DNA of 64,000 bases, taken from assembly GCF_028737315.1 (NCBI RefSeq), contig NZ_JAQZAO010000008.1, positions 266,952 to 330,951 of the forward strand, in the 5' to 3' direction. The notes beneath the pieces were generated by a model, which worked only from the letters and a program-made list of their open reading frames with translations, was not told the origin of the DNA and searched no databases. Source of the DNA: Actinomycetospora lemnae (GTDB taxonomy: Bacteria > Actinomycetota > Actinomycetes > Mycobacteriales > Pseudonocardiaceae). Shown here piece after piece: positions 1-64,000 of the stretch (its first letter is position 1; each line of letters starts with the position of its first letter). The translations under genes were made by a program, and so were the position numbers.

Positions 1-1
1 C

Positions 2-667
2 GGGCTGCCGACCCGCGACGGTGGGCGCACCCGCCCGGGCGTGCTGTGGCGCGCCGACGCCCCGCTCGCCGGCGACGACACCGTCGGGCCCGGCGGTCTC
101 GCGTGGCCGCCCGGCAGCGTCGTCGACCTGCGCAACCCCGCCGAGCTCCGCGACCCGCACCCGCTGCCCGCCCTCGGCGCCGAGCTGACGTCCCTGCCGC
201 TCGTCGAGTCCCTGGCGCCGGCCGAGCAGGCCCGCGGGCGCCGCGGGGAGCTGGGCGTCGACGAGCTCTACCTGCTGCTCGTGCGCATCGGCGAGGCGTG
301 GCTGCCCCAGCTGTTCCGGGTCGCGGCGTACGGTCCGGGCCCGGTGCTCGTGCACTGCGCCGCGGGCAAGGACCGCACCGGCGTCGCCGTCGCCCTGCTG
401 CTGCGCGCGGCGGGCGTCGACCGCGCCACCGTGGCCGCCGACTTCGCCGCCACCAACGAGCACCGCGTCGCCCTGCGCGACCGTCTCGTGGCCCAGGGCG
501 CGCTCGACCCGGGCGTCGAGGCGAGCCGGATCGGGGTGACGCCCGAGCACCTCGAGCCGGTGCTCGACCTCGTCGACGACGACCCGCGTGCCCCGCTGCG
601 CGAGGCCGGCGTGCCCGACGCGGACGTCGACGCCTGGCGCGCTCGGCTGGTCGACGGACAGTCCTAG
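2..667 (+). CDS. Tyrosine/serine protein phosphatase, MptpB-like (5' truncated by window edge)
   Basis: The reading frame is open from base 2, so the gene starts before the window. The visible 221 residues open with GLPTRDGGRTRPGVLWRAD, the usual N-terminal block of the Y_phosphatase3 (MptpB-like) family. The catalytic P-loop HCAAGKDRTG (Cys-x5-Arg) lies near visible residues 118-127. Members remove phosphate from Tyr/Ser/Thr residues or phosphoinositides, and some are secreted. No signal peptide can be judged because the start is missing. The family is clear; the substrate is unknown. Confidence 0.88.
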   Translation, partial: GLPTRDGGRTRPGVLWRADAPLAGDDTVGPGGLAWPPGSVVDLRNPAELRDPHPLPALGAELTSLPLVESLAPAEQARGRRGELGVDELYLLLVRIGEAWLPQLFRVAAYGPGPVLVHCAAGKDRTGVAVALLLRAAGVDRATVAADFAATNEHRVALRDRLVAQGALDPGVEASRIGVTPEHLEPVLDLVDDDPRAPLREAGVPDADVDAWRARLVDGQS

Positions 668-828
668 GGCCATCCGGTCGCACCGCGCCGGCACGCTGTG
701 CCGGGCCACAACGGCGCCGTCGTGATCTCTGTGCGCGGGCACAGTGCCCGGCCGGGCTGCGGGCCGAAGACTGGGAGGTACGCCGGGCGGTCGGTCCGGT
801 GGCGCCGAACCAGCTCGAGGTGACGACG

Positions 829-1053
829 ATGGAGACCCCGACGACGTGCCCGTGCTGCGGGGTCGTGGTCATGCCCCGCGAGATGTCCTACGACTTCGAC
901 GGCGAGACCGTCGCGTCGCTGACGCGCGAGGTGGCCTACCTGCGCGCCACCGTCGCCCGCCTGCGCGGCGTCGCCCGGCCCACGGTGCTGCCGCTGCCGC
1001 GCACCGGCCAGGCCCTCGACGCCGACGCCCGCCCCGAGGCCGTCAGCGCCTGA
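829..1053 (+). CDS. Small CPCC-motif protein, unknown function
   Basis: A 74-residue protein starting METPTTCPCCG. The C-P-C-C cluster at residues 7-10 is half of a zinc-ribbon-like knuckle. It is followed by a short stretch that could form a helix (SLTREVAYLRATVARLRG) and a Pro-rich tail. I chose this ATG because GAGG lies a few bases upstream and the CPCC motif is immediately N-terminal. It is convergent with the methyltransferase/MTHFR gene, and the two coding ends overlap by 11 nt. I do not recognise a named family. Confidence 0.55.
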   Translation: METPTTCPCCGVVVMPREMSYDFDGETVASLTREVAYLRATVARLRGVARPTVLPLPRTGQALDADARPEAVSA

Positions 1054-2968
1054 CCCGCCCGCCGGCCGCGGCGCGCAGCCGCGCGAGCGCGGTCGCCGGG
1101 TCCGGCCCTGGCCAGCGCACGACGACGCCCTCGACGAGCTCGGCGGCCTCGGCGACCAGGTCCGCGGCCAGCGCCAGGCCCGTGTGCGCGGCGTCGGGTC
1201 CGTCGCCCGCGCGGCGCATCGGCTCGACCACGGTGTCGGGCACGACGACGTCGGGCACCTCGTGGCGCAGGTGCTCGGCCTGCGCGTAGCCCGTCAGCGC
1301 GCCGACCGACGCGAGCACCGGCACGCGACGCCCGGCCGCCTCGAGGGTCTCGACGACCGCCCGCAGCCCCTGCAGCTCGAACACCGGCCGCGTCACGAGG
1401 AACTCCGCGCCGGCCTCCACCTTCGCGACGGCCCGCTCGGCCTCGTGCGCGAGGTCGTCGGCGCCGGGGGTGACGCGCGCGCCGAGACGGAACGCGGTCG
1501 GCGTGCCCAGCTCCGCGCCGTCGGCGTCGACCCCGCGGTTGAGCCCGGCGGCGAGCCGCAGCAGCGCGAGACCGTCGACCTCCCACACGCCGTCGCGCAC
1601 CGCCTGCTCCGCGTGCACCGGCGGGTTGCCCGTCTCGCACACGAGCGTGCGCAGGCCCAGCGCGTGCAGCCCGAGCAGGTCGGCCTGCAGCGCGAGCAGG
1701 CTCGTCTGCCAGCTCGTGACGGTGAGCGCGGTGTCGACGTCGACGCGGTCGTGCAGGTGCACCCCGAGCGCGGCGGTGCTCGTGCTCGCGCGCCGCGTCC
1801 GCGACCGGCTGACCCACAGCACCGACGCGCCGCCGGCGACGGCGCGGCGGGCCCGGGCGAGGTGCTCGTCGGGACCGCCCGCGCCGGCGACCTCGGCGGC
1901 GACGAGGAAGCCGCGACCCGAGCGGCGCGGCTGCAGCCAGCGCTCGACCGCGCCGCGCCCGGGGCCGGCGCCGTCGGCGGTGTCCTCGGGGACGGGCGCG
2001 GGCACCGACAGCCGCGCGGACCGGCGCGGCGCCGGCAGGGCGTCGGCGTCCGGCGGGCTCGCGGGCGGGGACCAGGCGTCGTGGGTGGTCAGGGCCCGCG
2101 CGGCCGCCGCGATGTGCTCGGGCGTCGTGCCGCAGCAGCCCCCGACGAGGCGCGCGCCGGCCTCGACGTAGCGCAGCACGTAGCGCGCGAAGTGCTCGGC
2201 GTCGCCGGCGAAGCGCACGCTGCGGTCGGCGACGACGTGCGGCAGGCCGGCGTTCGGCTGGGCGGAGAGCACCGGCCCGTCGGTCGGCCCCATCCGGCGC
2301 ACGACGTCGAGCAGGCCCTGGGGCCCGAGCGTGCAGTTGGTCCCGATCGCGACCGCGCCCGCCCCGGCCAGGCGCGCGACGACCTCGGCGGGCGACTCGC
2401 CAGCCGCGGTGACGTGGCCCGCGTCCTCGTCGACGAACGTGGCCTGCGCGACGACGGGCAGGTCGGTCACCTCGCGCACCGCCCGGACGGCGGCGAGCAG
2501 CTCGTCCGCGCGGCTGAACGTCTCGAGCACGACGAGGTCGACGCCGCCCTCGACGAGCGCCTCGACCTGCTCGCGGACCGCGGCCGCGGCGCGCGCGGGG
2601 TCGGTCGGCGCGGTCTGGCCGGGCGGGGTCACGGGCGACACGGACCCCCCGACCCAGGCCGGGCGCCCCGCCCCGTCGCGCACCGCCCCGGCCAGACGGG
2701 CGCCCGCCAGGTTGATCTCGCGGACGCGGCGGGCGAGACCGTGGCGCTCGAGGCGGGGACGCGAGGCCGCGAAGGTGTGGGTCTGCAGGACGTCGGCGCC
2801 GGCGGCGAGGTAGCGCTCGTGCAGCGCCGTGACCAGCTCCGGCGCGAGGACGCAGAGCTCCGCCCCGTGGCCCTCGGCCCGTCCGCCGCTCGCCCGCGCC
2901 AGCGTGCCCATCGCGCCGTCGGCGAGCAGCACCCGGCGCGCCAGGGCGTCGGCGAAGGACTCGCTCAC
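1043..2968 (-). CDS. Bifunctional homocysteine S-methyltransferase / 5,10-methylenetetrahydrofolate reductase (YitJ-like)
   Basis: 641 residues. Residues 1-290 are a homocysteine S-methyltransferase barrel with the start LLADGAMGTL and the zinc ligands Cys212 (GTNCTLGPQ) and Cys278/Cys279 (GGCCGTTPEH). The rest, from about residue 345, is a methylenetetrahydrofolate reductase domain ending in an Arg/Ala-rich tail. The fusion couples making methyl-tetrahydrofolate to remethylating homocysteine. The GTG start overlaps the stop of the PucR-type regulator by 4 nt (GTGA), so the two are one operon. A longer upstream reading of the frame belongs to the regulator and was not used. Confidence 0.9.
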   Translation of the reverse strand: MSESFADALARRVLLADGAMGTLARASGGRAEGHGAELCVLAPELVTALHERYLAAGADVLQTHTFAASRPRLERHGLARRVREINLAGARLAGAVRDGAGRPAWVGGSVSPVTPPGQTAPTDPARAAAAVREQVEALVEGGVDLVVLETFSRADELLAAVRAVREVTDLPVVAQATFVDEDAGHVTAAGESPAEVVARLAGAGAVAIGTNCTLGPQGLLDVVRRMGPTDGPVLSAQPNAGLPHVVADRSVRFAGDAEHFARYVLRYVEAGARLVGGCCGTTPEHIAAAARALTTHDAWSPPASPPDADALPAPRRSARLSVPAPVPEDTADGAGPGRGAVERWLQPRRSGRGFLVAAEVAGAGGPDEHLARARRAVAGGASVLWVSRSRTRRASTSTAALGVHLHDRVDVDTALTVTSWQTSLLALQADLLGLHALGLRTLVCETGNPPVHAEQAVRDGVWEVDGLALLRLAAGLNRGVDADGAELGTPTAFRLGARVTPGADDLAHEAERAVAKVEAGAEFLVTRPVFELQGLRAVVETLEAAGRRVPVLASVGALTGYAQAEHLRHEVPDVVVPDTVVEPMRRAGDGPDAAHTGLALAADLVAEAAELVEGVVVRWPGPDPATALARLRAAAGGRVRR

Positions 2969-4284
2969 GCCTCCATCTCCCCGAGGATCTCCAGGGCCAC
3001 CTGCGCGGCGAGGCGGTCGCGGTAGGCGTCGAGGTCGAGCCCGCTCTGCTCCTCGGCGCGGCGCAGCCGGTAGCCGACGGTGTTCGGGTGGACGTTGAGG
3101 GCCTTCGCGACGCGCTGCGGGCTGCCGTCCTCGAGGAAGTAGCGGGCCAGGGTGCGCAGCAGCTCGGCGGTGCGCTCGGAGCGGTCGGTCGCGAGCCGGC
3201 CGAGCACCTCGTGGGCGAAGGCGCGGGCGGCCTCGGGGTCGGGGATCTGGAGCAGCAGGCGGTGCACGCCGAGGTCGTCGAAGCGCAGCACCCGCCCGGT
3301 GCGCCCGAGGCGGCGGGCGGCGACGAGGGTCCGCCGGGCCTGGTCGTAGGAGGCGGCGATCTCCGTCGCCTCCCGGACGGGGCCGCCGACGGCCACGGTC
3401 ACCGGCCAGTGCGCGTCCGGGTCGGGCACGCGGCCGCGGGCGAGCCGGCGCGCGCAGGCGGCCCCGACGGCGGCCGGATCGTCGGGCTCGGGGACGACGG
3501 CGACGGTCTCGCTGTCGCGGACGACGGTCAGCGCGGTCGGCGCGGCGGCGAGCAGGTGCTCCTCGGCGTCGCCGAGCAGGCTCGCCGGCCCGGCACCGTG
3601 CGCGGCGTCGTCGTCGGGCGACACGACGACCACGCGGTGCGCGACCCCCTGGTCGTAGCCGACGTGCTCCGCCCACTGGGCGGCCTGGTCGGCGTCGCGG
3701 GCGCGGTCGAGCAGGAGCCCGGAGACGAGGTCGCCGCGCACCTGCCCGGCCGCGGTGGCGAGCACCCGGTCGCGTCCGGCGAGGACGCCCACCACGGTCG
3801 CGGCGTGCTCGGCGACCAGCAGCAGGACGTCGTCGCCGGCGAGGGCGTCGGGGCGGCGGTGACGGGCGGCGCTGTCCTCCTCGGCGAGCACGAACGCGGG
3901 CACCTCGCGGCCGAGCAGCACCGGGGCGACGACCTGCACGAGGTGCCCGGCGCCGGGGACCCGCAGCGCGCGGCCGGCGCTCGCGGCGACGTCGAGGGTG
4001 CGCGGCCAGACGGCGGTGCGGGCCTCGCCGCGGACGAGGGAGGACGCCTCGGCCGGGCCCGTGCCCGGTGCGGCCGCGGCGAGCACCTCGCCGGCCGGAC
4101 CGACGACGGCGGCGAGCACCCCGAGCTCGCCGGCCATCACCGCCGTCACCGCCTGGGCGTCCGCGGCGGGCCCGGCGACCAGCCCCGAGAGCCGGCGGTA
4201 GAGCCCGACGAGCCCGCGGGGCCCGGCGGCCCGGTCGGTGTCCGGACGTGCCGGGGCGATCGCCCGCGCCTGGCCCGTCGTCAC
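2965..4284 (-). CDS. PucR/CdaR-type transcriptional regulator
   Basis: 439 residues. The C-terminal 60 residues carry the PucR-type helix-turn-helix (SPQRVAKALNVHPNTVGYRL), preceded by a GGDEF-like/linker region typical of this family. The N-terminal half is a GAF-like sensor region without an obvious ligand motif. The regulator is translationally coupled to the methyltransferase/MTHFR gene downstream (4-nt overlap), so it probably controls methionine or one-carbon metabolism or responds to a related metabolite. That role is inferred from position only. The GTG at 4284 starts MTTGQ. Confidence 0.85.
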   Translation of the reverse strand: MTTGQARAIAPARPDTDRAAGPRGLVGLYRRLSGLVAGPAADAQAVTAVMAGELGVLAAVVGPAGEVLAAAAPGTGPAEASSLVRGEARTAVWPRTLDVAASAGRALRVPGAGHLVQVVAPVLLGREVPAFVLAEEDSAARHRRPDALAGDDVLLLVAEHAATVVGVLAGRDRVLATAAGQVRGDLVSGLLLDRARDADQAAQWAEHVGYDQGVAHRVVVVSPDDDAAHGAGPASLLGDAEEHLLAAAPTALTVVRDSETVAVVPEPDDPAAVGAACARRLARGRVPDPDAHWPVTVAVGGPVREATEIAASYDQARRTLVAARRLGRTGRVLRFDDLGVHRLLLQIPDPEAARAFAHEVLGRLATDRSERTAELLRTLARYFLEDGSPQRVAKALNVHPNTVGYRLRRAEEQSGLDLDAYRDRLAAQVALEILGEMEA

Positions 4285-4409
4285 CCGCTCATCCTGCTAC
4301 GCGGCGCCGTCGCGTGCGTCCCGTCGTCGGCGGCGCCGCGGGACCCCGCGCGGCCGGGCACCCCCGAACGGGTCATGATCGGGGCCCCCACACCGACCCG
4401 GGAGGACCC

Positions 4410-5027
4410 GTGACCGACCCGTCCGGCAGGGCGCCGCGCATCGCCGTCGTCTTCTACTCCGCGACCGGGAACGTGGCCGCGCTCGCCGAGGCCCTCGCCG
4501 AGGGCGCGCGGGAGGCGGGCGCCGAGACCCGCGTGCGGCCGGTCGCCGAGCGCGCGCCGCGCGAGGCGATCGAGGCGAACCGGCGGTGGAAGGCGTGGGT
4601 CGACGACAACCCGTACGACACCCTCGCCTCGCTCGACGACCTCGAGTGGGCCGACGGCCTCGCGCTGGGCAGCCCCACGCGCTTCGGCAACAGCGCCGAG
4701 CAGCTCAAGGCGTTCCTCGACACGACCGGCGGCCTGTGGGCGCAGGGCAAGCTCGCGGGCCTGGTCGGGACCTCGTTCACCAGCGCCTCGACGGGCCACG
4801 GCGGGCTCGAGGCGACCATCCTGTCGATGAACAACGTGCTCTACCACTGGGGCGCGCTCGTCATGCCGCTCGGCTACGCCGCCGACCCGTCGCTGATGTC
4901 GTCGGGCAACCCGTACGGCGCGTCCTGGGTGTCGCGGAAGTCCGCCGCGCCCGACGACGGCGCCCTGCAGGCCGCCCGCGTCCAGGGCACCCGGCTCGCG
5001 CAGGTGGCCGCGAAGCTGATCACCTGA
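4410..5027 (+). CDS. WrbA-like flavodoxin / NAD(P)H:quinone oxidoreductase
   Basis: 205 residues. The FMN phosphate loop is YSATGNVAALA near residues 16-26, and the WrbA hallmark GSPTRFGN follows near residue 90. The mid-region GTSFTSASTGHGGLE is also typical of WrbA. These proteins reduce quinones by two electrons and protect against redox cycling. I chose the GTG preceded by GGGAGGA. It is divergent from the PucR-type gene with about 125 nt between starts. WrbA family assignment is firm; whether it is the main WrbA of the cell is unknown. Confidence 0.85.
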   Translation: MTDPSGRAPRIAVVFYSATGNVAALAEALAEGAREAGAETRVRPVAERAPREAIEANRRWKAWVDDNPYDTLASLDDLEWADGLALGSPTRFGNSAEQLKAFLDTTGGLWAQGKLAGLVGTSFTSASTGHGGLEATILSMNNVLYHWGALVMPLGYAADPSLMSSGNPYGASWVSRKSAAPDDGALQAARVQGTRLAQVAAKLIT

Positions 5028-5037
5028 CGAGCCGTAC

Positions 5038-5077
5038 GTGAGTGATTTTCTGAGCTGTAGCGCGGAAGATCGCTCAC
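5038..5077. repeat. 40-nt intergenic hairpin, family 18-4-18 (copy 1)
   Basis: An exactly 40-nt inverted repeat with 18-nt arms and the 4-nt centre TGTA, beginning GTGAG and ending CTCAC. Three of the four arm differences are G-U pairs in RNA and only one is a true mismatch, which favours folding as RNA. It follows the wrbA-like stop by 10 nt and ends exactly one base before the ATG of the next gene, so it occupies that gene's ribosome-binding region. Confidence 0.7.
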
Positions 5078-5686
5078 ATGCTGGAGGGGTACGCCGAGGC
5101 CGCGGAGGCGGTCACCGGGCTGGTCGAGCGGATACCGGACGACGCGTGGGACGGCCCCGGGCTCGGGGAGTGGGACCTGCGGGCGCTGGTCGGGCACACG
5201 AGCCGGTCGTTCGTCACCGTGCTGACCTACCTGGACCGGCCCGCCGAGACCGAGGACATCGACTCGCCGGAGGGCTACTACGCCCTGCTGCCGTCGATGA
5301 CCGGCGAGGGCCTCGACCAGGCCGCGGTCGCGCAGCGCGGGCGGGACGCGGGCGTCGCGCTGGGCGACGACCCGGCCGCGGCGTTCGCCTCGCTCGCGGA
5401 GCGGGCGGTGGCCGCGGCCCGGGCGGCCGATCCCGACATGCTCATCGCGAGCATCGCCGGCGGCCTGCGGGTCGCCTCGTACGTGCCGACCCGCACGATC
5501 GAGCTCGTCGTGCACGGGAACGACATCGCGGCCGCCACGGGCCTCGACGTCACCTTCTCCACGCACACGACGACCCAGGTGGCGACGGTGCTCGCCCGCA
5601 CCGCCGTCCGCCTGGGCCACGGTGGGCTGCTCCTGCGCGCCCTCACCGGCCGCGCCGCCCTCCCGCCGGGGTTCTCGGTGGTCTGA
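5078..5686 (+). CDS. Maleylpyruvate isomerase/DinB-like mycothiol-family protein
   Basis: 202 residues. The protein has the four-helix N-terminal pattern of the mycothiol-dependent maleylpyruvate isomerase (MDMPI_N) group: LGEWDLRALVGHTSRSFVTV with a metal-ligand His near residue 50 and the later HGNDIAAATGL with another His. Actinobacterial members are thiol S-transferases or of unknown role. The ATG lies directly after a 40-nt hairpin whose right arm replaces a normal Shine-Dalgarno (GCGGAAG lies in that arm), so translation may be structure-limited. Ends 6 nt before a second hairpin. Confidence 0.75.
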   Translation: MLEGYAEAAEAVTGLVERIPDDAWDGPGLGEWDLRALVGHTSRSFVTVLTYLDRPAETEDIDSPEGYYALLPSMTGEGLDQAAVAQRGRDAGVALGDDPAAAFASLAERAVAAARAADPDMLIASIAGGLRVASYVPTRTIELVVHGNDIAAATGLDVTFSTHTTTQVATVLARTAVRLGHGGLLLRALTGRAALPPGFSVV

Positions 5687-5692
5687 GTCCTC

Positions 5693-5732
5693 GTGAGCAC
5701 TTTCCACGCCGATAGCCGTGGAAAGTGCTCAC
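5693..5732. terminator. 40-nt hairpin of the 18-4-18 family (copy 2), bidirectional terminator
   Basis: GTGAGCACTTTCCACG pairs perfectly with its mirror; arms are 18 nt with one mismatch next to the 4-nt centre GATA. It sits between the convergent maleylpyruvate-isomerase-like and DUF2267 genes, so it can end transcripts from both sides. GATA is the reverse complement of the TATC centre in copies 3 and 4. Confidence 0.8.
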
Positions 5733-5739
5733 ACGGGCG

Positions 5740-6453
5740 TCAGGCCGCCGAGCCCACCGTGCTGACGAGGTCGTCGAAGCGCGCCGCGAGGTCGAGGTCG
5801 ATCGCCGTGACGACCTCCTGGCGCTCGGAGCGCGCCCGCACCGTCAGCGAGGTCGGCGTGCGGTCGACGATCCGCAGCCGCTGGCCGGTGTCGCGCTCGA
5901 CGCCGCGCAGGCGCTCGAGCAGCAGGTCGAGGTGCTCCGAGGGCAGCTCGACGGTGCGCTGGATGCCCGACCGGTCGCCGGACCACGAGGTGAGCTCCTG
6001 GGCCAGCACCCGCTCGAGCTCGTCGGCGTCGACCGGCTGCGGCCGCCCCTGCGCGCCCTCCGACGCGGCGTCCGGCGGGAGCGTCGGGCCGCCGCCCTGC
6101 AGGTCGGCGGGCACCACGCGCGCGATCCGGTCGCCGAGGTCGGCGTCCTCCGCCGCGAGCTGGCCGGTGACCGCGGTCAGCGCGTAGCGGGCCCGCTCGG
6201 GCGGCCAGCCGGTGCGGCGGGCCACCTGCTCGACGAGGTCGGCCTCGCTCGGCGTGCCGCCGTGGCTCGGGTGGTCCACGCCGGACTCCTGCTCGAGCAG
6301 GTTCGGCAGGGCCTGCGCGAGGGCGTCGCGGTCGTCGTCGGACAGGTGGTCGGCCAGCGTGGCCAGCACGGCGTCGGCGGCCCGGCGGGCGTCGTCGGTG
6401 TCGGCGAAGCCACCTCGGGTGGCCACGCCCGCGAGGAACTCCTGGTGTCGCAT
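5740..6453 (-). CDS. DUF2267 domain protein
   Basis: 237 residues. The N-terminal 135 residues match the DUF2267 pattern: ARRAADAVLATLADHLSDDD, a short linker, then a second helical repeat (GWPPERARYALTAVTGQLAA). The last 85 residues (QRTVELPSEHLDLLLERL to the end) form a separate basic/acidic module I do not recognise. DUF2267 proteins are often stress-associated, but no activity is established. No membrane segment or signal peptide is visible. Confidence 0.7.
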   Translation of the reverse strand: MRHQEFLAGVATRGGFADTDDARRAADAVLATLADHLSDDDRDALAQALPNLLEQESGVDHPSHGGTPSEADLVEQVARRTGWPPERARYALTAVTGQLAAEDADLGDRIARVVPADLQGGGPTLPPDAASEGAQGRPQPVDADELERVLAQELTSWSGDRSGIQRTVELPSEHLDLLLERLRGVERDTGQRLRIVDRTPTSLTVRARSERQEVVTAIDLDLAARFDDLVSTVGSAA

Positions 6454-6497
6454 GGGCCTGGCCTACCCGTCGGTCCGGGGCGGCACGCCCCTCGTGA

Positions 6498-7067
6498 TCA
6501 GCAGAAGGCGGACGGGGTGGCGACGTCACCGGTCCAGACGTAGGCGAGCAGGGCGGGACGGTCGCCGGTCGTCATGGCGTGGGGCTGCCACGGCGCGTGG
6601 TGGACGAGGACGCCGGCCGGCCCGGCCCCGTGGAGCCACCGGATCGTGGCGCCCGGCAGGTAGAACTCCTCGGCGGGGTGGTGGTGCGGCGGGTAGTGCA
6701 CCTGCGGCCCGAGCAGCAGGAGCCCGACCGCGACGTCGTCGCCGGACACCAGCGTGGCGTGGGCGTAGCCGTCGAGGAAGCCGGGGCCGGGCGGCTCGCG
6801 GACGTAGGACGCGGTCTGCGTCCACCGCGCGCTCGCGGCCACCGACCCGAGGACGGCGGCGAGCTCGCCGTCCACCTCCTCACCGGCCCGGGCGACGGCG
6901 TCGTCGAGGTGGGCGAGCACGGGGAGGTCCCCACCGGCGGTGCCCGCCGGGGCGGCCCCGGACAGGACCCCGTCCAGGGCTCCCGCCTGCCCGGCGTACC
7001 CCCGGTCCACCAGCGCCGCCCGCAGCCGCCCGACCAGCACCGCGAGCGGCTCGGACCCCGGCGTCAC
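6498..7067 (-). CDS. DMSP-lyase-like cupin family protein
   Basis: 189 residues. A single cupin barrel in the C-terminal half carries the metal site HYPPHHHPAEEFY, and a second His sits in LVHHAPWQPHAM. The preceding block WTQTASYVREPPGPGFLDGY and GLLLLGPQ are typical of the dimethylsulfoniopropionate-lyase-like (PF16867-type) group. These metal cupins cleave or modify small carboxylates; the substrate here is not deducible. I used the GTG at 7067 because coding evidence stops upstream of it. Divergent to a tiny membrane ORF 27 nt away. Confidence 0.65.
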   Translation of the reverse strand: MTPGSEPLAVLVGRLRAALVDRGYAGQAGALDGVLSGAAPAGTAGGDLPVLAHLDDAVARAGEEVDGELAAVLGSVAASARWTQTASYVREPPGPGFLDGYAHATLVSGDDVAVGLLLLGPQVHYPPHHHPAEEFYLPGATIRWLHGAGPAGVLVHHAPWQPHAMTTGDRPALLAYVWTGDVATPSAFC

Positions 7068-7094
7068 GCGACCCGGCGGTGGGTGGAGACCGGC

Positions 7095-7205
7095 ATGCGC
7101 ATCGGTTCGAGCATCGCCCTCATCGCGATCGGTCTCATCCTCGCCCTCACCGTCAACTTCTCCCTGAGCGGCATCGACATCCTCCCGCCCACCCGCGGTC
7201 TCTGA
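7095..7205 (+). CDS. Short membrane peptide, truncated DUF6458-like
   Basis: A 36-residue peptide, MRIGSSIALIAIGLILALTV followed by NFSLSGIDILPPTRGL. The first 20 residues form one membrane span, and the NF-SLSGIDI block matches small actinobacterial two-span proteins (DUF6458-like, usually with a second GWIL-type span). Here the second span is missing. GGTGGAGA precedes the ATG at proper spacing, so it looks translated. It could be a decayed remnant. Confidence 0.5.
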   Translation: MRIGSSIALIAIGLILALTVNFSLSGIDILPPTRGL

Positions 7206-7216
7206 GCGGGGGGCGG

Positions 7217-8023
7217 TCAGTCGATCGCCCGCCGCACGAAGCCGCGGATGCCGATCGCCCCGAACAGCGCGCACGCGGCGACGAGGGCGAGCAGGCAGAG
7301 CCACCCCGGCAGGTGCGGCACCGACGGCGTCAGCGCGCCGCGCAGGCCCTCGGAGACGTAGGTGATCGGGTTGAGCGCGCAGATCACCTGGAACCAGCGC
7401 AGGTTGCCCAGCTGCAGGAACGGGAACTGCGTCGAGCCCGTGAACAGCAGCGGCGTGATCACCACCGCGAACACCACGTTGATCCGCCGGGGCGAGACGA
7501 GCGTGCCGATGACGAGGCCCGCCGCGCCGCCGGCCAGCGACCCGAGCACGAGCAGCAGCGCCGCGAACGGCAGCCCCGCGAGATCCCAGGCGACCTCGTC
7601 GAGCACCAGGTAGCCGACCGGGATCATCACCAGCGAGCCGAACAGCCCCCGCAGCGCCCCGAACACGATCTTCTCGACGGCCACCAGCCGCGTCGAGAGC
7701 GGCGCGAGCAGGCGGTCCTCGATCTCCTTGGTGTACGAGAAGTCGATGACCAGCGGCAGCGCCGTCGCCTGCACCGCGACGAAGAACGCGTTGAGCGCCA
7801 GCAGGCCGGGCAGCAGCAGCTGCGCGTACCCCGGCGTGACGTAGCCGAGCTGGCCCAGCACCACGCCGAACACGAACAGCAGGAAGAACGGCTGCACCAG
7901 CACCTGGCTGATGAAGCTGCCGAACTCCTTGCCGGTGACCGCGAGGTCGCGGCCCAGCACCCCGAGGAACGCGCGGCCCTGGCCGGGCCCGGCCTGCCTC
8001 GGTGCGGTGGTCGGCGCGCTCAC
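7217..8023 (-). CDS. ABC-2 type exporter permease
   Basis: 268 residues with six hydrophobic spans: about residues 40-65, 70-95, 120-145, 155-180, 185-205 and 235-258. The block LNPITYVSEGLRGALTP before the last span is the usual ABC-2 (DrrB/NodJ-like) signature. The GTG start overlaps the stop of the ATP-binding gene by 4 nt (GTGA), giving a two-gene exporter operon. Substrate (drug, lipid or polysaccharide) is unknown. Confidence 0.88.
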   Translation of the reverse strand: MSAPTTAPRQAGPGQGRAFLGVLGRDLAVTGKEFGSFISQVLVQPFFLLFVFGVVLGQLGYVTPGYAQLLLPGLLALNAFFVAVQATALPLVIDFSYTKEIEDRLLAPLSTRLVAVEKIVFGALRGLFGSLVMIPVGYLVLDEVAWDLAGLPFAALLLVLGSLAGGAAGLVIGTLVSPRRINVVFAVVITPLLFTGSTQFPFLQLGNLRWFQVICALNPITYVSEGLRGALTPSVPHLPGWLCLLALVAACALFGAIGIRGFVRRAID

Positions 8024-9033
8024 CGCAACCCCCTCCCGGTCAGGTCGATGAAGACGTCCTCGAGCGTCGGCTCGCCGAGCTCGACCTGCGACACGGTCGC
8101 GCCCGCGTCGGCCACCGCCCCGAGCACCGGGGCGAGCACCGCGCCCGCCTCGCCGTCGCAGCGCACGCGCAGGTGGGTGTCCGGGCGCTCGCCGGTGAGG
8201 TCCTCCACGCCCGCGATCCCGCGGACGGCGTCGATGCGGCCGCGCACGGACGCGACGTCGGCGCCGGTGAGCGTCAGGTCGATGGTGGCCTCGCCCGGCA
8301 GCGCCGCGACCAGCGCGGACGGGGTGTCGAGGGCGAGCAGCCGGCCGTGGTCGACGATGCCGACCCGGTCGGCGAGCTTGGCCGCCTCGTCCATGTCGTG
8401 GGTGGTGAGCACGACCGTCACGCCCGACGCGGCGAGCTCGGCGACCCGGTCGTGCACGAACAGGCGCGCCTGCGGGTCGAGCCCCGTGGACGGCTCGTCG
8501 AGGAAGAGCACCCGGGGGTCGTGCATGAGGCCCCGCGCGATGATCAGCCGCTGGGCCTGCCCGCCGGAGAGCTCGTCGGGGTTGGTGGTCGCCTTGTCCG
8601 CGAGGCCCATCCGCTCGAGCAGCTCGTCGGCGAGCGCGCGCCGCCGTGCCCGGGGCACCCCGTGGTACGCGGCGTGCCAGACGAGGTTGCCGCGGGCGTC
8701 GAGCGAGCGGTCGAGGTTGGGCCGCTGCGGCACGACGCCGAGCACCGCGCGGGCGGCCACCGGGTCGGCGGCGACGTCGATGCCCGCCACCGTCGCGCGC
8801 CCCGAGGTCTTGGTGACGCGCGTGGTGAGGACGCCGACCGTGGTGGTCTTGCCCGCGCCGTTGGGGCCGAGCAGCCCGAACACCTCGCCGCGGCGGACCG
8901 CGAAGCTCAGCCCGTCGACCGCCGGCGTGCTGCTGCGCCCGTAGCGCTTGACGAGATCGGCCACCTCGACCGCCGGCGCGGCCTCGTCGGCCTCGGCCCC
9001 GGTCGACGGCCGCGTGGTGGTCTGCGTGCTCAC
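8020..9033 (-). CDS. ABC transporter ATP-binding protein (DrrA-like)
   Basis: 337 residues. Walker A GPNGAGKTTT, signature LSGGQAQRL, Walker B RVLFLDEP with the D-loop STGLDPQ, and the H-loop His in LTTHDMDEA are all present. A C-terminal 90-residue domain ending in EPTLEDVFIDLTGRGLR is typical of the DrrA/daunorubicin-resistance group. I chose the GTG at 9033 because GGGGGAGGA lies 8 nt upstream; the 36 codons further upstream lack family similarity. Partner of the permease just downstream. Confidence 0.9.
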   Translation of the reverse strand: MSTQTTTRPSTGAEADEAAPAVEVADLVKRYGRSSTPAVDGLSFAVRRGEVFGLLGPNGAGKTTTVGVLTTRVTKTSGRATVAGIDVAADPVAARAVLGVVPQRPNLDRSLDARGNLVWHAAYHGVPRARRRALADELLERMGLADKATTNPDELSGGQAQRLIIARGLMHDPRVLFLDEPSTGLDPQARLFVHDRVAELAASGVTVVLTTHDMDEAAKLADRVGIVDHGRLLALDTPSALVAALPGEATIDLTLTGADVASVRGRIDAVRGIAGVEDLTGERPDTHLRVRCDGEAGAVLAPVLGAVADAGATVSQVELGEPTLEDVFIDLTGRGLR

Positions 9034-9155
9034 CGATGGTCCTCCCCCGCGCGCCGAACCGTTCGACGAGCGCCATCGCGACGCTACGCCGGGGGCCCGA
9101 CACCCCTCTTGTCGGTTTCGGTGCTCCGTGATCGCCGCCATGACCAGCAGCGTGG

Positions 9156-9177
9156 GACCTCGACGAAGCTCGAGGTC
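9156..9177. terminator. Hairpin at the 3' end of the benzoylformate decarboxylase-like gene
   Basis: Arms GACCTCGA/TCGAGGTC, 8 bp, around a 6-nt loop. It overlaps the stop codon of the thiamine-diphosphate enzyme gene that runs leftward. No U-tract follows, as is common in this GC range. Confidence 0.45.
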
Positions 9178-10792
9178 AAGCGCTCCCGGACGACGGCACC
9201 CGCACGTGCACCAGGCGCGGTCCCGGGCCCGCGAACCCGCGCCGTACGGCCGCCCGCAGCTCCTCGACGGTGCCGACGCTCTCGGCGGGCACGCCGTAGG
9301 CCTGTGCGAGGGCGAGGTGGTCGAGCTCGGGGAGGTCGAGGCCGGGCACCTTGGGCGTCTGCTCGCGCGCCGCGAACCACTTGAGGATCGCGTACTCCTG
9401 GTTGTCGAGCACCAGCACGGTCACCGGGACCTGCAGCGAGGCCGCCGTCGCCAGCGCCTGGACCGCGTACTGCAGCGACCCGTCACCGATCGCCGCGAGC
9501 ACGGGCCGCGCGGGCTCGGCGAGCCCCACCCCGACCGCGGCCGCGAGCCCGAAGCCGAGCCCACCCGAGGCGGTGAAGTACGAGCTGCCGGGCCGGCTGA
9601 TCGGCAGGCGCGCCTGCTGGGTCGCGCGGTGCGAGGGGGCCTCGCTGACCAGCACCCCGTCCTCCGGCCACTCCTGCGCGAGCGCGGTGAACACCTCGTC
9701 GGCGGTCAGGCGCCCCTCGCCGGCGGATCGGGGCGCGTCGAGCTCCGCCGGCTGCGGCGGGGCCGCACGGTCGGCCGGACCGTCGCCCACGCGCTCGAGC
9801 AGCGCGCGCAGCGTCAGCGTCGGGTCGGCGACGACGGCATCGCCCATCGGGGCCCGGGCGGCCTGGTCGTGGTCGGCGGTGACGTGCAGCAGCCGCGTCC
9901 CCGCGGGCAGGAACGGGCCCGGCACGTAGGGGTAGTAGCGGAACACCGCGGCGCCGACGACGAGCACCACGTCGAACGGCTCGAGGGCCTCGGCGACGGG
10001 GGCGATCGCCATCGGCAGGGCGCCCTGGAACAGGCGGTGGTCGGTGGGGAACCCGACGCGACCCTCCACGGGCGGGGCGAACACCGCGGCGTCGAGGCGC
10101 TCGGCGAGCGCGACGGCGTCGTGGAAGCCGCCGGTGGCGTCGACGTCACCGCCCACGACGAGCGCCGGCGCCCGCGCCCCGTCGAGGGCCTCGACGAGGA
10201 CGTCGAGACCGCTCGGGTCGGGCGCGGCGCGCTGGTGCACCCGGCGTCCGGCGACGAGGCCGGCGGGCTCGGTGGAGGGGTCGAGCTCGGCGTCCCAGTC
10301 GTCCATCGGGATCGACACGAACACCGGGCCCCACGGCGGGCTGGTGGCGACGTGGATCGCCCGCGCGAGGACGGCGGGGACGTCCTGCGGGCGGGCGGGC
10401 TCGAGGGAGAGCTTCACCGCCGGCCGCGGCAGGGTCGTCGCGTCCGGGTTGGTGAGCAGCGCCTCGAGATTGATCATGGGCCGGACCTGCTGGCCGGCGG
10501 TGACGACGAGCGGCGCGCCGTTGGCGGCCGCGTTGACCAGCGCTCCCACGGCGTTGCCGACGCCGGGCGCGGTGTGCAGGTTGACCAGTGCCGGACGACC
10601 GCTGGCCTGGGCCCAGCCGTCGGCCATGCCCACGACCGCGGCCTCCTGGAGGCCGAGCACGTAGCGGAAGTCGTCGGGGAGCTCGGCGAGCATGGGGAGC
10701 TCGGTGGACCCCGGGTTGCCGAACACGGTCGTCATGCCGTGGGCCCGGAACACCTCGAGCGAGGCCTCCCGGACGCTGGGTCCGCTCGCCAT
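9176..10792 (-). CDS. mdlC: Benzoylformate decarboxylase-like thiamine-diphosphate enzyme
   Basis: 538 residues. The N-terminal ThDP domain has the FGNPGSTELPML block and the catalytic Glu in GLQEAAVVGMADG. The C-terminal domain has the cofactor motif GDGSLQYAVQALATAA ending in LVLDN. This arrangement is that of benzoylformate decarboxylase, which converts benzoylformate to benzaldehyde and carbon dioxide in mandelate breakdown. No mandelate racemase or dehydrogenase is next to it, so the true 2-oxo-acid may differ. It is a single-gene unit. Confidence 0.82.
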   Translation of the reverse strand: MASGPSVREASLEVFRAHGMTTVFGNPGSTELPMLAELPDDFRYVLGLQEAAVVGMADGWAQASGRPALVNLHTAPGVGNAVGALVNAAANGAPLVVTAGQQVRPMINLEALLTNPDATTLPRPAVKLSLEPARPQDVPAVLARAIHVATSPPWGPVFVSIPMDDWDAELDPSTEPAGLVAGRRVHQRAAPDPSGLDVLVEALDGARAPALVVGGDVDATGGFHDAVALAERLDAAVFAPPVEGRVGFPTDHRLFQGALPMAIAPVAEALEPFDVVLVVGAAVFRYYPYVPGPFLPAGTRLLHVTADHDQAARAPMGDAVVADPTLTLRALLERVGDGPADRAAPPQPAELDAPRSAGEGRLTADEVFTALAQEWPEDGVLVSEAPSHRATQQARLPISRPGSSYFTASGGLGFGLAAAVGVGLAEPARPVLAAIGDGSLQYAVQALATAASLQVPVTVLVLDNQEYAILKWFAAREQTPKVPGLDLPELDHLALAQAYGVPAESVGTVEELRAAVRRGFAGPGPRLVHVRVPSSGSA

Positions 10793-10897
10793 CCGTGGGC
10801 TCTCCCGTCGGTCGTCCGGCGCGTCCGGACGTGGGAGTACCCCGGTTGCTGAGGGCCATCCCCGTGACGGTGTGGAGGACCGTCCCCGGGACGACCC

Positions 10898-11125
10898 TCA
10901 GCGGGGGCTGTGCAGCCGCGAGATGCGGATGTGCACGTCCGGCAGGCCGTCGCCGTCGAACTCGCGCCGCATCTCCTCCGCGCGCAGGGTCGCCTCGACG
11001 CCCTCGTACGGACCGTGCGCGTCGAGCTCGCCGGTCTCCGGGTCGAAGATCAGGACGACGTAGCCGTCGCACTCGTCCAGGTCCGCCGCCGCGGCGAGCA
11101 GGGCCGCGGATCGATCGTTCAGCAT
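10898..11125 (-). CDS. Small acidic protein, unknown function
   Basis: 75 residues beginning MLNDRSAALLAAAADLDECD and including YVVLIFDPETGELDAHGPY and a C-terminal DVHIRISRLHSPR. I chose this ATG because GGAGGTG ends 7 nt before it; an alternative ATG eight codons upstream has a poorer site. The repeated beta-strand/loop pattern suggests a compact soluble domain. I do not recognise a family. Divergent from the epoxide hydrolase gene. Confidence 0.6.
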   Translation of the reverse strand: MLNDRSAALLAAAADLDECDGYVVLIFDPETGELDAHGPYEGVEATLRAEEMRREFDGDGLPDVHIRISRLHSPR

Positions 11126-11303
11126 GCTGATCACCTCCACCTCGTGCATCGCCACCATGAGGCCCCGCGTGACACCTCGGCACGAAGTTGGCTCGTTCGG
11201 GTCATGAACTCCAGCCGTCGGCGTGTCGCACCGGTGCGCGGCCATCGCCGGATCGGACGCGTCGCCCGGCGGCCGTCCGGCGGCGTGGATACGGTGATCT
11301 CTC

Positions 11304-12479
11304 GTGGCCGCTGACGCTCCCGTGCCCGCCGGCGATCCGGCCGTCGAGGTCGTGCCGTTCGTGCTCGACGTGCCCGAGGAGCAGCTCGCTGACCTGCGGG
11401 AACGACTGCGGCGCGTCCGCCTGCCCGAGCCCGCGACCGATCCGTCGCAGGGCATTGGCCTCGACGCGGTCGGCGAGCTCTGCCGGGCCTGGCTCGAGGA
11501 GCACGACTGGCGCCGCGTCGAGGACGAGCTCAACCGTCGTGGTCAGTTCCGCACCGCGATCGATGGTCTCGGCGTGCACTTCCTGCACGTTCGGTCACCG
11601 CGTCGTGACGCTCGGCCACTGATCGTCACCCACGGGTGGCCCGGCTCGGTGGTCGAGGTCCTCGACGTCCTGGACGCCCTCGTCGACCCCGGCGACGGTC
11701 CCGACGGTCAGCCCCTGCCCGCCTTCCACGTCGTCGCGCCGTCCCTGCCCGGCTTCGGGTTCAGCGACAAGCCGACGGGTCGGGGATGGGGCGTGGAGCG
11801 CATCGCGGACGCCTGGGCCGGGCTGATGAGCCGGCTGGGCTACGACCGCTTCCTCGCGCAGGGCGGCGACTGGGGCGCGATGGTCACGACCGCGCTCGCC
11901 GTCCGGCACCCCGACCGCGTCGCGATGATGCACACGACGATGCCGATGGTCCGCCGCCCGGAGGGGTTCGACGACGCGTCGATGTCGGAGCTGTCGGACA
12001 CCGAACGGCGCTGGCTCGCCGGGACCGAGGAGTTCCGCCGGGTCGGCTCGGGCTACTCGGCCCAGCAGCGGACCCGCCCGCAGACGCTGGGCTACGGCCT
12101 CGTCGACTCCCCCGCGGGCCAGCTCGCGTGGATCGCCGAGAAGTTCGTCGCCTGGACCGACGGCGACGGCTTCGGCGGCGTGCCCCGCGACCGGGTGCTC
12201 GACAACGCGGCGATCTACTGGCTCACCGCGTCCGGGGCCTCCTCGGCGCGGCTGTACTGGGAGAGCTTCGGGGGCACCGACGTCGACTCGCCGGTGACCG
12301 TCCCGAGCGCGGTCTCGATCTTCCCGGCGGAGATGGCCAAGCCGCCGCGGGCGTGGGTGGAGGCGCGCTTCCGCGACCTGCGCCACTGGAACGTCCTGCC
12401 CACCGGCGGGCACTTCGCCTCCCTCGAGGTCCCGGGCGACTTCGTCGACGAGCTGCGGACGGCGTTCGCGCGCGCCTGA
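11304..12479 (+). CDS. Epoxide hydrolase (EHN-type, microsomal-like)
   Basis: 391 residues. The N-terminal EHN cap segment (FVLDVPEEQLADLRERLRRV) precedes an alpha/beta-hydrolase core. The oxyanion motif HGWPGS is at residues 110-115, the nucleophile Asp189 lies in QGGDWGA, and the catalytic His is in the C-terminal GGHFASLE. Such enzymes open epoxides to diols by a covalent Asp-ester. GTG start. No linked pathway genes; the MDR oxidoreductase is convergent just downstream. Confidence 0.87.
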   Translation: MAADAPVPAGDPAVEVVPFVLDVPEEQLADLRERLRRVRLPEPATDPSQGIGLDAVGELCRAWLEEHDWRRVEDELNRRGQFRTAIDGLGVHFLHVRSPRRDARPLIVTHGWPGSVVEVLDVLDALVDPGDGPDGQPLPAFHVVAPSLPGFGFSDKPTGRGWGVERIADAWAGLMSRLGYDRFLAQGGDWGAMVTTALAVRHPDRVAMMHTTMPMVRRPEGFDDASMSELSDTERRWLAGTEEFRRVGSGYSAQQRTRPQTLGYGLVDSPAGQLAWIAEKFVAWTDGDGFGGVPRDRVLDNAAIYWLTASGASSARLYWESFGGTDVDSPVTVPSAVSIFPAEMAKPPRAWVEARFRDLRHWNVLPTGGHFASLEVPGDFVDELRTAFARA

Positions 12480-12483
12480 GATC

Positions 12484-12506
12484 GCAGCGAACGGGTATCT
12501 CGCTGC
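12484..12506. terminator. Small GCAGCGA/TCGCTGC hairpin between convergent genes
   Basis: Seven-base arms GCAGCGA and TCGCTGC enclose ACGGGTATC. It lies 5 nt after the epoxide hydrolase stop and before the MDR oxidoreductase stop. The GTATC loop echoes the centre of the 40-nt hairpins, and the GCAGCGAAC word recurs in other intergenic hairpins of this window. Confidence 0.5.
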
Positions 12507-12532
12507 TTCTACGCGCGCGAGGTCCCCGTTGA

Positions 12533-13594
12533 TCACGGGCGCACGACGATCTTCCCGACGCGCTCGGCCGCCGCGAACTCCTCCTGGGCGGTGTGGATCG
12601 CCGCCAGCGGGTGGGTCGCGCTGACGAGCGGGCGGACCCGGCCGGCGCGGGCGTCGGCGACGAGCTCGTCGAAGTGCGCCGGCGTGTGCATCGACGAGCC
12701 GACGAGGCTGACGTTGTGCAGGTAGAGCCGGCGCAGGTCGAGGTCGACGCGCGCGCCGGCGATGGCGCCCGCCACGACCCAGCGCCCGCCGTCGCGCACG
12801 TGCTCGAGCAGAGCCGGCAGCAGCGCCCCGCCGACGACGTCGACGACGGCGTCGAGCGGACCGCCCGCGGCCTCCCGCACGGCCGCCGCGACGACGGACG
12901 CGTCGGGGCCCCGGTGCACGACGGCCGCCGCACCGGCCTCGCGCACGGCCTGCTCCTTGGCCGGCGCGGTCAGCGCCACGACCCGCGCGCCCCGGGCCGT
13001 CGCGAGCTGCACCGCCGCCAGGCCCACGCCGCCCGAGGCGCCCGTGACGAACACCGTCTCGCCCTCACCGATCCCGCCGCGCGCGAGCATCCCGGCCGCC
13101 GTCCCGTACGCGACCGGCAGAGCCGCGAGCTCCTCGTCGGACAGCGGGGAGTCGGTGACGTCGTGCGCGCGCCCGTCGGCGACCAGGGCGTACTGCGCGA
13201 ACCCCCCGTCGGCCTCGCTGCCGAGCAGGCCGACCGGGCTCGCGTCGGGCCCCGGGCCGTCGTAGAACGCGGGGTCGACGAGCACCCGCCGGCCGACCCG
13301 GGCGGGGTCGACGCCGTCGCCGACGGCCACGACCTCGCCGGCGATGTCGCCGCCCTGGATGCGGGGGAAGTCGACCGGCCCGCGCCACCCGGCGAGGGCA
13401 TCGGGGTCGCCGGGCAGGCCGTACGCGCCCCGGCGGGTCCAGATGTCGGTGTTGTTGAGCGCCGCCGCGCCCACGCGCACGAGCACCTCGCTCGCGCCGG
13501 GCCGGGGCACGGGAACTGCGCGGACCTCCAGCACCTCCGGTCCCCCGAAGCCCGTGAGCACCGCGGCCTGCATCGTCTCGGGCACCGCCGTCAT
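12533..13594 (-). CDS. Medium-chain (MDR) alcohol dehydrogenase / quinone oxidoreductase
   Basis: 353 residues. GroES-like N-terminal half (residues 10-150) and Rossmann half with the nucleotide motif VTGASGGVGLAAVQLA near residue 165. The structural-zinc Cys cluster of classical ADHs is absent, so it is closer to zeta-crystallin/quinone reductases. GAGGAGGGG lies in front of the chosen ATG. Divergent from a TetR gene with only 68 nt between starts and two operator-like sites, so the TetR protein probably represses both. Confidence 0.83.
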   Translation of the reverse strand: MTAVPETMQAAVLTGFGGPEVLEVRAVPVPRPGASEVLVRVGAAALNNTDIWTRRGAYGLPGDPDALAGWRGPVDFPRIQGGDIAGEVVAVGDGVDPARVGRRVLVDPAFYDGPGPDASPVGLLGSEADGGFAQYALVADGRAHDVTDSPLSDEELAALPVAYGTAAGMLARGGIGEGETVFVTGASGGVGLAAVQLATARGARVVALTAPAKEQAVREAGAAAVVHRGPDASVVAAAVREAAGGPLDAVVDVVGGALLPALLEHVRDGGRWVVAGAIAGARVDLDLRRLYLHNVSLVGSSMHTPAHFDELVADARAGRVRPLVSATHPLAAIHTAQEEFAAAERVGKIVVRP

Positions 13595-13610
13595 GACCCC
13601 TCCTCGACTA

Positions 13611-13651
13611 CACTGATCTGTGAACCGCCCCCCACGGTACACAGATCTGTG
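13611..13651. promoter_or_regulatory. Paired palindromic operator between MDR and TetR genes
   Basis: CACAGATCTGTG (13640-13651) is a perfect 12-bp palindrome, and CACTGATCTGTG (13611-13622) differs by one base. Centres are 29 bp apart, close to three helical turns. Their position between two divergent starts fits binding by the adjacent TetR dimer. Confidence 0.7.
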
Positions 13652-13662
13652 AGTGCATCCCC

Positions 13663-14229
13663 ATGACGACGACGCTGACGCCCGGTGCCCGGCGCATCCT
13701 CGAGGTCGCCTCCGAGCTCTTCTACGCGCGCGGCATCCACGCGGTCGGCGTGGACACGATCGCGGCCGAGTCGGGGGTCACCAAGCGCACGCTCTACGAC
13801 CGGTTCGGGTCGAAGGACGAGCTCGTCGCCGCCTACCTGCGGGCCCGTGACGAGCGGTGGCGGGAACGGGTGACCGCCGCGGTCGAGGCCGAGACCGATC
13901 CGGTGCGCCGGGCCCTGGCGCCGTTCGCGGTGCTCGAGTCGTGGATGGTCGACGCGGAGCGCGGCTGCGCGTTCGTCAACGCCTACGCCGAGCTGGACCG
14001 CGCCGACCATCCCGGCCGCGCCGTCATCGACGACGAGAAGCGCTGGCTGCGGGAGCTGTTCGCGACCGAGCTGGCCCGGGCGGGCCTGACCGACCCCGAC
14101 CTCGCGCTGCAGCTGCTCGTCCTGCACGAGGGCGCGATGGTCGCCTACGCCGCGGCGGCGACGCCGGACGCGCCGCGGGTGGCGACGGCGGCGGCGCGGG
14201 CGCTCGTGGAGTCCGCAGCGCGCTCGTGA
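13663..14229 (+). CDS. TetR family transcriptional regulator
   Basis: 188 residues. The N-terminal HTH is typical: ARRILEVASELFYARGIHAV, then SGVTKRTLYDRFGSKDELV. The C-terminal ligand domain has no recognisable specificity. It is the likely repressor of the divergent MDR oxidoreductase and itself, through the CACAGATCTGTG sites. Its stop codon TGA falls inside the left clamp (GTGAGC) of the third 40-nt hairpin. Confidence 0.88.
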   Translation: MTTTLTPGARRILEVASELFYARGIHAVGVDTIAAESGVTKRTLYDRFGSKDELVAAYLRARDERWRERVTAAVEAETDPVRRALAPFAVLESWMVDAERGCAFVNAYAELDRADHPGRAVIDDEKRWLRELFATELARAGLTDPDLALQLLVLHEGAMVAYAAAATPDAPRVATAAARALVESAARS

Positions 14230-14265
14230 GCAGTGGGCACGGCTATCGCCGTGCCCACTGCTCAC
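14226..14265. terminator. 40-nt hairpin of the 18-4-18 family (copy 3), supplies stops of both convergent genes
   Basis: A perfect 18-bp stem (GTGAGCAGTGGGCACGGC and its mirror) around TATC. The left clamp GTGAGC contains the TetR stop TGA, and the right clamp GCTCAC contains the TGA of the leftward DinB gene. It is therefore both a terminator and the literal end of both reading frames. Confidence 0.85.
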
Positions 14266-15617
14266 ATGGGCGGAGGCACCCGGTCGAGCGCCGCGACCGG
14301 GTCGGCACGGGTGAGGGCCGGGTCGGCGGCGCGGAAGGTGCGGGCGCGGCCGGGGCCGGTCGCGGCGGTCTCGAAGCGGACGGTGACGCGACCGTGCCCG
14401 GCGCCCTGCACCCAGCCGTGGCCGTGCTCGGGGTGGGCGACGTCGTCGCCGGTGCGCCACTCGCGCCCCGGCTCGGGCTCCTCGGGCGCCTCCACCGGCG
14501 CGGGGTCCGGCGCGTGGTCCGGCGCGGGGTCCGGCGCCGGCGACGGGGACCGTGCGGGCGTCCCCGGGAAGAGCGCCTCCTGCACGGCCGTCGTGAGCCC
14601 GGAGAACGAGACGCCGACGAGCCGCACGCCGGCGTCGGGCAGGGCGGCGACGGCGAGGCGCTGGGCGGTGTCGGTGAGGGTCGCGAGGTCGGTGGTGGCG
14701 TCGGCGTGGGTCTCGGCGCGGCTGGTCGTCCCGAACGACGCGCTGCGGATCTTCACGCTGACGGTGCGGGCGGCCCGGTGCGAGGCGACGAGCCGCCGGT
14801 GCGCGCCCTCGGCCAGCTCGGCGACGGCCGCCCGCACCGCGCCGAGGTCCGAGAGGTCGGCGTCGAACGTCGTCTCCGCGCTGACCTGCTTCGCCTCGCC
14901 CCGCTCGACCAGCGGCCGGTCGTCCAGCCCGCGCGCGAGCCGGTGCAGCCCGGTGCCGACGGCGCTGCCGAGCAGGGCGGTGACGTCGGCGAGGTCCATC
15001 GCGGCGAGCGCGGCCACGGTCTCGACGCCGCTGCGGTGCAGCGTGGCCTCGGCGACCGGGCCGATCCCCCAGAGCGCACGCACCGGCAGCGGGTCGAGCA
15101 GCGCCCGCTCCCCGCCCTGGGCGACGACGTGGACGCCGTCCGGCTTCGCCAGCCCTGACGCGATCTTGGCGACCTGCTTGCCCGAGCCCGCGCCGACCGA
15201 GACCGCCAGCCCCGTGACCTCGCGGACCTCCGCCCGCAGGCGCTCGGCGAAGGCGCGCACGTCGTCGGCGTCCGCGTCGGCGAGCGCCTCAGGCTCGGCG
15301 AAGGTCTCGTCGTAGGCGATCTGCTCGAGCACCGGCGCCCACGCCCGCACGACACCGAAGAACCGCTCGGAGAGCACCCGGTAGAGCGCGGTGCGCGGGG
15401 GCAGGGCGGTGGCGTGCGGGCAGAGCCGGCGCGCCTGGCCCATCGGCATCGCCGACCGCGCCCCGCACGCCTTCGCCTCGCCGCTCGCGCCGGCGACGAT
15501 GCCGCGCGGCCCGAGCCCGCCGACGAGCACCGGGCGCCCGCGCAGCGTCGGACGGGTCAGCTGCTCGGCCGACGCGAAGAACGAGTCGAGGTCGAGGTGC
15601 AGGACCCAGCGGGGCAC
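14262..15617 (-). CDS. dinB: DNA polymerase IV (Y-family, DinB)
   Basis: 451 residues. The first catalytic block HLDLDSFFASAEQL and the second block YDETFAE hold the metal-binding Asp and Asp-Glu residues; the usual Ser two residues before DE is an Ala-Tyr here. Thumb and little-finger domains follow to about residue 350. A Pro/Asp/Ala-rich linker then leads to an 80-residue GREWRTGDDVAHPEHGHGWV tail found in actinobacterial DinB proteins. It copies damaged templates. It lacks a beta-clamp motif I can confidently identify. Confidence 0.86.
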   Translation of the reverse strand: MPRWVLHLDLDSFFASAEQLTRPTLRGRPVLVGGLGPRGIVAGASGEAKACGARSAMPMGQARRLCPHATALPPRTALYRVLSERFFGVVRAWAPVLEQIAYDETFAEPEALADADADDVRAFAERLRAEVREVTGLAVSVGAGSGKQVAKIASGLAKPDGVHVVAQGGERALLDPLPVRALWGIGPVAEATLHRSGVETVAALAAMDLADVTALLGSAVGTGLHRLARGLDDRPLVERGEAKQVSAETTFDADLSDLGAVRAAVAELAEGAHRRLVASHRAARTVSVKIRSASFGTTSRAETHADATTDLATLTDTAQRLAVAALPDAGVRLVGVSFSGLTTAVQEALFPGTPARSPSPAPDPAPDHAPDPAPVEAPEEPEPGREWRTGDDVAHPEHGHGWVQGAGHGRVTVRFETAATGPGRARTFRAADPALTRADPVAALDRVPPPM

Positions 15618-15621
15618 GTGC

Positions 15622-16089
15622 TCAGCATGCCCCGAGGGCCCACAGCTCGTCCGGGTGCTCGAGCACGACGCGCGCGCCGGCCGCGCGCAGCGCGTCGGGC
15701 CGCGAGCCGCCCCAGGCCACGCCGACCGGGACGAGGTCGTGGGCGCGCGCGGCCGCGAGGTCGACCGGGCTGTCGCCGAGCATCGGCGTGCCGGGCTCGG
15801 CCGCGGCGATGCCCAGGCCGAGCAGGGCCTCGCCCACCACCGCGGTCTTGCCCGCGTCGACGCCGTCGAGCCCGCGCCCGGCGACGCTGTCGACGCACCC
15901 GAGCAGGCCCAGCTCGTCGAGCACCCGGCGCGCCACCGGCGTCGAGGCCGACGTCGCCACCGCCAGCGGCACCCCGCGCGCGTGCAGGGCCTCGACCAGA
16001 GCGACCACCCCGGGGGCGGCCCGGGTGGTGCCGGGGACGGTGAGCGTGCCGTCGAGGTCGAGCACGACGGCGGGGAACGGGGGCGCCAC
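15622..16089 (-). CDS. HAD-like phosphatase
   Basis: 155 residues. Motif I LDLDGTLTV (both Asp present), motif II Ser/Thr region VATSAS, and motif IV GDSPVDLAAARA are in order. The protein is shorter than beta-phosphoglucomutase-type members because the cap is small. The GTG start at 16089 is followed directly by the motif I strand. It lies 4 nt upstream of nothing else on its strand; the next rightward neighbour on the same strand is the phosphatidyltransferase. Substrate unknown. Confidence 0.75.
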   Translation of the reverse strand: MAPPFPAVVLDLDGTLTVPGTTRAAPGVVALVEALHARGVPLAVATSASTPVARRVLDELGLLGCVDSVAGRGLDGVDAGKTAVVGEALLGLGIAAAEPGTPMLGDSPVDLAAARAHDLVPVGVAWGGSRPDALRAAGARVVLEHPDELWALGAC

Positions 16090-16106
16090 GGTCCTGGAGT
16101 CTGGCG

Positions 16107-16820
16107 TCAGTGCACCGGACGTGCGCCGGCCGCCCGCCACAGCCACACCACCGACACCCCGAACGACCACACCAGCGCGACCAGGGCCACCGCGACCAGC
16201 GCGAGCTCGACGCCCACCGGCAGCACCCCGGCCGCCGCGACGATGAGCGCCACGCCCTGCAGCGCCGCCACCACCTTCGCCGACCGCCGCACGGGCAGCT
16301 GGCCCCGCAGCCACGGCAGGACCCGCGCGGCCGCGACGAACGCGTAGCGCAGCAGGGCCACCGCCAGCACCCACGGCGCCCCGGTGACCAGCGCGACGTG
16401 CACGGCCAGCACCAGCAGCAGGAGCGCGTCGGTCTCCACGTCGAGCCGGGCGCCGAGCGCCGACGCGGTCCCGGTGCGCCGGGCGACGGGGCCGTCGACC
16501 CCGTCGAGGGCGAGCGCGACGACGGTCAGCGTGACCAGCGCGGCGGACGCGGTGTCGCGACCGACGAGCGCGACCGCGGCGACCACGAGCGCGCCGCGCG
16601 CGAGCGTCACGCTCCCGGCCGGGCCCAGCGTCGGGACCCCCGCCCGGGCCGCGGCCCGGACCACCAGCACGACGGCGACGACGGCCACCAGCACCGCGAC
16701 CCCGAGGCCCACGACGCCGACCCCGACGACGGCCGCGAGCAGCGCGAGCACCCCGGCCAGCAGGCCCCCCGACGCCAGCAGCTGGACGGCCACGGGCGTG
16801 GCGAGGGAGCGGCGGGTCAC
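16107..16820 (-). CDS. CDP-alcohol phosphatidyltransferase family membrane protein
   Basis: 237 residues, mostly hydrophobic, with about six to eight spans. The family signature D-x2-DG-x2-AR-x8-G-x3-D-x3-D is complete, running from DGVDGPVARR to LDVETD. These enzymes transfer an alcohol onto CDP-diacylglycerol (or the reverse) to make phospholipid head groups. The GTG start overlaps the stop of the upstream FkbM methyltransferase by 4 nt, so the two form an operon, and the HAD phosphatase follows 18 nt after this gene. That trio could make and process a phospholipid. Confidence 0.82.
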   Translation of the reverse strand: MTRRSLATPVAVQLLASGGLLAGVLALLAAVVGVGVVGLGVAVLVAVVAVVLVVRAAARAGVPTLGPAGSVTLARGALVVAAVALVGRDTASAALVTLTVVALALDGVDGPVARRTGTASALGARLDVETDALLLLVLAVHVALVTGAPWVLAVALLRYAFVAAARVLPWLRGQLPVRRSAKVVAALQGVALIVAAAGVLPVGVELALVAVALVALVWSFGVSVVWLWRAAGARPVH

Positions 16821-17605
16821 GACGGTCCAGGATGCCGGATCTCCGGGGACGCGGCACCGCCGTGCGGGCGGGCGTAGACGTCGCCCGAGCGCCCCAGCGG
16901 GCGACGCCGGTCGAGCAGCGCCACGAGCTCGTCCGCGTCGAGCCAGCGGTCGCCGGCGGTGGTGTCCCAGCGCATCGTCTCGATCGGCGAGTAGCGGTAG
17001 CGGTGCGGCCCGAGCGCCTCGACGCGGGCCAGCGCGTCGAGCGCGGCGTCGTGGGCCGCGGGCAGGTACTCGAACGACAGTGCCGGCAGCGGGCGCGACA
17101 GGCCGGCGAGCACCTCCGCCTCGAACCCCTCCACGTCGATCTTGCAGAAGGCCGGGACGCCGTGGGTGGCGACGAGCTCGTCGAGGGTCGTGACCGGCAC
17201 GGTGACCGTGTCCTGCCAGCGCACGGACGTGAACCCCGCATCGCCGGACACCGTGTCCCGCCAGGCCGCCGACACCGTCGAGACCGTCGGCGTCGCCCGG
17301 GAGATGCCCAGCTCGGCGGTGCCCGGGCGCGCGCCGAGCGCCGACGGGACCACGGTCACCTCCGGGTCGCGGCCGAAGAACAGGCGCAGGAGGCGCACGA
17401 AGTCCGGCTGCGGCTCGACGGCGACGACCCGCGCGCCCAGGGCCCGCCACGCCCGCACCCGGTTGCCGGCGTGCGCGCCGACGTCGACGGCGAGGTCCCC
17501 GGGCCCGAGGAACTGCCCGTAAAACGCGCGCATCCGCCGCTGGCGCCCCGGGATGCCGTGGTACATCGCGAGGGAGCGGGCGATCCCGGCGGCTCGGACC
17601 AGCAC
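16817..17605 (-). CDS. FkbM family methyltransferase
   Basis: 262 residues. SAM-binding motif I is VDVGAHAGN near residue 40, the acidic end of the second strand is VVAVEPQ, and the FkbM block KIDVEGFEAEVLAGL is near residue 150. The C-terminal region has W-x-L-type aromatic residues. FkbM enzymes methylate hydroxyls, often of sugars or glycolipids. Coupled by a 4-nt overlap to the CDP-alcohol phosphatidyltransferase. Confidence 0.82.
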   Translation of the reverse strand: MLVRAAGIARSLAMYHGIPGRQRRMRAFYGQFLGPGDLAVDVGAHAGNRVRAWRALGARVVAVEPQPDFVRLLRLFFGRDPEVTVVPSALGARPGTAELGISRATPTVSTVSAAWRDTVSGDAGFTSVRWQDTVTVPVTTLDELVATHGVPAFCKIDVEGFEAEVLAGLSRPLPALSFEYLPAAHDAALDALARVEALGPHRYRYSPIETMRWDTTAGDRWLDADELVALLDRRRPLGRSGDVYARPHGGAASPEIRHPGPS

Positions 17606-17660
17606 CCGACCGAGGGTAGGTGAGCGGTTGTCCGTCGGGTCGGCTGGTTACCCGCGCCCC

Positions 17661-17873
17661 ATGGGTTACGACGTCACGCAGGTGCAGAAGACGCTCGCCG
17701 GGTTCCAGTACCCGGGCGGGCCCGACGACCTGGCCTCGCACGCGAGCTCGAACGGTGCGGACCAGCAGCTCGTCGACACGCTCAAGGGCCTCGACAAGCA
17801 GCAGTTCGACGGCCCCAACGCCGTCATGGCGAAGCTCAGCGAGGCCGGGGTCCTCGGCGGCAGCAACAACTGA
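17661..17873 (+). CDS. DUF2795 protein
   Basis: 70 residues: QVQKTLAGFQYPGGPDDLAS, then a LVDTLKGL helix and a C-terminal QFDGPNAVMAKL helix. This is the DUF2795 helical pattern, common as small cytosolic proteins in actinobacteria; role not established. ATG is preceded by a weak site. A strong hairpin follows 20 nt after the stop. Confidence 0.72.
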   Translation: MGYDVTQVQKTLAGFQYPGGPDDLASHASSNGADQQLVDTLKGLDKQQFDGPNAVMAKLSEAGVLGGSNN

Positions 17874-17893
17874 GCGCCACCACCACGGTACGG

Positions 17894-17932
17894 ACGACGC
17901 CCTCGCTGCCCAGCAGGCAGCGAGGGCGTCGT
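17894..17932. terminator. Strong 17-bp hairpin terminator
   Basis: ACGACGCCCTCGCTGCC pairs perfectly with GGCAGCGAGGGCGTCGT around a CAGCA loop. It lies between the convergent DUF2795 and 87-residue genes. GTTCGCTGCT follows immediately, echoing a word found in other hairpins here. Confidence 0.8.
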
Positions 17933-17965
17933 TCGCTGCTCGGAGCCGCGCCGGACCGGCGAGCG

Positions 17966-18229
17966 TCAGTGCGGCAGCGTCGGCAGGCCCCGCTCGACCA
18001 TGTCCCGGGCGCCCTCGAGCGTCCCGTCGCCGACCCAGGTGTTCGGGTCGAGCTGCGAGACGTTCCAGCCGCCCGGGCGCACGCGCGTGGAGTACAGGAA
18101 CGTGTCCTTGTTCTCCACCCACTGGATCTCGTAGTCGATGGTCGACGGGCCCTGGGAGCTCCACCGCCAGGCGGCGCCGGATCCACGCGACGTCTCGTGG
18201 ATCTCGACGCCGTCCACCTCGATGCCCAT
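17966..18229 (-). CDS. Conserved-looking hypothetical protein, 87 aa
   Basis: MGIEVDGVEIHETSRGSGAA leads into WRWSSQGPSTIDYEIQWVEN and DTFLYSTRVRPGGWN, which read as a small beta-rich fold. AAGGGG lies 7 nt before the ATG. No membrane segment, Cys pair or known motif is visible. It lies convergent to the DUF2795 gene, separated by a strong hairpin, and 76 nt downstream of another small leftward gene. Confidence 0.55.
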   Translation of the reverse strand: MGIEVDGVEIHETSRGSGAAWRWSSQGPSTIDYEIQWVENKDTFLYSTRVRPGGWNVSQLDPNTWVGDGTLEGARDMVERGLPTLPH

Positions 18230-18305
18230 GCCCACCCCTTCCGGCCCGGGATGAGCCGATCGGAGCAGAAATGTACCCGCCGTCCGGAGTGACGAACGGG
18301 ACCGG

Positions 18306-18548
18306 TCAGGCGGCCGAGTGAGGTGCCCACCCCTCCCGGGTGAGGGCACCGACGATGCGGACGGCCTCGCGGCGGTGGGCGTCGGCCTGGTGCGTGGTCC
18401 AGCTCCACTGCTCGCAGTCGGCGTGCAGGAGGTGGCAGACGACGGTGACGGCGTGCTCGCGGTCGTCGGCGGTGACGTCCGCGGCCTGCGGACGCGCGCC
18501 CGGACGCATCAGCTGGGCGACGGGCGAGTGAGCGGGAACGGCCTTCAT
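18306..18548 (-). CDS. Hypothetical protein, 80 aa, His/Cys/Trp-containing
   Basis: MKAVPAHSPVAQLMRPGARP is followed by a helix VTADDREHAVTVVCHLLHAD and a second helix HRREAVRIVGALTREGW. GGGGAGG lies at ideal distance before the ATG. The two-helix plan with Cys/His residues could bind metal but this is speculation. Divergent to the methyltransferase gene 186 nt away; no regulator-like motif is visible in between. Confidence 0.5.
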   Translation of the reverse strand: MKAVPAHSPVAQLMRPGARPQAADVTADDREHAVTVVCHLLHADCEQWSWTTHQADAHRREAVRIVGALTREGWAPHSAA

Positions 18549-18733
18549 GGACGGACCTCCCCTGCGGCGGCCGGAGGACCGGCCGACCCGGGTCGTGTGC
18601 GGCGGCGACGTCGACGCGCTGCCTGACCTCCCGAGGGTGACCGACGGGGATCACGCCGGAAACGGCAGGGGGACCCAGGCCACAGGCCGCCGACCGGGAC
18701 GTTCACCACAGCCGAGGACCGCGGAGGACCTGC

Positions 18734-19492
18734 ATGATGGCCGCCATGGCCACAGCGAGGGAGCCCGCGACCGGCTGGACCGTGGAGCTCGACGACACCC
18801 CGGGGCGTCGTCAGGCGCAGGAGGAGTTCGTGCTCCACCACCCCGACGGCACCGACGAACGGATCACGCTGCACGACTACGCGCGGGTCTACGACGTGCC
18901 CGGGCTGTACGAGGAGGTCGTCCAGCACCGCCTGGAGTGCGCGTCGCCCGCCACCGTCGCCGGCGCTCTCGTCGAGGCCGCGGAGGCCGAGGGCCGCCCG
19001 GTGGGCGAGCTGCGCGCGTTCGACCTCGGGGCCGGCAACGGCGTCGTCGGCGAGGAGCTGCGCGATCGCGGCGTCACCGTCGTCGCCGGCGCCGACGGCA
19101 TCCCCGAGGCCCGCGACGCCGCGCACCGCGACCGCCCGGGGCTCTACCGGCACTACCTCGTCGGCGAGCGGCTCGACGTCGACCAGGTGACCCGGCTGGT
19201 GCACGAGGAGGGCCTCACCGCGCTCGTCGCCGCCGGCGCGGTCGGTGAGGGCCACGTGCCGGTCGACGCCCTCGCGCAGCTGTGGGAGGCGTTCCCGCCG
19301 GGGTCGTTCCTCGCGCTCACCCTGGCCGGCGGGGAGGCCGACCACGACATCACCGACGTCGAGGCGATGATCGAGGCGACCGCCGGGTCGGCGCACCCGT
19401 CGCACACCCTCGTGCGGCGACGCTTCCGGCACCGCCTGAGCATGGCCGGGAACGAGCTGTCCTACCTCGTGCTCGTCGCCGTGAAGCGGTAG
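18734..19492 (+). CDS. Class I SAM-dependent methyltransferase
   Basis: 252 residues. Motif I is FDLGAGNGVVGEEL near residue 95, the acidic residue of the second strand is in VVAGADGI, and VAAGAVGEGHVP is motif III-like. The N-terminal 70 residues resemble a DUF-type lid (FVLHHPDGTDERITLHDYAR). Substrate unknown. Two ATGs are possible at the start (18734 and 18746); the first was kept. Confidence 0.75.
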   Translation: MMAAMATAREPATGWTVELDDTPGRRQAQEEFVLHHPDGTDERITLHDYARVYDVPGLYEEVVQHRLECASPATVAGALVEAAEAEGRPVGELRAFDLGAGNGVVGEELRDRGVTVVAGADGIPEARDAAHRDRPGLYRHYLVGERLDVDQVTRLVHEEGLTALVAAGAVGEGHVPVDALAQLWEAFPPGSFLALTLAGGEADHDITDVEAMIEATAGSAHPSHTLVRRRFRHRLSMAGNELSYLVLVAVKR

Positions 19493-19503
19493 TCCGGTCC
19501 GGA

Positions 19504-19782
19504 TCAGTCCCGGACGACCGTGAGCCGCGGCCGGATCGGCGGCGGCGTCACGGCCGGGCGGCTGGGCTGCGGGCCGGGCCGGGTGCCGTGGTGCGGGCTG
19601 CGGCGGTGCCGTCGCGGGCGCGCGGCGCCGACCAGGCCGACGAGGTCGTTGACGAGGTCGTCGGCGAGCTCCTCGGACAGCACGCCACCACCGGCGTAGT
19701 CGTCGAGGACGTCGAGCCCCCGGCGCCACGGCCGCGGCGCCGTGCCCGTGTCCTCGAGCGCACCGTTCTCGTCGCTGATCAT
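19504..19782 (-). CDS. Hypothetical protein, 92 aa, basic C-terminal
   Basis: MISDENGALEDTGTAPRPWR precedes a helix GLDVLDDYAGGGVLSEELAD and LVNDLVGLVGAA. The last 40 residues are Arg/Pro-rich. The convergent methyltransferase stop is 11 nt away. The helix block resembles small actinobacterial regulators but no family is clear. Confidence 0.4.
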   Translation of the reverse strand: MISDENGALEDTGTAPRPWRRGLDVLDDYAGGGVLSEELADDLVNDLVGLVGAARPRRHRRSPHHGTRPGPQPSRPAVTPPPIRPRLTVVRD

Positions 19783-19978
19783 CGCGGACGACGTTAGCCC
19801 TGGTGACGGGCCCTTCTCGCGCTCGGTGATCCCATGGAGTGACCACTCGACCGAGGCGTCGGCGGGCCACGCCCCGACTCGGGATCACTCGTCCGTCGGC
19901 GTGTCGACCCCGGCGTGGCGGGATCACGGACCGGAGTGGACGGGTGCGCCCTGCGTCCCTGTGGGCCACGATGATCGC

Positions 19979-21337
19979 GTGGAGAATCACGCGACGCGAC
20001 CCCACCACGTCGCCGTCGTCGGTTCCGGGCCGTCGGGCTTCTACGCCGCGGCCGCGCTACTGGACGCGGATCTCGACGTGCGGGTGGACATGTTCGACCG
20101 GCTGGCCACGCCCTGGGGCCTGGTCCGTGCGGGGGTGGCCCCCGACCACCCGAAGATCAAGTCGGTGTCCGCGCAGTACGACAAGACCGCCCGGCGCGAG
20201 GGCTTCCGGTTCTTCGGGCACGTCCACCTCGGCGAGGACATCACCCGCGACGAGCTGCTCGAGCGCTACGACGCCGTCGTCTACGCCGTCGGCTCGCAGA
20301 CCGAGCGCCGCCTGGGCATCCCCGGCGAGGACCTGCCCGGCAGCATCGCCTCGGTCGACTTCGTCGGGTGGTACAACGGCCACCCCGACCACGTCGACCT
20401 CGCGCCGCCGCTGGACACCGAGCGCGCCGTCGTCATCGGCGCGGGCAACGTCGCGCTCGACGTCGCGCGCATGGTGCTGCTCCCCGAGGCCGACCTGCGC
20501 GCCACCGACACCGCCGACCACGCCCTCGACGCGCTCGTCGCCTCGAGCGTGCGCGAGGCCCTCATCTGCGGGCGCCGCGGGCCGCGCGAGGCCGCGTTCA
20601 CCACCACCGAGCTGCGCGAGCTCGCCGACATCGACGACCTCGCCGTCGACGTCGACCCCGAGCAGGTCCCCGCCGGCATCGCCGACGACGACACCCTGAC
20701 CAAGGGCACCCGGCGCAACCTGGAGATCCTGCGCGGGTTCGCCGAGAAGGGCCCCGACCCCGCCGCGGGGCACCGCATGGTGTTCCGGTTCCTGCGCTCG
20801 CCGGTCGAGATCCGGGGCGACGGGCGCGTCGAGGAGATCGTGCTCGGCGTCAACCGGCTCGAGACCGGCGAGGACGGGCGCACCCGCGCCGTCGACACCG
20901 GCGAGCGCGAGACCGTCGCGACCGGCCTGGTCCTGCGGGCCGTCGGCTACCGCGGGATGGCGCTGCCCGGCGTCCCGTTCGACGACGAGACGGGCACGGT
21001 GCCCCACGAGGAGGGCCGCATCACCGGCCGCGACCGCGAGTACGTCGTCGGCTGGATCAAGCGCGGGCCCACCGGGATCATCGGCACCAACAAGAAGGAC
21101 GCCAACGAGACCGTCCGCCACCTCGTCGCCGACCTGGCCGACCGTGCGCCGGCCGAGCGCGACGACGAGCACCGGGCGGCCGTCGAGAGCTGGCTGCGCG
21201 AGCGCTGCGCCGACCTCGTCGACCAGACCGGGTGGGAAGCCATCGACGCCCACGAGCGCGGCCGCGGCGAGCCGCACGGCCGTCCGCGGGTCAAGGTCGT
21301 CGACCGCGAGGAGCTCACGAAGCTCAGCCGCCCCTGA
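19979..21337 (+). CDS. fprA: NADPH-ferredoxin reductase FprA
   Basis: 452 residues. The N-terminal FAD motif VVGSGPSGFYAAAALL is followed by FDRLATPWGLVRAGVAPDHP, the hallmark of FprA/adrenodoxin-reductase-type enzymes, and the NADP motif VIGAGNVALDVARMVL is near residue 160. The C-terminal block VVGWIKRGPTGIIGTNKKDA is also present. It feeds electrons from NADPH to ferredoxin. It directly precedes a diiron oxygenase gene and a second reductase, so it may power that system. Chosen GTG gives VENHATRP. Confidence 0.9.
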   Translation: MENHATRPHHVAVVGSGPSGFYAAAALLDADLDVRVDMFDRLATPWGLVRAGVAPDHPKIKSVSAQYDKTARREGFRFFGHVHLGEDITRDELLERYDAVVYAVGSQTERRLGIPGEDLPGSIASVDFVGWYNGHPDHVDLAPPLDTERAVVIGAGNVALDVARMVLLPEADLRATDTADHALDALVASSVREALICGRRGPREAAFTTTELRELADIDDLAVDVDPEQVPAGIADDDTLTKGTRRNLEILRGFAEKGPDPAAGHRMVFRFLRSPVEIRGDGRVEEIVLGVNRLETGEDGRTRAVDTGERETVATGLVLRAVGYRGMALPGVPFDDETGTVPHEEGRITGRDREYVVGWIKRGPTGIIGTNKKDANETVRHLVADLADRAPAERDDEHRAAVESWLRERCADLVDQTGWEAIDAHERGRGEPHGRPRVKVVDREELTKLSRP

Positions 21338-21400
21338 CGGCGTGGCCGCGGTCTCGGTGAGCGCGGCCACACCTCGCTCCGGCCGGACATGGTGTCACTG

Positions 21401-21413
21401 TTACCTTGGGTAT
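21401..21413. promoter_or_regulatory. TTACC-N3-GGTA operator upstream of first diiron gene
   Basis: TTACCTTGGGTAT lies 53 nt before the ATG of the AurF-like gene. The same TTACC-N3-GGTAA motif lies upstream of the TetR gene at 25708. A GGTAAC half-site follows about 20 nt later. Confidence 0.6.
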
Positions 21414-21465
21414 CACCTACTGCAGGTAACGGTGACCGCAAGTCCGGCCAGGAGGAGAGACAGAC

Positions 21466-22377
21466 ATGACGACCGCGGAGCAGGACGCCGCCACCCTCGG
21501 CGACCACCGGGCGGACGTCGCCGAACGGCTGCTCGACTCAGCCGGTCAGCTCTCGTACGACCCCTTGCGCGAGGTCGACTGGGACAGCCCGGTCGACCCG
21601 CTGCACCACGGCGCGAGCCCCGAGTGGAGCACGCTCTACGGCACCGCCTACTGGGACGAGATGACCGAGGAGCAGCGCGCGGCGCTGACCCGCCAGGAGG
21701 CGGCGTCGGTCGCGAGCACCGGCATCTGGTTCGAGATGATCCTGCAGCAGATGGTCATCCGGGACTTCTACGCGAAGGACCCGACCGACCCGGCGTTCCA
21801 GTGGGCGCTCACCGAGATCGCCGACGAGTGCCGGCACTCGATCATGTTCGCCCGCGGCGCCGAGAAGCTCGGCGCCCCGGCGTACCGCCCGCCGCGCCAC
21901 GTCATCGAGGGCGGGCGGGTGTTCAAGACCCTCGCCAAGGGTGAGGCCGCCTACGCCGCGATCCTCGTGGCCGAGGAGGTCCTCGACGTCATGCAGCGCG
22001 ACTGGATGCGCGACGAGCGCGTCGCCCCGTTCGCGCGCACGATCAACAACATCCACGTGGTCGAGGAGGCGCGCCACATGCGCTTCGCCCGCGAGGAGAC
22101 CCGCGAGCGCCTGCGGGGCGCCGGCCCCCTTCGTCGCCGGTTCAACGCGCTCGTCGTCGCCTTCGCCGGCTACTTCATCGTCACGAGCATGTGGAACGGC
22201 AAGGTCTACGAGAACGCGGGCCTGGACCCGAAGCGTGCGCGCCGCGAGGCGAGGCGCAACCAGAACCACCAGGCCCTGCTGCGCTCGAGCTGCGCGGGGC
22301 TCATGGAGTTCCTCGACTCGGCCGGGCTGCTCACCGCTCCGGCGAAGGTGCTCTACCGCGCCGCGCACGTCCTGTAG
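21466..22377 (+). CDS. AurF-like diiron oxygenase (PF11583 type), copy 1
   Basis: 303 residues. Diiron ligand motifs are intact: Glu78, E-x2-D-E-C-R-H with Glu121 and His124, Glu170/171, and H-x3-E-A-R-H with His197, Glu201 and His204. AurF is the p-aminobenzoate N-oxygenase, but most actinobacterial relatives have unknown substrates. GGAGGAG ends 10 nt before the ATG. It is followed after 10 nt by a ferredoxin-FNR fusion that could deliver its electrons. A paralogue lies 4 kb downstream. Confidence 0.88.
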   Translation: MTTAEQDAATLGDHRADVAERLLDSAGQLSYDPLREVDWDSPVDPLHHGASPEWSTLYGTAYWDEMTEEQRAALTRQEAASVASTGIWFEMILQQMVIRDFYAKDPTDPAFQWALTEIADECRHSIMFARGAEKLGAPAYRPPRHVIEGGRVFKTLAKGEAAYAAILVAEEVLDVMQRDWMRDERVAPFARTINNIHVVEEARHMRFAREETRERLRGAGPLRRRFNALVVAFAGYFIVTSMWNGKVYENAGLDPKRARREARRNQNHQALLRSSCAGLMEFLDSAGLLTAPAKVLYRAAHVL

Positions 22378-22387
22378 ACATCGCGCC

Positions 22388-23884
22388 GTGCCGTACGCGA
22401 TCACGCAGTTGTGCTGCACGGACGCCTCGTGCGTCACGGCGTGCCCGGTCAACTGCATCCACCCCACGCCCGACGAGCCCGACTTCGGCACCACCGACAT
22501 GCTCTACGTCGACCCGCGCACGTGCATCGACTGCGGGGCGTGCGCGGAGGTGTGCCCGGTCGACGCGGTGTTCCCGGCCGAGACGCTGACCGGCGCGCTC
22601 GCGGACTACCCCGCGATCAACGCCGAGCACTTCGCCGGCACCGAGCCCGCCGCGCCGCCGGAGGGCTCGCCCCTGTTCCACGCGTGGGGACCGGTGCGGT
22701 TCGACCGGGTGCTGCCGGCGGACTTCCCGACGCTCGACGTGGCGGTGGTCGGCAGCGGGCCGGCCGGGATGTACACGGTGCAGGACCTGCTGCTGCACAC
22801 CACGGCCAAGGTCACGCTCTACGACCGGCTGCCGGTCGCGGGCGGGCTCGTGCGGTTCGGGGTCGCGCCCGACCACGCCGACACCAAGCGCATCGGCGAG
22901 TCGTTCGCCCGCTACCACGACCACCACCGACTGCGGCTGCGCCTCGGCGTGGAGGTCGGCAGCGGTGTCACCGTCGACGAGCTGGCGCGGCGCCACGACG
23001 CGGTGGTCTACGCCGTGGGCGCGCCGACCGCGCGCACCCTGGGCGTGCCCGGCGAGGACCTGGCCGGGCACCTGGCGTCGACCACCGTCGTCGGGTGGTA
23101 CAACGGCCACCCCGAGATCGACGCCGACGCGGTGCCGGTGGACACGGTGGACCCGGCGCGGGCGGTCGTCGTCGGCACCGGCAACGTCGCGCTCGACATC
23201 GCCCGCATCCTCGCCGCCGACCCCGCGCGCCTCGACGGCGCCTTCGCCCCGGCGGTGCTGCAGCGGCTGCGGGCGAGCCGGGTGCGCGAGGTCGTGCTGC
23301 TCGCCCGGCGCGGCCCGGAGCACGCCGCCTACACGCGCGGGGAGCTGCTCGCGCTCCTGCGTCGCGACGACCTCGACGTCGTCGTCGACGACCACGACCC
23401 GCGGGTCGGCGAGACCATCGACGCCGCGGCGCCCGGCGAGCACGCGGCGCTGCTGCAGGGCGTGCCGCGCGTCCGGGTGGACGACGTCCCGGCGGCCGGC
23501 GAGCGCCGCCGGGTCGTCCTGCGCTTCCACGCGCCGCCCGAGGCGCTGGTCGGCGAAGACCGGGTGACCGCGATCCGCGTCGGCGGGCCGGACGGGCCGG
23601 GCGAGCTCGCGACCGGGCTCGTCGTGCGCGCGATCGGCCACCGCGGGCGCCCGCTCGCGGGCCTGCCGTTCGACGAGGAGACCGGCACCGTCCCGAACCA
23701 CGCCGGGCGCGTCGACGGGCGGCCGGGCACCTACGTCGTCGGTTGGATCAAGCGCGGGCCCGGCGGCGGCATCGGCACCAACCGCCGCGACGCCGCCGAG
23801 ACCGTCGCCGCCCTCATCGAGGACGGCAAGCAGCACCTCGTCGGCGCGAAGCCCCGCCGCCGCGGCTTCCTGCGCCGCGCCTGA
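22388..23884 (+). CDS. fprB: Ferredoxin / NADPH-ferredoxin reductase fusion (FprB type)
   Basis: 498 residues. Residues 1-60 form a two-cluster ferredoxin with CVTACPVNCIHP and CIDCGACAEVCP. From residue 118 a reductase follows with the FAD motif VVGSGPAGMYTVQDLL and the NADP motif VVGTGNVALDIARIL. The fusion is the FprB arrangement known from mycobacteria, where to my knowledge fprB also sits beside a diiron-type gene. GTG start 10 nt after the diiron gene's stop, so one operon. A hairpin ends the transcript. Confidence 0.9.
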   Translation: MPYAITQLCCTDASCVTACPVNCIHPTPDEPDFGTTDMLYVDPRTCIDCGACAEVCPVDAVFPAETLTGALADYPAINAEHFAGTEPAAPPEGSPLFHAWGPVRFDRVLPADFPTLDVAVVGSGPAGMYTVQDLLLHTTAKVTLYDRLPVAGGLVRFGVAPDHADTKRIGESFARYHDHHRLRLRLGVEVGSGVTVDELARRHDAVVYAVGAPTARTLGVPGEDLAGHLASTTVVGWYNGHPEIDADAVPVDTVDPARAVVVGTGNVALDIARILAADPARLDGAFAPAVLQRLRASRVREVVLLARRGPEHAAYTRGELLALLRRDDLDVVVDDHDPRVGETIDAAAPGEHAALLQGVPRVRVDDVPAAGERRRVVLRFHAPPEALVGEDRVTAIRVGGPDGPGELATGLVVRAIGHRGRPLAGLPFDEETGTVPNHAGRVDGRPGTYVVGWIKRGPGGGIGTNRRDAAETVAALIEDGKQHLVGAKPRRRGFLRRA

Positions 23885-23890
23885 CCCCTC

Positions 23891-23930
23891 GTGAGCGGAC
23901 TTTCCAGGTATCGCTGGAAAGTCCGCTCAC
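23891..23930. terminator. 40-nt hairpin of the 18-4-18 family (copy 4)
   Basis: 17 matched base pairs (GTGAGCGGACTTTCCAG and its mirror) around GTATCG. It lies between the fprB-type gene and the convergent 185-residue gene, beginning 7 nt after one stop and ending 10 nt before the other. Confidence 0.82.
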
Positions 23931-23939
23931 GAGGGTGGG

Positions 23940-24497
23940 TCAGACCGCGATCCGGCACTCCGCCACGGCCTCGGGCGTCGCGAGCACGGTGGCGACGTGC
24001 ACGCCGACGTGGTGGCGGATCTCCGCGTCCAGGTCGCCGAGGCGGCGCAGGAACACCCCGCCCACGCCACGGGTGCGGATGTCGGCGTCGATGTCCTCGC
24101 TGCGCACCGGGTCGACGTCGATCTCCACCGCGCCCGGCGCCGCGCGGCCGACCAGGCCCACGCGGACCACGAGGTCGACCTCCGCGGGGATCGAGCGCGA
24201 CCCGACCACGACGGTGACGTCGAGGGCGACCGGGACGCACACGATCACGCGGGTGACGCCGTCGCGCCAGGCGGTGAGCCGCCCGACCGTGCCGGTGGCC
24301 GACGCGGTGGCCATGCCGTGCGGGCCGGCCGGGACCGGGCCGAAGTCGACCGTGGGCCCGAGGAGGCCGGTGACGACGGAGACGGCGCGGTGCGGGGTGG
24401 CGACGGCCAGGACGTCGTCGAGCGACAGGCCGTGCGCGGCGGCCTCCCGCTCGGCGATCTCCCGGCCCTCGGCGCGTCGTTCGCCGGGGGCCGCCAT
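23940..24497 (-). CDS. Conserved hypothetical protein, 185 aa, last gene of TetR operon
   Basis: Beta-rich: TGTVGRLTAWRDGVTRVIV, then VALDVTVVVGSRSIPAEVDL and VRVGLVGRAAPGAVEIDVDP. The C-terminal 40 residues (VGGVFLRRLGDLDAEIRHHV) are helical. No catalytic motif is visible. It follows the DUF4873 gene with a 1-3 nt overlap and shares its operon with a TetR regulator, so it belongs to the same oxidation island. Role unknown. Confidence 0.6.
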   Translation of the reverse strand: MAAPGERRAEGREIAEREAAAHGLSLDDVLAVATPHRAVSVVTGLLGPTVDFGPVPAGPHGMATASATGTVGRLTAWRDGVTRVIVCVPVALDVTVVVGSRSIPAEVDLVVRVGLVGRAAPGAVEIDVDPVRSEDIDADIRTRGVGGVFLRRLGDLDAEIRHHVGVHVATVLATPEAVAECRIAV

Positions 24498-24871
24498 CAG
24501 ACCGCCCCGACCGTGGCGGCGGCCGCGGGGACACCCGCCGACCCGACCGCGAACGGCGGCGTCGACGTGCCCGCGAGCCGGTAGCGGCCCCAGGGGTCGA
24601 CGTCGGAGAGCTCGCCGTCGGCCGTGCCGGCCGGGGTCGTCACGCGTGCGGCGTGCTTCTTCCCGCCCAGCGCCGCGTGCAGCTCGTCGTGCGCCGCCAC
24701 GCGCCCGTACCAGTGGTAGCGGCCGTCGAGGGGCTCGAAGTGGCCCACGAGCGTCACGTCGACGGCGTAGGAGGTGCCGTCGACGACGAGGGTGGCCGGC
24801 CCGCGGTGGCCGTCCTCGTCGTGCTCGCCGTGGTCGTGCCGGTCGTGCTCGGGTGTTGCCGCTGGCGTCAT
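24497..24871 (-). CDS. DUF4873 protein
   Basis: 124 residues. After a His/Asp-rich N-terminus (EHDRHDHGEHDEDGH) comes the DUF4873 pattern: GPATLVVDGTSYAVDVTLVG, HFEPLDGRYHWYGR and DPWGRYRLAGTSTPPF. In mycobacteria and relatives, DUF4873 domains are found fused to or beside flavin monooxygenases; here it sits in the same island as a Baeyer-Villiger-type enzyme. Its ATG overlaps the TetR stop (ATGA). Confidence 0.72.
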   Translation of the reverse strand: MTPAATPEHDRHDHGEHDEDGHRGPATLVVDGTSYAVDVTLVGHFEPLDGRYHWYGRVAAHDELHAALGGKKHAARVTTPAGTADGELSDVDPWGRYRLAGTSTPPFAVGSAGVPAAAATVGAV

Positions 24872-25698
24872 CGCTCCGGGCTCCTCACTGCTCGATCGGT
24901 ACTGCCCCCGGTGGTGGTGCGACCACCGGCCCGACCGGTGCCCGGCGCCGCCGGGACCCGGTCGCTGCCCGCTCGGAGCTGGACCACCTTGTTGATCTCG
25001 AGCGGGACGTTGGGATCGATCGTGACGCCGTGCTGGCGGGCGAAGCCGTCGATGGCCGCCCACACGAGCGTCGTCAGGTACTCGGTGACGCTCTCACGGC
25101 TCATGGACTGGCGGTCGAGCCACCACTCCGCCGTGTTCTGCACGAACCCGACCACGCCGTACGCCCACGGCTCGGCGGGTCCGGAGTCGAGGCCGAAGGC
25201 GCGCAGGTAGTCGCCCAGCATCGCCGACAGCGCGGTCGCGATGATCTCCTTGTCCTCGCGCACCACGTCGGAGCCGCGGCCGTCGATCGGCGTGTGCCGG
25301 GCCAGCACCCAGTAGAGGTTCGGGTAGTCGTCCAGCGTCCCGAAGAAGGCGTCGATCGACTTGCGGATGCGCGGGAGCGGCGCCTCCTCGCTGTTCAGCG
25401 CGGGGATCAGCCGGTCCAGGAGGATCTCCGTGGCCCGCTCGCCCATCGCCTCGACGAGGTCGGCCTTGTCGGAGAAGTGCCGGTAGAGCACCGGCTTCGT
25501 GACGCCGGCCTCGAGCGCGACCTGCTCGATGCCGAAGTCCGGCCCGACGTCGGCGAGGACGCGCATCGCGGCCTCGACGAACTCCGCCCGCCGCTCGGCG
25601 CGGTGCTTCTCCCACCGCGTGCGGCGCCCGTCACGCGAGGGGGCGTTCCCGGGGCGGTTCGGCTTGACATCGTCCGGCACGGTTCCGCAGGCTACCAC
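24868..25698 (-). CDS. TetR family regulator of the diiron/monooxygenase island
   Basis: 276 residues. HTH near residues 35-80: EFVEAAMRVLADVG, QVALEAGVTKPVLYRHFSDK. A long C-terminal ligand domain suggests a hydrophobic or aromatic inducer. Its gene is divergent to the second diiron gene (90 nt apart) and heads an operon with DUF4873 and the 185-residue gene. The TTACC-N3-GGTAA site sits in that gap and again before the first diiron gene, so it likely controls both. A GTG at 25680 is an alternative start. Confidence 0.85.
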   Translation of the reverse strand: MVACGTVPDDVKPNRPGNAPSRDGRRTRWEKHRAERRAEFVEAAMRVLADVGPDFGIEQVALEAGVTKPVLYRHFSDKADLVEAMGERATEILLDRLIPALNSEEAPLPRIRKSIDAFFGTLDDYPNLYWVLARHTPIDGRGSDVVREDKEIIATALSAMLGDYLRAFGLDSGPAEPWAYGVVGFVQNTAEWWLDRQSMSRESVTEYLTTLVWAAIDGFARQHGVTIDPNVPLEINKVVQLRAGSDRVPAAPGTGRAGGRTTTGGSTDRAVRSPER

Positions 25699-25707
25699 CA
25701 GTTACAG

Positions 25708-25720
25708 TTACCACGGGTAA
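25708..25720. promoter_or_regulatory. TTACCACGGGTAA palindrome between TetR and second diiron gene
   Basis: A perfect TTACC-N3-GGTAA site, 10 nt upstream of the TetR start and 67 nt upstream of the diiron gene start. An extra AGTTAC half-repeat precedes it. Matches the site at 21401 in 9 of 10 conserved positions. Confidence 0.7.
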
Positions 25721-25787
25721 GACGTACAGGAAGTGCGGGTTACCCGGTGTACGGGACAGCAGCCGGCGAGCAGGAGGACCCCCAGCC

Positions 25788-26687
25788 ATGAGCGCCCCCA
25801 CGGCGGACCGCCACGCGACGGCGGCACGGCTGCTGAAGTCGTCGGCGAAGAAGTCGTACGACCCGGCCGTCGACATCGACTGGGACGCCCCACTGCCCGC
25901 CGACAAGATCTGGGTCCCGGAGCACCGGGTCTCGCTCTACGGCACGGAGCTCTGGGAGCGCCTCACCCCCGCGCAGCGCGTCGAGCTGGGCAAGCACGAG
26001 GCGTGCAGCGTCGCGTCGGTCGGCCTGTGGTTCGAGGTCCTGCTCATGCAGCGCCTGCTCAAGGACTTCTACGCCGAGGACCCGACCACGCCGCGCGCCC
26101 AGTTCGCGCTCACCGAGGTCGCCGACGAGTGCCGCCACTCGCAGATGTTCGCGCGCATGGTCGACACCGCCGGGGTCGAGCCCTACGGGCCGCGGGAGTC
26201 GATCCGCCGCCTCGGCAAGCTCTTCTCGGTGGTCAGCTGGGGGCCCGCGGCCTACGGCGCGATCCTCGTGGCCGAGGAGGTGCTCGACCGGCTCCAGCGC
26301 GAGCAGGCCGAGGACGAGCGCATCCAGCCGCTCATGCGCCAGGTCAACCGCATCCACATCATGGAGGAGGCGCGCCACGTCTCCTTCGCCCGCGACGAGG
26401 TCACCCGCGGGATGGCCGGGCTCTCGCGCGCCGAGCTGGCGTACCAGCGCTTCATCATCGCCTACATCTCGATGTTCGTGACGCGCAGCCTCATCAACCC
26501 GAAGGTCTACGCCGCCGTCGGCATCGATCCCGCCGAGGGCCGTCGAGCCGCGCTCGGCAACCCGCACCACCACGAGATGATCCGCTGGGGCGGCGAGAAG
26601 ATCATGCCGTTCCTCGACCAGGCGGGGCTCGTCGGTCGCCCGGGCATGACCTGGTGGCGTCGATCGTTCCTCCTGGGTGAGAGCTGA
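25788..26687 (+). CDS. AurF-like diiron oxygenase, copy 2
   Basis: 299 residues, paralogous to the protein at 21466. Ligand motifs: KHEACSVASVGLWFE, EVADECRHS and HIMEEARHVSF. The N-terminal 40 residues share the SYDP-x2-x-DWD pattern with copy 1. It lies divergent to its TetR gene and is followed by an alpha/beta hydrolase and a flavin monooxygenase on the same strand. Hydroxylation or desaturation of a lipid-like substrate is possible, but not shown. Confidence 0.87.
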   Translation: MSAPTADRHATAARLLKSSAKKSYDPAVDIDWDAPLPADKIWVPEHRVSLYGTELWERLTPAQRVELGKHEACSVASVGLWFEVLLMQRLLKDFYAEDPTTPRAQFALTEVADECRHSQMFARMVDTAGVEPYGPRESIRRLGKLFSVVSWGPAAYGAILVAEEVLDRLQREQAEDERIQPLMRQVNRIHIMEEARHVSFARDEVTRGMAGLSRAELAYQRFIIAYISMFVTRSLINPKVYAAVGIDPAEGRRAALGNPHHHEMIRWGGEKIMPFLDQAGLVGRPGMTWWRRSFLLGES

Positions 26688-26712
26688 CGGCGAGCGCGAC
26701 GAGGGGAGCCCC

Positions 26713-27738
26713 GTGGTGCGGGAGACGGTCGACCGGTTCGCGACCCCGGACGGCACGCGGCTGCGTGTCGGCGACGCCGGGGAGGACGGTCGTGACGGCC
26801 GCCCGACGCTCGTGCTGGTGCACGGGTGGTCGCAGGACCTCCGGACGTGGGACCGGGTCGTCGACGACCTGCGCCGCACGGGCATCACCTCCCGCATCGT
26901 GCGCTACGACCACCGCGGTCACGGCGGGTCCGACGCCGCGGCCGAGGGCACGGCGACCATCGGCACCGCCGCCGATGACCTCGCCGCGCTCATCCGTGAC
27001 CGCATCCCCGACGGCCCGCTCGTGCTGGCCGGCCACTCGATGGGGGGCATGACGCTCATGGCCCTGGCCGAGCGCCATCCCGAGCTGGTGGCCGAGCGGG
27101 TCGTCGGGGTCGCCTTCGTCGCCACCGCCAGCGACGACATGGACCGGCTCGACCTCGGGCTGTCCGGCCGGCGCGGACGGCTGGTGGCCCGCGGCGAGCA
27201 GGTGCTCGTCCCGCTGACCGCCCGCCTCGGCCACCGCGCGCCCGCCGGGGAGATCGGCGACGTCGGCCGGGCCGGCGGCGCCCGCCCGCGCGCCCGCGCC
27301 ACCGCGCTCGCCGGCGTGGTGCGCGCGCTGGTCTTCGGCCGGCACCCGCGCCGCGCCGACGTCCTGTCGGTCGCCGAGCAGGCGCTCGCGGCGCACCCGC
27401 CGAGCGTCGCGGCCTTCCGGATGTCGATCGCCGAGCACCGCCGGCGCTCGTTCCTCACCGCGCTGCGCGGCACGCCGACCGTCGTGCTCGTCGGCGACCA
27501 CGACCGCCTCTGCCCCCAGCGCCACGCGCGGGCGATCGCCGAGGCGCTGCCCGACGCGCGCATCGTGCTGCTGCCCGGGGCCGGACACATGATCAACCTG
27601 GAGCGCGCCGACGAGGTCGCCGCGCACGTCGCCGGGCTCCTCGCGGCGCCCGCCGTCCCCACTCCCGTCCCCACTCCCGCCCCCACCGCCGTCATCACCG
27701 AGGAGGACCCCGCCCGTGGCGAGCCCGTCGATGCCTGA
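26713..27738 (+). CDS. Alpha/beta hydrolase
   Basis: 341 residues. The nucleophile elbow is GHSMGGM, the oxyanion region is LVHGWSQDLRTW, and the acid/His end are in VGDHDRLCPQRH and LPGAGHMINLE. I chose GTG 26713 because GGGGAGCC lies just before it; a GTG 36 nt upstream has no good site and would overlap the diiron gene. It overlaps the monooxygenase gene by 23 nt. It could hydrolyse the ester made by that Baeyer-Villiger-type enzyme. Confidence 0.82.
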   Translation: MVRETVDRFATPDGTRLRVGDAGEDGRDGRPTLVLVHGWSQDLRTWDRVVDDLRRTGITSRIVRYDHRGHGGSDAAAEGTATIGTAADDLAALIRDRIPDGPLVLAGHSMGGMTLMALAERHPELVAERVVGVAFVATASDDMDRLDLGLSGRRGRLVARGEQVLVPLTARLGHRAPAGEIGDVGRAGGARPRARATALAGVVRALVFGRHPRRADVLSVAEQALAAHPPSVAAFRMSIAEHRRRSFLTALRGTPTVVLVGDHDRLCPQRHARAIAEALPDARIVLLPGAGHMINLERADEVAAHVAGLLAAPAVPTPVPTPAPTAVITEEDPARGEPVDA

Positions 27739-29299
27739 GTCGGTCACCGACCAGGACAGCGTCCACGAGGTGGTCGTCGTCGGCTCGGGGTTCGCCGGTC
27801 TCGGGCAGCTCCTCGCGCTGCGCCGGGCGGGGATCACCGACGTCGTGCTGCTCGAGAAGGCCGACGCGCTGGGCGGCACGTGGCGCGACAACACCTATCC
27901 CGGGTGCGCGTGCGACATCCCGTCGCACATGTACTCGCTCTCGACCGTCCCGAACCCCGACTGGTCGCGCTCCTACTCGCCGCAGCCGGAGATCCGCGCC
28001 TACCTGGAGCGGGTGGCCGACGACGAGGACCTGCGCGGGCACGTGCGCTTCGGGCAGGAGATGACCGGCGCGACGTGGGACGAGCAGCGGCGGACCTGGA
28101 CGGTGCGCACCCGCGGCGGGCGTACCTGGACCGCGCGCTTCCTCGTCTCCGGGCTCGGCGCGCTGCACCTGCCGAAGACGCCCGACCTGCCCGGCGCCGA
28201 GACCTTCACCGGGGCCTCGTTCCACTCCGCGCGCTGGGACCACGACGTCGACCTGCGCGGCAGGAAGGTCGCGGTGATCGGCACCGGGGCGTCCGCGATC
28301 CAGTTCGTCCCGCAGATCGCCGGGGTCGCCGCCGAGGTGCAGCTCTACCAGCGCACGCCGGCCTGGGTGCTGCCCAAGGGCGACCGGCCGCTGTCGGGCG
28401 CACGCCGGCGCTTCCTCGCGCGCCACCCGGGCGTGCACCGCGCCTACCGCGCCGCGATGTACGCCGCGCTGGAGTCGCGGGCCGTCGGGTTCAACGCGAA
28501 CCCGGCGCTGCTCAAGCCGGTCGAGTGGCTCGCGACCCAGCACATCAAGCGCTCGATCGACGACCCGGAGCTCGTCGCGAAGCTGACGCCGGACTACTCG
28601 ATCGGCTGCAAGCGCGTGCTCGTGTCCAACGACTACTACCCGGCGCTCGCCCGCCCGGACGTCGACGTCATCACGAGCGGGGTCCGCGAGGTGCGCGGCA
28701 GCTCGATCGTCGACGGCGACGGGACCGAGCGCGACGTCGACGTCATCATCTACGGCACGGGCTTCCACGTCACCGACGCCTACGACGGGCTCGAGATCAC
28801 CGGCCGGGGCGGGCGGACGCTGCGCGAGACCTGGGCCGCCGAGGGCATGGCGACGCACCTGGGGATGACGGTCGCCGACTTCCCCAACCTGTTCCTCCTG
28901 CTCGGGCCCAACACCGGCCTCGGCCACAACTCGGTCGTGTTCATGATCGAGTGCCAGACGCGCTACGTCGCGCAGGCGATCACCGCGGTGCACGCGAGCG
29001 GCATGGGCGGGCTCGACGTGCGCGCCGAGGTGCAGCAGCGGTCCAACGCCGCGGTGCAGCAGCGCCTGGAGAAGGGCATCTGGACCCGCGGCGGCTGCAC
29101 GAGCTGGTACCTGGACGCCGCCGGGGTCAACCGCACGATCTGGCCCGGGTTCACGGTGCGGTACTGGTGGGAGACCCGGCACGTCGACACCACCGACTTC
29201 GAGTTCTTCGGCCGCGCGGCCGACGCGGTGGACGAGGCGGAGGTCGCGGGGACCGGCGAGCCCGCCCCCGCCCCGCCCGCCCCCGCCGGCGTCGGCTGA
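27716..29299 (+). CDS. Baeyer-Villiger-type flavin monooxygenase
   Basis: 527 residues. FAD motif VVVGSGFAGLGQLLAL, then the linker block GGTWRDNTYPGCACDIPSH, the class signature FTGASFHSARWD (F-x-G-x3-H-x3-W-D), and NADP motif VIGTGASAIQFVPQIA. Such enzymes insert oxygen next to a ketone to give an ester or lactone. Overlapping start with the hydrolase gene and shared strand with the diiron gene place it in the same operon. A Pro/Ala-rich tail closes the protein. Confidence 0.9.
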   Translation: MASPSMPESVTDQDSVHEVVVVGSGFAGLGQLLALRRAGITDVVLLEKADALGGTWRDNTYPGCACDIPSHMYSLSTVPNPDWSRSYSPQPEIRAYLERVADDEDLRGHVRFGQEMTGATWDEQRRTWTVRTRGGRTWTARFLVSGLGALHLPKTPDLPGAETFTGASFHSARWDHDVDLRGRKVAVIGTGASAIQFVPQIAGVAAEVQLYQRTPAWVLPKGDRPLSGARRRFLARHPGVHRAYRAAMYAALESRAVGFNANPALLKPVEWLATQHIKRSIDDPELVAKLTPDYSIGCKRVLVSNDYYPALARPDVDVITSGVREVRGSSIVDGDGTERDVDVIIYGTGFHVTDAYDGLEITGRGGRTLRETWAAEGMATHLGMTVADFPNLFLLLGPNTGLGHNSVVFMIECQTRYVAQAITAVHASGMGGLDVRAEVQQRSNAAVQQRLEKGIWTRGGCTSWYLDAAGVNRTIWPGFTVRYWWETRHVDTTDFEFFGRAADAVDEAEVAGTGEPAPAPPAPAGVG

Positions 29300-29322
29300 C
29301 CGGGGCGCGACGCACGGTGTGT

Positions 29323-29347
29323 TGTCAGCGTGGCGTCCACGCTGACA
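29323..29347. terminator. 11-bp hairpin terminator after the monooxygenase gene
   Basis: TGTCAGCGTGG and CCACGCTGACA flank a CGT loop, 24 nt after the monooxygenase stop. It ends the diiron-hydrolase-monooxygenase operon. Confidence 0.75.
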
Positions 29348-29486
29348 TCGAACGTCAGTCTTTCCCCCAGCTCGCGGCTCGGCCCTGTCTCAAGATCGTG
29401 GGGCTTCTCCTGACGTCTGACGCCGGCGTGGACCCCAGGCTGAGACACGCCGTGCCTCGCCGACACCGCTCGTAGGGTCGGAGGGC

Positions 29487-29972
29487 GTGACCCTGCCGCC
29501 CGCACCGCCCTGGACGCCGACGGGCGCCGCCCGCCCCCTCGTCGCCGCCGGCGCGATCTACCGGGATCCGGAGGGGCGCGTGCTGCTCGTCCACCCGACC
29601 TACAAGCCGGGCTGGGACGTGCCGGGCGGGCTCGTCGAGACCGGGGAGGCGCCGGCGGTGGCGTGCCGCCGGGAGGTCCTCGAGGAGCTGGGGCTCGACC
29701 AGGTGCCCGGGCCGCTGCTCACCGTCGACTGGACCGACGTCGGCGGCCACGACAAGCTGCTGTTCCTCTTCGACGGCGGGCTGCTCGGCGACGACGAGCA
29801 CCGCATCGTGCTGCAGGCCGACGAGCTCGACGCGTGGGCGTGGGTGGCGCCCGACGACCTCGCCGACCACCTGCCCCCGCCGCTCGCCCGGCGCGTGGGC
29901 AGCACCGTCGCGGGGGCCACCGGCCCGTACCTCGAGCACGGCCTCCCGGTCAGGAGCGACGCCGCCGGATGA
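29487..29972 (+). CDS. Nudix hydrolase
   Basis: 161 residues. The Nudix box is complete: GGLVETGE, then REVLEELGL (G-x5-E-x7-REUXEEXGU). These enzymes cleave nucleoside diphosphates linked to another group; the substrate is unknown. GTG start. Its 3' end overlaps the convergent thioesterase gene by 23 nt. Confidence 0.87.
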   Translation: MTLPPAPPWTPTGAARPLVAAGAIYRDPEGRVLLVHPTYKPGWDVPGGLVETGEAPAVACRREVLEELGLDQVPGPLLTVDWTDVGGHDKLLFLFDGGLLGDDEHRIVLQADELDAWAWVAPDDLADHLPPPLARRVGSTVAGATGPYLEHGLPVRSDAAG

Positions 29973-30903
29973 GCCCCTCCTGCACGACGGAGGCGACGAG
30001 CACCCCGTCGCGCGTGTAGAAGCGGCCCGCCGCCAGGCCCCGGCCGCCGCCGGCGCTCGGCGACTCCTGCACGTAGAGCAGCCACTCGTCGGCGCGGAAC
30101 GGGCGGTGGAACCAGACGGCGTGGTCGAGGCTCGCGAGGCTGACCTCACCGGACGCCGCACCCCCGACGACGTGCGGGAACACCGCCGCCTCGAGCAGCG
30201 TCAGGTCGCTGGCGTAGGTGAGGACGCAGACGTGGAGCAGGCGTCCGCCCGACGACCCCGGGTCGGGCAGCTCCCCGTCGGCGCGCACCCACACCCGGTT
30301 GCGCGGGTCGCGGTCCTCGGTCTCGTCCCACGGCGAGTGGTCGACGTAGCGGACGTCGAGCGGCCAGGTCAGCGCCCGCCCCGTCGTGGTGAACGCGGGC
30401 TCGTCGCGCGGCACCGGCGGCATGTCGCGGCGGGGGAACCCGTCGGGGCCGGGCGTCTCCGGCATCGGCGCCTGGTGGTCCACGCCCTCCTCGGGGCGCT
30501 GGAACGACGCCGACATCGTGAAGATCGTCTCGCCGTGCTGGACGGCGGTGACGCGGCGGGTGGTGAAGGAGCGCCCGTCGCGGGTGCGGTCCACCTCGTA
30601 GACGATCGGGGCGAACGGGTCACCGGGACGCAGGAAGTACCCGTGCAGCGAGTGCACGCCCCGGTCGTCGTCGACGGTGCGTCCGGCGGCCACCATGGCC
30701 TGCCCGGCGACCTGGCCCCCGAAGACGCGCAGCAACGACTCGCGGGGACTCCGCCCCCGGAAGATGTCGCGCTCGATGCGCTCGAGGTCGAGCACGTCGT
30801 CGACGAGCTCCCGCAGCGCCTGACCCACACCGACCGCCTCTCGTCCCGCCGACCGGCGGTCATCGTCGCGCACGAGCGGCCCAGCGCGCCCGGGACCCGT
30901 CAC
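29950..30903 (-). CDS. tesB: Acyl-CoA thioesterase II (TesB-like)
   Basis: 317 residues. Double hot-dog fold: the first domain includes FRGRSPRESLLRVFGGQVAG and VHSLHGYFLRPGDP, the second includes SLDHAVWFHRPFRADEWLLY. The HGYFLRPG and DHAVWFHR blocks are typical of TesB. It hydrolyses acyl-CoAs to free acids. The start at 30903 has a long N-terminal stretch before the family similarity begins; a shorter start is possible. Confidence 0.87.
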   Translation of the reverse strand: MTGPGRAGPLVRDDDRRSAGREAVGVGQALRELVDDVLDLERIERDIFRGRSPRESLLRVFGGQVAGQAMVAAGRTVDDDRGVHSLHGYFLRPGDPFAPIVYEVDRTRDGRSFTTRRVTAVQHGETIFTMSASFQRPEEGVDHQAPMPETPGPDGFPRRDMPPVPRDEPAFTTTGRALTWPLDVRYVDHSPWDETEDRDPRNRVWVRADGELPDPGSSGGRLLHVCVLTYASDLTLLEAAVFPHVVGGAASGEVSLASLDHAVWFHRPFRADEWLLYVQESPSAGGGRGLAAGRFYTRDGVLVASVVQEGLIRRRRS

Positions 30904-31260
30904 CCAGCGCGTCGGTGGCGCTCGCTACATCGAGACCGCCGTTCGGGCTGCGTGACCGGCGACGCGGTCGCCGCGCGACGCTTCCGCTGGGCCGACAGGG
31001 TCTGTACGCCTGCCCGATCGGGTCACGGACCGCGCTGCCGAGCAGCAGAGCGGGAGCACTCACCGTCACCGAAAACCGACGTCCGGATTCCCTGCGTAAC
31101 CGCGCCGTGACCCCCTCGTTGACCACCCTGACGTCACTCCCGGGACCCATCAAGTCCCGGCGTGGCTCCGCGGGGACACCGTCCGCAGTCCGTGCCCGCA
31201 ACAGGCGGGCGGACCCATCCGGTCGTCCCGCTCCCCGACACAGCTCTACGAGGAGTTCAC
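30904..31260. other. Gene-free leader of the small secreted-protein array
   Basis: 357 nt with no credible gene. It holds the promoter of the tesB-like gene on the left, and on the right the sigma-BldN-like promoter at 31095-31122 and an 11-nt GCTCCCCGACA box at 31230, 21 nt before the first GTG. Confidence 0.7.
31095..31122 (+). promoter_or_regulatory. Promoter of secreted-protein gene 1, sigma-BldN-like
   Basis: CGTAAC (-35) and CGTTGA (-10), spaced by 16 nt. This matches the consensus I recall for the Streptomyces developmental sigma factor BldN, which drives chaplin and rodlin genes. The start of transcription would be near 31130, giving a 130-nt leader. Confidence 0.65.
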
Positions 31261-31557
31261 GTGATCAAGAAGCTGGGTGTCGTGACGGTCGGCGTGGCCG
31301 CCGGCCTCATGGCCGCCGCCCCGTTCGCCTCCGCCACCGAGGGCGGGCACCACCACGACGGCGAGCACAAGAGCTCCGGCTCCTGCAACGTCACCGGCGG
31401 CTCGGCCGAGGCCAACGGCGGCATCGACGGCGACTCGTTCGCCGGCAACCTGCTCGCGCAGGCCCCGGTCGGTGGCGCCAACGCCCTGAACATCGTCTGC
31501 AACGACATCCTCAACGACAACGTCAGCGGCAACGCCGTCGACGTCGACGTCCTCTGA
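31261..31557 (+). CDS. Small secreted two-cysteine protein 1 (chaplin/rodlin-like array)
   Basis: 98 residues. Residues 1-25 are a signal peptide (MIKKLGVVTVGVAAGLMAAA, cut after ASA). A His/Asp-rich linker follows, then the array core: Cys42, TGGSAEANGGIDGDSFAGN, QAPVGGAN and Cys80 in IVCNDI. The 38-residue Cys-Cys spacing is kept across the array. Chaplin-like features are the size, the GN-rich core and the single Cys pair; direct chaplin homology is not proven. GAGGAG precedes the GTG. Shares a 110-nt identical stretch with gene 4. Confidence 0.8.
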   Translation: MIKKLGVVTVGVAAGLMAAAPFASATEGGHHHDGEHKSSGSCNVTGGSAEANGGIDGDSFAGNLLAQAPVGGANALNIVCNDILNDNVSGNAVDVDVL

Positions 31558-31573
31558 GGACTGCACGGCGAGC

Positions 31574-31603
31574 GGACGAGCCGCGCTGACGCGCGGCTCG
31601 TCC
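31574..31603. terminator. Terminator of secreted-protein gene 1
   Basis: 12-bp arms GGACGAGCCGCG/CGCGGCTCGTCC around CTGACG, 17 nt after the stop. It differs in sequence from the other array terminators. Confidence 0.8.
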
Positions 31604-31674
31604 CGGCGGCTCGGGACCCGATCCGTCACCTGCACGACCACTCGAGCAGTACCGACGATCTCCTTGGGGGAAAC

Positions 31675-31995
31675 ATGTTCAAGAAGGCAGGCGTCGTCAC
31701 CGTCGCCGTCACCGCGGGCCTGCTCGCGGCCGCGCCCTTCGCCTCGGCCGGCGAGGCGCACAGCGACGACCACGACCACGACCACAAGAAGAAGAGCCAC
31801 CACCACGACGACAGCTCGGACTGCAACGTCACCGGTGGCTCCGCCGAGGCCAACGGCGGCATCAGCGGCGACTCGGTGCTGGGCAACGTCCTCGCCCAGG
31901 CGCCGATCGGTGGGGCCAACATCGGCAACATCGTCTGCAACGACATCCTGAACGACAACCTCAGCGGCAACAGCGTCGCCCTCGACCTGCTCTGA
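31675..31995 (+). CDS. Small secreted two-cysteine protein 2 (array)
   Basis: 106 residues. Signal peptide MFKKAGVVTVAVTAGLLAAA, cut after ASA. The linker is the most His/Asp/Lys-rich in the array (HSDDHDHDHKKKSHHHDD) and could bind metal ions. Core Cys50 and Cys88 keep the 38-residue spacing, and the motif reads GNVLAQAPIGGAN. Unlike the others it has no CGTTGA promoter in its leader; it begins with GGGGGAAAC before the ATG, so it may be read through from gene 1 or use another sigma factor. Confidence 0.8.
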   Translation: MFKKAGVVTVAVTAGLLAAAPFASAGEAHSDDHDHDHKKKSHHHDDSSDCNVTGGSAEANGGISGDSVLGNVLAQAPIGGANIGNIVCNDILNDNLSGNSVALDLL

Positions 31996-32037
31996 GGTCC
32001 TGACGACGTCCCGCGAGGACGTCCGCCGTACGACGAC

Positions 32038-32073
32038 GAAGGCCCGGCCATCCGATCGGTGGCCGGGCCTTCG
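32038..32073. terminator. Terminator of secreted-protein gene 2
   Basis: GAAGGCCCGGCCA pairs with TGGCCGGGCCTTC around TCCGATCGG. This stem is repeated almost exactly after gene 4. Confidence 0.85.
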
Positions 32074-32131
32074 TGCGTTCCGGGATCGTCCGGCGTGATC
32101 CGCCCCGATCGGGCGTAAGCCCCGATGAGGT

Positions 32132-32160
32132 CGTCACCAAACACATCACGTCCTCGTTGC
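32132..32160 (+). promoter_or_regulatory. Promoter of secreted-protein gene 3, sigma-BldN-like
   Basis: CGTCAC (-35, five of six matches to CGTAAC) and CGTTGC (-10) with a 17-nt spacer. Followed by CCGTTCGAG, close to the CCGTCCGAG that follows the -10 in genes 4, 6 and 7. Confidence 0.5.
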
Positions 32161-32226
32161 TCCGTTCGAGGCGGGCTCAGCCATTCGGTCCCGCCGCTGC
32201 TCCCCCGACACCTTCCAGGAGTTCTC

Positions 32227-32562
32227 GTGCTGAAGAAGATGGGCGTCGTCACCGTCGGCGTCTCCGCCGGCCTGCTGGTCGCCGCGCCGTTCGCCTCCGC
32301 CCACGAGTCGGGCCACGACTCGGACCACGAGCGCCACGGCGCGGGCTCGGACTGCAACGTCACCGGCGGCTCGGCCGAGGCCAACGGCGGCATCGACGGC
32401 GACTCGTTCGCCGGGAACGTCCTCGCGCAGGCCCCGGTCGGTGGCGCCAACGCCCTGAACGTCGTCTGCAACGACATCCTCAACGACAACCTCAGCGGCA
32501 ACACCGTCGACGTCGAGATCGGCGGCGGCCTCCTGCCCGAGCTGCCCGCGCCGCCGGTGTAG
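32227..32562 (+). CDS. Small secreted two-cysteine protein 3 (array)
   Basis: 111 residues. Signal peptide VLKKMGVVTVGVSAGLLVAA, cut after ASA. His/Asp/Glu-rich linker, then Cys43 and Cys81 (38 apart) in the shared core. A short hydrophobic/Pro tail GGGLLPELPAPPV ends the protein. AGGAG lies 6 nt before the GTG. The core DNA is near-identical to gene 1 but the tail is unique. Confidence 0.8.
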   Translation: MLKKMGVVTVGVSAGLLVAAPFASAHESGHDSDHERHGAGSDCNVTGGSAEANGGIDGDSFAGNVLAQAPVGGANALNVVCNDILNDNLSGNTVDVEIGGGLLPELPAPPV

Positions 32563-32577
32563 GTCCTGACGGACGCC

Positions 32578-32615
32578 ACGACGGCCCGGCCACCGCACGG
32601 TGGCCGGGCCGTCGT
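32578..32615. terminator. Terminator of secreted-protein gene 3
   Basis: ACGACGGCCCGGCCACCG pairs with CGGTGGCCGGGCCGTCGT around a 2-nt loop region, 16 nt after the stop. Confidence 0.85.
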
Positions 32616-32673
32616 GCTGTCGAGGGCCGATCCGGCGCGCTGTCCCTCCTTCGGGTGTCGCGACGCGGCCGGT

Positions 32674-32701
32674 CGTGCCGCCGGCGTCGCGCTCTCGTTG
32701 A
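32674..32701 (+). promoter_or_regulatory. Promoter of secreted-protein gene 4, sigma-BldN-like
   Basis: CGTGCC (-35, four of six) and CGTTGA (-10), 16-nt spacer, then GCCGTCCGAG. The -10 region is identical to that of genes 6 and 7 over at least 15 nt. Confidence 0.5.
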
Positions 32702-32777
32702 GCCGTCCGAGGCGTGCCCGGGTGCTCATCATCCGCTCGGCCCACGCCCGCTCCCCGACAGACACTCAGGAGTTCGC

Positions 32778-33176
32778 ATGCTGAAGAAGATGGGCGTCGT
32801 CACCGTCGGCGTCACCGCGGGCCTGCTGGCCGCCGCGCCGTTCGCCTCCGCCACCGAGGGCGGGCACCACCACGACGGCGAGCACAAGAGCTCCGGCTCC
32901 TGCAACGTCACCGGCGGCTCGGCCGAGGCCAACGGCGGCATCGACGGCGACTCGTTCCTGGGCAACACCCTCGTGCAGGCCCCGATCGGCGGCGCCAACC
33001 TGGCCAACATCGTCTGCAACGACATCCTCAACGACAACCTCAGCGGCAACACCGTCGAGGTGAGCGTCCTCAGCGCGGACGAGGAGGAGACCGAGGAGCC
33101 CGGCGGCGTCGACATCGATCCCGAGGACCTCAACGGCAACGGGGTGCCGGACGACGAGGAGATCACCGCCACCTGA
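32778..33176 (+). CDS. Small secreted two-cysteine protein 4 (array), with acidic calcium-loop-like tail
   Basis: 132 residues, longest in the array. Signal peptide MLKKMGVVTVGVTAGLLAAA, cut after ASA. Cys42 and Cys80 in the shared core. A 34-residue acidic tail follows, ending DIDPEDLNGNGVPDDEE, which resembles an EF-hand/dockerin-type D-x-N-x-N-G-x2-D-x2-E calcium loop. The 5' half matches gene 1 and the 3' core matches gene 6, so it looks mosaic. ATG follows CAGGAG. Confidence 0.82.
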   Translation: MLKKMGVVTVGVTAGLLAAAPFASATEGGHHHDGEHKSSGSCNVTGGSAEANGGIDGDSFLGNTLVQAPIGGANLANIVCNDILNDNLSGNTVEVSVLSADEEETEEPGGVDIDPEDLNGNGVPDDEEITAT

Positions 33177-33197
33177 GCATCCCCTCCCGCAGGACCC

Positions 33198-33234
33198 CGA
33201 AGGCCCGGTCATCCGATCGGTGGCCGGGCCTTCG
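33198..33234. terminator. Terminator of secreted-protein gene 4
   Basis: CGAAGGCCCGGTCA and TGGCCGGGCCTTCG around TCCGATCGG, nearly identical to the terminator after gene 2. Confidence 0.85.
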
Positions 33235-33323
33235 TCTGTCCGGGGTACGGCCTGAATTCCTTCGCCACCGCAGGTTTGCGCAGGGTGTCGTGTCACTCGT
33301 TCGGGGATCACCCGTTACCTGAT

Positions 33324-33351
33324 CGTTGCACGGTCCGCCTGACCTCGTTGT
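33324..33351 (+). promoter_or_regulatory. Promoter of secreted-protein gene 5, weak sigma-BldN-like
   Basis: CGTTGC (-35) and CGTTGT (-10) with a 16-nt spacer, followed by CCCTCCCGAG. The -10 keeps CGTTG; the -35 is weaker than in genes 1 and 6. Confidence 0.4.
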
Positions 33352-33424
33352 CCCTCCCGAGGCGCGGTGCCGTGCGCATCCGGTGCGCGGGTCGCGTCCG
33401 CTCCCCGACGAACAAGGAGTCGAC

Positions 33425-33763
33425 ATGCTGAAGAAGCTGGGCGTCGTCACCGTCGGCGTCTCCGCCGGCCTGCTGGTCGCCGCACCGTTCGCGTCCGCGA
33501 GCGAGTCGAGCCACGAGTCCGACCACCACGAGAGCCACGAGTCGAGCCACGAGTCGAGCTCGGACTGCAACGTCACCGGCGGCTCCGCCGAGGCCAACGG
33601 CGGCATCGACGGCGACTCGTTCCTGGGCAACGCCCTCGTGCAGGCCCCGGTCGGCGGCAGCAACCTGGGCAACGTCGTCTGCAACGACATCCTCAACGGG
33701 AACCTCAGCGGCAACAGCGTCGACGTCGACCTCGGCGGCGGCCTGCCTTCCCTCCCCGCCTAG
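33425..33763 (+). CDS. Small secreted two-cysteine protein 5 (array)
   Basis: 112 residues. Signal peptide MLKKLGVVTVGVSAGLLVAA, cut after ASA. The linker is a repeated S-H-E-S pattern (ESSHESDHHESHESSHESSS), the clearest repeat in the array. Cys48 and Cys86 are 38 apart. Ends in GGGLPSLPA, like gene 3. AAGGAG precedes the ATG. Confidence 0.82.
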   Translation: MLKKLGVVTVGVSAGLLVAAPFASASESSHESDHHESHESSHESSSDCNVTGGSAEANGGIDGDSFLGNALVQAPVGGSNLGNVVCNDILNGNLSGNSVDVDLGGGLPSLPA

Positions 33764-33782
33764 GAGCGCGCAAGCGCACCAG

Positions 33783-33820
33783 CGACGGCCCGGCCACCCA
33801 CGGGGTGGCCGGGTCGTCGT
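33783..33820. terminator. Terminator of secreted-protein gene 5
   Basis: CGACGGCCCGGCCACCC and GGGTGGCCGGGTCGTCG around a short loop; one G-U type mismatch. Confidence 0.8.
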
Positions 33821-33892
33821 GTGTCGGCGTGGTTCATCGGCGCCGTGTTCCCCGGCCTCCATCCCACGATCGGGGGCATCGGGGCGGAAACC

Positions 33893-33920
33893 GGTAACAC
33901 CGGCATGACCACCTCGTTGA
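33893..33920 (+). promoter_or_regulatory. Promoter of secreted-protein gene 6, sigma-BldN-like
   Basis: GGTAAC (-35) and CGTTGA (-10), 16-nt spacer, followed by GCCGTCCGAG. With gene 1 this is the closest match to the BldN-type consensus. Confidence 0.65.
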
Positions 33921-33994
33921 GCCGTCCGAGCGTGGGGGCGCACTCCCCAGCCATCCAGCCCACGCCGCTCCCCGACACAACCTCTGGAGTTCTC

Positions 33995-34375
33995 GTGCTG
34001 AAGAAGCTCAGCGTCGTCACCGTCGGCGTCTCGGCGGGCCTGCTGGTCGCCGCCCCGTTCGCGTCCGCCCACGAGTCGGGCCACCACGGTCACCACAAGC
34101 ACCACGACGCCAGCGCCGACTGCAACGTCACCGGCGGCTCGGCCGAGGCCAACGGCGGCATCGACGGCGACTCGTTCCTGGGCAACGCCCTCGTGCAGGC
34201 CCCGATCGGCGGCGCCAACCTGGCCAACATCGTCTGCAACGACATCCTCAACGGCAACCTCAGCGGCAACGTCGTCGACGTGAACGTGCTGAGCCCCGAG
34301 GTCGCGGCGCCCGTCGAGGAGGAGGAAGGGGAGGCCCCGGTCGCGAACCCGCTCGAGGGCGCTCCGACCGCCTGA
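33995..34375 (+). CDS. Small secreted two-cysteine protein 6 (array)
   Basis: 126 residues. Signal peptide VLKKLSVVTVGVSAGLLVAA, cut after ASA. His-rich linker (HESGHHGHHKHHDASAD) then Cys43 and Cys81. A 28-residue acidic tail (SPEVAAPVEEEEGEAPVANP) extends the core. TGGAG precedes the GTG. Core DNA is close to gene 4. Confidence 0.82.
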   Translation: MLKKLSVVTVGVSAGLLVAAPFASAHESGHHGHHKHHDASADCNVTGGSAEANGGIDGDSFLGNALVQAPIGGANLANIVCNDILNGNLSGNVVDVNVLSPEVAAPVEEEEGEAPVANPLEGAPTA

Positions 34376-34392
34376 GCAACATCTGGTGCTCA

Positions 34393-34430
34393 CGAAGGGC
34401 CCGGTCACCACGCGGTGGCCGGGCCTTCGT
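34393..34430. terminator. Terminator of secreted-protein gene 6
   Basis: CGAAGGGCCCGGTCACC and GGTGGCCGGGCCTTCG around ACGC. Confidence 0.83.
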
Positions 34431-34481
34431 CTGCTCCGGGCCCGAGGTTGATCCCCCGATCGGGTCGATCTCACCCACGCG

Positions 34482-34509
34482 GATCACGAAGACATCACGG
34501 CCTCGTTGA
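34482..34509 (+). promoter_or_regulatory. Promoter of secreted-protein gene 7, weak sigma-BldN-like
   Basis: GATCAC (-35, weak) and CGTTGA (-10), 16-nt spacer, followed by GCCGTCCGAG. The -10 and downstream box are intact although the gene product has diverged. Confidence 0.45.
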
Positions 34510-34585
34510 GCCGTCCGAGACCACGGCGCCGCGCTCCTCCACCGTCCGGCGCCGTTCCCTTCCCCCGAGCCACACAGGAGTCCCC

Positions 34586-34882
34586 GTGCTGAAGAAGCTG
34601 GGCGTCGTCACCGTCGGCGTCACCGCCGGCCTGCTCGCCGCCGCGCCGTTCGCGTCGGCCGAGTCGCACATCGACGAGAACAACAACGTCACGTCCGAGG
34701 GCAGCAACATCGGCGTCGACACGGGCAACCGCATCGGCCAGGGCAACGGCCAGGGCAACACGTTCAACGGCGTGGAGGTGCCCGGCCTGCCGGACGCGCC
34801 GACCCTGCCCGCGGTGCCGCCGCTCTCCGACTTCCTGCCCGAGCTGCCGAGCCAGTTCGAGCTCCCGGGCATCCCCGCCTGA
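34586..34882 (+). CDS. Divergent secreted protein 7 of the array, without cysteines
   Basis: 98 residues. The signal peptide is that of the array (VLKKLGVVTVGVTAGLLAAA, ASA cut). The mature part has no Cys and lacks the TGGSAEANGG core; instead it is Asn/Gly-rich (NNNVTSEGSNIGVDTGNRIG, then GNGQGNTFNG) and ends with a Pro/Leu tail (LPELPSQFELPGIPA). Same promoter type and leader as its neighbours, so probably co-regulated. It may be a different partner of the same surface layer. Confidence 0.78.
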   Translation: MLKKLGVVTVGVTAGLLAAAPFASAESHIDENNNVTSEGSNIGVDTGNRIGQGNGQGNTFNGVEVPGLPDAPTLPAVPPLSDFLPELPSQFELPGIPA

Positions 34883-34899
34883 GGCGCGCTCCGCACGAC

Positions 34900-34937
34900 G
34901 ACGGGCCCGGTCCACCGCTCGGTGGGCCGGGCCCGTT
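34900..34937. terminator. Terminator of secreted-protein gene 7
   Basis: GACGGGCCCGGTCCACCG pairs with CGGTGGGCCGGGCCCGT in the short gap before the convergent MFS-UspA gene. Confidence 0.83.
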
Positions 34938-34952
34938 CGTGTGTCCGGGGTG

Positions 34953-36689
34953 TCAGCGCCCGACCGTGCCCGCGGTGCCAGCGAAGTGCCGTTGCTGACG
35001 ATCAGTGTCCGTATCGGTACTTCGATCACCGCGCCCGCCGGTTGCCACGGCGCCGTCGGGCAGGACGACGACCGGGCAGGGACCGTCCTCGAAGAGCGCG
35101 CGGTCGGCGCTCGGCGAGGTGAGCGCGGCCAGCGCCCCGCCCCGCGGGCGCCCGACGACGACGGCGCGGGCGTGGTGGCGCCGGGCCACCGCGACGAGTG
35201 CGCCGCCGACGCCGTCGTGGGCGACGACGGGCGCGAGGGTCTCGGCGGTCACCGTCGCGTCCCGACCGACGGCCTCCCGCGCGGCGCCCAGGGACCGCTC
35301 GAGGCCGGGCCCGGTGTCGGTGTCGGCGGCGGCCGCGGCGTCCACCACGGCCGATTCCGGGACGTGCACGACGACCAGCGGCGCCTCGAGCAGCGTCGCG
35401 AGCCGGCCGCCCGCCGCCGCGACCGCCGGCGCGTGCGGCGACCCGTCGACGGCCACGAGGACCGGCCGTGCCGACTCCCCCGTCTCCTCGACGGTCGACT
35501 CCCCCACCGTCAGCTCGCCGGTCTCCACGCGCCGCAGCAGGCGGTGGGCGGTGGCGAGCACCAGCGCGCCGACGGCGACGACCACCGCGCCGACCCAGAA
35601 CGGGGTGTTCGGCAGGAACGCGTCGGCGAGGAGGCCGGCGATCCACGGGGCGAGCCCGCCGCCCAGGAAGCGCACGAAGCTGTAGGACGCCGAGGCCACG
35701 GGGCGCTCGACCGGGGCCACGGACATGACGGCCTGGGTGACCAACGTGTTGTTGAGGCCGATCATCGCGCCGGCGACGATCACCGCCCCGATGACGACGC
35801 CCGGGGTGTCGTTCCAGGCGGCGATGACGAGCAGGTCCACCGCGAGGAGCCCGAGGACGAAGTAGAGGACGCGCACGGTGCCGAAGCGCCGCTCGAGGGC
35901 CGGGGCGACGAACACCGCGAAGATCGCGACGAGCACGCCCCAGGCGGTGAAGACGCCGCCGAGGCCGAGCTCGGAGAGCCCGCCCATCGAGTACGGCGAG
36001 TACGCGAGCAGCGTGAAGAAGCCCCAGTTGTAGGCGAAGGCGGTCAGCGCGATCGTCGCGAGGCTGCGGTGGCGCAGCGCCTTGAGCGGGTCGAGCAGCC
36101 CGATCGTCCGCGCCGGCTTCGGGGTCTTGTCGAGCAGCACCAGCGTCGCGATCAGCGCGATCGCCATGAGGACGGCGACGCCGAAGAACGGCGCCCGCCA
36201 GCTCACCGAGCCGAGCAGTCCGCCGACGAGCGGACCGAGCGCGATGCCGACCCCGAGCGCCGTCTCGTAGAGGATGATTGCGCCGGCGAAACCGCCGCTC
36301 GCGGAGGCGACGATGACCGCGAGCGAGGTCGCGATGAACAGGGCGTTGCCGAGGCCCCAACCGGCACGGAAGCCCACGATCTCGCCGATCGAACCGGACG
36401 CCCCGGCGAGGGCGGCGAAGACGACGATGATCGTCAGGCCGGTCAGCAGCGTCGCCTTGGCACCGATGCGGCTGGAGACCCAGCCGGTGACGAGCATGGC
36501 GACCGCGGTGATGAGCAGGTAGCTCGTGAACAGCAGCGAGACCTGCGCGGGCGTGGCCTCGAGCTGCTCGGCGAGCGCGGGCAGGATCGGGTCGACCAGG
36601 CCGATCCCCATGAAGCTGATGACGCAGGCGAAGGCGACGGCCCAGACGGCCTTCGGTTGGCGGAACGGGCTGTCGGTGGACGTGCTCAC
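34953..36689 (-). CDS. MFS transporter fused to a C-terminal UspA domain
   Basis: 578 residues. Residues 15-400 hold 12 hydrophobic spans with the MFS loop motif near GWVSSRIGAKATLLTG. From about residue 420 (PVLVAVDGSPHAPAVAAAGG to PCPVVVLPDG) a universal-stress-protein nucleotide-binding domain follows, with its VVGRPRGG loop. Fusion of an efflux pump to Usp suggests ATP or stress sensing. The MarR gene upstream overlaps the start by 4 nt. The last 20 residues come from a dispersed 50-nt repeat. Confidence 0.85.
   Translation of the reverse strand: MSTSTDSPFRQPKAVWAVAFACVISFMGIGLVDPILPALAEQLEATPAQVSLLFTSYLLITAVAMLVTGWVSSRIGAKATLLTGLTIIVVFAALAGASGSIGEIVGFRAGWGLGNALFIATSLAVIVASASGGFAGAIILYETALGVGIALGPLVGGLLGSVSWRAPFFGVAVLMAIALIATLVLLDKTPKPARTIGLLDPLKALRHRSLATIALTAFAYNWGFFTLLAYSPYSMGGLSELGLGGVFTAWGVLVAIFAVFVAPALERRFGTVRVLYFVLGLLAVDLLVIAAWNDTPGVVIGAVIVAGAMIGLNNTLVTQAVMSVAPVERPVASASYSFVRFLGGGLAPWIAGLLADAFLPNTPFWVGAVVVAVGALVLATAHRLLRRVETGELTVGESTVEETGESARPVLVAVDGSPHAPAVAAAGGRLATLLEAPLVVVHVPESAVVDAAAAADTDTGPGLERSLGAAREAVGRDATVTAETLAPVVAHDGVGGALVAVARRHHARAVVVGRPRGGALAALTSPSADRALFEDGPCPVVVLPDGAVATGGRGDRSTDTDTDRQQRHFAGTAGTVGR
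34979..35028 (+). repeat. Dispersed 50-nt repeat, copy A
   Basis: CAGCGAAGTGCCGTTGCTGACG is identical to copy B at 46398-46447 (opposite strand), then CAGTGTCCGTAT and CTTCGATCA also match. Here it encodes the C-terminus of the MFS-UspA protein on the other strand (TDTDTDRQQRHFAGT). Confidence 0.75.
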
Positions 36690-37135
36690 GACGCTCCTCG
36701 CGAGGGGTCGACGGGGGTCTGGGTCAGGCGTGACAGGGCACCGGCCGCGGCGTCGACGGCGGCGCGGTCCTCGGGGCCGAGCTGGTCGAGGAGGTCCGCC
36801 AGCCGCGACGCACGGCGGGTGCGCCGGGCGTGGAGGACCTCGCGGCCCGCGTCGGTCAACGTCACGACCACGGCGCGCCGGTCGCTCGGGTCGTCGCCGC
36901 GCGTGGCGAGGCCGTCGCGTTCCAGGCGCGTGACCAGCGCGGTCATGCTCGGCTGCGTGACGCCCTCGCGGACGGCGAGGTCGGACAGGCGCTGGGGCCC
37001 GTCGCGGTCGAGCGTCGCGAGTGTCGACGCCGTCGTCAGGCTGAGGTCACGGCTCGCGGTGGAGCGCAGGACCCACGCCGCGAAGGCGTCGAGCGCGGCG
37101 GCGGTGGCCAGGCGCGCGTCGGTCGGTGCGGTCAC
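36686..37135 (-). CDS. MarR family regulator
   Basis: 149 residues. Winged helix: LSDLAVREGVTQPSMTALVT then RLERDGLATRGDDPSDRRAV with the wing Asp-Arg-Arg. GTG start. Its stop overlaps the MFS-UspA start by 4 nt, so it likely represses its own efflux operon. The upstream gap holds TTGTATCACCTAACTATG, a possible MarR-type site, but no clean palindrome. Confidence 0.86.
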   Translation of the reverse strand: MTAPTDARLATAAALDAFAAWVLRSTASRDLSLTTASTLATLDRDGPQRLSDLAVREGVTQPSMTALVTRLERDGLATRGDDPSDRRAVVVTLTDAGREVLHARRTRRASRLADLLDQLGPEDRAAVDAAAGALSRLTQTPVDPSRGAS

Positions 37136-37203
37136 CGAACCGTTGTATCACCTAACTATGTTCTTCGCCGTGATGGCGACCGTCCCTCGAGGGCGCGCGG
37201 GGA

Positions 37204-37896
37204 TCAGGAGCCGAACGAGAGCAGCGACGGCGAGGACGACGACGCGTCGCCGAACGAGAGCAGCGACGTCGCGCCCGAGACGGTGGTGCCGAGGCCGCCG
37301 ACGACGCCGCCGAGCAGGCCGCCATCGCGTCCACCACCCGAGCCCTCCGAGCCCTCCGAGCCCTCCGAACCGCCCGACCCACCGGGGTCACCCGAGCCAC
37401 CGGACCCGCCCGAGCCGCCGGAACCGCCGCCGGCACCCCCGCCCGATGCCCCGGAACCCTGCGAGCCGCCGCCCGAACCGGACCCGCCACCCGAGGCGCG
37501 GATCGGGGTGTCGCCGTCGCGGGCGGCGCTCGCCGTACGCGCGGAGCCGTCGGTGCGCGTCGCCCGACGGGCGGGCGCGGCGTCGGCGTCGGCCCGCCCA
37601 CCGGTGCGGGTGCCGACGGTGCCGGCGGGCCGGCCGAGGCCGACGGGGTCGCCGGTGGACGCGAGGTCGAGCACCTGGACCGGGGCCGGCGGCACACCCG
37701 GCGCGAGGGGCAGCGAGGCCGCGGGAGCCGTGCCGCCGCCGCCCGGCGCGGGCGGTGCCAGGGGCGCGTCGGAGCTGACGGGGCTCATCACCACGGAGCC
37801 GATCCCGATCGCGCCGACGGTGGCGACCAGCGGGAGCGCGCCGAGCGCGACCCGGGCGCGCGTCGCGGACGACGCCCCCATCTGGTGCCTGCCCAT
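37204..37896 (-). CDS. Gly/Ser-rich secreted or surface protein
   Basis: 230 residues. Residues 12-35 form a membrane or signal segment (VALGALPLVATVGAIGIGSV). A Pro/Ala region follows, then a long low-complexity block of GGS and GSEGSEG repeats (about residues 140-190) and a hydrophobic Gly-rich end (GGLLGGVVGGLG). The repeats read as an elastic cell-surface linker. No catalytic motif. ATG follows GGAGAG. Confidence 0.6.
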   Translation of the reverse strand: MGRHQMGASSATRARVALGALPLVATVGAIGIGSVVMSPVSSDAPLAPPAPGGGGTAPAASLPLAPGVPPAPVQVLDLASTGDPVGLGRPAGTVGTRTGGRADADAAPARRATRTDGSARTASAARDGDTPIRASGGGSGSGGGSQGSGASGGGAGGGSGGSGGSGGSGDPGGSGGSEGSEGSEGSGGGRDGGLLGGVVGGLGTTVSGATSLLSFGDASSSSPSLLSFGS

Positions 37897-38144
37897 GTCT
37901 GGCTCTCCGTCCGTTCGTCCGGCCAGCTCGTCCGGTAGGGAGCGCACCACCGATCGGGTGACTGCTCCTCCGGAACGCTCAACGGCCGTCACGGCCGGAG
38001 GTTACGGACGCGGGCCGTCCGGGCTTGAGTCCATCGATGAGGTGAACCCGGGTCCTCACCCCACCCGGCGGCACCGGTTGGCCCCGGAGGCGGTCCGGCC
38101 ACAGACTGTGCGCCCGGCGGAGCGTCGACGAGGAGGTCACCACC

Positions 38145-39629
38145 GTGAAGCAGCTGTCGGGCCTGGACTCGGTGTTCCTGGACGCGGAGGACGACCACCA
38201 GTTCACCCACGTCAGCCAGCTGCTGATCCTCGAGCGGCCGGACCCCGACTTCGAGCCCTACCCCGCCTGGCGCCGCCAGCTCGCCGACCGCATCCACCAG
38301 CTCGAGCCGCTACGCCGCCGGCTGGTGGAGGTGCCCTTCGGGCTCGACCACCCGTACTGGATCGCCGACCCGGACTTCGACCTCGACTTCCACGTCCGCC
38401 ACAGCGCCGTCCCGCCGCCCGGCGGTGACGGCGAGCTCGACGAGCTGGTCGGCCGCCTCGTCGCCGCGCCGATGGACCGCGACCACCCGCTGTGGGTCTC
38501 GCACGTCATCGAGGGCCTCGACGGCGACCGCTTCGCGATCCTCACGATGATCCACCACAGCGCCGTCGACGGGGCCGCGGGCGCGGACCTGCTCGAGCTC
38601 ATGCTCGAGGACTCCCCCGACGCCGGTCGCCCCGCCGAGGCCGGACGGTGGCGCGCCGAGAGCCCGCCGTCGACGGCCGAGGTGCTCGCCCGCGCCGCGG
38701 TCAACGGCGTCCGGCGCCCCGCCCGCGGGCTGCTGCTCGCGGCCCGTGCAGGACAGAAGCTGGCGCGGGCCTCGCGCAGCCCGGCGGCCATCGACCTGGC
38801 CGACAAGGTCCGCGGCACGCTGCGCGGGCCGCTGGGGTCGGTGCTCAACGCCGGGCGCGCCCGCGACGACGACGGCCGCCTGCCCCGGCTGCCCCCGCTC
38901 GTGTCGCCGCGGACCCCGTTCAACCACCCGATCAGCCGCTACCGCCGCTTCGCGCACCGCTCGCTGCCGCTGGCCGAGGTGAAGTCCGTCGGGAAGCAGG
39001 CCGGGGCGACGATCAACGACGTCGTCGTCGCGATCTGCGGCGGCGGGCTGCGGCACTGGCTGACCGAGCGTGGCGAGCTCCCCGACCGACCCTTGACCGC
39101 CCTCATCCCCGTCTCGCTGCGCAGCGGTGACGAGGAGGAGCGCTGGACCAACCGCGTCTCGGGCACCATCGCCGCCCTGCCGACCGACCTCGACGGCCCC
39201 CTCGAGCGCCTGCGCGGCGCGCACGAGGCACTGGACCTGGCCAAGCAGGTGTTCAAGGCGCTGCCCGGCGAGCTCGCGCCGGACGTCGCCGGGCTCGGGA
39301 CGCCGCTGGCGACGACGGCGGTCAGCCGAGCGGTCACGCGCTGGTCGACCGCGGCGGCGGCGCCGTTCAACCTCGTCGTCTCCAACGTCCCGGGGCCGAC
39401 CGACCCGCTCTACGTCGGTCCCGCGCCCATGCGCCACTACGTCCCGGTCTCCGCGATCGCCGACGGTGTCGGGCTCAACATCACCGTGCAGAGCTACGTC
39501 GACCAGCTCGACATCGGGCTGCTCGCCTGCGCCGAGCTGGTGCCCGACCTCGCCGACCTCGCCGACGCGGTCGTCGCGGAGTTCGACCTCCTGCGCGACG
39601 CCGTCCGGTCCGCGGAGGAACCCGCGTGA
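38145..39629 (+). CDS. Wax ester synthase / diacylglycerol acyltransferase (WS/DGAT)
   Basis: 494 residues. Catalytic motif HHSAVDG at residues 137-143 and the second family block PFNLVVSNVPGPTDPLYVG. It esterifies acyl-CoA with alcohols or diacylglycerols to make storage lipid. The GTG at 38145 follows GAGGAGG. A SAM methyltransferase gene overlaps its stop by 4 nt (GTGA). Confidence 0.9.
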   Translation: MKQLSGLDSVFLDAEDDHQFTHVSQLLILERPDPDFEPYPAWRRQLADRIHQLEPLRRRLVEVPFGLDHPYWIADPDFDLDFHVRHSAVPPPGGDGELDELVGRLVAAPMDRDHPLWVSHVIEGLDGDRFAILTMIHHSAVDGAAGADLLELMLEDSPDAGRPAEAGRWRAESPPSTAEVLARAAVNGVRRPARGLLLAARAGQKLARASRSPAAIDLADKVRGTLRGPLGSVLNAGRARDDDGRLPRLPPLVSPRTPFNHPISRYRRFAHRSLPLAEVKSVGKQAGATINDVVVAICGGGLRHWLTERGELPDRPLTALIPVSLRSGDEEERWTNRVSGTIAALPTDLDGPLERLRGAHEALDLAKQVFKALPGELAPDVAGLGTPLATTAVSRAVTRWSTAAAAPFNLVVSNVPGPTDPLYVGPAPMRHYVPVSAIADGVGLNITVQSYVDQLDIGLLACAELVPDLADLADAVVAEFDLLRDAVRSAEEPA

Positions 39630-40390
39630 CGGCGGTCGAGCGCCTGGCGCCGCTGCTCGACGTGCCGCTGCCCGCGGACGCCGGCGCGCCGTACATCGAC
39701 CTCGTCGACGGCCGACCCGGCTCGCGCGGCCGCATCCAGGACCTGTGGGAGTCGGCGGGCGGCGCCGGGTTCTACGACCTGGTGCTGGCCGGCGGCGACC
39801 GCATCCACGACCGCCTCCCGGGCGTCGTCGGCGGGGCGGTCGTGCGCGACTTCTACGACGTCGCACGTCGGCTCGACCTCGTCGGCGGCGAGACCGTGCT
39901 CGACCTCGCGTGCGGCCCGGGGACCCTGACCCGCCGCCTCGCCGACGGCGTCAGACCCGACGGGCTGGTGATCGGGGCCGACCTGTCGCCGCCGATGCTG
40001 CGGCGCGCGGCGCGGGCCGTGCGGTCGGCGAACACGGTGTTCGTGCGGGCCGACGCGATGGCGCTGCCGCTGCGCGACGGCGCGGTCGAGGCCGTGTGCT
40101 GCTCGCTGTGCCTGCAGCTCGTGCCCGACCTCGACACCGCGCTCGCCCAGATCCGGCGCGTCCTCGGTCCCGGCGGCCGGCTCACCGCCACCGTCCCGAC
40201 GCACGGCCGAGGCCCGTTGCGCCTCTACACCGAGCTCCTCGGACGGGGCGGTCAGGCGCGGCTGTTCCACCCCGGCGAGCTCGCCGACGCCCTCGTGCGC
40301 CACGGGTTCGGGCGGGTCGCGACGCGGTGGGGGACGCTCATCGAGATCGTGGACGCCGTCGCCCCGGGAGCAGCGCCCCCGCGAGGGTGA
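39626..40390 (+). CDS. SAM-dependent methyltransferase
   Basis: 254 residues. Motif I VLDLACGPGTLTRRLA, second-strand acidic residue in VIGADLSPPML and motif III LVPDLDTALAQIRRVLGPGG. The pattern is that of UbiE/Erg6-like small-molecule or lipid methyltransferases. Translationally coupled to the WS/DGAT gene, so a lipid substrate is plausible. Its 3' end overlaps the convergent PAP2 gene by 53 nt, more than usual. Confidence 0.83.
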   Translation: MTAVERLAPLLDVPLPADAGAPYIDLVDGRPGSRGRIQDLWESAGGAGFYDLVLAGGDRIHDRLPGVVGGAVVRDFYDVARRLDLVGGETVLDLACGPGTLTRRLADGVRPDGLVIGADLSPPMLRRAARAVRSANTVFVRADAMALPLRDGAVEAVCCSLCLQLVPDLDTALAQIRRVLGPGGRLTATVPTHGRGPLRLYTELLGRGGQARLFHPGELADALVRHGFGRVATRWGTLIEIVDAVAPGAAPPRG

Positions 40391-40997
40391 CGACGCCCGT
40401 GGTCGCGGCGACGACGCCGAGCGCCGCGACGACGTCGCTCGGCCGGTGCCAGCCGGCGACCATCGTGGCCACGCCCGCGACGCCGGTGACCGCGAGAGCG
40501 GCGAGGGCGGCCAGCGGACGCAGCGCCCGGGGCACCACCAGCACGAGCGCGACCCCGAGCGACGCCACCAGCGTGACGTGGCCGCTGGGCAGGGAGTTGC
40601 CCTCGGCGGACTCGGGGCGGACGAGGCCCGCCTTGAGCAGCTGGGTCACCAGCTGCGCACCGAGCACCAGCGCGACGACGCCGACGGCCCGGTCGCCCCG
40701 GCCTCGGGCCAGCGCCACGCCGCCGAGGACGAGCACCGCGAGCGCGACCGTCGGGACCCCGACCAGCTCGAGCACCCGCAGCCCCTCGCCGCGCAGGCCC
40801 ACGCCGGTCGCGGTCTCGAGGGCGGCGTCGTCGAGGGCGCGTCCGGTGGGGTCGAGCACGCCGAGCACGTACGACCCGACGACCGTCGCGGCGCCGAGGA
40901 GCACCGCCAGCACGGCCGCGACCCGCCCGCCCGGGCGGTGGCGCCGCGTTGGTGCGTCGAGCAGGGGCACCGTCGGCGCGGCGGCGAGCGGGATCAT
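40338..40997 (-). CDS. PAP2-type membrane phosphatase
   Basis: About 219 residues with six hydrophobic spans. The lipid-phosphatase triad is K-x6-RP (KAGLVRPESAEG), PSGHVT and the third motif GWHRPSDV. Such enzymes dephosphorylate lipid phosphates such as undecaprenyl diphosphate or phosphatidic acid. The start is uncertain: GGAGG is too close to the ATG at 40997, so a GTG three codons upstream or the ATG at 41063 is possible. Confidence 0.82.
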   Translation of the reverse strand: MIPLAAAPTVPLLDAPTRRHRPGGRVAAVLAVLLGAATVVGSYVLGVLDPTGRALDDAALETATGVGLRGEGLRVLELVGVPTVALAVLVLGGVALARGRGDRAVGVVALVLGAQLVTQLLKAGLVRPESAEGNSLPSGHVTLVASLGVALVLVVPRALRPLAALAALAVTGVAGVATMVAGWHRPSDVVAALGVVAATTGVVTLAGALLPGRRRPRSR

Positions 40998-41065
40998 GGC
41001 CTCCACGCTCCGCCCGGGCCGTGTGGGCGGCCTGACGTGCTGCTGTGACAGGGCTGAGAACACGA

Positions 41066-41105
41066 CGACGGCCGGGTCCCGCTCCCCAGCGGACCCGGCC
41101 GTCGT
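41066..41105. terminator. Hairpin terminator of the leftward sortase gene
   Basis: ACGACGGCCGGGTCCGCT pairs with AGCGGACCCGGCCGTCGT around CCCC, 16 nt after the sortase stop. Confidence 0.85.
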
Positions 41106-41120
41106 CTCGCGAGCCGTCGC

Positions 41121-41768
41121 TTACCGGTACGCCTCCACCGCGTGCCCGTACACGACGACGTTGTCCTCGTAGCTGCGCACGTCGGCGTCGAACTCGCCGC
41201 CGCACGTGATGAGCCGCAGCTCCGGGCCGGGGGTCGACCCGTAGACCTGCACGGTCGGGAAGGCGTCCTTCGGGACCTCGGCGACGCGGTCGACCGCGTA
41301 GACGACCGTGACGCCGTCGGTGCGCTCGACGAGCACCTGGTCACCGGCCTCGACGTCCGCGAGGCGGGCGAAGCCGCCCTCCACGCCCCCGTAGTTCACG
41401 TGCGAGGCGTAGACCGCCGGGCCGTCCTGGCCGGGGGCCGCGCCGCCGCGGTAGTGGCCGACGGTCGTGGCGTCCCGCGGGACCTCCAGCCGGCGGTCCT
41501 CGGTCTGGCCCAGCTCGGTGAGCTGCCGGGTGTCGACCCCGATCGACGGGATGCGCAGGTTCGCCGTCTCGGCCCAGTCGAGCGGGAGGGCGACCTCGGT
41601 GCGCCCGGCCGGCAGGTCGACGACCGCCGGGCCGGTGCGCGCCGCGGTCGCACCCACCGTCAGGTAGGCCGCCACGGCGACCAGCGCGACGACGAGGAGG
41701 ACACCGATCGTCGCGCGTGCGGTCCCGCGCTGCTGCTGCGTGCTCTGGTGCTTGCCCGTGGTGGCCAT
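41121..41768 (-). CDS. Class F-type sortase, module 1
   Basis: 215 residues. One N-terminal membrane anchor (residues 20-40), then the sortase barrel. Catalytic residues: His123 (ASHVNYGG), Cys189 (LRLITCGG) and Arg198 (DVRSYEDN). The LITCGG and VRSYEDN blocks are typical of class F. It cuts a sorting signal and joins the protein to the cell wall. Its gene lies 5 nt after the Excalibur-domain protein gene on the same strand, making that protein its probable substrate. Confidence 0.86.
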   Translation of the reverse strand: MATTGKHQSTQQQRGTARATIGVLLVVALVAVAAYLTVGATAARTGPAVVDLPAGRTEVALPLDWAETANLRIPSIGVDTRQLTELGQTEDRRLEVPRDATTVGHYRGGAAPGQDGPAVYASHVNYGGVEGGFARLADVEAGDQVLVERTDGVTVVYAVDRVAEVPKDAFPTVQVYGSTPGPELRLITCGGEFDADVRSYEDNVVVYGHAVEAYR

Positions 41769-41773
41769 GGCGA

Positions 41774-42727
41774 TCAGCCCTGCCGCGCGTAGCGACGGAC
41801 GACGACCAGGCCGGTGGCGCCGAGGCCGGCCACCGCGCCCGCGGCCTGCGCGAGCTCGACGGCCGAGGCACCGGACCCGGTGCTGCCGTCACCGGTCGAG
41901 ACCCCGCCCTCGGGGTAGCTGACGTATTCGACGTGACCCTCGTCGTCGTCGCCGTGGGCGTTGGCCTCGCAGGCCTCGCCGTCGTCGTCACGGTCGAGCC
42001 GGAACGGGTCGGACGAGTCCCAGTCGAGGATGGCGTTGGCCTCGTCGTAGGTCAGCTCGTCGCAGTCGACGTCGTAGCGGTGGTGCCAGTAGGTGCCCCA
42101 CCACTCGACCGGGGCCGAGGTGTTGAAGACGTAGGTCGTCGAGAAGTAGTTGCTCTCGTAGACCGTCGTGTTGTTCTCGATGTCGACCGTCGTGTTGTTC
42201 TCGACCGTCGTGTTGTTCTCGACCGTCGTGTTGTTCTCGACCGTCGTGTTGTTGGTCGTGTTGTTGTTCGTCGTCGTGTTGTTGGTCGTGTTGTTGTTCG
42301 TCGTGGTGTTGTTGCTGTTGGTCGTGTTGTTGCTGTTCGACGAGTTGTTGCTGTTCGACGCCGTCGTGTTGTTGCTGTTCGTCGTCGTCGTGTTGTTGCT
42401 GTTGTTCGTCGTCGTGTTGTTGCTGTTGTTCGTCGTCGTGCTGTTGCTGTTGTTCGTCGTCGTGATGCTCTCGGCAACCGTCACGTCGTTCCGGTTGACG
42501 CTCGTGCGCGAGTTGGCAACCGTGCTGTCGGTCGAGGAGTCGTCGTTTGCCGGAACGCCGTCGTCACAGACCCCGCCGACCCACCCGTAGCCCGCTTCGA
42601 CGCAGTCCGCCTCTGTGGTGATGCCGTCGACCGGAGCAGCGAGCGCGAGCCCCGGAGCCATCACCGCCAGTCCCACGCACCCGGCCAGCACGACCGCGGC
42701 GCTGCGGCTGCTCCGTCGACCCCTCAT
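41774..42727 (-). CDS. Asn/Thr-repeat surface protein with Excalibur domain (sortase substrate 1)
   Basis: 317 residues. Signal peptide 1-31, then a long low-complexity Asn/Thr/Ser region (about 90-189) with repeats NNTT and, near 162-180, VENNTT four times. The Excalibur domain at 221-253 ends in DRDDDGEACE, a calcium-binding loop. The motif YPEGGVSTGDG (271-281) precedes a hydrophobic span (AQAAGAVAGLGATGLVVV) and a basic tail, the layout of a sortase signal. The partner sortase gene is 5 nt downstream. Confidence 0.83.
   Translation of the reverse strand: MRGRRSSRSAAVVLAGCVGLAVMAPGLALAAPVDGITTEADCVEAGYGWVGGVCDDGVPANDDSSTDSTVANSRTSVNRNDVTVAESITTTNNSNSTTTNNSNNTTTNNSNNTTTTNSNNTTASNSNNSSNSNNTTNSNNTTTNNNTTNNTTTNNNTTNNTTVENNTTVENNTTVENNTTVDIENNTTVYESNYFSTTYVFNTSAPVEWWGTYWHHRYDVDCDELTYDEANAILDWDSSDPFRLDRDDDGEACEANAHGDDDEGHVEYVSYPEGGVSTGDGSTGSGASAVELAQAAGAVAGLGATGLVVVRRYARQG
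42156..42470. repeat. Low-complexity Asn-codon tract
   Basis: In the + orientation the tract reads as repeated GTTGTT/GTCGTC and an 18-nt unit GTCGTGTTGTTCTCGACC in tandem. It encodes the Asn/Thr repeat of the surface protein and is much lower in GC than its surroundings. Confidence 0.75.
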
Positions 42728-42972
42728 CTCCTGCTCCCCTTGTCCGTTCGGCCCGTCCGGTGGGCCGTTCGGCGATGTCTCGCAGGAGGAGGGGCCGTCG
42801 TTAGCGGATCTCCGGCGCCGAGCCCCGGGATCACTCGATCGTGGCGGTAGACGCCAGTTTCGGCCGCTCGGGCCGAGGCGCGTACCCCTTTGCTCCCCCC
42901 GCCGTTACAGCGAACGGGGGAGTCGCCGGTCGACGACCCCGAAGACCATCGGGCGAGCGGATCGGGTCGGGC

Positions 42973-43638
42973 ATGGGGAACGGACGTCGGCGCGCGGCGA
43001 GCGCGCTGGTCGGGCTGGTGGCGGCGGGGATGATCTCGACGGCGGGGGTGGCGTCGGCGTCCGGCCCGGACCTCTCCGACCCGGGCGGCGCCATCGGGGA
43101 CGTCGTCGGCGGCATCGTCGACTCGCTCAGCGGGCTGATCGGCGGCGGCAGCGGCAACCTCCCCGAGAACCCCGAGCTCCCCGAGATCCCGACCCCGACC
43201 ACCACGACGAGCCCGACCACCACGACCTCGTCGTCGCCCCACCACCACGACACGGAGACGAACACCGTCTACGTGCCGGTGCCGGTGTACGGGCCCGGCA
43301 GCCCGTACTACCGCTACGTGCCGCCGGTGGTCTCGGTCTACGACCTCGACTGCCACGACTTCGCGGACTCCGCCGACGCCCAGGCCGTGCTCATCGCCGA
43401 CCCGTCGGACCCGAACAACCTCGACGGCGACAACGACGGCCGGGCCTGCGACTGGGGCGTCGGGCGCGACTCCTCGTCGTACACCGGCTACCCGCGGGGC
43501 GGCGTCGCGGCCGGCGACGGGTCCGACGAGGGCCCGACGATCGGCCAGGTGATCTTCCTGGCGATCGCCGGCATCGGCGCCGGGGCCGGGGTCGTCCGCG
43601 GCGGCCAGCTGGTCGCCGCGCGGCGGGAGAACGCCTGA
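42973..43638 (+). CDS. Excalibur-domain surface protein (sortase substrate 2)
   Basis: 221 residues. Signal peptide 1-29, a Pro/Thr linker ([20 protein letters not shown]), then an Excalibur domain at 125-161 with [11 protein letters not shown]. The motif [11 protein letters not shown] (173-183) precedes a hydrophobic span ([15 protein letters not shown]) and basic tail (RRENA). This is the same layout as substrate 1 on the opposite strand. GGTCGGGC precedes the ATG weakly. The sortase gene follows with 1 nt between. Confidence 0.82.
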
Positions 43639-43639
43639 C

Positions 43640-44305
43640 GTGGCCGCTCCGGAGGCACCGCCCGAGAGCCCGTCGGGGCGTGGGGGCATCCTCGACCGGG
43701 TGACGGGACGCTTCACCGCGCTGATCCTCGCCCTGCTCGCCGTCGGGGTGCTCGTGGCGTTCGTCAACTCCGGCGGCGAGGAACCCGCGCCGGCACGGTC
43801 GTTGCCGCCCGCCGAGCGGGTGGCGGTGCCCGTGCCGCTCCCGGCCGCGCAGATCACCGGCCTCGACGTCCCGTCCATCGGGCTGTCGACGGAGGACCTG
43901 ACGAGCCTCGGCCTGCGCGACGACAACTCGCTCGACGTGCCGCGCAGCGCCGGCACCGTCGGCTGGTACCAGCGCAGCGCGAGCCCCGGCGAGGCCGGGC
44001 CCGCGGTGCTCGCCGCGCACGTCAACTTCCGCGGCGAGGAGGGCGCGTTCTACCGGCTGGGCCAGATGGCTCCCGGCCAGACCGTCGAGGTCCACCGGGA
44101 CGACGGCACCACCGCGGTGTTCGCCGTCGACCGGGTCGACCAGGTCGCCAAGGACGCCTTCCCGACCGAGGCCGTCTACGGGCCCACGCCCGACGGCCAG
44201 ATCCGGCTGATCACCTGCGGCGGCGTGTTCAACGAGCAGACCCGCAGCTACGAGGACAACATCGTCGTCTACGGGCACCTCACCGAGGCCTACCGCCCGG
44301 CGTGA
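43640..44305 (+). CDS. Class F-type sortase, module 2
   Basis: 221 residues. N-terminal membrane anchor (residues 26-42), catalytic His127 (AAHVNFRG), Cys193 (IRLITCGG) and Arg202 (TRSYEDNI). GTG start 1 nt after the surface-protein stop. With its neighbour it mirrors the sortase/surface-protein pair at 41.1-42.7 kb. The two sortases share LITCGG, SYEDN and VPKDAFPT/VAKDAFPT blocks, so they are paralogues. Confidence 0.86.
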   Translation: MAAPEAPPESPSGRGGILDRVTGRFTALILALLAVGVLVAFVNSGGEEPAPARSLPPAERVAVPVPLPAAQITGLDVPSIGLSTEDLTSLGLRDDNSLDVPRSAGTVGWYQRSASPGEAGPAVLAAHVNFRGEEGAFYRLGQMAPGQTVEVHRDDGTTAVFAVDRVDQVAKDAFPTEAVYGPTPDGQIRLITCGGVFNEQTRSYEDNIVVYGHLTEAYRPA

Positions 44306-44314
44306 CCACCGCTG

Positions 44315-44345
44315 CCCGGGCCCCGGTCGTCGACCGGGACCCGGG
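44315..44345. terminator. Hairpin terminator between sortase 2 and the glycosyltransferase
   Basis: CCCGGGCCCCGGTC pairs with GACCGGGACCCGGG around GTC, 10 nt after the sortase stop. Confidence 0.8.
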
Positions 44346-44365
44346 CGAGCCGGTCGGCGAGGGCC

Positions 44366-46381
44366 TCAGGAGGCCGGGGTCGCCAGGTCGTACACGGTGC
44401 GTCCCGCGACGTCGATCGGCGTGAAGTGGCTCTGGACCCAGGTCCGGATCTCGCCGGTCGTACCGCGGGCGCCGGGGCCGCCTCCCTGTCCACCACCTCC
44501 GGGACCACCGCCGGGACCACCGCCGGGGCCGCCGCCCTCGACGTAGTAGCGGACCTGGCCCGACGCGACGGCCGCCTGGAACTCGGCGAGGGTCGGGGCG
44601 GGATCGCTGCCCACGAAGCCGCCCATCGCCATGACGGGCACGCCGCTCGCGAGCTGGAGCGACGCCGCGCTCTGGGCGCCGGTCGTCGCCGCCGCCCAGC
44701 GGGTGCCCGCGCCCTGGAGCAGGGCCACGAGCTGCGGCGACGGCGTCCCGCCCTCGAGGCCACCGCGATCGGCACCGCCATCCCGCGCGCCCATCTGCCC
44801 GCCGGGACCCGCGCTGACGATCGAGCCCTGGTGCGGGGTGAGCGCGGTCTGCGCGGCGAAGGCCGTCGAGCCCCCGAGCACGGCGACCAGGGCGGCGAGC
44901 GCCCCGACGGTCGCGACCCGCGTCCACCGGGCCCGCGGGAGCAGCACCGCGATCGTCCCGAGCACCCCGGCGACGAGCAGCACCCAGCGCGCCCACGGCA
45001 GCCAGCCGTGCTGCGTGAGCACCACGGCGCTCCAGGCGGCGGTGCCGGCGACGACGACCGCGAGGACGATGCGCGCCCATGCCTCGCCGCGGCGACGCCA
45101 GAGGACCGAGGCGCCGACGGCGGTCGTCAGCGCGATCCCAGGAGCGAGGGCGACCGTGTAGTAGGGGTGGATGATCCCGCTCATCGCGCTGAAGACGACG
45201 GCGTGCACGAGCGTCCAGGTACCGCCGAGGACGAGCAGGCCGCGGGTGCGGTCGGTGCGCGGGGCCCGGCGCAGCGCCCACAGCGCGACGACGAGCAGGA
45301 CCAGCGCGGCCGGGAGCAGCCACGACGCCTGGCCCGAGAACTCCGAGGTGAACAGTCGCTCGACACCCGGCGTGCCGCCGAAGCCGCCGCCTCCGGGTCC
45401 GCCCGTGCCGCCGCCCAGGTCGGCGGGCGGACCGCCGGGGGGCATGCCGGTCGGGACGCGACCCGGACCGCCGCGCCCGCCGCCCTCGGTGCCCAGGACG
45501 CGGCCGAGCCCGTTGTAGCCGAGGGCGAGCTCGAGCAGGGAGTCCGTCGTCGACCCGCCGATGTAGGGGCGCGACGACGCCGGCCACAGCTCGACGAGCG
45601 CCACGTACCAGCCGGCCGACACGACCATGGCCACCCCGCCCGCGAGGAGGTCGCCGACGCGGCGCCACGGCCGGGACGGCGCGACGACGAGGACCGTGAG
45701 CGCCAGGGCCGGCACGACGAGCAGGACCTGCAGCTGCTTGGTGAGGAAGCCGAGGCCGACGAGCGCGCCGTCCGCGACCAGCCACCAGGTGCCGGCACGG
45801 CGGCCGGCGGCGTCGACGGCGCGGGTCGTCGCGTACGCCGCGGCGACCATCGTCAGGACGAGCAGGGCGTCAGGGTTGTCGAAGCGGAACATCAGCACCG
45901 CCACCGGGGTCGCGGCGAGCAACGCCCCGGCTGCGAGCGCCGTGCGCGGGCCCGACCAGCGGCGCACGGTGAGGTAGAGCAGGCCGACCGACGCGACGCC
46001 CATCAACGCCTGCGGCGCGAGCAGCGACCAGCTGCTGAAGCCGAAGATCCGCCCCGAGAGCACCATCACCCACAGCGCGGCCGGCGGCTTGTCGACGGTG
46101 ATGAGGCCCGGCGCGTCGAGGGCCCCGAACAGCCACGCCGTCCACGACTGCGTCCCGGCCTGCACCGCGGCGGCGTAGAAGGAGTTGGCCCAGCCCGACG
46201 CGCCGAGGTTCCACAGGTAGGTCAGGGCCGTCGCGGCGAGCAGGCCGAGGAGCGCCGGGCGGACCCAGCGCGGGTCGTCCTCCCGGCCCCGCCAGGCGCG
46301 CCGGGGCCATGACGGGCGGGGCCTCGATGCGGCGGCGGGTCGCGCGGTGGCGACGACGTCGGGGTCGGTCGCGGTGGTCAT
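44366..46381 (-). CDS. Glycosyltransferase family 39-like membrane protein (YkcB-like)
   Basis: 671 residues. About 11 spans in residues 45-540. The first lumenal loop has the acidic motif of this family (LITVDKPPAALWV), and a Gly/Pro-rich loop follows around residue 330. A soluble C-terminal domain (VALLQGAGTRWAAATTGAQS to the end) is typical of YkcB-type lipid-linked mannosyl/sugar transferases. It follows the YkcC-like glycosyltransferase on the same strand. GGAGTCC precedes the ATG; ORF extension upstream is the dispersed repeat. Confidence 0.85.
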   Translation of the reverse strand: MTTATDPDVVATARPAAASRPRPSWPRRAWRGREDDPRWVRPALLGLLAATALTYLWNLGASGWANSFYAAAVQAGTQSWTAWLFGALDAPGLITVDKPPAALWVMVLSGRIFGFSSWSLLAPQALMGVASVGLLYLTVRRWSGPRTALAAGALLAATPVAVLMFRFDNPDALLVLTMVAAAYATTRAVDAAGRRAGTWWLVADGALVGLGFLTKQLQVLLVVPALALTVLVVAPSRPWRRVGDLLAGGVAMVVSAGWYVALVELWPASSRPYIGGSTTDSLLELALGYNGLGRVLGTEGGGRGGPGRVPTGMPPGGPPADLGGGTGGPGGGGFGGTPGVERLFTSEFSGQASWLLPAALVLLVVALWALRRAPRTDRTRGLLVLGGTWTLVHAVVFSAMSGIIHPYYTVALAPGIALTTAVGASVLWRRRGEAWARIVLAVVVAGTAAWSAVVLTQHGWLPWARWVLLVAGVLGTIAVLLPRARWTRVATVGALAALVAVLGGSTAFAAQTALTPHQGSIVSAGPGGQMGARDGGADRGGLEGGTPSPQLVALLQGAGTRWAAATTGAQSAASLQLASGVPVMAMGGFVGSDPAPTLAEFQAAVASGQVRYYVEGGGPGGGPGGGPGGGGQGGGPGARGTTGEIRTWVQSHFTPIDVAGRTVYDLATPAS

Positions 46382-46397
46382 CGGGACTCCGGGTTCA

Positions 46398-46447
46398 TGA
46401 TCGAAGGAGGAATACGGACACTGGACGTCAGCAACGGCACTTCGCTG
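46398..46447 (-). repeat. Dispersed 50-nt repeat, copy B
   Basis: Opposite-strand copy of the repeat at 34979. It fills 50 of the 75 nt between the YkcC-like and YkcB-like genes. The segment GTCAGCGAAGTGCCG/TTGCTGAC is a weak hairpin. In this copy it is upstream of a start codon, in copy A it is at a gene's end. Confidence 0.75.
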
Positions 46448-46456
46448 ACACATCGC

Positions 46457-47710
46457 TCACGCGTGCTGGCGGCGCGGGTGGAAGACCCAGGCGCGGTAGG
46501 CGACGAAGCGCAGGAGCGTGGCGACGAGGTTCGCGAGCACGAGGACCGCGAGCTCGATCCCGTGGCTCGCGGCCGGGGCCAGGGCGCCGAGCAGGGCCAG
46601 GGAGCCGGAGGTCAGCGCGAGCCCGAGGCCGAAGACCACGAGGCCCTCGACCTGGCTGCGCCCGGCGTGGCGGCGTCCGCGGATGCCGAAGGTCAGCCGG
46701 CGGTTCGCCGCCGTGTTGGCGATCGCCGTGAGCACCAGGGCGATCAGGTTCGACGGCTGGGGGCCCAGCACGCCCCGCAGGAGCGTGTAGAGCAGGAGGA
46801 ACGCCAGCGTCGAGACGGCGCCGATCGCCGCGAAGCGCACCATCTGGCCGGTCAGGCCCGGGGTCACGCCGGCCACGGCGTCCGGCGACGGCTCCGCCGA
46901 CAGCGGCGCGCGCCCGCACTCGCGGCGCAGTCGGGCGACGGGCAGCGCGCCGGTGGCCAGCGCGCGGGCGACGCGGGCGACGCCCCGGAGGTCGGCGATC
47001 GCGGTGGCGACGACGTCGACGCGCGAGTCGGGGTCGTCGACCCAGTCGACGGGGACCTCGTGGATCCGCAGCCCCGAGCGCTCGGCGAGCACGAGCAGCT
47101 CGGTGTCGAAGAACCAGCCGGTGTCCTCGACCAGCGGCAGCAGCCGGCGCGCCACGTCGGCGCGGATGGCCTTGAACCCGCACTGCGCGTCGGAGAACCG
47201 CGCCCGCAACGTCCCGCGCAGCAGCACGTTGTAGCAGCGCGAGATCACCTCCCGCTTCACCCCGCGCACCACCCGCGACGACGCCGCGAGCCGCGACCCG
47301 ATCGCCAGGTCCGAGTGTCCGGAGATCAGCGGCGCCACGAGCGGCAGCAGGGCGTTGAGGTCGGTCGACAGGTCGACGTCCGTGTACGCGAGGACGGGCG
47401 CGTCCGACGCCGACCACACCGCCCGCAGCGCCCGCCCGCGGCCCTTCTCGTCGAGGTGCACGACGGCGACCTCGGCGAACTCGTCGGCCAGCGCCTCCGC
47501 CACGGCGAGGGTGCCGTCGGTGCTGGCGTTGTCCGCGACCGTGATGCGGAACGGGTAGGGGAAGTCCTCGGTGAGGTGGCGGTGCAGCCGCCGCACGCAC
47601 GGGCCGAGGTCGCGCTCCTCGTCGAACACGGGGACGACGACGTCGAGCACCGCGCGGCCGGTGTCCTCGACGGCGCGGAGGGGGGCGCGGAGCGGGGTCG
47701 CTGCGGTCAT
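46457..47710 (-). CDS. Glycosyltransferase 2 (YkcC/DPMS-like) with C-terminal GtrA domain
   Basis: 417 residues. GT2 domain: VVVPVFDEERDL, DNASTDGTL and the catalytic Asp pair in LAYTDVDLSTDL. From about residue 285 four spans form a GtrA domain (FAAIGAVSTLAFLLLYTLL and following). It makes a polyprenyl-phosphate sugar that the downstream YkcB-like protein could use. ATG 47710; no close Shine-Dalgarno. Operon with the YkcB-like gene. Confidence 0.86.
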   Translation of the reverse strand: MTAATPLRAPLRAVEDTGRAVLDVVVPVFDEERDLGPCVRRLHRHLTEDFPYPFRITVADNASTDGTLAVAEALADEFAEVAVVHLDEKGRGRALRAVWSASDAPVLAYTDVDLSTDLNALLPLVAPLISGHSDLAIGSRLAASSRVVRGVKREVISRCYNVLLRGTLRARFSDAQCGFKAIRADVARRLLPLVEDTGWFFDTELLVLAERSGLRIHEVPVDWVDDPDSRVDVVATAIADLRGVARVARALATGALPVARLRRECGRAPLSAEPSPDAVAGVTPGLTGQMVRFAAIGAVSTLAFLLLYTLLRGVLGPQPSNLIALVLTAIANTAANRRLTFGIRGRRHAGRSQVEGLVVFGLGLALTSGSLALLGALAPAASHGIELAVLVLANLVATLLRFVAYRAWVFHPRRQHA

Positions 47711-47795
47711 GATCGCAGCCTCGGAGCCGTCCGTGGACGCGCCGTGTGCCCGACCTGTGGCCGAGCTGTGAGCGCTCACGGCTGGCCGGTTGCAC

Positions 47796-47831
47796 TTGAC
47801 AACCACTAGCGGGCTCGGCTTCGCTACTGGT
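47796..47831. promoter_or_regulatory. TTGACA element plus inverted repeat upstream of hydrolase gene
   Basis: TTGACA at 47796-47801, then ACCACTAGCG (47802-47811) and CGCTACTGGT (47822-47831), an inverted repeat with one mismatch and a 10-nt gap. It sits 30 nt before the hydrolase GTG and resembles a repressor site overlapping a promoter. Confidence 0.5.
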
Positions 47832-47860
47832 AGCAGAACGCAACCGGAAGGAGCCCGCCC

Positions 47861-48709
47861 GTGCTGGTCGACGTGGACGAGGGCGTGCAGCTGTGCGTCG
47901 AGACGCTCGGCGACCCCGACGCGCCGGTGCTGCTGCTGATCGGTGGCGGGGGCTGGTCGATGGACTGGTGGGACGACGACCTGTGCGCCCGCCTCGTCGA
48001 CCGCGGGCTGCGCGTCGTGCGCTACGACCCCCGCGACACCGGCGCGTCGACGACCTGGCCCGCGGGCTCGCCCGGCTACACCGGCCAGGACATGACCAGC
48101 GACGCGCTCGCCGTCCTCGACGCCCTCGGGGTCGAGCGCGCGCACGTCACCGGCCTGTCGATGGGCGGCGGCATCGCCCAGGAGCTCGCGCTCGCCCACC
48201 GCGACCGCGTCGCCGCGCTCACGCTCATCGCCACCACCGCGGTCGACCCGTCGGTCGGCGACCTCCCCGGACCCACCCCGGCGATCCAGGCGGTCTTCGC
48301 CGACGAGGGCCCGGGCCCCGACTGGTCCGACCCCGCCGCCGCCGTCACCGCGCTCGTCGAGGCCGAGCGTCCCTTCGCCGGCCCGGACGCGTTCGACGAG
48401 ACGCGCGTCCGGGCGATCGCGGAGCGGGTCGTCGCCCGCAGCCGGGACGTCGCGGCCGCCGGCAACCACTTCCTCCTCGAGGGCGGGTCGACGGGACCGA
48501 CCGACCTCGCCGCGCTCGCCGGGCTGCCGACCCTCGTCGTGCACGGCGACGCCGACCCGCTCTTCCCGGTCGAGCACGGCCGCGCGCTCGCCGCCGCGAT
48601 CCCCGGCGCGCGCCTGCTCGAGATCCCCGGCATGGGCCACCAGGTGCCGCCCGAGCCGGCGTGGGGCCGGTTCGTCGGCGCCCTGCTCGACCTGCACGCC
48701 CACCACTGA
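47861..48709 (+). CDS. Alpha/beta hydrolase
   Basis: 282 residues. Nucleophile elbow GLSMGGG, oxyanion region IGGGGWSMDWW, Asp in VHGDADPLF and His in GMGHQVPP. Resembles haloalkane/epoxide-type and thioesterase-like hydrolases; substrate unknown. A GTG with GGAAGGAG lies in front. The next gene starts 9 nt after its stop, so likely an operon with the RibD-like reductase. Confidence 0.8.
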   Translation: MLVDVDEGVQLCVETLGDPDAPVLLLIGGGGWSMDWWDDDLCARLVDRGLRVVRYDPRDTGASTTWPAGSPGYTGQDMTSDALAVLDALGVERAHVTGLSMGGGIAQELALAHRDRVAALTLIATTAVDPSVGDLPGPTPAIQAVFADEGPGPDWSDPAAAVTALVEAERPFAGPDAFDETRVRAIAERVVARSRDVAAAGNHFLLEGGSTGPTDLAALAGLPTLVVHGDADPLFPVEHGRALAAAIPGARLLEIPGMGHQVPPEPAWGRFVGALLDLHAHH

Positions 48710-48718
48710 AGGAGATCG

Positions 48719-49261
48719 GTGCCCGCCCTCATCTACTCCGCGACCGCGTCGCTCGACGGCTTCATCGCCGGACCGGGCGGCGACATGTCCTGGCTGACCG
48801 AGCACCTCGGCGGCGAGAACGAGGCCGCCGAGCGGGTGCTCGCCCGCACCGGCGCGATCCTCGTCGGGCGCGTCACCTTCGGCGGCGACGACCCGCACCG
48901 CGGCACCGACAAGGAGGGCGCGTTCGAGGGCCAGTACGACGGCCCCGTCGTCGTCCTCACCCACCGCCCGCCCGACGACCCCCCATCGGCGTGCTCCCCT
49001 GACGGCGTCGAGTTCGCCACCGACCTCGTGACGGCCGTCGACCGCGCGAAGGAGCTCGCCGGCGACCGGGACGTCAACGTCCTGGGCGCCGACGTCGCCG
49101 CCCAGTGCCTCGCGGCCGGTCTCCTCGACGAGGTGCTGATGTTCTTCGCGCCGGTGCTGCTCGGCGACGGCACGCCGATGTTCCGGCACGCCGGCGGCAC
49201 CCGAGTGCGCCTCGAGCGCCTGCCGGGCGAGACCGAGCAGTGGTACCGCGTGGTGCGCTGA
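48719..49261 (+). CDS. RibD C-terminal domain / dihydrofolate reductase-like protein
   Basis: 180 residues. ATASLDGFIAGPGGDMSWL is the family start, GAILVGRVTFGG the second block and NVLGADVAAQCLAAGLLDEV the third. Members of this group are NADPH-dependent reductases, some of unknown role. GGAGATCG precedes the GTG. In an operon with the alpha/beta hydrolase. Confidence 0.8.
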   Translation: MPALIYSATASLDGFIAGPGGDMSWLTEHLGGENEAAERVLARTGAILVGRVTFGGDDPHRGTDKEGAFEGQYDGPVVVLTHRPPDDPPSACSPDGVEFATDLVTAVDRAKELAGDRDVNVLGADVAAQCLAAGLLDEVLMFFAPVLLGDGTPMFRHAGGTRVRLERLPGETEQWYRVVR

Positions 49262-49359
49262 CCGCTACGTCCGTTCCGCCCGCAACTCAGGGCCGACTCT
49301 CAGGTTGCGCGCAGGTGAGGCGCAGGAGGGCCACAGTCGGCGGGCCCACCCTGGTCCGC

Positions 49360-50769
49360 GTGAGCGATACGAGCCCCTCCTCCCCCACCCCCGCCACGGA
49401 CCCGACGGCACGTGCCGCGGGCGGGCCCGGCACCGGGACGCTGCCGGGGGGTCCCGCCGGGGAGCGACCCGGCGGCTACCCGACCGCGCCGTACGGCTCC
49501 GGGCTCCCGGCCCGCGGCCACGCGCCCGGCCCGGGCGCACCCTGGACCCGGCACGACGTCCCGGGCGGCCCACCCGGCACCCCGCCGACGGCACCCGGTC
49601 CCGCGGCGCCGCCGCCCGGCCCGTCGGGGCCGCGCCGGCGCCCGTCGGTCGCCCTGGTCGCCGGTGCGCTCGCCGCGGTGCTCGTCGCGGGCGGCGTCGG
49701 CGGTGCCGTGGGCTACGAGGCCGCGTCCTCGGCCGGCGGCGGCTCGTCGGTGCTCTCGTCGGCGCCGAGCAGCTCCGGCGCGACGGACCAGGCCCCCGCG
49801 GCGGCACCGGGCTCGGTCGAGCAGGTCGCCGACACCGTCCTGCCCAGCGTCGTCCAGCTCGAGGGGCCGTCGGGCGAGGGCTCCGGCGTCGTCATCTCCG
49901 CCGACGGCCTGATCCTCACCAACGCCCACGTGCTCGAGGCCGGTCAGGCCGCGCAGCAGCAGTCGCCGCTCGGCGGCGAGGGCCAGGTGCCGGGCCGGGT
50001 GCCGGGTCAGGCCCAGGGGCTGACCGCCGTGTTCCAGAACGGGAACCGCGCGCCGGTCCAGGTCGTCGGCACCGACACGAGCGCCGACCTCGCCGTCGTG
50101 CGCGCCCAGGGCGTCTCCGGGCTGACGCCGGCGACGATCGGCGACTCGTCGCAGCTGCGGGTCGGCCAGGAGGTCGTGGCCGTCGGGTCGCCGCTGGGCC
50201 TGTCCGGCACGGTGACCACCGGCATCGTCAGCGCCCTCCAGCGCCCCGTCGCGACCGGCGGCGCGCAGAGCGGCCAGGCCACGGTCCTCGACGCGATCCA
50301 GACCGACGCCGCGATCAACCCCGGCAACTCCGGCGGCGCGCTCGTCGACATGCAGGGCCGCGTCATCGGCATCACCTCCGCGATCGCCTCACTGGGTCAG
50401 TCCTCCGGCGGCCAGTCCGGCTCGATCGGCCTCGGCTTCGCCATCCCGATCGACCAGGCCCAGCGCATCGGCACCGAGCTGATCAACCAGGGCTACGCGA
50501 CCCGCGCCGTGCTCGGCGTCGGCGTCACCGAGGGCGCCGACGGCGCGGTGCTCGGGCAGATCGCGCCCGGCGGGCCGGCCGCGGCCGCGGGGCTGCAGCA
50601 GGGCGACGTCGTCACCCGCGTGGACGACCGGGTCATCCCCGACGCCGACAGCCTGGTCGCGGCGATCCGGTCCCAGGAGCCCGGCGCGCAGGTGACGCTG
50701 ACCGTCACGTCGCCCGGCGGCCAGCCCCGCCCGGTGCCCGTGACCCTGGGGTCCGAGCGCTCGAGCTGA
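49360..50769 (+). CDS. HtrA-like membrane-anchored serine protease with PDZ domain
   Basis: 469 residues. A Pro/Gly-rich cytoplasmic N-terminus (1-95), one membrane span (about 97-120), a trypsin-like domain with His in TNAHVLEAG, Asp in DTSADLAVV and Ser in NPGNSGGALVD, then a PDZ domain (GVGVTEGADGAVLGQI to the end). Such proteases handle misfolded envelope proteins. GTG start following GGTCC. A strong hairpin follows. Confidence 0.88.
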   Translation: MSDTSPSSPTPATDPTARAAGGPGTGTLPGGPAGERPGGYPTAPYGSGLPARGHAPGPGAPWTRHDVPGGPPGTPPTAPGPAAPPPGPSGPRRRPSVALVAGALAAVLVAGGVGGAVGYEAASSAGGGSSVLSSAPSSSGATDQAPAAAPGSVEQVADTVLPSVVQLEGPSGEGSGVVISADGLILTNAHVLEAGQAAQQQSPLGGEGQVPGRVPGQAQGLTAVFQNGNRAPVQVVGTDTSADLAVVRAQGVSGLTPATIGDSSQLRVGQEVVAVGSPLGLSGTVTTGIVSALQRPVATGGAQSGQATVLDAIQTDAAINPGNSGGALVDMQGRVIGITSAIASLGQSSGGQSGSIGLGFAIPIDQAQRIGTELINQGYATRAVLGVGVTEGADGAVLGQIAPGGPAAAAGLQQGDVVTRVDDRVIPDADSLVAAIRSQEPGAQVTLTVTSPGGQPRPVPVTLGSERSS

Positions 50770-50785
50770 TCCCGCACCTCGACGA

Positions 50786-50832
50786 ACGAACGCCGCGTTC
50801 GCTGCTTCCGGAGCAGCGAACGCGGCGTTCGT
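50786..50832. terminator. 21-bp hairpin with GCAGCGAAC word
   Basis: Perfect 21-bp arms around TCCGG between the HtrA-like gene and the convergent LCP gene. The inner arms contain GTTCGCTGCT and AGCAGCGAAC, the word shared with hairpins near 12484, 17930 and 55304. Confidence 0.85.
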
Positions 50833-50856
50833 CCGTTGCGGGGTCGGCGAGCGCGG

Positions 50857-52248
50857 TCAGTTGACGCAGCCGGGCGCGGCGGCGGTGATCGGCGGGGTCG
50901 GGGAGACCGGGGGCCCGGAGGGAGCGCCCGTCCCGTCCCCGTCCCCGTTCTCGCCCGTCCCGTCCTCCGACGACGCCGACGACCCGCTCGCGTCGTCCTC
51001 CGCGCTCGCGTCGTCCTGGGAGCTCGCGTCGTCCTCGTCCACCGAGACCCGGACACGGTCGAGCCTCGAGCTCGCCGAGGCATCGGTGGCGCTGCCCGGA
51101 GGCGGCGGGGAGAGCGCCGCGAGCGCGGCGGGGTTGCCGGCGTCGGCGGCGATGGCGGTGGCGACGAAGGTCCGGACCTCGTCGGGATCGACCTGGACCG
51201 CCGTCCCGTCGTACGGGGTGCTGAGCTCGGTGGAGCCGGTGGGGATGGTCCGGAAGGTGACCGCCCCGGCCGAGAGTCCCTGCATCTGGCGGGCGAAGGC
51301 GAGCACGTCCCAGCCGGCGTCGAGGGTCACCGACCGCGACACGGCGCCGGTGATGCGGCTGACCGCGAACGGGTCGGCGAGCGTGTTGGCCGAGAGCAGC
51401 GTGTCGGTCGCGCCGGCGAGGAACACCTGCTGGCGCGCGATGCGGTCGAGGTCGCCGTTGGGCAGCCCGTGGCGCTGACGCACGAACGCGAGCGCCTGCG
51501 CGCCGCTGACCCGCTGGGGCCCGGCGGGCAGCGCGAGGCCGGTGTAGGAGTCCTGCGCGGGCGCGCGCAGGCAGACCGGCACCCCGCCGATCGCCGTGCT
51601 GACGTCGGCGAACCCGGCGAGGTTGACCGCGGCGAAGTGCGAGATCGGCAGGCCGGTCAGCTGCTGGACGGCGCCGATCGTGGCCCGCGCGCCGGCGGCG
51701 GAGGCGGCGCGCACGACGGCCGGGTCGTCCGGGGGCGGGGGCGCGGTGGCCTCGGCGGCGAAGAGGCTGGTGCTGCCGGTCGGTCCCGAGCCGGTCATCG
51801 CGTCGGTCGCCTGCGCGGCGGCCCGCGACCACGCCGAATTGATCTTGTGTCGCCCGAGGCCCTGTCCGAGGTCGACGTAGGCGTCACGCGGGATCGAGAT
51901 GGCGGTCGCGCGACCGCCGCCGGCGGGGACGTGGACGACGGTCAGCGAGTCGGCCGTACCGCCGCCGGAGTCGTCGTCGCCGGCGTTGAGCGCCGCGAGG
52001 ACGTCCTCGGGGAGCTGGTTGCCCTGGGCGTCGGTGCGGTTGTCGAGACCGACCAGCAGGATGTTCTGCTCACCCGTCGCGGACGGCTCCGGGGTGTCGA
52101 TGACGGCAGCACCCGGCGTGGATCGATCCAGCGCCCGCAGCTGGGCCCAGCCCGCCGCGGACAGCCCCATCACGGCCACCGACAGGACCGTCACGACGAG
52201 GCGCGCGAACCAGCGCAGGCGCCACCGACGCCGATCCGGACCGATCAC
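50857..52248 (-). CDS. LytR-CpsA-Psr (LCP) family protein
   Basis: 463 residues. One membrane anchor (residues 14-36), then the LCP domain: NILLVGLDNRTD, SIPRDAYVDL, HKINSAW and VRQRHGLPNGDLDRIARQQ. A Ser/Asp-rich low-complexity stretch and a C-terminal GCVN close it. LCP enzymes attach teichoic acid or arabinogalactan to peptidoglycan. Insert at about 155-175 (Pro/Ala) is longer than usual. Confidence 0.88.
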   Translation of the reverse strand: MIGPDRRRWRLRWFARLVVTVLSVAVMGLSAAGWAQLRALDRSTPGAAVIDTPEPSATGEQNILLVGLDNRTDAQGNQLPEDVLAALNAGDDDSGGGTADSLTVVHVPAGGGRATAISIPRDAYVDLGQGLGRHKINSAWSRAAAQATDAMTGSGPTGSTSLFAAEATAPPPPDDPAVVRAASAAGARATIGAVQQLTGLPISHFAAVNLAGFADVSTAIGGVPVCLRAPAQDSYTGLALPAGPQRVSGAQALAFVRQRHGLPNGDLDRIARQQVFLAGATDTLLSANTLADPFAVSRITGAVSRSVTLDAGWDVLAFARQMQGLSAGAVTFRTIPTGSTELSTPYDGTAVQVDPDEVRTFVATAIAADAGNPAALAALSPPPPGSATDASASSRLDRVRVSVDEDDASSQDDASAEDDASGSSASSEDGTGENGDGDGTGAPSGPPVSPTPPITAAAPGCVN

Positions 52249-52454
52249 CAGCTCAGCGTTCCCCGTACCGCGTCACTCGTCACGTCCCAGTGCAGGGCAT
52301 CTCAGAACGGAACACTCGTCCGTGACCAGGCCGTGACCCGCGCGAAGCCTGCCGATCACACACCGCACGTGTGAGATCCCGTCGCGCGTCCACAGCGGCC
52401 GTCGGCGACGCCCATCGTCGGGACACGCGCCGGGCACCACTGCCCGGCAGCACC

Positions 52455-53732
52455 TCACGCCGCCCTCGGCGTCGCCTCCGCACCGGGGCGGGCGACGTCG
52501 AGGGGATGGGCGGTCTCGTCCGGCCCCAGACGCCCGACGACCAGCGCGACCGCCCCGATCGCGAGGGGCACCAGGCCCGCGGCGAGGAACACCGGTGTCA
52601 GGCCGACGACCTCGCTCACCGGCCCGGCGAGGGCCATCGACACGGGCATGAAGGCGAGCGAGACGAAGAAGTCGAGGCTGGTCACGCGCCCGAGCAGCGC
52701 GGGCGGGACGCGGCGCTGGAGCAGCGTCCCCCAGATCACCTGCGGGGCGCTGAACAGCCCGCCCACCACGAAGCCGGCGAGCACCATCGGCCACAGCGTC
52801 GTCGCGAGACCGAACACGACCATCGGCACGCACGCCGCCGACCACATCGCGATCATGACCGTCAGGTACCGGCGCGGGAGGCGCAGCGAGGCGACGAGGA
52901 TCGACGCGATCGCCCCGCCCGCGCCGTGCGCGAGCAGCACGAGCGAGTGCCCGCCGGGTCCGCCGTCGGCGCGCTCGATGATCGCGAAGGGCACGAGCAC
53001 CTCGAGCGGTCCGAGCACCACGAGGATCATCAGCGACGCGAACACCAGCGTCACCAGCAGCCACCGCGTCCCGACCATGTAGCGGAAGCCCTCGACGAGG
53101 TCACGGACGACCGCGCCGGCGCCACCGCTGGTCCCGAGGTCCCGGCGCAGCGCGCGGCGGGGCAGCGACAGCGCGGCGACCAGCCCGGCGAGGCACGCGA
53201 CGGCGGTGGCCCCGAGGGCCGCGGCGGGGGAGTACGCCGCGACGAGCACCCCCGCGAGCGCCGGGCCCGCGCCCTGCAGCAGCACCGGGCGCACCACGCC
53301 CTCGAGCCCGTTGACCGCGAGCAGCTCGTCGGCGTCGACCATCGCCGGCACGAGCGCCGAGTAGGCGGGGAAGAACATCCCCATCGACAGGCCGATCACG
53401 CCGGCGACGAGGACGAGCAGCGGGACCGTCAGCGCGCCCAGCGCCGACAGGCCCGCGACCAGCCCGATCGACGCGGCGAGCATCGCCATGACGCCGACGA
53501 GGATGCGCTTCTGCGGGACGCGGTCGGCGAGGACGCCACCGAGCAGGGCGGTGACGACGACGCCCAGCGCGAGCGCGCCGGACACGATCGAGAGCTCTGC
53601 GGGCCCGCCCCCGAGCTCGACCACCTGCCAGACGACCGCGAGCGTCCACAGCCCCTCGGCGAGCACCGAGAGCGCGAGCGCCGTCGCCAGCCGCCGGTAG
53701 GCGGGCCGCCGCAGCGGGCGCAGCGCGCGCAT
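52455..53732 (-). CDS. MFS transporter
   Basis: 425 residues with 11-12 spans; the MFS loop-2 motif is GGVLADRVPQKR. Resembles enterobactin/macrolide-type exporters (MefA/EntS group). I started at ATG 53732 because GGAAGGGG lies upstream and the 44 further N-terminal codons are not family-like. Divergent to a short 86-residue gene. Confidence 0.83.
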   Translation of the reverse strand: MRALRPLRRPAYRRLATALALSVLAEGLWTLAVVWQVVELGGGPAELSIVSGALALGVVVTALLGGVLADRVPQKRILVGVMAMLAASIGLVAGLSALGALTVPLLVLVAGVIGLSMGMFFPAYSALVPAMVDADELLAVNGLEGVVRPVLLQGAGPALAGVLVAAYSPAAALGATAVACLAGLVAALSLPRRALRRDLGTSGGAGAVVRDLVEGFRYMVGTRWLLVTLVFASLMILVVLGPLEVLVPFAIIERADGGPGGHSLVLLAHGAGGAIASILVASLRLPRRYLTVMIAMWSAACVPMVVFGLATTLWPMVLAGFVVGGLFSAPQVIWGTLLQRRVPPALLGRVTSLDFFVSLAFMPVSMALAGPVSEVVGLTPVFLAAGLVPLAIGAVALVVGRLGPDETAHPLDVARPGAEATPRAA

Positions 53733-53848
53733 CGCGACCGACCCCTTCCTCCCGTGATCACCCGAGGGCGCACCGCACGCTAGGGCCTCGACGGGGGTGC
53801 CGGTCCAGCGGTTTCCGTTGCTCCCCGGGGCCGGAACGAGTAGACCGT

Positions 53849-54109
53849 GTGATCGTGCGGGCACAGCGCTGGATCGCCGAGGTCGGGCCGGAGAACGCGG
53901 CGTTCCTCGCCACGCGCAGCCGCACGGCCGTCCTCGCCTCCGAGTACCGGCCGCGCGATCTCGGTGACGGTCGCGTCGCCTACGACGAGCGCTCGCTCGG
54001 CGCGGCCCGCGAGCTCTCCGAGGAGGAGGAGGGCGCCATCACCGACGACGGTGACGGGCTGCGGGTGTGGGTCGGCGACGACGCGTTCGACCTCGAGGAA
54101 CAGGGCTGA
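53849..54109 (+). CDS. Hypothetical protein, 86 aa, acidic
   Basis: MIVRAQRWIAEVGPENAAFL, then GAARELSEEEEGAITDDGDG and VWVGDDAFDLEEQG. Acidic with no membrane segment or Cys. It starts with GTG; the preceding bases are AGACCGT, so no clear ribosome site. Lies 117 nt from the divergent MFS start. Family unknown. Confidence 0.4.
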   Translation: MIVRAQRWIAEVGPENAAFLATRSRTAVLASEYRPRDLGDGRVAYDERSLGAARELSEEEEGAITDDGDGLRVWVGDDAFDLEEQG

Positions 54110-54234
54110 CCGCGACGGTGACGGCCTCCGCCCGCGGTCGACGGAGCGCCTCGACGGCGACGACCGCACGCAGGACGGGCTGCTCGCGCCTCGCCGCGGG
54201 CCTGGTGGCGCCGGCGGGCGGACCCGCCCTCCCG

Positions 54235-54603
54235 TCAGGCGACCGGCGTCGACGGAACCGGGCGCCGCGCGCCCGGACGGGCGACGCGGCCGGCGGGAGC
54301 CGGGACGCGCCGGGGCGAGACGCGCGGGGTCGGCGGCGGCCCGGCCTGGCCGACCGCGGCCACCGGGCGGCCCGCGAGGACGGCCGCGAGCACGGCGACG
54401 ACCTCGCCCAGCGAGTGGTAGCGGCGCTCGGGCAGGCGCTGGATCAGGCCGCGCGAGACCGTGTCGACGCCGTAGATGTCCCCGGCGGTCACGACCTGCC
54501 AGCGCAGGGCCGGGAAGGTGAGGTCGCCGAGCACCGCGGCGAGCCGCTCGGCGAGGCCCGCGACCTCGGGTGTCGCGGGCGGGGCGGCGGGGCGAGTGTT
54601 CAT
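54235..54603 (-). CDS. DUF2795-like protein with basic tail
   Basis: 122 residues. LTFPALRWQVVTAGDIYGVD, then LPERRYHSLGEVVAVLAAVL is the DUF2795 helical pattern. The last 40 residues are Arg/Pro-rich. GGAGG precedes the ATG at good distance. A second, shorter DUF2795 protein is encoded at 17661. Confidence 0.62.
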   Translation of the reverse strand: MNTRPAAPPATPEVAGLAERLAAVLGDLTFPALRWQVVTAGDIYGVDTVSRGLIQRLPERRYHSLGEVVAVLAAVLAGRPVAAVGQAGPPPTPRVSPRRVPAPAGRVARPGARRPVPSTPVA

Positions 54604-54748
54604 CGGGACCTCCGAGAGGGGCGCCTGGTCGCGCGCAGCGGAATTCCCCGAACGACCGTTCGTCAATCCGGGGCGTCACCCCTGCGTCGATGATCGTGGG
54701 GGCCCGCACCGTCGCCAGGCGCCCCTACTGCCCGGTAACCTCCCACGC

Positions 54749-55240
54749 GTGAGCACTCCGAGCGTGCTGGGTACGTGGCGTCGCCTCTCCGGCTCGTGGC
54801 CGGGCCGCCTGCTGGTCAGCGCGGCCGTGTGGCTGCGGGCGCCGTACTTCCTCACCGCCGCGCCGGTGATCCGCCGGCTCGAGCCGGGGCGTGCCGAGGT
54901 GTCGCTGCGCAACTGGTGGCTCGTGCACAACCACCTCGGCACCGTGCACGCCATCGCGTCGTGCAACCTCGCCGAGTACGCGATGGGCGTGATGGCCGAG
55001 GCGACGACGCCCTCGACGCACCGGTGGATCCCGCGCGGGATGAGCGTGCAGTACCTCGCGAAGGCCGACACCGACCTCCTCGCCGTCGCCACCTTCGCCC
55101 AGGCGCCGGCGTTCTCCGACGAGGCCGAGGACGTCGACGCCGAGGTCGTGATCACCGACGGGCGCGGGCAGGAGGTCGTGCACGCGACCATCACGCTGCG
55201 GATCTCCCCGCGCCCCGCGCGCGTGCCCGCGACGGCCTGA
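54749..55240 (+). CDS. Hot-dog fold protein, DUF4442-like
   Basis: 163 residues. SLRNWWLVHNHLGTVHAIAS and the core helix NLAEYAMGVMAEA match DUF4442/YiiD-type thioesterase folds, with the strand-rich end DAEVVITDGRGQEVVHATIT. Catalytic residues are not established for this group. GTG start. Two small hairpins follow. Confidence 0.72.
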   Translation: MSTPSVLGTWRRLSGSWPGRLLVSAAVWLRAPYFLTAAPVIRRLEPGRAEVSLRNWWLVHNHLGTVHAIASCNLAEYAMGVMAEATTPSTHRWIPRGMSVQYLAKADTDLLAVATFAQAPAFSDEAEDVDAEVVITDGRGQEVVHATITLRISPRPARVPATA

Positions 55241-55252
55241 CGCCCGCGGGGG

Positions 55253-55280
55253 GAGCAGCGAACGCCCTATCGGCGTGCTC
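55253..55280. terminator. Small hairpin with CTATC loop
   Basis: GAGCA...ACGCC pairs with GGCGT...GCTC around CTATC, with a small bulge. The CTATC loop recalls the 40-nt hairpins. Confidence 0.4.
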
Positions 55281-55303
55281 GTCTGTTCTTCGTTGCCGTA
55301 GAA

Positions 55304-55326
55304 GCAGCGAACAGCGCGTTCGCTGC
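55304..55326. terminator. GCAGCGAAC hairpin
   Basis: GCAGCGAAC and GTTCGCTGC, 9 bp, around AGCGC. Third hairpin in the window built on this word. Confidence 0.55.
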
Positions 55327-55354
55327 GACCGGACGTGCCACGATCCGCGGCGAG

Positions 55355-56809
55355 ATGGCTCCGCCGACCACGACCTCCGACCAGGTCCACGCGTACCGCT
55401 TCGGCCTGCGCCGGCTGCAGTCCGCGCTGGTGCGGCGCCAGGCCGTGCCGGGCACCGACCCGCTGCGCGCCCAGCACCGCGCGACGGTCGCGGGCGCGCT
55501 GCTCGCCGCGCTGGCGCTCGCGGTGGCCGCCGTGTGGGGGCTGCTCGACCGCCCGGCCGACTGGCGCACCGCCGGCGTCGTCGTGGCCGAGGGCTCCGGC
55601 GCGCTCTACGTCGTCGTGCACGAGCCCGACCGGCTGGTCCCCGTGCCCAACCTCGCCTCCGCGCGCCTCGTGCTCGCCGGGCTGGCTGCGGCCGGAGGGC
55701 CGGCGGGCGACCCGACACCGGTCGAGGTGTCCGAGGCCGACCTCGCGACCGCGCCCCGCGAGCGCGGGGTGGGCATCGTCGACGCGCCGCCGCTGCCGCC
55801 CGCGGGCGCGCCGGTGCCGCCGGTGTGGTCGGTGTGTGACACCGGCAGCCCGCAGCCCGGCGCCGCCCGCCCGTGGGAGCAGCCGCGGGTGTGGACGACG
55901 GTGCTCGCCGGCCCCGCGGCCCCGGCCCGCCCCCTGGAGCCCGGGCGCGGGCTGCTGCTGCGCGACCGCTTCGACGGCACCTGGCTCGTCCACGACGGCG
56001 TGCGCTCGCGCCTGGACCTGCGCGACCCCGCGGTGGTCGTCGCCTTCGACCTCGCGGGCCAGCTCCCCCGGCCGGTGAGCACGAGCCTGCTCAACACGCT
56101 CACCGAGGGCCCGCCGATCGTCGCGCCGGTGATCGCCGGGCGCGGGGAGGTGCCGCCGGCGGGGCTGCTGGTCGGCGAGCCGGTCGGCGGGGTCGTGCGG
56201 CTCGTGGGCCCGGGCACGCCGGACCGCTGGTACGTGGTGCAGCGCGAGGGCGTGCAGGAGGTCCCCGAGGTCGTGGCGCGCCTCGTGCGCCTGTCCGACC
56301 CCGACCCGGCGCGCGCCGCCGCCCCCGTCCCGATCGTCTCGCCGGGCCAGCTGCGCCCGCTCGCCACCGCCCGCGGGATCGCCGTCGCCGCCTACCCCGA
56401 CCCCGTCCCCCGCGCCGTGCCGATGGCCGAGGCGCCGACCACCTGCGCGAGCGCGCAGGGCGGCGGGCCGGTGGGGCTCACGGTCGGCGCGGCGCCGCCC
56501 GCGACGGCGACACCGCCCGCCGTGCTCGCGCAGGCCGACGGCTCCGGCGACCGGGTGGACGCCGTCGCGGTGCCCGGCGGCGGGGTCGTCGTCCGCGCCG
56601 TGCCGGTCGGGCGCGACGACGCCCCGGGCAGCCCCACCGTGATCTCCGGGTCCGGCACGGCGTCGGTGGTCCCCGATCCGGAGACGGCGACGGCGCTGGG
56701 CCTGGGCGAGGCGTTCCCGGCCGCTCCCGGTGCGGTGGTGGGCCTGCTCCCGGCCGGACCGGTGCTCTCGGTGCCCGACGCGCTGACCCCGCTGCCCGCC
56801 GGCGGTTGA
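55355..56809 (+). CDS. eccB: Type VII secretion protein EccB
   Basis: 484 residues. N-terminal cytoplasmic helix VHAYRFGLRRLQSALVRRQA, membrane span near 46-63, then a long extracytoplasmic domain with the EccB block VPNLASARLVLAG and GRGLLLRDRFDGTWLV. EccB is a core part of the ESX membrane complex. No other Esx or Ecc gene is in this window, so it is an orphan here. It is convergent to the truncated kinase gene with 4 nt between. Confidence 0.86.
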   Translation: MAPPTTTSDQVHAYRFGLRRLQSALVRRQAVPGTDPLRAQHRATVAGALLAALALAVAAVWGLLDRPADWRTAGVVVAEGSGALYVVVHEPDRLVPVPNLASARLVLAGLAAAGGPAGDPTPVEVSEADLATAPRERGVGIVDAPPLPPAGAPVPPVWSVCDTGSPQPGAARPWEQPRVWTTVLAGPAAPARPLEPGRGLLLRDRFDGTWLVHDGVRSRLDLRDPAVVVAFDLAGQLPRPVSTSLLNTLTEGPPIVAPVIAGRGEVPPAGLLVGEPVGGVVRLVGPGTPDRWYVVQREGVQEVPEVVARLVRLSDPDPARAAAPVPIVSPGQLRPLATARGIAVAAYPDPVPRAVPMAEAPTTCASAQGGGPVGLTVGAAPPATATPPAVLAQADGSGDRVDAVAVPGGGVVVRAVPVGRDDAPGSPTVISGSGTASVVPDPETATALGLGEAFPAAPGAVVGLLPAGPVLSVPDALTPLPAGG

Positions 56810-56813
56810 CCCC

Positions 56814-58101
56814 TCAGGGAGCCGCCGGGGTCGTCGTCGTGGTGGTCGTGGTGTCGTCGTCCTCGTCCGGCGGGTCCACGGGCGGCGGGACGACCACCGG
56901 CGGGCGGACCGTCGTCGTGGTCGTGGTGGTGGTGGTCGTCGTGGTGGTGCGCCGGGTGGTCGTGGTGCTCCGGGTGCGCGGCGCGGTGGCCGCCTCGGTC
57001 TCGTCCTCGGTGGTCGTCACCTGCGGCGCGACCGGCAACGGGGGCGGGGGCGGCGCGAGCGTCGCCGACGGGGCCGGCGGCGGCAGCGGCTTCTCCTCCG
57101 AGAGCACCGCATACGCCACGGCGGACCCGGCGATGAGCAGCGTCGCCGCGGCCGCGGCGATCACGGCGGCCACCCGGCGACGACGGCCCGCGGGACGCGC
57201 CAGCGGTGACGCTCCGGTGGGCTCCGGCTCGGCGGCGCGCGCCTCGACCGCGGGACCGACCGCCATCGGGCCGGAGCCGCCCACGAGGCTCGTCGGCGCG
57301 GTCATGAGCACCGGCGAGAGCACGGTCTCCGCCTCCATGCCGACCTCGCGGGACACCCCGCGCAGCGCGGCCACCACCTCCTCGGCGGTGGGGCGGTCGC
57401 CGGGCTCGTCGGCGGTCATCGCCGTGAGCAGCGCCTCGAGGCCCGGCGAGAGGCCGGACGGGACGACGGGACGGCGGTGCAGGCGCGCGACGGCCGCCTC
57501 GAGGGCGTTGCCCGGGTACTCGCGGCGGCCGGTGAGGCACTCGATGAGCACGAGGCCCAGCGCGTAGATGTCCACCGCGCCGTCGATCGGCTCGCCGCGC
57601 ACCTGCTCCGGGCTGAGGTACGACGCCGTGCCGATGACCATCCCGGCCGCGGCGGTGCACGTAGGCCAGGGCGTCGGCCAGCGCCGCCCCGAGCGCGACG
57701 ACGTCGACGACCGGCAGCGGACCGGAGCGGACGCGCTGCGCGAGCGTGTCGCCCTCGATGAGCTGCATGACGAAGTAGGCGCGGCCGTCCTCGTCGCCGA
57801 CGTCGTAGACGGTGACGAGCCCCGGGTGCGACAGGCCGGCGAGCGTGAGCACCTCGCGGCGGTGGCGGGCCTCCTGGCCCTCCTCGATGTCGCCGATCTT
57901 CTCGGCGGGGTCGGCGGGATCGCCCGGCTCGGCGTCCGCGGCCGCGACGGAGCCCGCCGCGTTGAACATCTTGATGGCCACGTCGCGGCCGAGGAGCTCG
58001 TCGCGGGCCCGGAAAACGTCGGCGGCACCGCCACGCCCGATGAGGTCGCCGAGCGTGTAGCGCCCGCCGACCATCGCGGGCGGACCGGTGTCGGTGCTCA
58101 C
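56814..58101 (-). pseudogene. Ser/Thr protein kinase with deleted catalytic core and frameshift
   Basis: The N-terminal lobe is intact: GRGGAADVF, VAIKMF and the ALADALAYVHRRG helix before the catalytic loop. Reading then breaks at about 57650, and another frame continues with GMVIGTASYLSPEQVRG, ending in a membrane span (AAVIAAAAATLLIAGSAVAY) and a Thr-rich tail. The HRDVKPxN and DFG motifs, which should lie between, are absent. The join falls at GCCGCGG, where the two sides share 7 bases, as expected of a short-repeat deletion. It may be a true pseudokinase or an assembly error. Confidence 0.82.
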
Positions 58102-58337
58102 TGCCCGCCCCCCTCCCGGTGCGCGCTCGCCCCGATCATCCCGTACGACCGGGTCCCTCGTCTGCGTGACGTCGCGGGCGGCGCGTCGCCCGAACGGCGG
58201 GTTGCCCCCGGCGGGCGCGGCGATCGTGCCACCGCAGCTCGACGGTGCCGCGACCACGGGGCACCGTCCGGAGGCGCACGGCCTCCGGTCGGTGGTTCGG
58301 TGCGGAGCGTGTCCGCGTTACCCGATCGAGGGGCGGG

Positions 58338-60851
58338 TCACCCCGGACCGAGGCGGTCCAGGACCGACGGCAGGTCACCGGGGTGCACGACGACAAGCGA
58401 GCGCGTCGCCCGGGTGAGGGCGACGTAGAGGTCGTTGAGGCCGCGCGGGGAGGCGTCGACCACGCCCTCGGGGTCGACGAGGACGACCGCGTCGAACTCG
58501 AGGCCCTTGGCGTCGGCGACCTCCGAGACCACGATCTGCGCGCCGAGGTCCACGGTCGGATCGCCGTCGGGGGCGCCCGTCGGACCCGCCGCGACGCCCA
58601 GCGCCGCGGCCAGCGCGTCGACCCGCGTGTCCGGGGCGAGCACCGCGACCCGCCCGGCGCCCTCGGCGTCGACGACGGCCTCGCGCGCGGCCCGCGCCTG
58701 GGCCACGGCGGCGTCGACCAGCCCGGCCTCGTCGGTGGCGACGGCCTGCGGCGCCAGCCCCGACTCGCGGACCGACTGCGGCGGGCGCGCCCCCGGGTCG
58801 ATCGCGGCGAGCACGTCGGCCGCGACCGCCATGATCTCCGCCGGCGTCCGGTAGTTGACCGTGAGCACCTCGCGGCGCCAGCGGGCGGCGACGTAGGGCG
58901 AGAGCACCTCGGCCCACGACGACGCCCCGCCCCGCGCGCCGGTCTGCGCGACGTCGCCGACGAGCGTCATCGAGCGGCTGGGGCACCGGCGCATGAGCAC
59001 CCGCCACGCCATGGGTGAGAGCTCCTGGGCCTCGTCGACGATGACGTGCCCGAAGGTCCAGGTGCGGTCGTCGGCGGCGCGCTCGGCGGCCGAGGCGTAG
59101 GTGGCCTCGCGGGTGCGGTCGGCCAGCACGCTGGCGTCGACGACGTCGGTGGGACGCAGGAGCTCGGGGTCCCAGTCCTCCTCCATCGCGAGGATCTCGA
59201 GCACGCCCGCCGCGTAGGCCTCGTCGGCCTCGCGCTTGCGCTCCTCGGCCTCGCGGGCGGCCGTGTCGTCCTCGCCGAGCAGCTCGGCGACCTCGTCGAG
59301 CAGCACCGCGTCCGCCGGGCTCCACCAGGCGCCGTCGAGGGGGTGCTCGGGCGGCGCGTCGCGGGCGAGCAGCTCGCGGTCGGCGTCGGACCAGCCGCGC
59401 GTCACCGCGCGCAGGCGGCGCGGGGAGGTCCACAGGTCGGCGAGCAGCTGCGGGGGCGTCAGCGTCGGCCACAGCTCGTCGAGCACCGCGCGCAGGTCGG
59501 GGTCGGCGCGCAGGCCGGCCCGGACGTCGGCGAGGTCGCCGCGGTCGAGCAGGTTGGTGCGCCCGTCGAGATCGCGGCCCACGCGCTCGACCTCGCGGCG
59601 GGCGAGCTGGTCGACCACCTCGCGCACGAACGTCCGCTTGGCGTCGTTGTGCGGGCGGCGGGTGCGCCGGGCGCGGGTGCGGGCCTGGGCGACGACGTCG
59701 CGGTCGACGACGACCGGCTCCCCGTCCACGACCAGCCGGATCGGCTGGCGCGGCAGTTCCTGACGGTCGCGCACGGCCGAGGCGAGCAGCTTGCTCATGT
59801 CCGTGCGGCCCTTGAGCGCCGCGGCGGCCGGGGCCTCGTGGCGGTGCGCGGCGAGGCCCGGGTAGAGCTCGCCGACCGTCGAGAGCAGCACGCTGGTCTC
59901 GCCGAGCGAGGGCAGGACCTGCTCGATGTAGCGCAGGAACGTCGGGTTCGGCCCGACGACGAGCACGCCGCGCCGGGCCAGCTGCCGGCGGTGGGTGTAG
60001 AGCAGGTACGCCGCGCGGTGCAGCGCGACCGCCGTCTTGCCGGTCCCCGGTCCGCCCTCGACGACGACGACGCCGTTGGCGCTGGACCGGATGACGCGGT
60101 CCTGCTCGCCCTGGATCGTCGCGACGATGTCGCCCATGCGGCCGGTGCGCCCCGCCGACAGGGCCGCGAGCAGCACCGCCTCGCCGGTCAGGCCGGTGCG
60201 CTGGGTGGCCCGTGACGCGGCGGCCGCTGCTGCTTCGTCGAGGTCGAGGATCTCGTCGTCGACGGCCGTGACGCGCCGGCTGCGCGAGCGGATGTGGCGC
60301 CGGCGGGTCACGCCGTCCGGGGACGCGGCGGTCGCGGTGTAGTACGGCCGGGCCGCGGGGGCGCGCCAGTCGACGAGCAGCGGCTCGTAGTCGTGCGCGT
60401 CGTCGAGCAGCCCGAGGCGCCCGACGTAGAGGACGTCCTGGTCTGCGCCGTCGCCGCCCTCGATCGGGCCGGGGTCGCCGTCGACGGGCGGGGGCGGCGG
60501 CCGGTCGGGATCGAGGTCGAGGCGCCCGAAGCACAGGCCCTGCTCGACGGCGGACAGGGTCGCGAGCTGCTCGGAGTACATCTGCGCGGCGGCGTCGCGC
60601 TCCGACACCGCCTGCGGGGTGCCGGTGGTCTCCTCGCGCAGCACCCGGGCGAGCAGGGCGGCCGTCTCGGCGCGCCGCTCGTCGAGCTTGCCGTAGAGCA
60701 TCGTGACGTAGGGCTGTTCGGCGGCCACCGGGTCGGAGTCGGTGTCCGGCGGGTCGCCGCGCGCGGTGTCGGCGGCGGACGGGGACGTACGGGTCACGCG
60801 GGCCTTCTCCAGCGGACGGTCCGGCGCCGGTGTGCCGGGACGACCATCCAC
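58338..60851 (-). CDS. HelD-like superfamily 1 helicase (RNA polymerase-recycling type)
   Basis: 837 residues. Walker A GGPGTGKTAVALH near residue 265, motif II DEAQELSP near 590, and motif VI region ALTRATRSL near the end. The N-terminal 200 residues (LYGKLDERRAETAALLARVL) are the HelD-type coiled arm, and YYTATAASPDGVTRRRHIRS follows. HelD/HelR proteins remove stalled RNA polymerase and can confer rifamycin tolerance. Start is uncertain; a GTG at 60797 is also possible. Confidence 0.86.
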   Translation of the reverse strand: MDGRPGTPAPDRPLEKARVTRTSPSAADTARGDPPDTDSDPVAAEQPYVTMLYGKLDERRAETAALLARVLREETTGTPQAVSERDAAAQMYSEQLATLSAVEQGLCFGRLDLDPDRPPPPPVDGDPGPIEGGDGADQDVLYVGRLGLLDDAHDYEPLLVDWRAPAARPYYTATAASPDGVTRRRHIRSRSRRVTAVDDEILDLDEAAAAAASRATQRTGLTGEAVLLAALSAGRTGRMGDIVATIQGEQDRVIRSSANGVVVVEGGPGTGKTAVALHRAAYLLYTHRRQLARRGVLVVGPNPTFLRYIEQVLPSLGETSVLLSTVGELYPGLAAHRHEAPAAAALKGRTDMSKLLASAVRDRQELPRQPIRLVVDGEPVVVDRDVVAQARTRARRTRRPHNDAKRTFVREVVDQLARREVERVGRDLDGRTNLLDRGDLADVRAGLRADPDLRAVLDELWPTLTPPQLLADLWTSPRRLRAVTRGWSDADRELLARDAPPEHPLDGAWWSPADAVLLDEVAELLGEDDTAAREAEERKREADEAYAAGVLEILAMEEDWDPELLRPTDVVDASVLADRTREATYASAAERAADDRTWTFGHVIVDEAQELSPMAWRVLMRRCPSRSMTLVGDVAQTGARGGASSWAEVLSPYVAARWRREVLTVNYRTPAEIMAVAADVLAAIDPGARPPQSVRESGLAPQAVATDEAGLVDAAVAQARAAREAVVDAEGAGRVAVLAPDTRVDALAAALGVAAGPTGAPDGDPTVDLGAQIVVSEVADAKGLEFDAVVLVDPEGVVDASPRGLNDLYVALTRATRSLVVVHPGDLPSVLDRLGPG

Positions 60852-60893
60852 GGTAGCGCCGCGGCCCGACCTCGCGCCGCCGTGTGGCGCACC

Positions 60894-61949
60894 TCAGACG
60901 GGCTGGTTCCGCGCCACCCCGTCGGCGTCGGCGGCGCGCGTGATCCGCTCCTGGGCGACGAGCACCTCGAGGTGGGCGTCGGTCTCGAGCACCGCGAGCA
61001 TGCGGTTGAACGTCTCCAGCTCGTCGAGACGCAGCTCGCGGCGGGTCCACCGCAGCGCCTCCGCGATCTCGGCGGCCGTCGTCATGCCCTTGTCCACCGC
61101 CGCGGTGATCTCGTCGAGGCGTCGGTCGTGGTGGACGAGCAGCTCGTCGACGCGGGCGTGCACGCTCGGCGCGACGGGCCCGTGCGCGGGCAGCAGCACG
61201 CGGTCGGGCTCGGCGCGCAGGGCCGCCAGCGAGGACAGGTAGCGGATGAGTGCGCCCGGTCTCGCCGCGGGCTCGAAGCCGATCGAGGGTGTGATGTGGG
61301 GCAGGACGTGGTCGCCGGCGAAGAGCATCGGCCCGTCGGCGACGGTCCCGTCGACGAACACCAGGTGCCCGCGCGTGTGGCCCGGTGTCTCGCGGGCGAC
61401 GAGCGAGCGCCCGCCCGCCCGCAGCTCCTGGCCGTCGACGAGCCACTCGTCGGGGTCGGCGAAGTCCTCCACCGGCGGCGCCTCGGCGTCGGCGAGCCAG
61501 GCGAGGATCACCTCGGCGAGGTCGGCGGCGCCGGCGCGCTGCAGGCCCGCGACCTGCGCCTGCATCCCCGTGTCGCGGCCCCGGACCTCCTGCAGCGACT
61601 CGGCCTCGCCCGCCCCGAGCGCCACCCGCGCGCCGTGGGCCCGGCGCAGGGCGATCGCCTGGCTGTAGTGGTCGCGGTGCACGTGGGTCACGAGGAAGCG
61701 CCGCACGTCGCCCGGCTCGGCGCCGAGGTCGCCGAGCAGGCGGCGCAGCACGTCGCGGGAGGCGTCGATGGCCCAGCCGCCGTCGACGAGGGTGAGGTCG
61801 TCGCGATCAGCGCTGCCCCCGTCCGGGGTCAGCGCGTAGACGTTGACCGCGCGCAGGGCGTCGCTGGGCAGCGGCAGCGGCAGGCGATGGACCCCGGGCG
61901 CGACGGTCTCGAGCTCGGGCCTGGTCCACGCGTGCCGGTCGGAGATCAC
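60894..61949 (-). CDS. Metallo-beta-lactamase fold hydrolase
   Basis: 351 residues. Metal site THVHRDHYSQA, second His in ETPGHTRGHLV and the Asp/His in LFAGDHVLP. The C-terminal 90 residues are a winged-helix-like domain (GMTTAAEIAEALRWTRRELR) found in hydrolases of the LACTB2 type. The GTG start overlaps the stop of the upstream PNPOx-type gene by 4 nt, so an operon. Confidence 0.86.
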   Translation of the reverse strand: MISDRHAWTRPELETVAPGVHRLPLPLPSDALRAVNVYALTPDGGSADRDDLTLVDGGWAIDASRDVLRRLLGDLGAEPGDVRRFLVTHVHRDHYSQAIALRRAHGARVALGAGEAESLQEVRGRDTGMQAQVAGLQRAGAADLAEVILAWLADAEAPPVEDFADPDEWLVDGQELRAGGRSLVARETPGHTRGHLVFVDGTVADGPMLFAGDHVLPHITPSIGFEPAARPGALIRYLSSLAALRAEPDRVLLPAHGPVAPSVHARVDELLVHHDRRLDEITAAVDKGMTTAAEIAEALRWTRRELRLDELETFNRMLAVLETDAHLEVLVAQERITRAADADGVARNQPV

Positions 61950-62680
61950 TCCCCGGAGGATGCCCCTGCCCCGGCACCCGCCGCCGCGTGGGGGTCGCCC
62001 GCACCCTGCTCGGCCCCCGGCCGGGCCGCCCGGGCCTCGGCGCGACGGGCGCCCGCGACGCCGAAGTGGTCGCCGCCCTTGCGCCGCACGTCGTCGGTGC
62101 CCCAGGGGCGGTTGCGGTCGACCGGGACCATCCGCGGGATGTGCTTGCGGCAGTGGATGTAGGCCTCCTCGACGGTGACCTCCACCCATACGTCCGCCCG
62201 CCGCCCCGGCACCGACTCCTCGGGCAGGTCGGGGTGCGCGCTGCGCATGAGCACGTCGTCGACAAGGCGCGCCGAGCCGTTGACGTGCAGGCCGATGAGC
62301 TCGTCGGTGAAGTCGACCATGAGCAGCCCGACGTGCGGGTTCTCGGTGATGTTGCCGAGGCTCGCCATGACGCCGTTGCCGCGGTACTCCGGCCAGGCGA
62401 GGTGCCGGTCGTCGAGCACCCGCAGGAACCCGGGCGGTCCGGCGCGCAGCGTGGAGTCGCACTCGCCGTGCGCGTCCGAGGTCGCCACGAACGCCATCGA
62501 CATGCGCGCCACGAACTCCTGCATGGCCGGCACCAGCCGGTCGCACATCTGGTCGGCGAGGAACCGCTCGGCACGGTCCGACGTGCCCAGCGCGTCCTGC
62601 AGGACGTGCTCGCCGGCGGATCCGGGACGCTCGGGGTGGGGGTCGGGCTGATCGGGCTGGGGGGTGACCCGGTCGCTCAT
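61946..62680 (-). CDS. Pyridoxamine 5'-phosphate oxidase-like flavin protein
   Basis: 244 residues. MSMAFVATSDAHGECDSTLR, then VMASLGNITENPHVGLLMVD and ELIGLHVNGSARLV form the split beta-barrel of PNPOx-like F420/FMN enzymes. CRKHIPRM near residue 180 and a C-terminal Ala/Gly-rich stretch follow. The substrate is not deducible. Operon with the MBL hydrolase gene. Confidence 0.8.
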   Translation of the reverse strand: MSDRVTPQPDQPDPHPERPGSAGEHVLQDALGTSDRAERFLADQMCDRLVPAMQEFVARMSMAFVATSDAHGECDSTLRAGPPGFLRVLDDRHLAWPEYRGNGVMASLGNITENPHVGLLMVDFTDELIGLHVNGSARLVDDVLMRSAHPDLPEESVPGRRADVWVEVTVEEAYIHCRKHIPRMVPVDRNRPWGTDDVRRKGGDHFGVAGARRAEARAARPGAEQGAGDPHAAAGAGAGASSGE

Positions 62681-63252
62681 CGACGCCTCTCCGCGGTCCG
62701 TGGACCGCCGTGGTCGCGGCGGCGACCGGGCGGGCGCGTGCCATCCTGCGAGGCACGACCCCGCCCCCGGAGCCGCTCCGTTCGGGGGACGGCCCCGATG
62801 GAACCTGGTCGTCCGGTCGCTGTCGAGTCGCTCCGTGACGCGACGCTCGCTCGGCGCAGTCGTCGATCGGGCCGCTGCGGCCCGTTCTGCGCCGAACAGC
62901 CGTACTTGACTGTGATCTGTGTCACGCCGTGACTCCGTCGAGACCTGGCCGCCGTGGGATCGTGACCCTGCCCCGAGGGCCTGAGCAGGCGCGACGCGGC
63001 GGGTACCGAGGGTTCCGGTGTCGCTGCGCCGGGTGACCGGCTCTTCCCCCGCCTCCTACCGTGATGACCGTCCGGAGACCCGTGGCAGCTGGCTCCGGAC
63101 CCGCGCTCGTCCCGCCCGGGCCTGTCCGGCGGGCGCGGCCCCCGAACCAGCGGTGACAGGCCGACAGCCGGCACCGGACTCCCCACCGGTGACGGCACCT
63201 GGCTCGCTCCCCCTCGTGCCAGGTCGCCTCGGCGGCGCGACGGAGACCCCGC
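62681..63252. other. 572-nt gene-free region with CRP-like site
   Basis: No credible gene. It holds the PNPOx-type promoter side on the left, the TTGACT and TGTGATCTGTGTCACG sites at 62906-62926, and a long Pro/Arg-coding-looking GC-rich leader before the gene at 63253. A GCCGGGTGACCGGC block at about 63030 recalls part of the c-di-AMP riboswitch, but the rest does not match. Confidence 0.6.
62911..62926. promoter_or_regulatory. CRP/GlxR-like site TGTGA-N6-TCACG
   Basis: TGTGATCTGTGTCACG matches the CRP/GlxR consensus TGTGA-N6-TCACA in all but one base. TTGACT overlaps its left edge, so it could be a promoter with a cAMP-type activator site. Confidence 0.6.
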
Positions 63253-63936
63253 ATGTCCCGACACCGTGCGGCGCCCGCCCGAGCGGCGACGCCTCCCCCG
63301 ACCGACCCGACGCCCCACGCGGCCCCGCTCCCCCAAGGCACGGCCGAGCCGCACCCCTCCGGCCCGCTCCCCCGCTCCCGGCGCCAGACCGCGGCCGAGC
63401 CGCACCCCTCCGGCCCGCTCCCCCGCGCCCGGCGCCGGGGCCCCGACGAGCCGGACACCGCCGCGCTCGACCTCGCGGCGATCGCGCTCGCGGCCGCCGG
63501 TGCCCGCCAGGCCGGGCTGCCGGCCACCGGGACCTCGCCCGCGACCGGCGCGACGGCCGTGCCCCGCACCACCGCGGACGACCCGCCCGGGCGCAGCGCC
63601 GGTCCCGTCACCGGAGGCACGCCGCGTCCGGCCTACCCGGCCGCGGTCCCCAGCGCGCTCGCGCCCGTCACCCCGTCGCACCCCGTCCCGGCCGTGGGGC
63701 GCGATCTCGGGCGCCGGGCACCCCGGCCGACCCGCACCGCCGGGGCCCTCGCCCTCGTCGGCGCGCTCGCGGGCGGCGGGGTCGCGGTGATCGGCGGTAG
63801 CGCCGTCCTGGCGGCCGACCCCACGCCCACCTCGGTCGACCTCGGCCCCGGCGTGGCCAGCGCCGCCGCGAACGCGGCCGTGCCGGCCCCGGCCGACCAG
63901 CCGACCGACGCGGCGCTGGACCTCGGCGGCTACTGA
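63253..63936 (+). CDS. Proline-rich membrane or secreted protein with N-terminal repeat
   Basis: 227 residues. A Pro/Arg-rich N-terminal region carries a 17-residue tandem repeat (AEPHPSGPLPRSRRQ and AEPHPSGPLPRARRR, period 51 nt at 63341 and 63392). One hydrophobic segment (TAGALALVGALAGGGVAVIG) near residue 165 precedes a short Ala/Pro-rich outer part ending in LDLGGY. Type II membrane layout or late signal; no enzymatic motif. The gene ends before the homopolymer at the window edge. Confidence 0.5.
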   Translation: MSRHRAAPARAATPPPTDPTPHAAPLPQGTAEPHPSGPLPRSRRQTAAEPHPSGPLPRARRRGPDEPDTAALDLAAIALAAAGARQAGLPATGTSPATGATAVPRTTADDPPGRSAGPVTGGTPRPAYPAAVPSALAPVTPSHPVPAVGRDLGRRAPRPTRTAGALALVGALAGGGVAVIGGSAVLAADPTPTSVDLGPGVASAAANAAVPAPADQPTDAALDLGGY

Positions 63937-63966
63937 GCGCGGCACGAGCCGTACGCACGACGGGGC

Positions 63967-63995
63967 GGGGGGGGGGGGGGGGGGGGGCCCCCCCC
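63967..63995. other. G21/C8 homopolymer at window end
   Basis: 21 G followed by 8 C. Such a run is not seen elsewhere in the window and looks like an assembly or read artefact at a contig edge. Confidence 0.75.
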
Positions 63996-64000
63996 GCCCC

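What the first reader, a model, noticed from the sequence alone, without database searches (positions are those of the whole stretch)
31261..34882. Seven-gene tandem array of small secreted proteins with a shared two-cysteine core
Six of seven genes encode a signal peptide, a variable His/Asp/Ser linker and the same core with two Cys exactly 38 residues apart (TGGSAEANGG, QAP[IV]GG, CNDI). Size, Gly/Asn-rich core and a single Cys pair recall chaplins and rodlins, the amyloid-like coat proteins of aerial hyphae, but the sequence is not an obvious match to either. A seven-copy array in a non-Streptomyces actinobacterium could be an undescribed surface-layer system.
Basis: partly seen in the sequence, partly recalled or inferred. 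Interest (0 to 1): 0.85.

Follow-up and report, generated by a model that had tools for sequence, protein, structure and literature searches.

The report
BldN-promoter coat proteins, not chaplins
A row of seven genes for small, predicted secreted proteins in an Actinomycetospora genome matches no family in the protein libraries searched, yet six of the seven carry promoter-like sites resembling those that in Streptomyces switch on the water-repellent coat of aerial hyphae, so these proteins likely form an equivalent coat in a genome where no chaplin gene was found.

Summary
The array is real: seven + strand genes (31261-34882), all with the same signal-peptide-like start, six with a conserved core carrying two Cys 38 residues apart. 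Two more full copies lie elsewhere in the genome. No Pfam or NCBIfam model matches above cut-off; chaplin and rodlin comparisons give no significant match. The family is typical of Actinomycetospora (14 of 16 genomes strong, one weak), with one distant relative in another genus of its family. The new evidence lies upstream: six of seven window genes carry sites like the published sigma-BldN consensus CGTAAC-N16-CGTTGA (gene 1 exactly; gene 3 at N17; genes 5 and 7 weakly). Across relatives, 23 of 30 strict-core genes that are not second in an array reach 10/12, against 0 of 7 second genes and 1 of 22 genes outside the strict core. The genome has a BldN orthologue (57-59% identity, hemA synteny, RsbN-like neighbour), and the motif also precedes its bldM-like gene. 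sigma-BldN drives chaplins and rodlins in Streptomyces; no chaplin domain passes cut-off here. Best reading: a developmental surface-coat family that works like chaplins but is not assignable to them. Localisation and assembly are untested.

The parts
31261..31557 (+). gene 1, core protein (98 aa, GTG start)
31675..31995 (+). gene 2, core protein (106 aa); no promoter-like box of its own, 117 nt after gene 1, likely read through from gene 1
32227..32562 (+). gene 3, core protein (111 aa)
32778..33176 (+). gene 4, core protein (132 aa)
33425..33763 (+). gene 5, core protein (112 aa)
33995..34375 (+). gene 6, core protein (126 aa)
34586..34882 (+). gene 7, same signal-peptide-like start, different mature part (GQGNGQGNTFNGVEVPG), conserved at the array end in relatives
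31095..31122 (+). sigma-BldN-type promoter-like site of gene 1, CGTAAC-N16-CGTTGA, 12 of 12
   Evidence: consensus from PMC2375139 passage
32132..32160 (+). promoter-like site of gene 3, CGTCAC-N17-CGTTGC, 10 of 12 (17-base spacer; best at N16 is 8 of 12)
32674..32701 (+). promoter-like site of gene 4, CGTGCC-N16-CGTTGA, 10 of 12
33324..33351 (+). promoter-like site of gene 5, CGTTGC-N16-CGTTGT, 9 of 12 (weak)
33893..33920 (+). promoter-like site of gene 6, GGTAAC-N16-CGTTGA, 11 of 12
34482..34509 (+). promoter-like site of gene 7, GATCAC-N16-CGTTGA, 9 of 12 (weak; an overlapping N18 reading scores 10)
31574..31603 (+). hairpin between genes 1 and 2 (different sequence from the others); terminator or attenuator
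   Evidence: z -3.75
32038..32072 (+). GC-rich hairpin after gene 2, terminator-like without U tract
   Evidence: z -5.65
32580..32613 (+). GC-rich hairpin after gene 3
   Evidence: z -6.21
33198..33234 (+). GC-rich hairpin after gene 4
   Evidence: z -6.40
33782..33820 (+). GC-rich hairpin after gene 5
   Evidence: z -6.16
34392..34430 (+). GC-rich hairpin after gene 6
   Evidence: z -5.78
34900..34937 (+). GC-rich hairpin after gene 7
   Evidence: z -6.28
37980..38006 (-). second site in the window matching CGTNAC-N16-CGTTG, upstream of a Gly/Ser-rich secreted-like ORF; possible co-regulated gene
37204..37896 (-). Gly/Ser-rich ORF (230 aa, no Pfam match) 83 nt downstream of that site; possible regulon member, not part of the array

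Best explanation
The array encodes a family of small, predicted secreted two-cysteine proteins whose upstream sites resemble the sigma-BldN promoter consensus and which likely assemble into the coat of aerial hyphae or spores, doing the job that chaplins do in Streptomyces. Proposed working: at the onset of aerial development the sigma factor BldN, released from its anti-sigma factor RsbN, would transcribe genes 1 and 3-7 from their own promoters, with gene 2 read through from gene 1 (inferred from promoter anatomy). The proteins would be exported by the Sec route and trimmed at A-x-A (inferred from sequence). The conserved, Lys/Arg-free Gly/Asn core, closed by a likely disulphide between the two Cys, would self-assemble at the cell surface, while the variable His/Asp/Ser linker and acidic tails would face water (inferred). 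Many similar paralogues would supply dose and mixed composition, as chaplin families do. Shown here: the array, its core, its sites, the BldN orthologue, the motif before the bldM-like gene, the lack of chaplin domains over cut-off in this genome, and the wide conservation in the genus. Not shown: transcription by sigma-BldN, secretion, disulphide, surface location, assembly.
For: Consensus CGTAACN16CGTTGA for BldN (PMC2375139 passage); sigma-BldN targets include bldM, chaplins and rodlins (PMC4125116 and PMC4255298 passages). Window: gene 1 site 12/12, gene 6 11/12, gene 4 10/12, gene 3 10/12 at N17, genes 5 and 7 9/12. 69 small secreted genes of own and related genomes: 10/12 or better in 24 of 69 at N16 against 0-5 of 69 at each of ten other spacers; permuted boxes mean 0.4, maximum 8. 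By class (68 of 69 counted): 23 of 30 strict-core genes that are not second in an array, 0 of 7 second genes, 0 of 9 gene-7 type, 1 of 22 genes outside the strict core; at 9/12 the figures are 25 of 30, 0 of 7, 8 of 9 and 5 of 22. Anchoring on CGTTG alone (29 core genes have one 40-200 nt upstream, 21 after dereplication), a -35 box CGTAAC emerges at the right distance. Divergent clade: 5 of 5 first genes have GGTCAC-N17-CGTTGA. Genome: CGTNAC-N16-CGTTG 14 hits against 2 for the reversed control; one lies before a bldM-like regulator. BldN orthologue: best hit 57-59% in 6 of 6 chaplin-rich genomes, next best at most 36%; hemA synteny and RsbN-like neighbour in the two of these loci examined. 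Exact 12/12 site before the best bldM match in 6 of 6 of those genomes. N16 sites of 10/12 or better before 5 of 16 chaplin genes from 16 chaplin-bearing genomes, against 0-1 of 16 at eight other spacers. No PF03777 over cut-off in own genome. Core: no Lys/Arg, weakly hydrophobic.
Against: No localisation, expression or assembly data. No significant chaplin or rodlin similarity. AlphaFold2 gave no confident fold (mean pLDDT 47.9). The core is only weakly hydrophobic (GRAVY 0.10-0.21, one chaplin domain 0.50) and the whole mature proteins are hydrophilic. LPxTG-type sortase signal in 0 of 69 genes, so no obvious anchor. Sites of genes 5 and 7 are weak. Of 15 family genes that the gene finder had missed, 1 reaches 10/12 at N16; the divergent clade's first genes use N17 and its downstream genes have none at N16, two of them 10/12 at another spacer. 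Relatives' promoters are not independent observations. How much true aerial mycelium the genus forms was not established from the papers seen.
Confidence: 0.55

Rival explanations
1. The proteins are highly diverged true chaplins (DUF320) whose homology is too weak for present profiles.
For: At least 4 of 120 listed homologues (of 303 found) carry the uniref labels 'Small secreted domain DUF320' or 'Chaplin'; short shared words (GN.(L/V)Q.P, LSGN.V) and the same type of promoter; against a 28-domain chaplin profile the family scores slightly above its shuffles (median 0.4 against -0.8 bits; 9 of 41 members beaten by at most 2 of 50 own shuffles), a faint signal.
Against: 0 of 43 members, those four included, listed PF03777 at E up to 10, HMMER filters on; best family score 5.0 bits; hhalign probability 8.9%, though the family profile is shallow (Neff 1.5); Cys 38 apart against 18 in the Streptomyces-type chaplin domains fetched.
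Confidence: 0.22
2. The proteins are extracellular metal binders: the His/Asp-rich linker chelates zinc, copper or nickel.
For: 4-7 His in linkers of 16-24 residues in the six window core genes; weak ZrgA similarity of gene 2, E 0.07, below cut-off.
Against: The linker is the variable part while the aligned core has no conserved His; no metal transporter or regulator inside the array; promoters are of the developmental type.
Confidence: 0.12
3. The sites belong to another ECF sigma factor with BldN-like specificity, and the proteins serve envelope stress or another non-developmental role.
For: The genome matched Sigma70_r2 at 44 places; the SigH motif GGGAACA-N16-CGTT quoted for M. tuberculosis is similar (passage).
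Against: Gene 1 has the same boxes as the Streptomyces bldM promoters; a clear BldN orthologue exists; the same motif lies before the bldM-like gene.
Confidence: 0.13
4. The proteins are secreted bacteriocin-like or competition factors expanded by rivalry.
For: Tandem paralogues with variable linkers; weak match of gene 2 to the YxzE putative bacteriocin model, E 0.014, below cut-off.
Against: No immunity or export gene inside the array; core strongly conserved in the genus; gene 2 and gene 7 types cluster by position across genomes.
Confidence: 0.04

Closest known systems
Chaplins (ChpA-H, DUF320/PF03777) of Streptomyces
   Same: Small secreted multi-copy proteins, usually two Cys, sigma-BldN control (PMC5618241, PMC4125116 passages)
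   Different: No PF03777 match, Cys 38 rather than 18 apart, less hydrophobic core, His/Asp linker, no LPxTG forms seen; only a faint, non-significant profile signal
Rodlins (RdlA, RdlB) of Streptomyces
   Same: Small secreted, MLKK-type start, two Cys, sigma-BldN targets in Streptomyces
   Different: Core family scores like its shuffles against a rodlin ORF found beside a chaplin gene (L190; recognised as a rodlin from recall). The gene-7 type scores 4.7-5.6 bits in six related sequences, with 0-1 of 50 own shuffles as good, too weak to call
sigma-BldN / RsbN / BldM developmental pathway
   Same: Orthologous sigma factor with hemA synteny and RsbN-like neighbour; bldM-like gene with the same promoter motif
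   Different: The presumed coat-gene targets are not assignable to chaplins or rodlins; a related clade uses a 17-base spacer

Membership tests
Chaplin (DUF320/PF03777) | One or more PF03777 domains (PMC5618241 passage) | tested here: not met
   0 of 43 members at E up to 10, HMMER filters on; own genome none over cut-off; own 28-domain profile: best family score 5.0 bits, only slightly above shuffles
Chaplin (DUF320/PF03777) | Small protein with N-terminal signal peptide | tested here: met
   Read from sequence; no predictor run
Chaplin (DUF320/PF03777) | Two Cys thought to form an intramolecular disulphide (all but ChpE; PMC5618241 passage) | tested here: inconclusive
   32 of 37 core proteins have two Cys, 5 have three, but spacing is 36-38; the bond cannot be tested here
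Chaplin (DUF320/PF03777) | Long forms with sortase signal | tested here: not met
   LPxTG/LPxAG in 0 of 69 small secreted genes examined
Chaplin (DUF320/PF03777) | Amyloid assembly, SDS-insoluble surface film, surface activity | not testable with these tools
   Needs purified protein or surface extracts; AlphaFold2 uninformative
Rodlin | Sequence similarity to RdlA/RdlB | tested here: not met
   phmmer with one rodlin ORF: 41 family members median 0.2 bits, shuffles 0.3; gene-7 type faint only
sigma-BldN regulon | CGTAAC-N16-CGTTGA upstream | tested here: met
   weak for genes 5 and 7, N17 for gene 3, absent for gene 2
sigma-BldN regulon | BldN orthologue over 50% identical with local synteny (PMC4255298 passage) | tested here: met
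   57-59% in 6 of 6 genomes; hemA and RsbN-like neighbours in 2 of 2 loci examined
sigma-BldN regulon | BldN-dependent transcription | not testable with these tools
   Needs mutant, start-site mapping or ChIP

The most novel reading that the evidence does not exclude
In Actinomycetospora the developmental switch was kept and the coat was swapped: sigma-BldN drives an unrelated, genus-specific set of two-cysteine proteins that builds the aerial or spore coat without any chaplin or rodlin, so the coat protein turns over in evolution while its regulator stays.
Probability: 0.4. Interest if true: 0.8.

Novelty: new variant of a known kind. Interest (0 to 1): 0.62.

Why it matters
[quoted passage not shown] PF03777 in 39 of 197 genomes of the class). 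What coats the aerial structures of the rest is open. Here the promoter points to a candidate coat protein without relying on protein homology. If right, sigma-BldN sites become a general way to find unrecognised coat proteins in other genera, and the family offers a new natural source of possibly surface-active, self-assembling proteins.

Tried and rejected
Chaplin homology: Pfam and NCBIfam scans, hhalign against 28 chaplin domains, own chaplin HMM with 50 shuffles per protein: no significant match, only a slight excess over shuffles, so 'is a chaplin' was dropped as a claim. I first read as 'no better than shuffles', which compared 70 real proteins with the best of 3500 shuffles; one search mends this, and for that reason I raised the diverged-chaplin rival from 0.20 to 0.22 and lowered the novel case from 0.42 to 0.40. 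Rodlin: phmmer with one rodlin ORF: nothing for the core family, a faint signal for the gene-7 type. Structure: AlphaFold2 on 43 rows, mean pLDDT 47.9, pTM 0.17, too poor for a fold search, so none was run. Sigma-70 promoter scan: 0 found; the terminator scan needs T runs and did not list the GC hairpins.

Papers: Actinomycetospora with chaplin 0 papers; chaplin with Pseudonocardia 6, seen as a listing: five look unrelated, one general actinomycete review (PMC8549240) was not read; chaplin, rodlin, Amycolatopsis 2; genus morphology not found in usable form. The original BldN paper is not held, and Bibb et al. 2012 was seen only as a reference. So any impression that this family is not in print rests in an open-access library only.

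Rows dropped: of the 40 related loci fetched, the start/signal regex found no gene in L147, L160, L161, L165, L171 and L177 and missed some in L162-L164. Fifteen missed genes were examined by coordinates: 1 of 15 reaches 10/12 at N16 (the distant relative in L165, 11/12), so adding them lowers the N16 share. One overlapping reading (L157, masked N stretch) was left out, which counts 68 of 69. The 22 genes outside the strict core include three divergent family members (L162-L164, with N17 sites) and, by my reading, four more distant core relatives (L166, L168); the one hit among the 22 is in L168.
Full report
What is there. The window holds seven tandem + strand genes, 31261-34882. All seven begin with nearly the same M[ILF]KK...AAPFASA signal-peptide-like segment. 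Genes 1-6 share a core of about 50 residues with two Cys 38 apart; gene 7 has another mature part and no Cys. Between signal and core lies a variable linker of 16-24 residues with 4-7 His; the core has no Lys or Arg and is weakly hydrophobic. Each gene is followed by a strong GC hairpin; those after genes 2-7 share the GGCCCGG...CCGGGCC type and the one after gene 1 differs. Pairwise comparison of same-length cores over nine genomes gave median pS 0.19 and pN 0.12, with pN below pS in 472 of 563 pairs, which are not independent.

Where it occurs. The genome (6.06 Mb, 30 contigs) has two more full copies, on C24 and C25, and a weaker match on C27 that proved to be another small secreted protein with two repeats. 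The 16 loci returned by a scan of 84,980 species genomes with strict patterns are all from Actinomycetospora. In a draw of 249 genomes of the own family, 15 of 16 same-genus genomes matched; one of these (G415) only weakly, so 14 of 16 strongly. Outside the genus 21 of 233 genomes matched at E up to 0.01, mostly over the signal peptide; one (G246) matched over nearly the full length, E 3.6e-15, and it has CGTCAC-N16-CGTTGA 128 nt upstream. In a tree without printed support values, gene 2 and gene 7 types of different genomes cluster by position; so do gene 1 types, with gene 4 of two genomes nested among them. The layout is thus probably older than these species.

It is not assignable to a known family. 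Pfam and NCBIfam give nothing above cut-off for the seven proteins, and none of 43 members lists PF03777 at E up to 10, although at least four of the 120 listed homologues bear chaplin or DUF320 labels in uniref. PF03777 is found over cut-off in 39 of 197 genomes of the class, but in neither the own genome nor the 16 other genomes of its order in that draw, none of which is of the own family. Against a profile from 28 chaplin domains the best family score is 5.0 bits; the family lies slightly above its shuffles (61% against 31% above 0 bits, median 0.4 against -0.8), a faint and non-significant signal. Against one rodlin the core family scores like its shuffles; six gene-7-type sequences reach 4.7-5.6 bits with 0-1 of 50 own shuffles as good.

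The promoter. The published sigma-BldN consensus is CGTAAC-N16-CGTTGA (PMC2375139, passage). Gene 1 has it exactly, 138 nt before the start; genes 6, 4, 5 and 7 have 11, 10, 9 and 9 of 12 at N16; gene 3 has 10 of 12 at N17; gene 2 has none. The two lone copies have CGTCAC-N16-CGTTGG and CGTGAC-N16-CGTTGG. In 69 small secreted genes from own and related genomes, 24 reach 10/12 at N16, while each of ten other spacers gives 0-5 and permuted boxes give on average 0.4, at most 8. The sites fall on the expected genes: 23 of 30 strict-core genes that are not second in an array, 0 of 7 second genes, 1 of 22 genes outside the strict core; the gene-7 type reaches 9/12 in 8 of 9 and never 10/12, while 5 of the 22 others also reach 9/12. 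Anchored on CGTTG alone, the -35 box appears at the right distance: in 21 dereplicated core promoters C15 G19 T19 A11 A14 C20, with weak conservation in most of the spacer apart from a TGAC-like element and the T before the -10 box. Results against: of fifteen genes that the gene finder had missed, one reaches 10/12 at N16; the divergent clade (five genomes) instead has GGTCAC-N17-CGTTGA before 5 of 5 first genes.

Is it BldN? The genome has an ECF sigma factor that is 57-59% identical to one gene in each of six chaplin-rich, Streptomyces-like genomes, the next best being at most 36%. In the own genome and the two genomes examined, hemA lies about 3-4 kb away in divergent orientation and an RsbN-like gene lies next to the sigma gene. 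That meets the criterion used for BldN in PMC4255298, over 50% identity with synteny (passage). The genome pattern CGTNAC-N16-CGTTG has 14 hits against 2 for the reversed pattern. By my reading of the downstream ORFs 3 are array-family genes, 1 a bldM-like regulator, 6 other secreted-like ORFs and 4 neither. In six of six Streptomyces-like genomes the best match to that regulator (52% identity, read as bldM) has an exact 12/12 site 127-130 nt upstream, in line with the bldM promoter named in PMC2375139. Five of 16 chaplin genes, one from each of 16 chaplin-bearing genomes, have N16 sites of 10/12 or better, eight other spacers 0-1.

Reading. sigma-BldN controls bldM, chaplins and rodlins in Streptomyces (PMC4125116, passage). 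In Actinomycetospora its likely sites stand before a multi-copy family of predicted secreted two-Cys proteins, and no chaplin domain passes cut-off in this genome. The simplest reading is that this family is the developmental coat. It would work like chaplins without being assignable to them. The weak points are the lack of any experiment, the modest hydrophobicity of the core and a structure prediction without confidence.

Sources. PMC2375139, PMC4125116, PMC4255298, PMC5618241, PMC6113628 and PMC12503092 were seen as passages only; other papers as search listings. The identification of L190 as a rodlin and of the regulators as BldM rests partly on recall of their sequence features; the promoter and orthology evidence is from the calls named.

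Noticed in passing
window 37204-37896 (-) with site 37980-38006: A Gly/Ser-rich secreted-like ORF without Pfam match has a CGTAAC-N16-CGTTG site 83 nt upstream; another ORF with such a site (L018) also has LSFG at its C terminus.
   Followed up: partly
L017:9158-9640 (-); relatives L167, L176, L172, L173, L181: A second small secreted family (MLKKAG start, two repeats such as GDQLIGINNTNIQAPINQLGILS, His/Asp/Arg-rich linkers) recurs in the genus without BldN-type sites of 10/12 or better.
   Followed up: partly
L180:1483-1827 and 2008-2355: Two adjacent small secreted proteins in another genus of the family carry C.DN.NVLGVQVP[IV]QD...C, which recalls the rodlin pattern C...PIQD...C; the first has no library match, and phmmer is not significant for either.
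   Followed up: partly
L169, L170, L174, L178, L179: MLKKA-type two-Cys small secreted proteins in another genus of the family (g95), without BldN-type sites of 10/12 or better within 230 nt.
   Followed up: partly
spacer of the array promoters, e.g. window 31108-31111: A TGAC-like element is conserved inside the 16-base spacer, possibly a second regulator's site.
   Followed up: no
window 34586-34882 and relatives of gene 7: The gene-7 type scores faintly against a rodlin ORF (4.7-5.6 bits, 0-1 of 50 own shuffles as good in six related sequences); too weak to call.
   Followed up: partly
window 31574-31603: The hairpin between genes 1 and 2 differs in sequence from the other six and may tune read-through into gene 2.
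   Followed up: no
contigs of related draft genomes (L143, L145, L149, L152): Several draft assemblies of relatives end within or next to the array, so copy numbers in drafts are probably underestimates.
   Followed up: no
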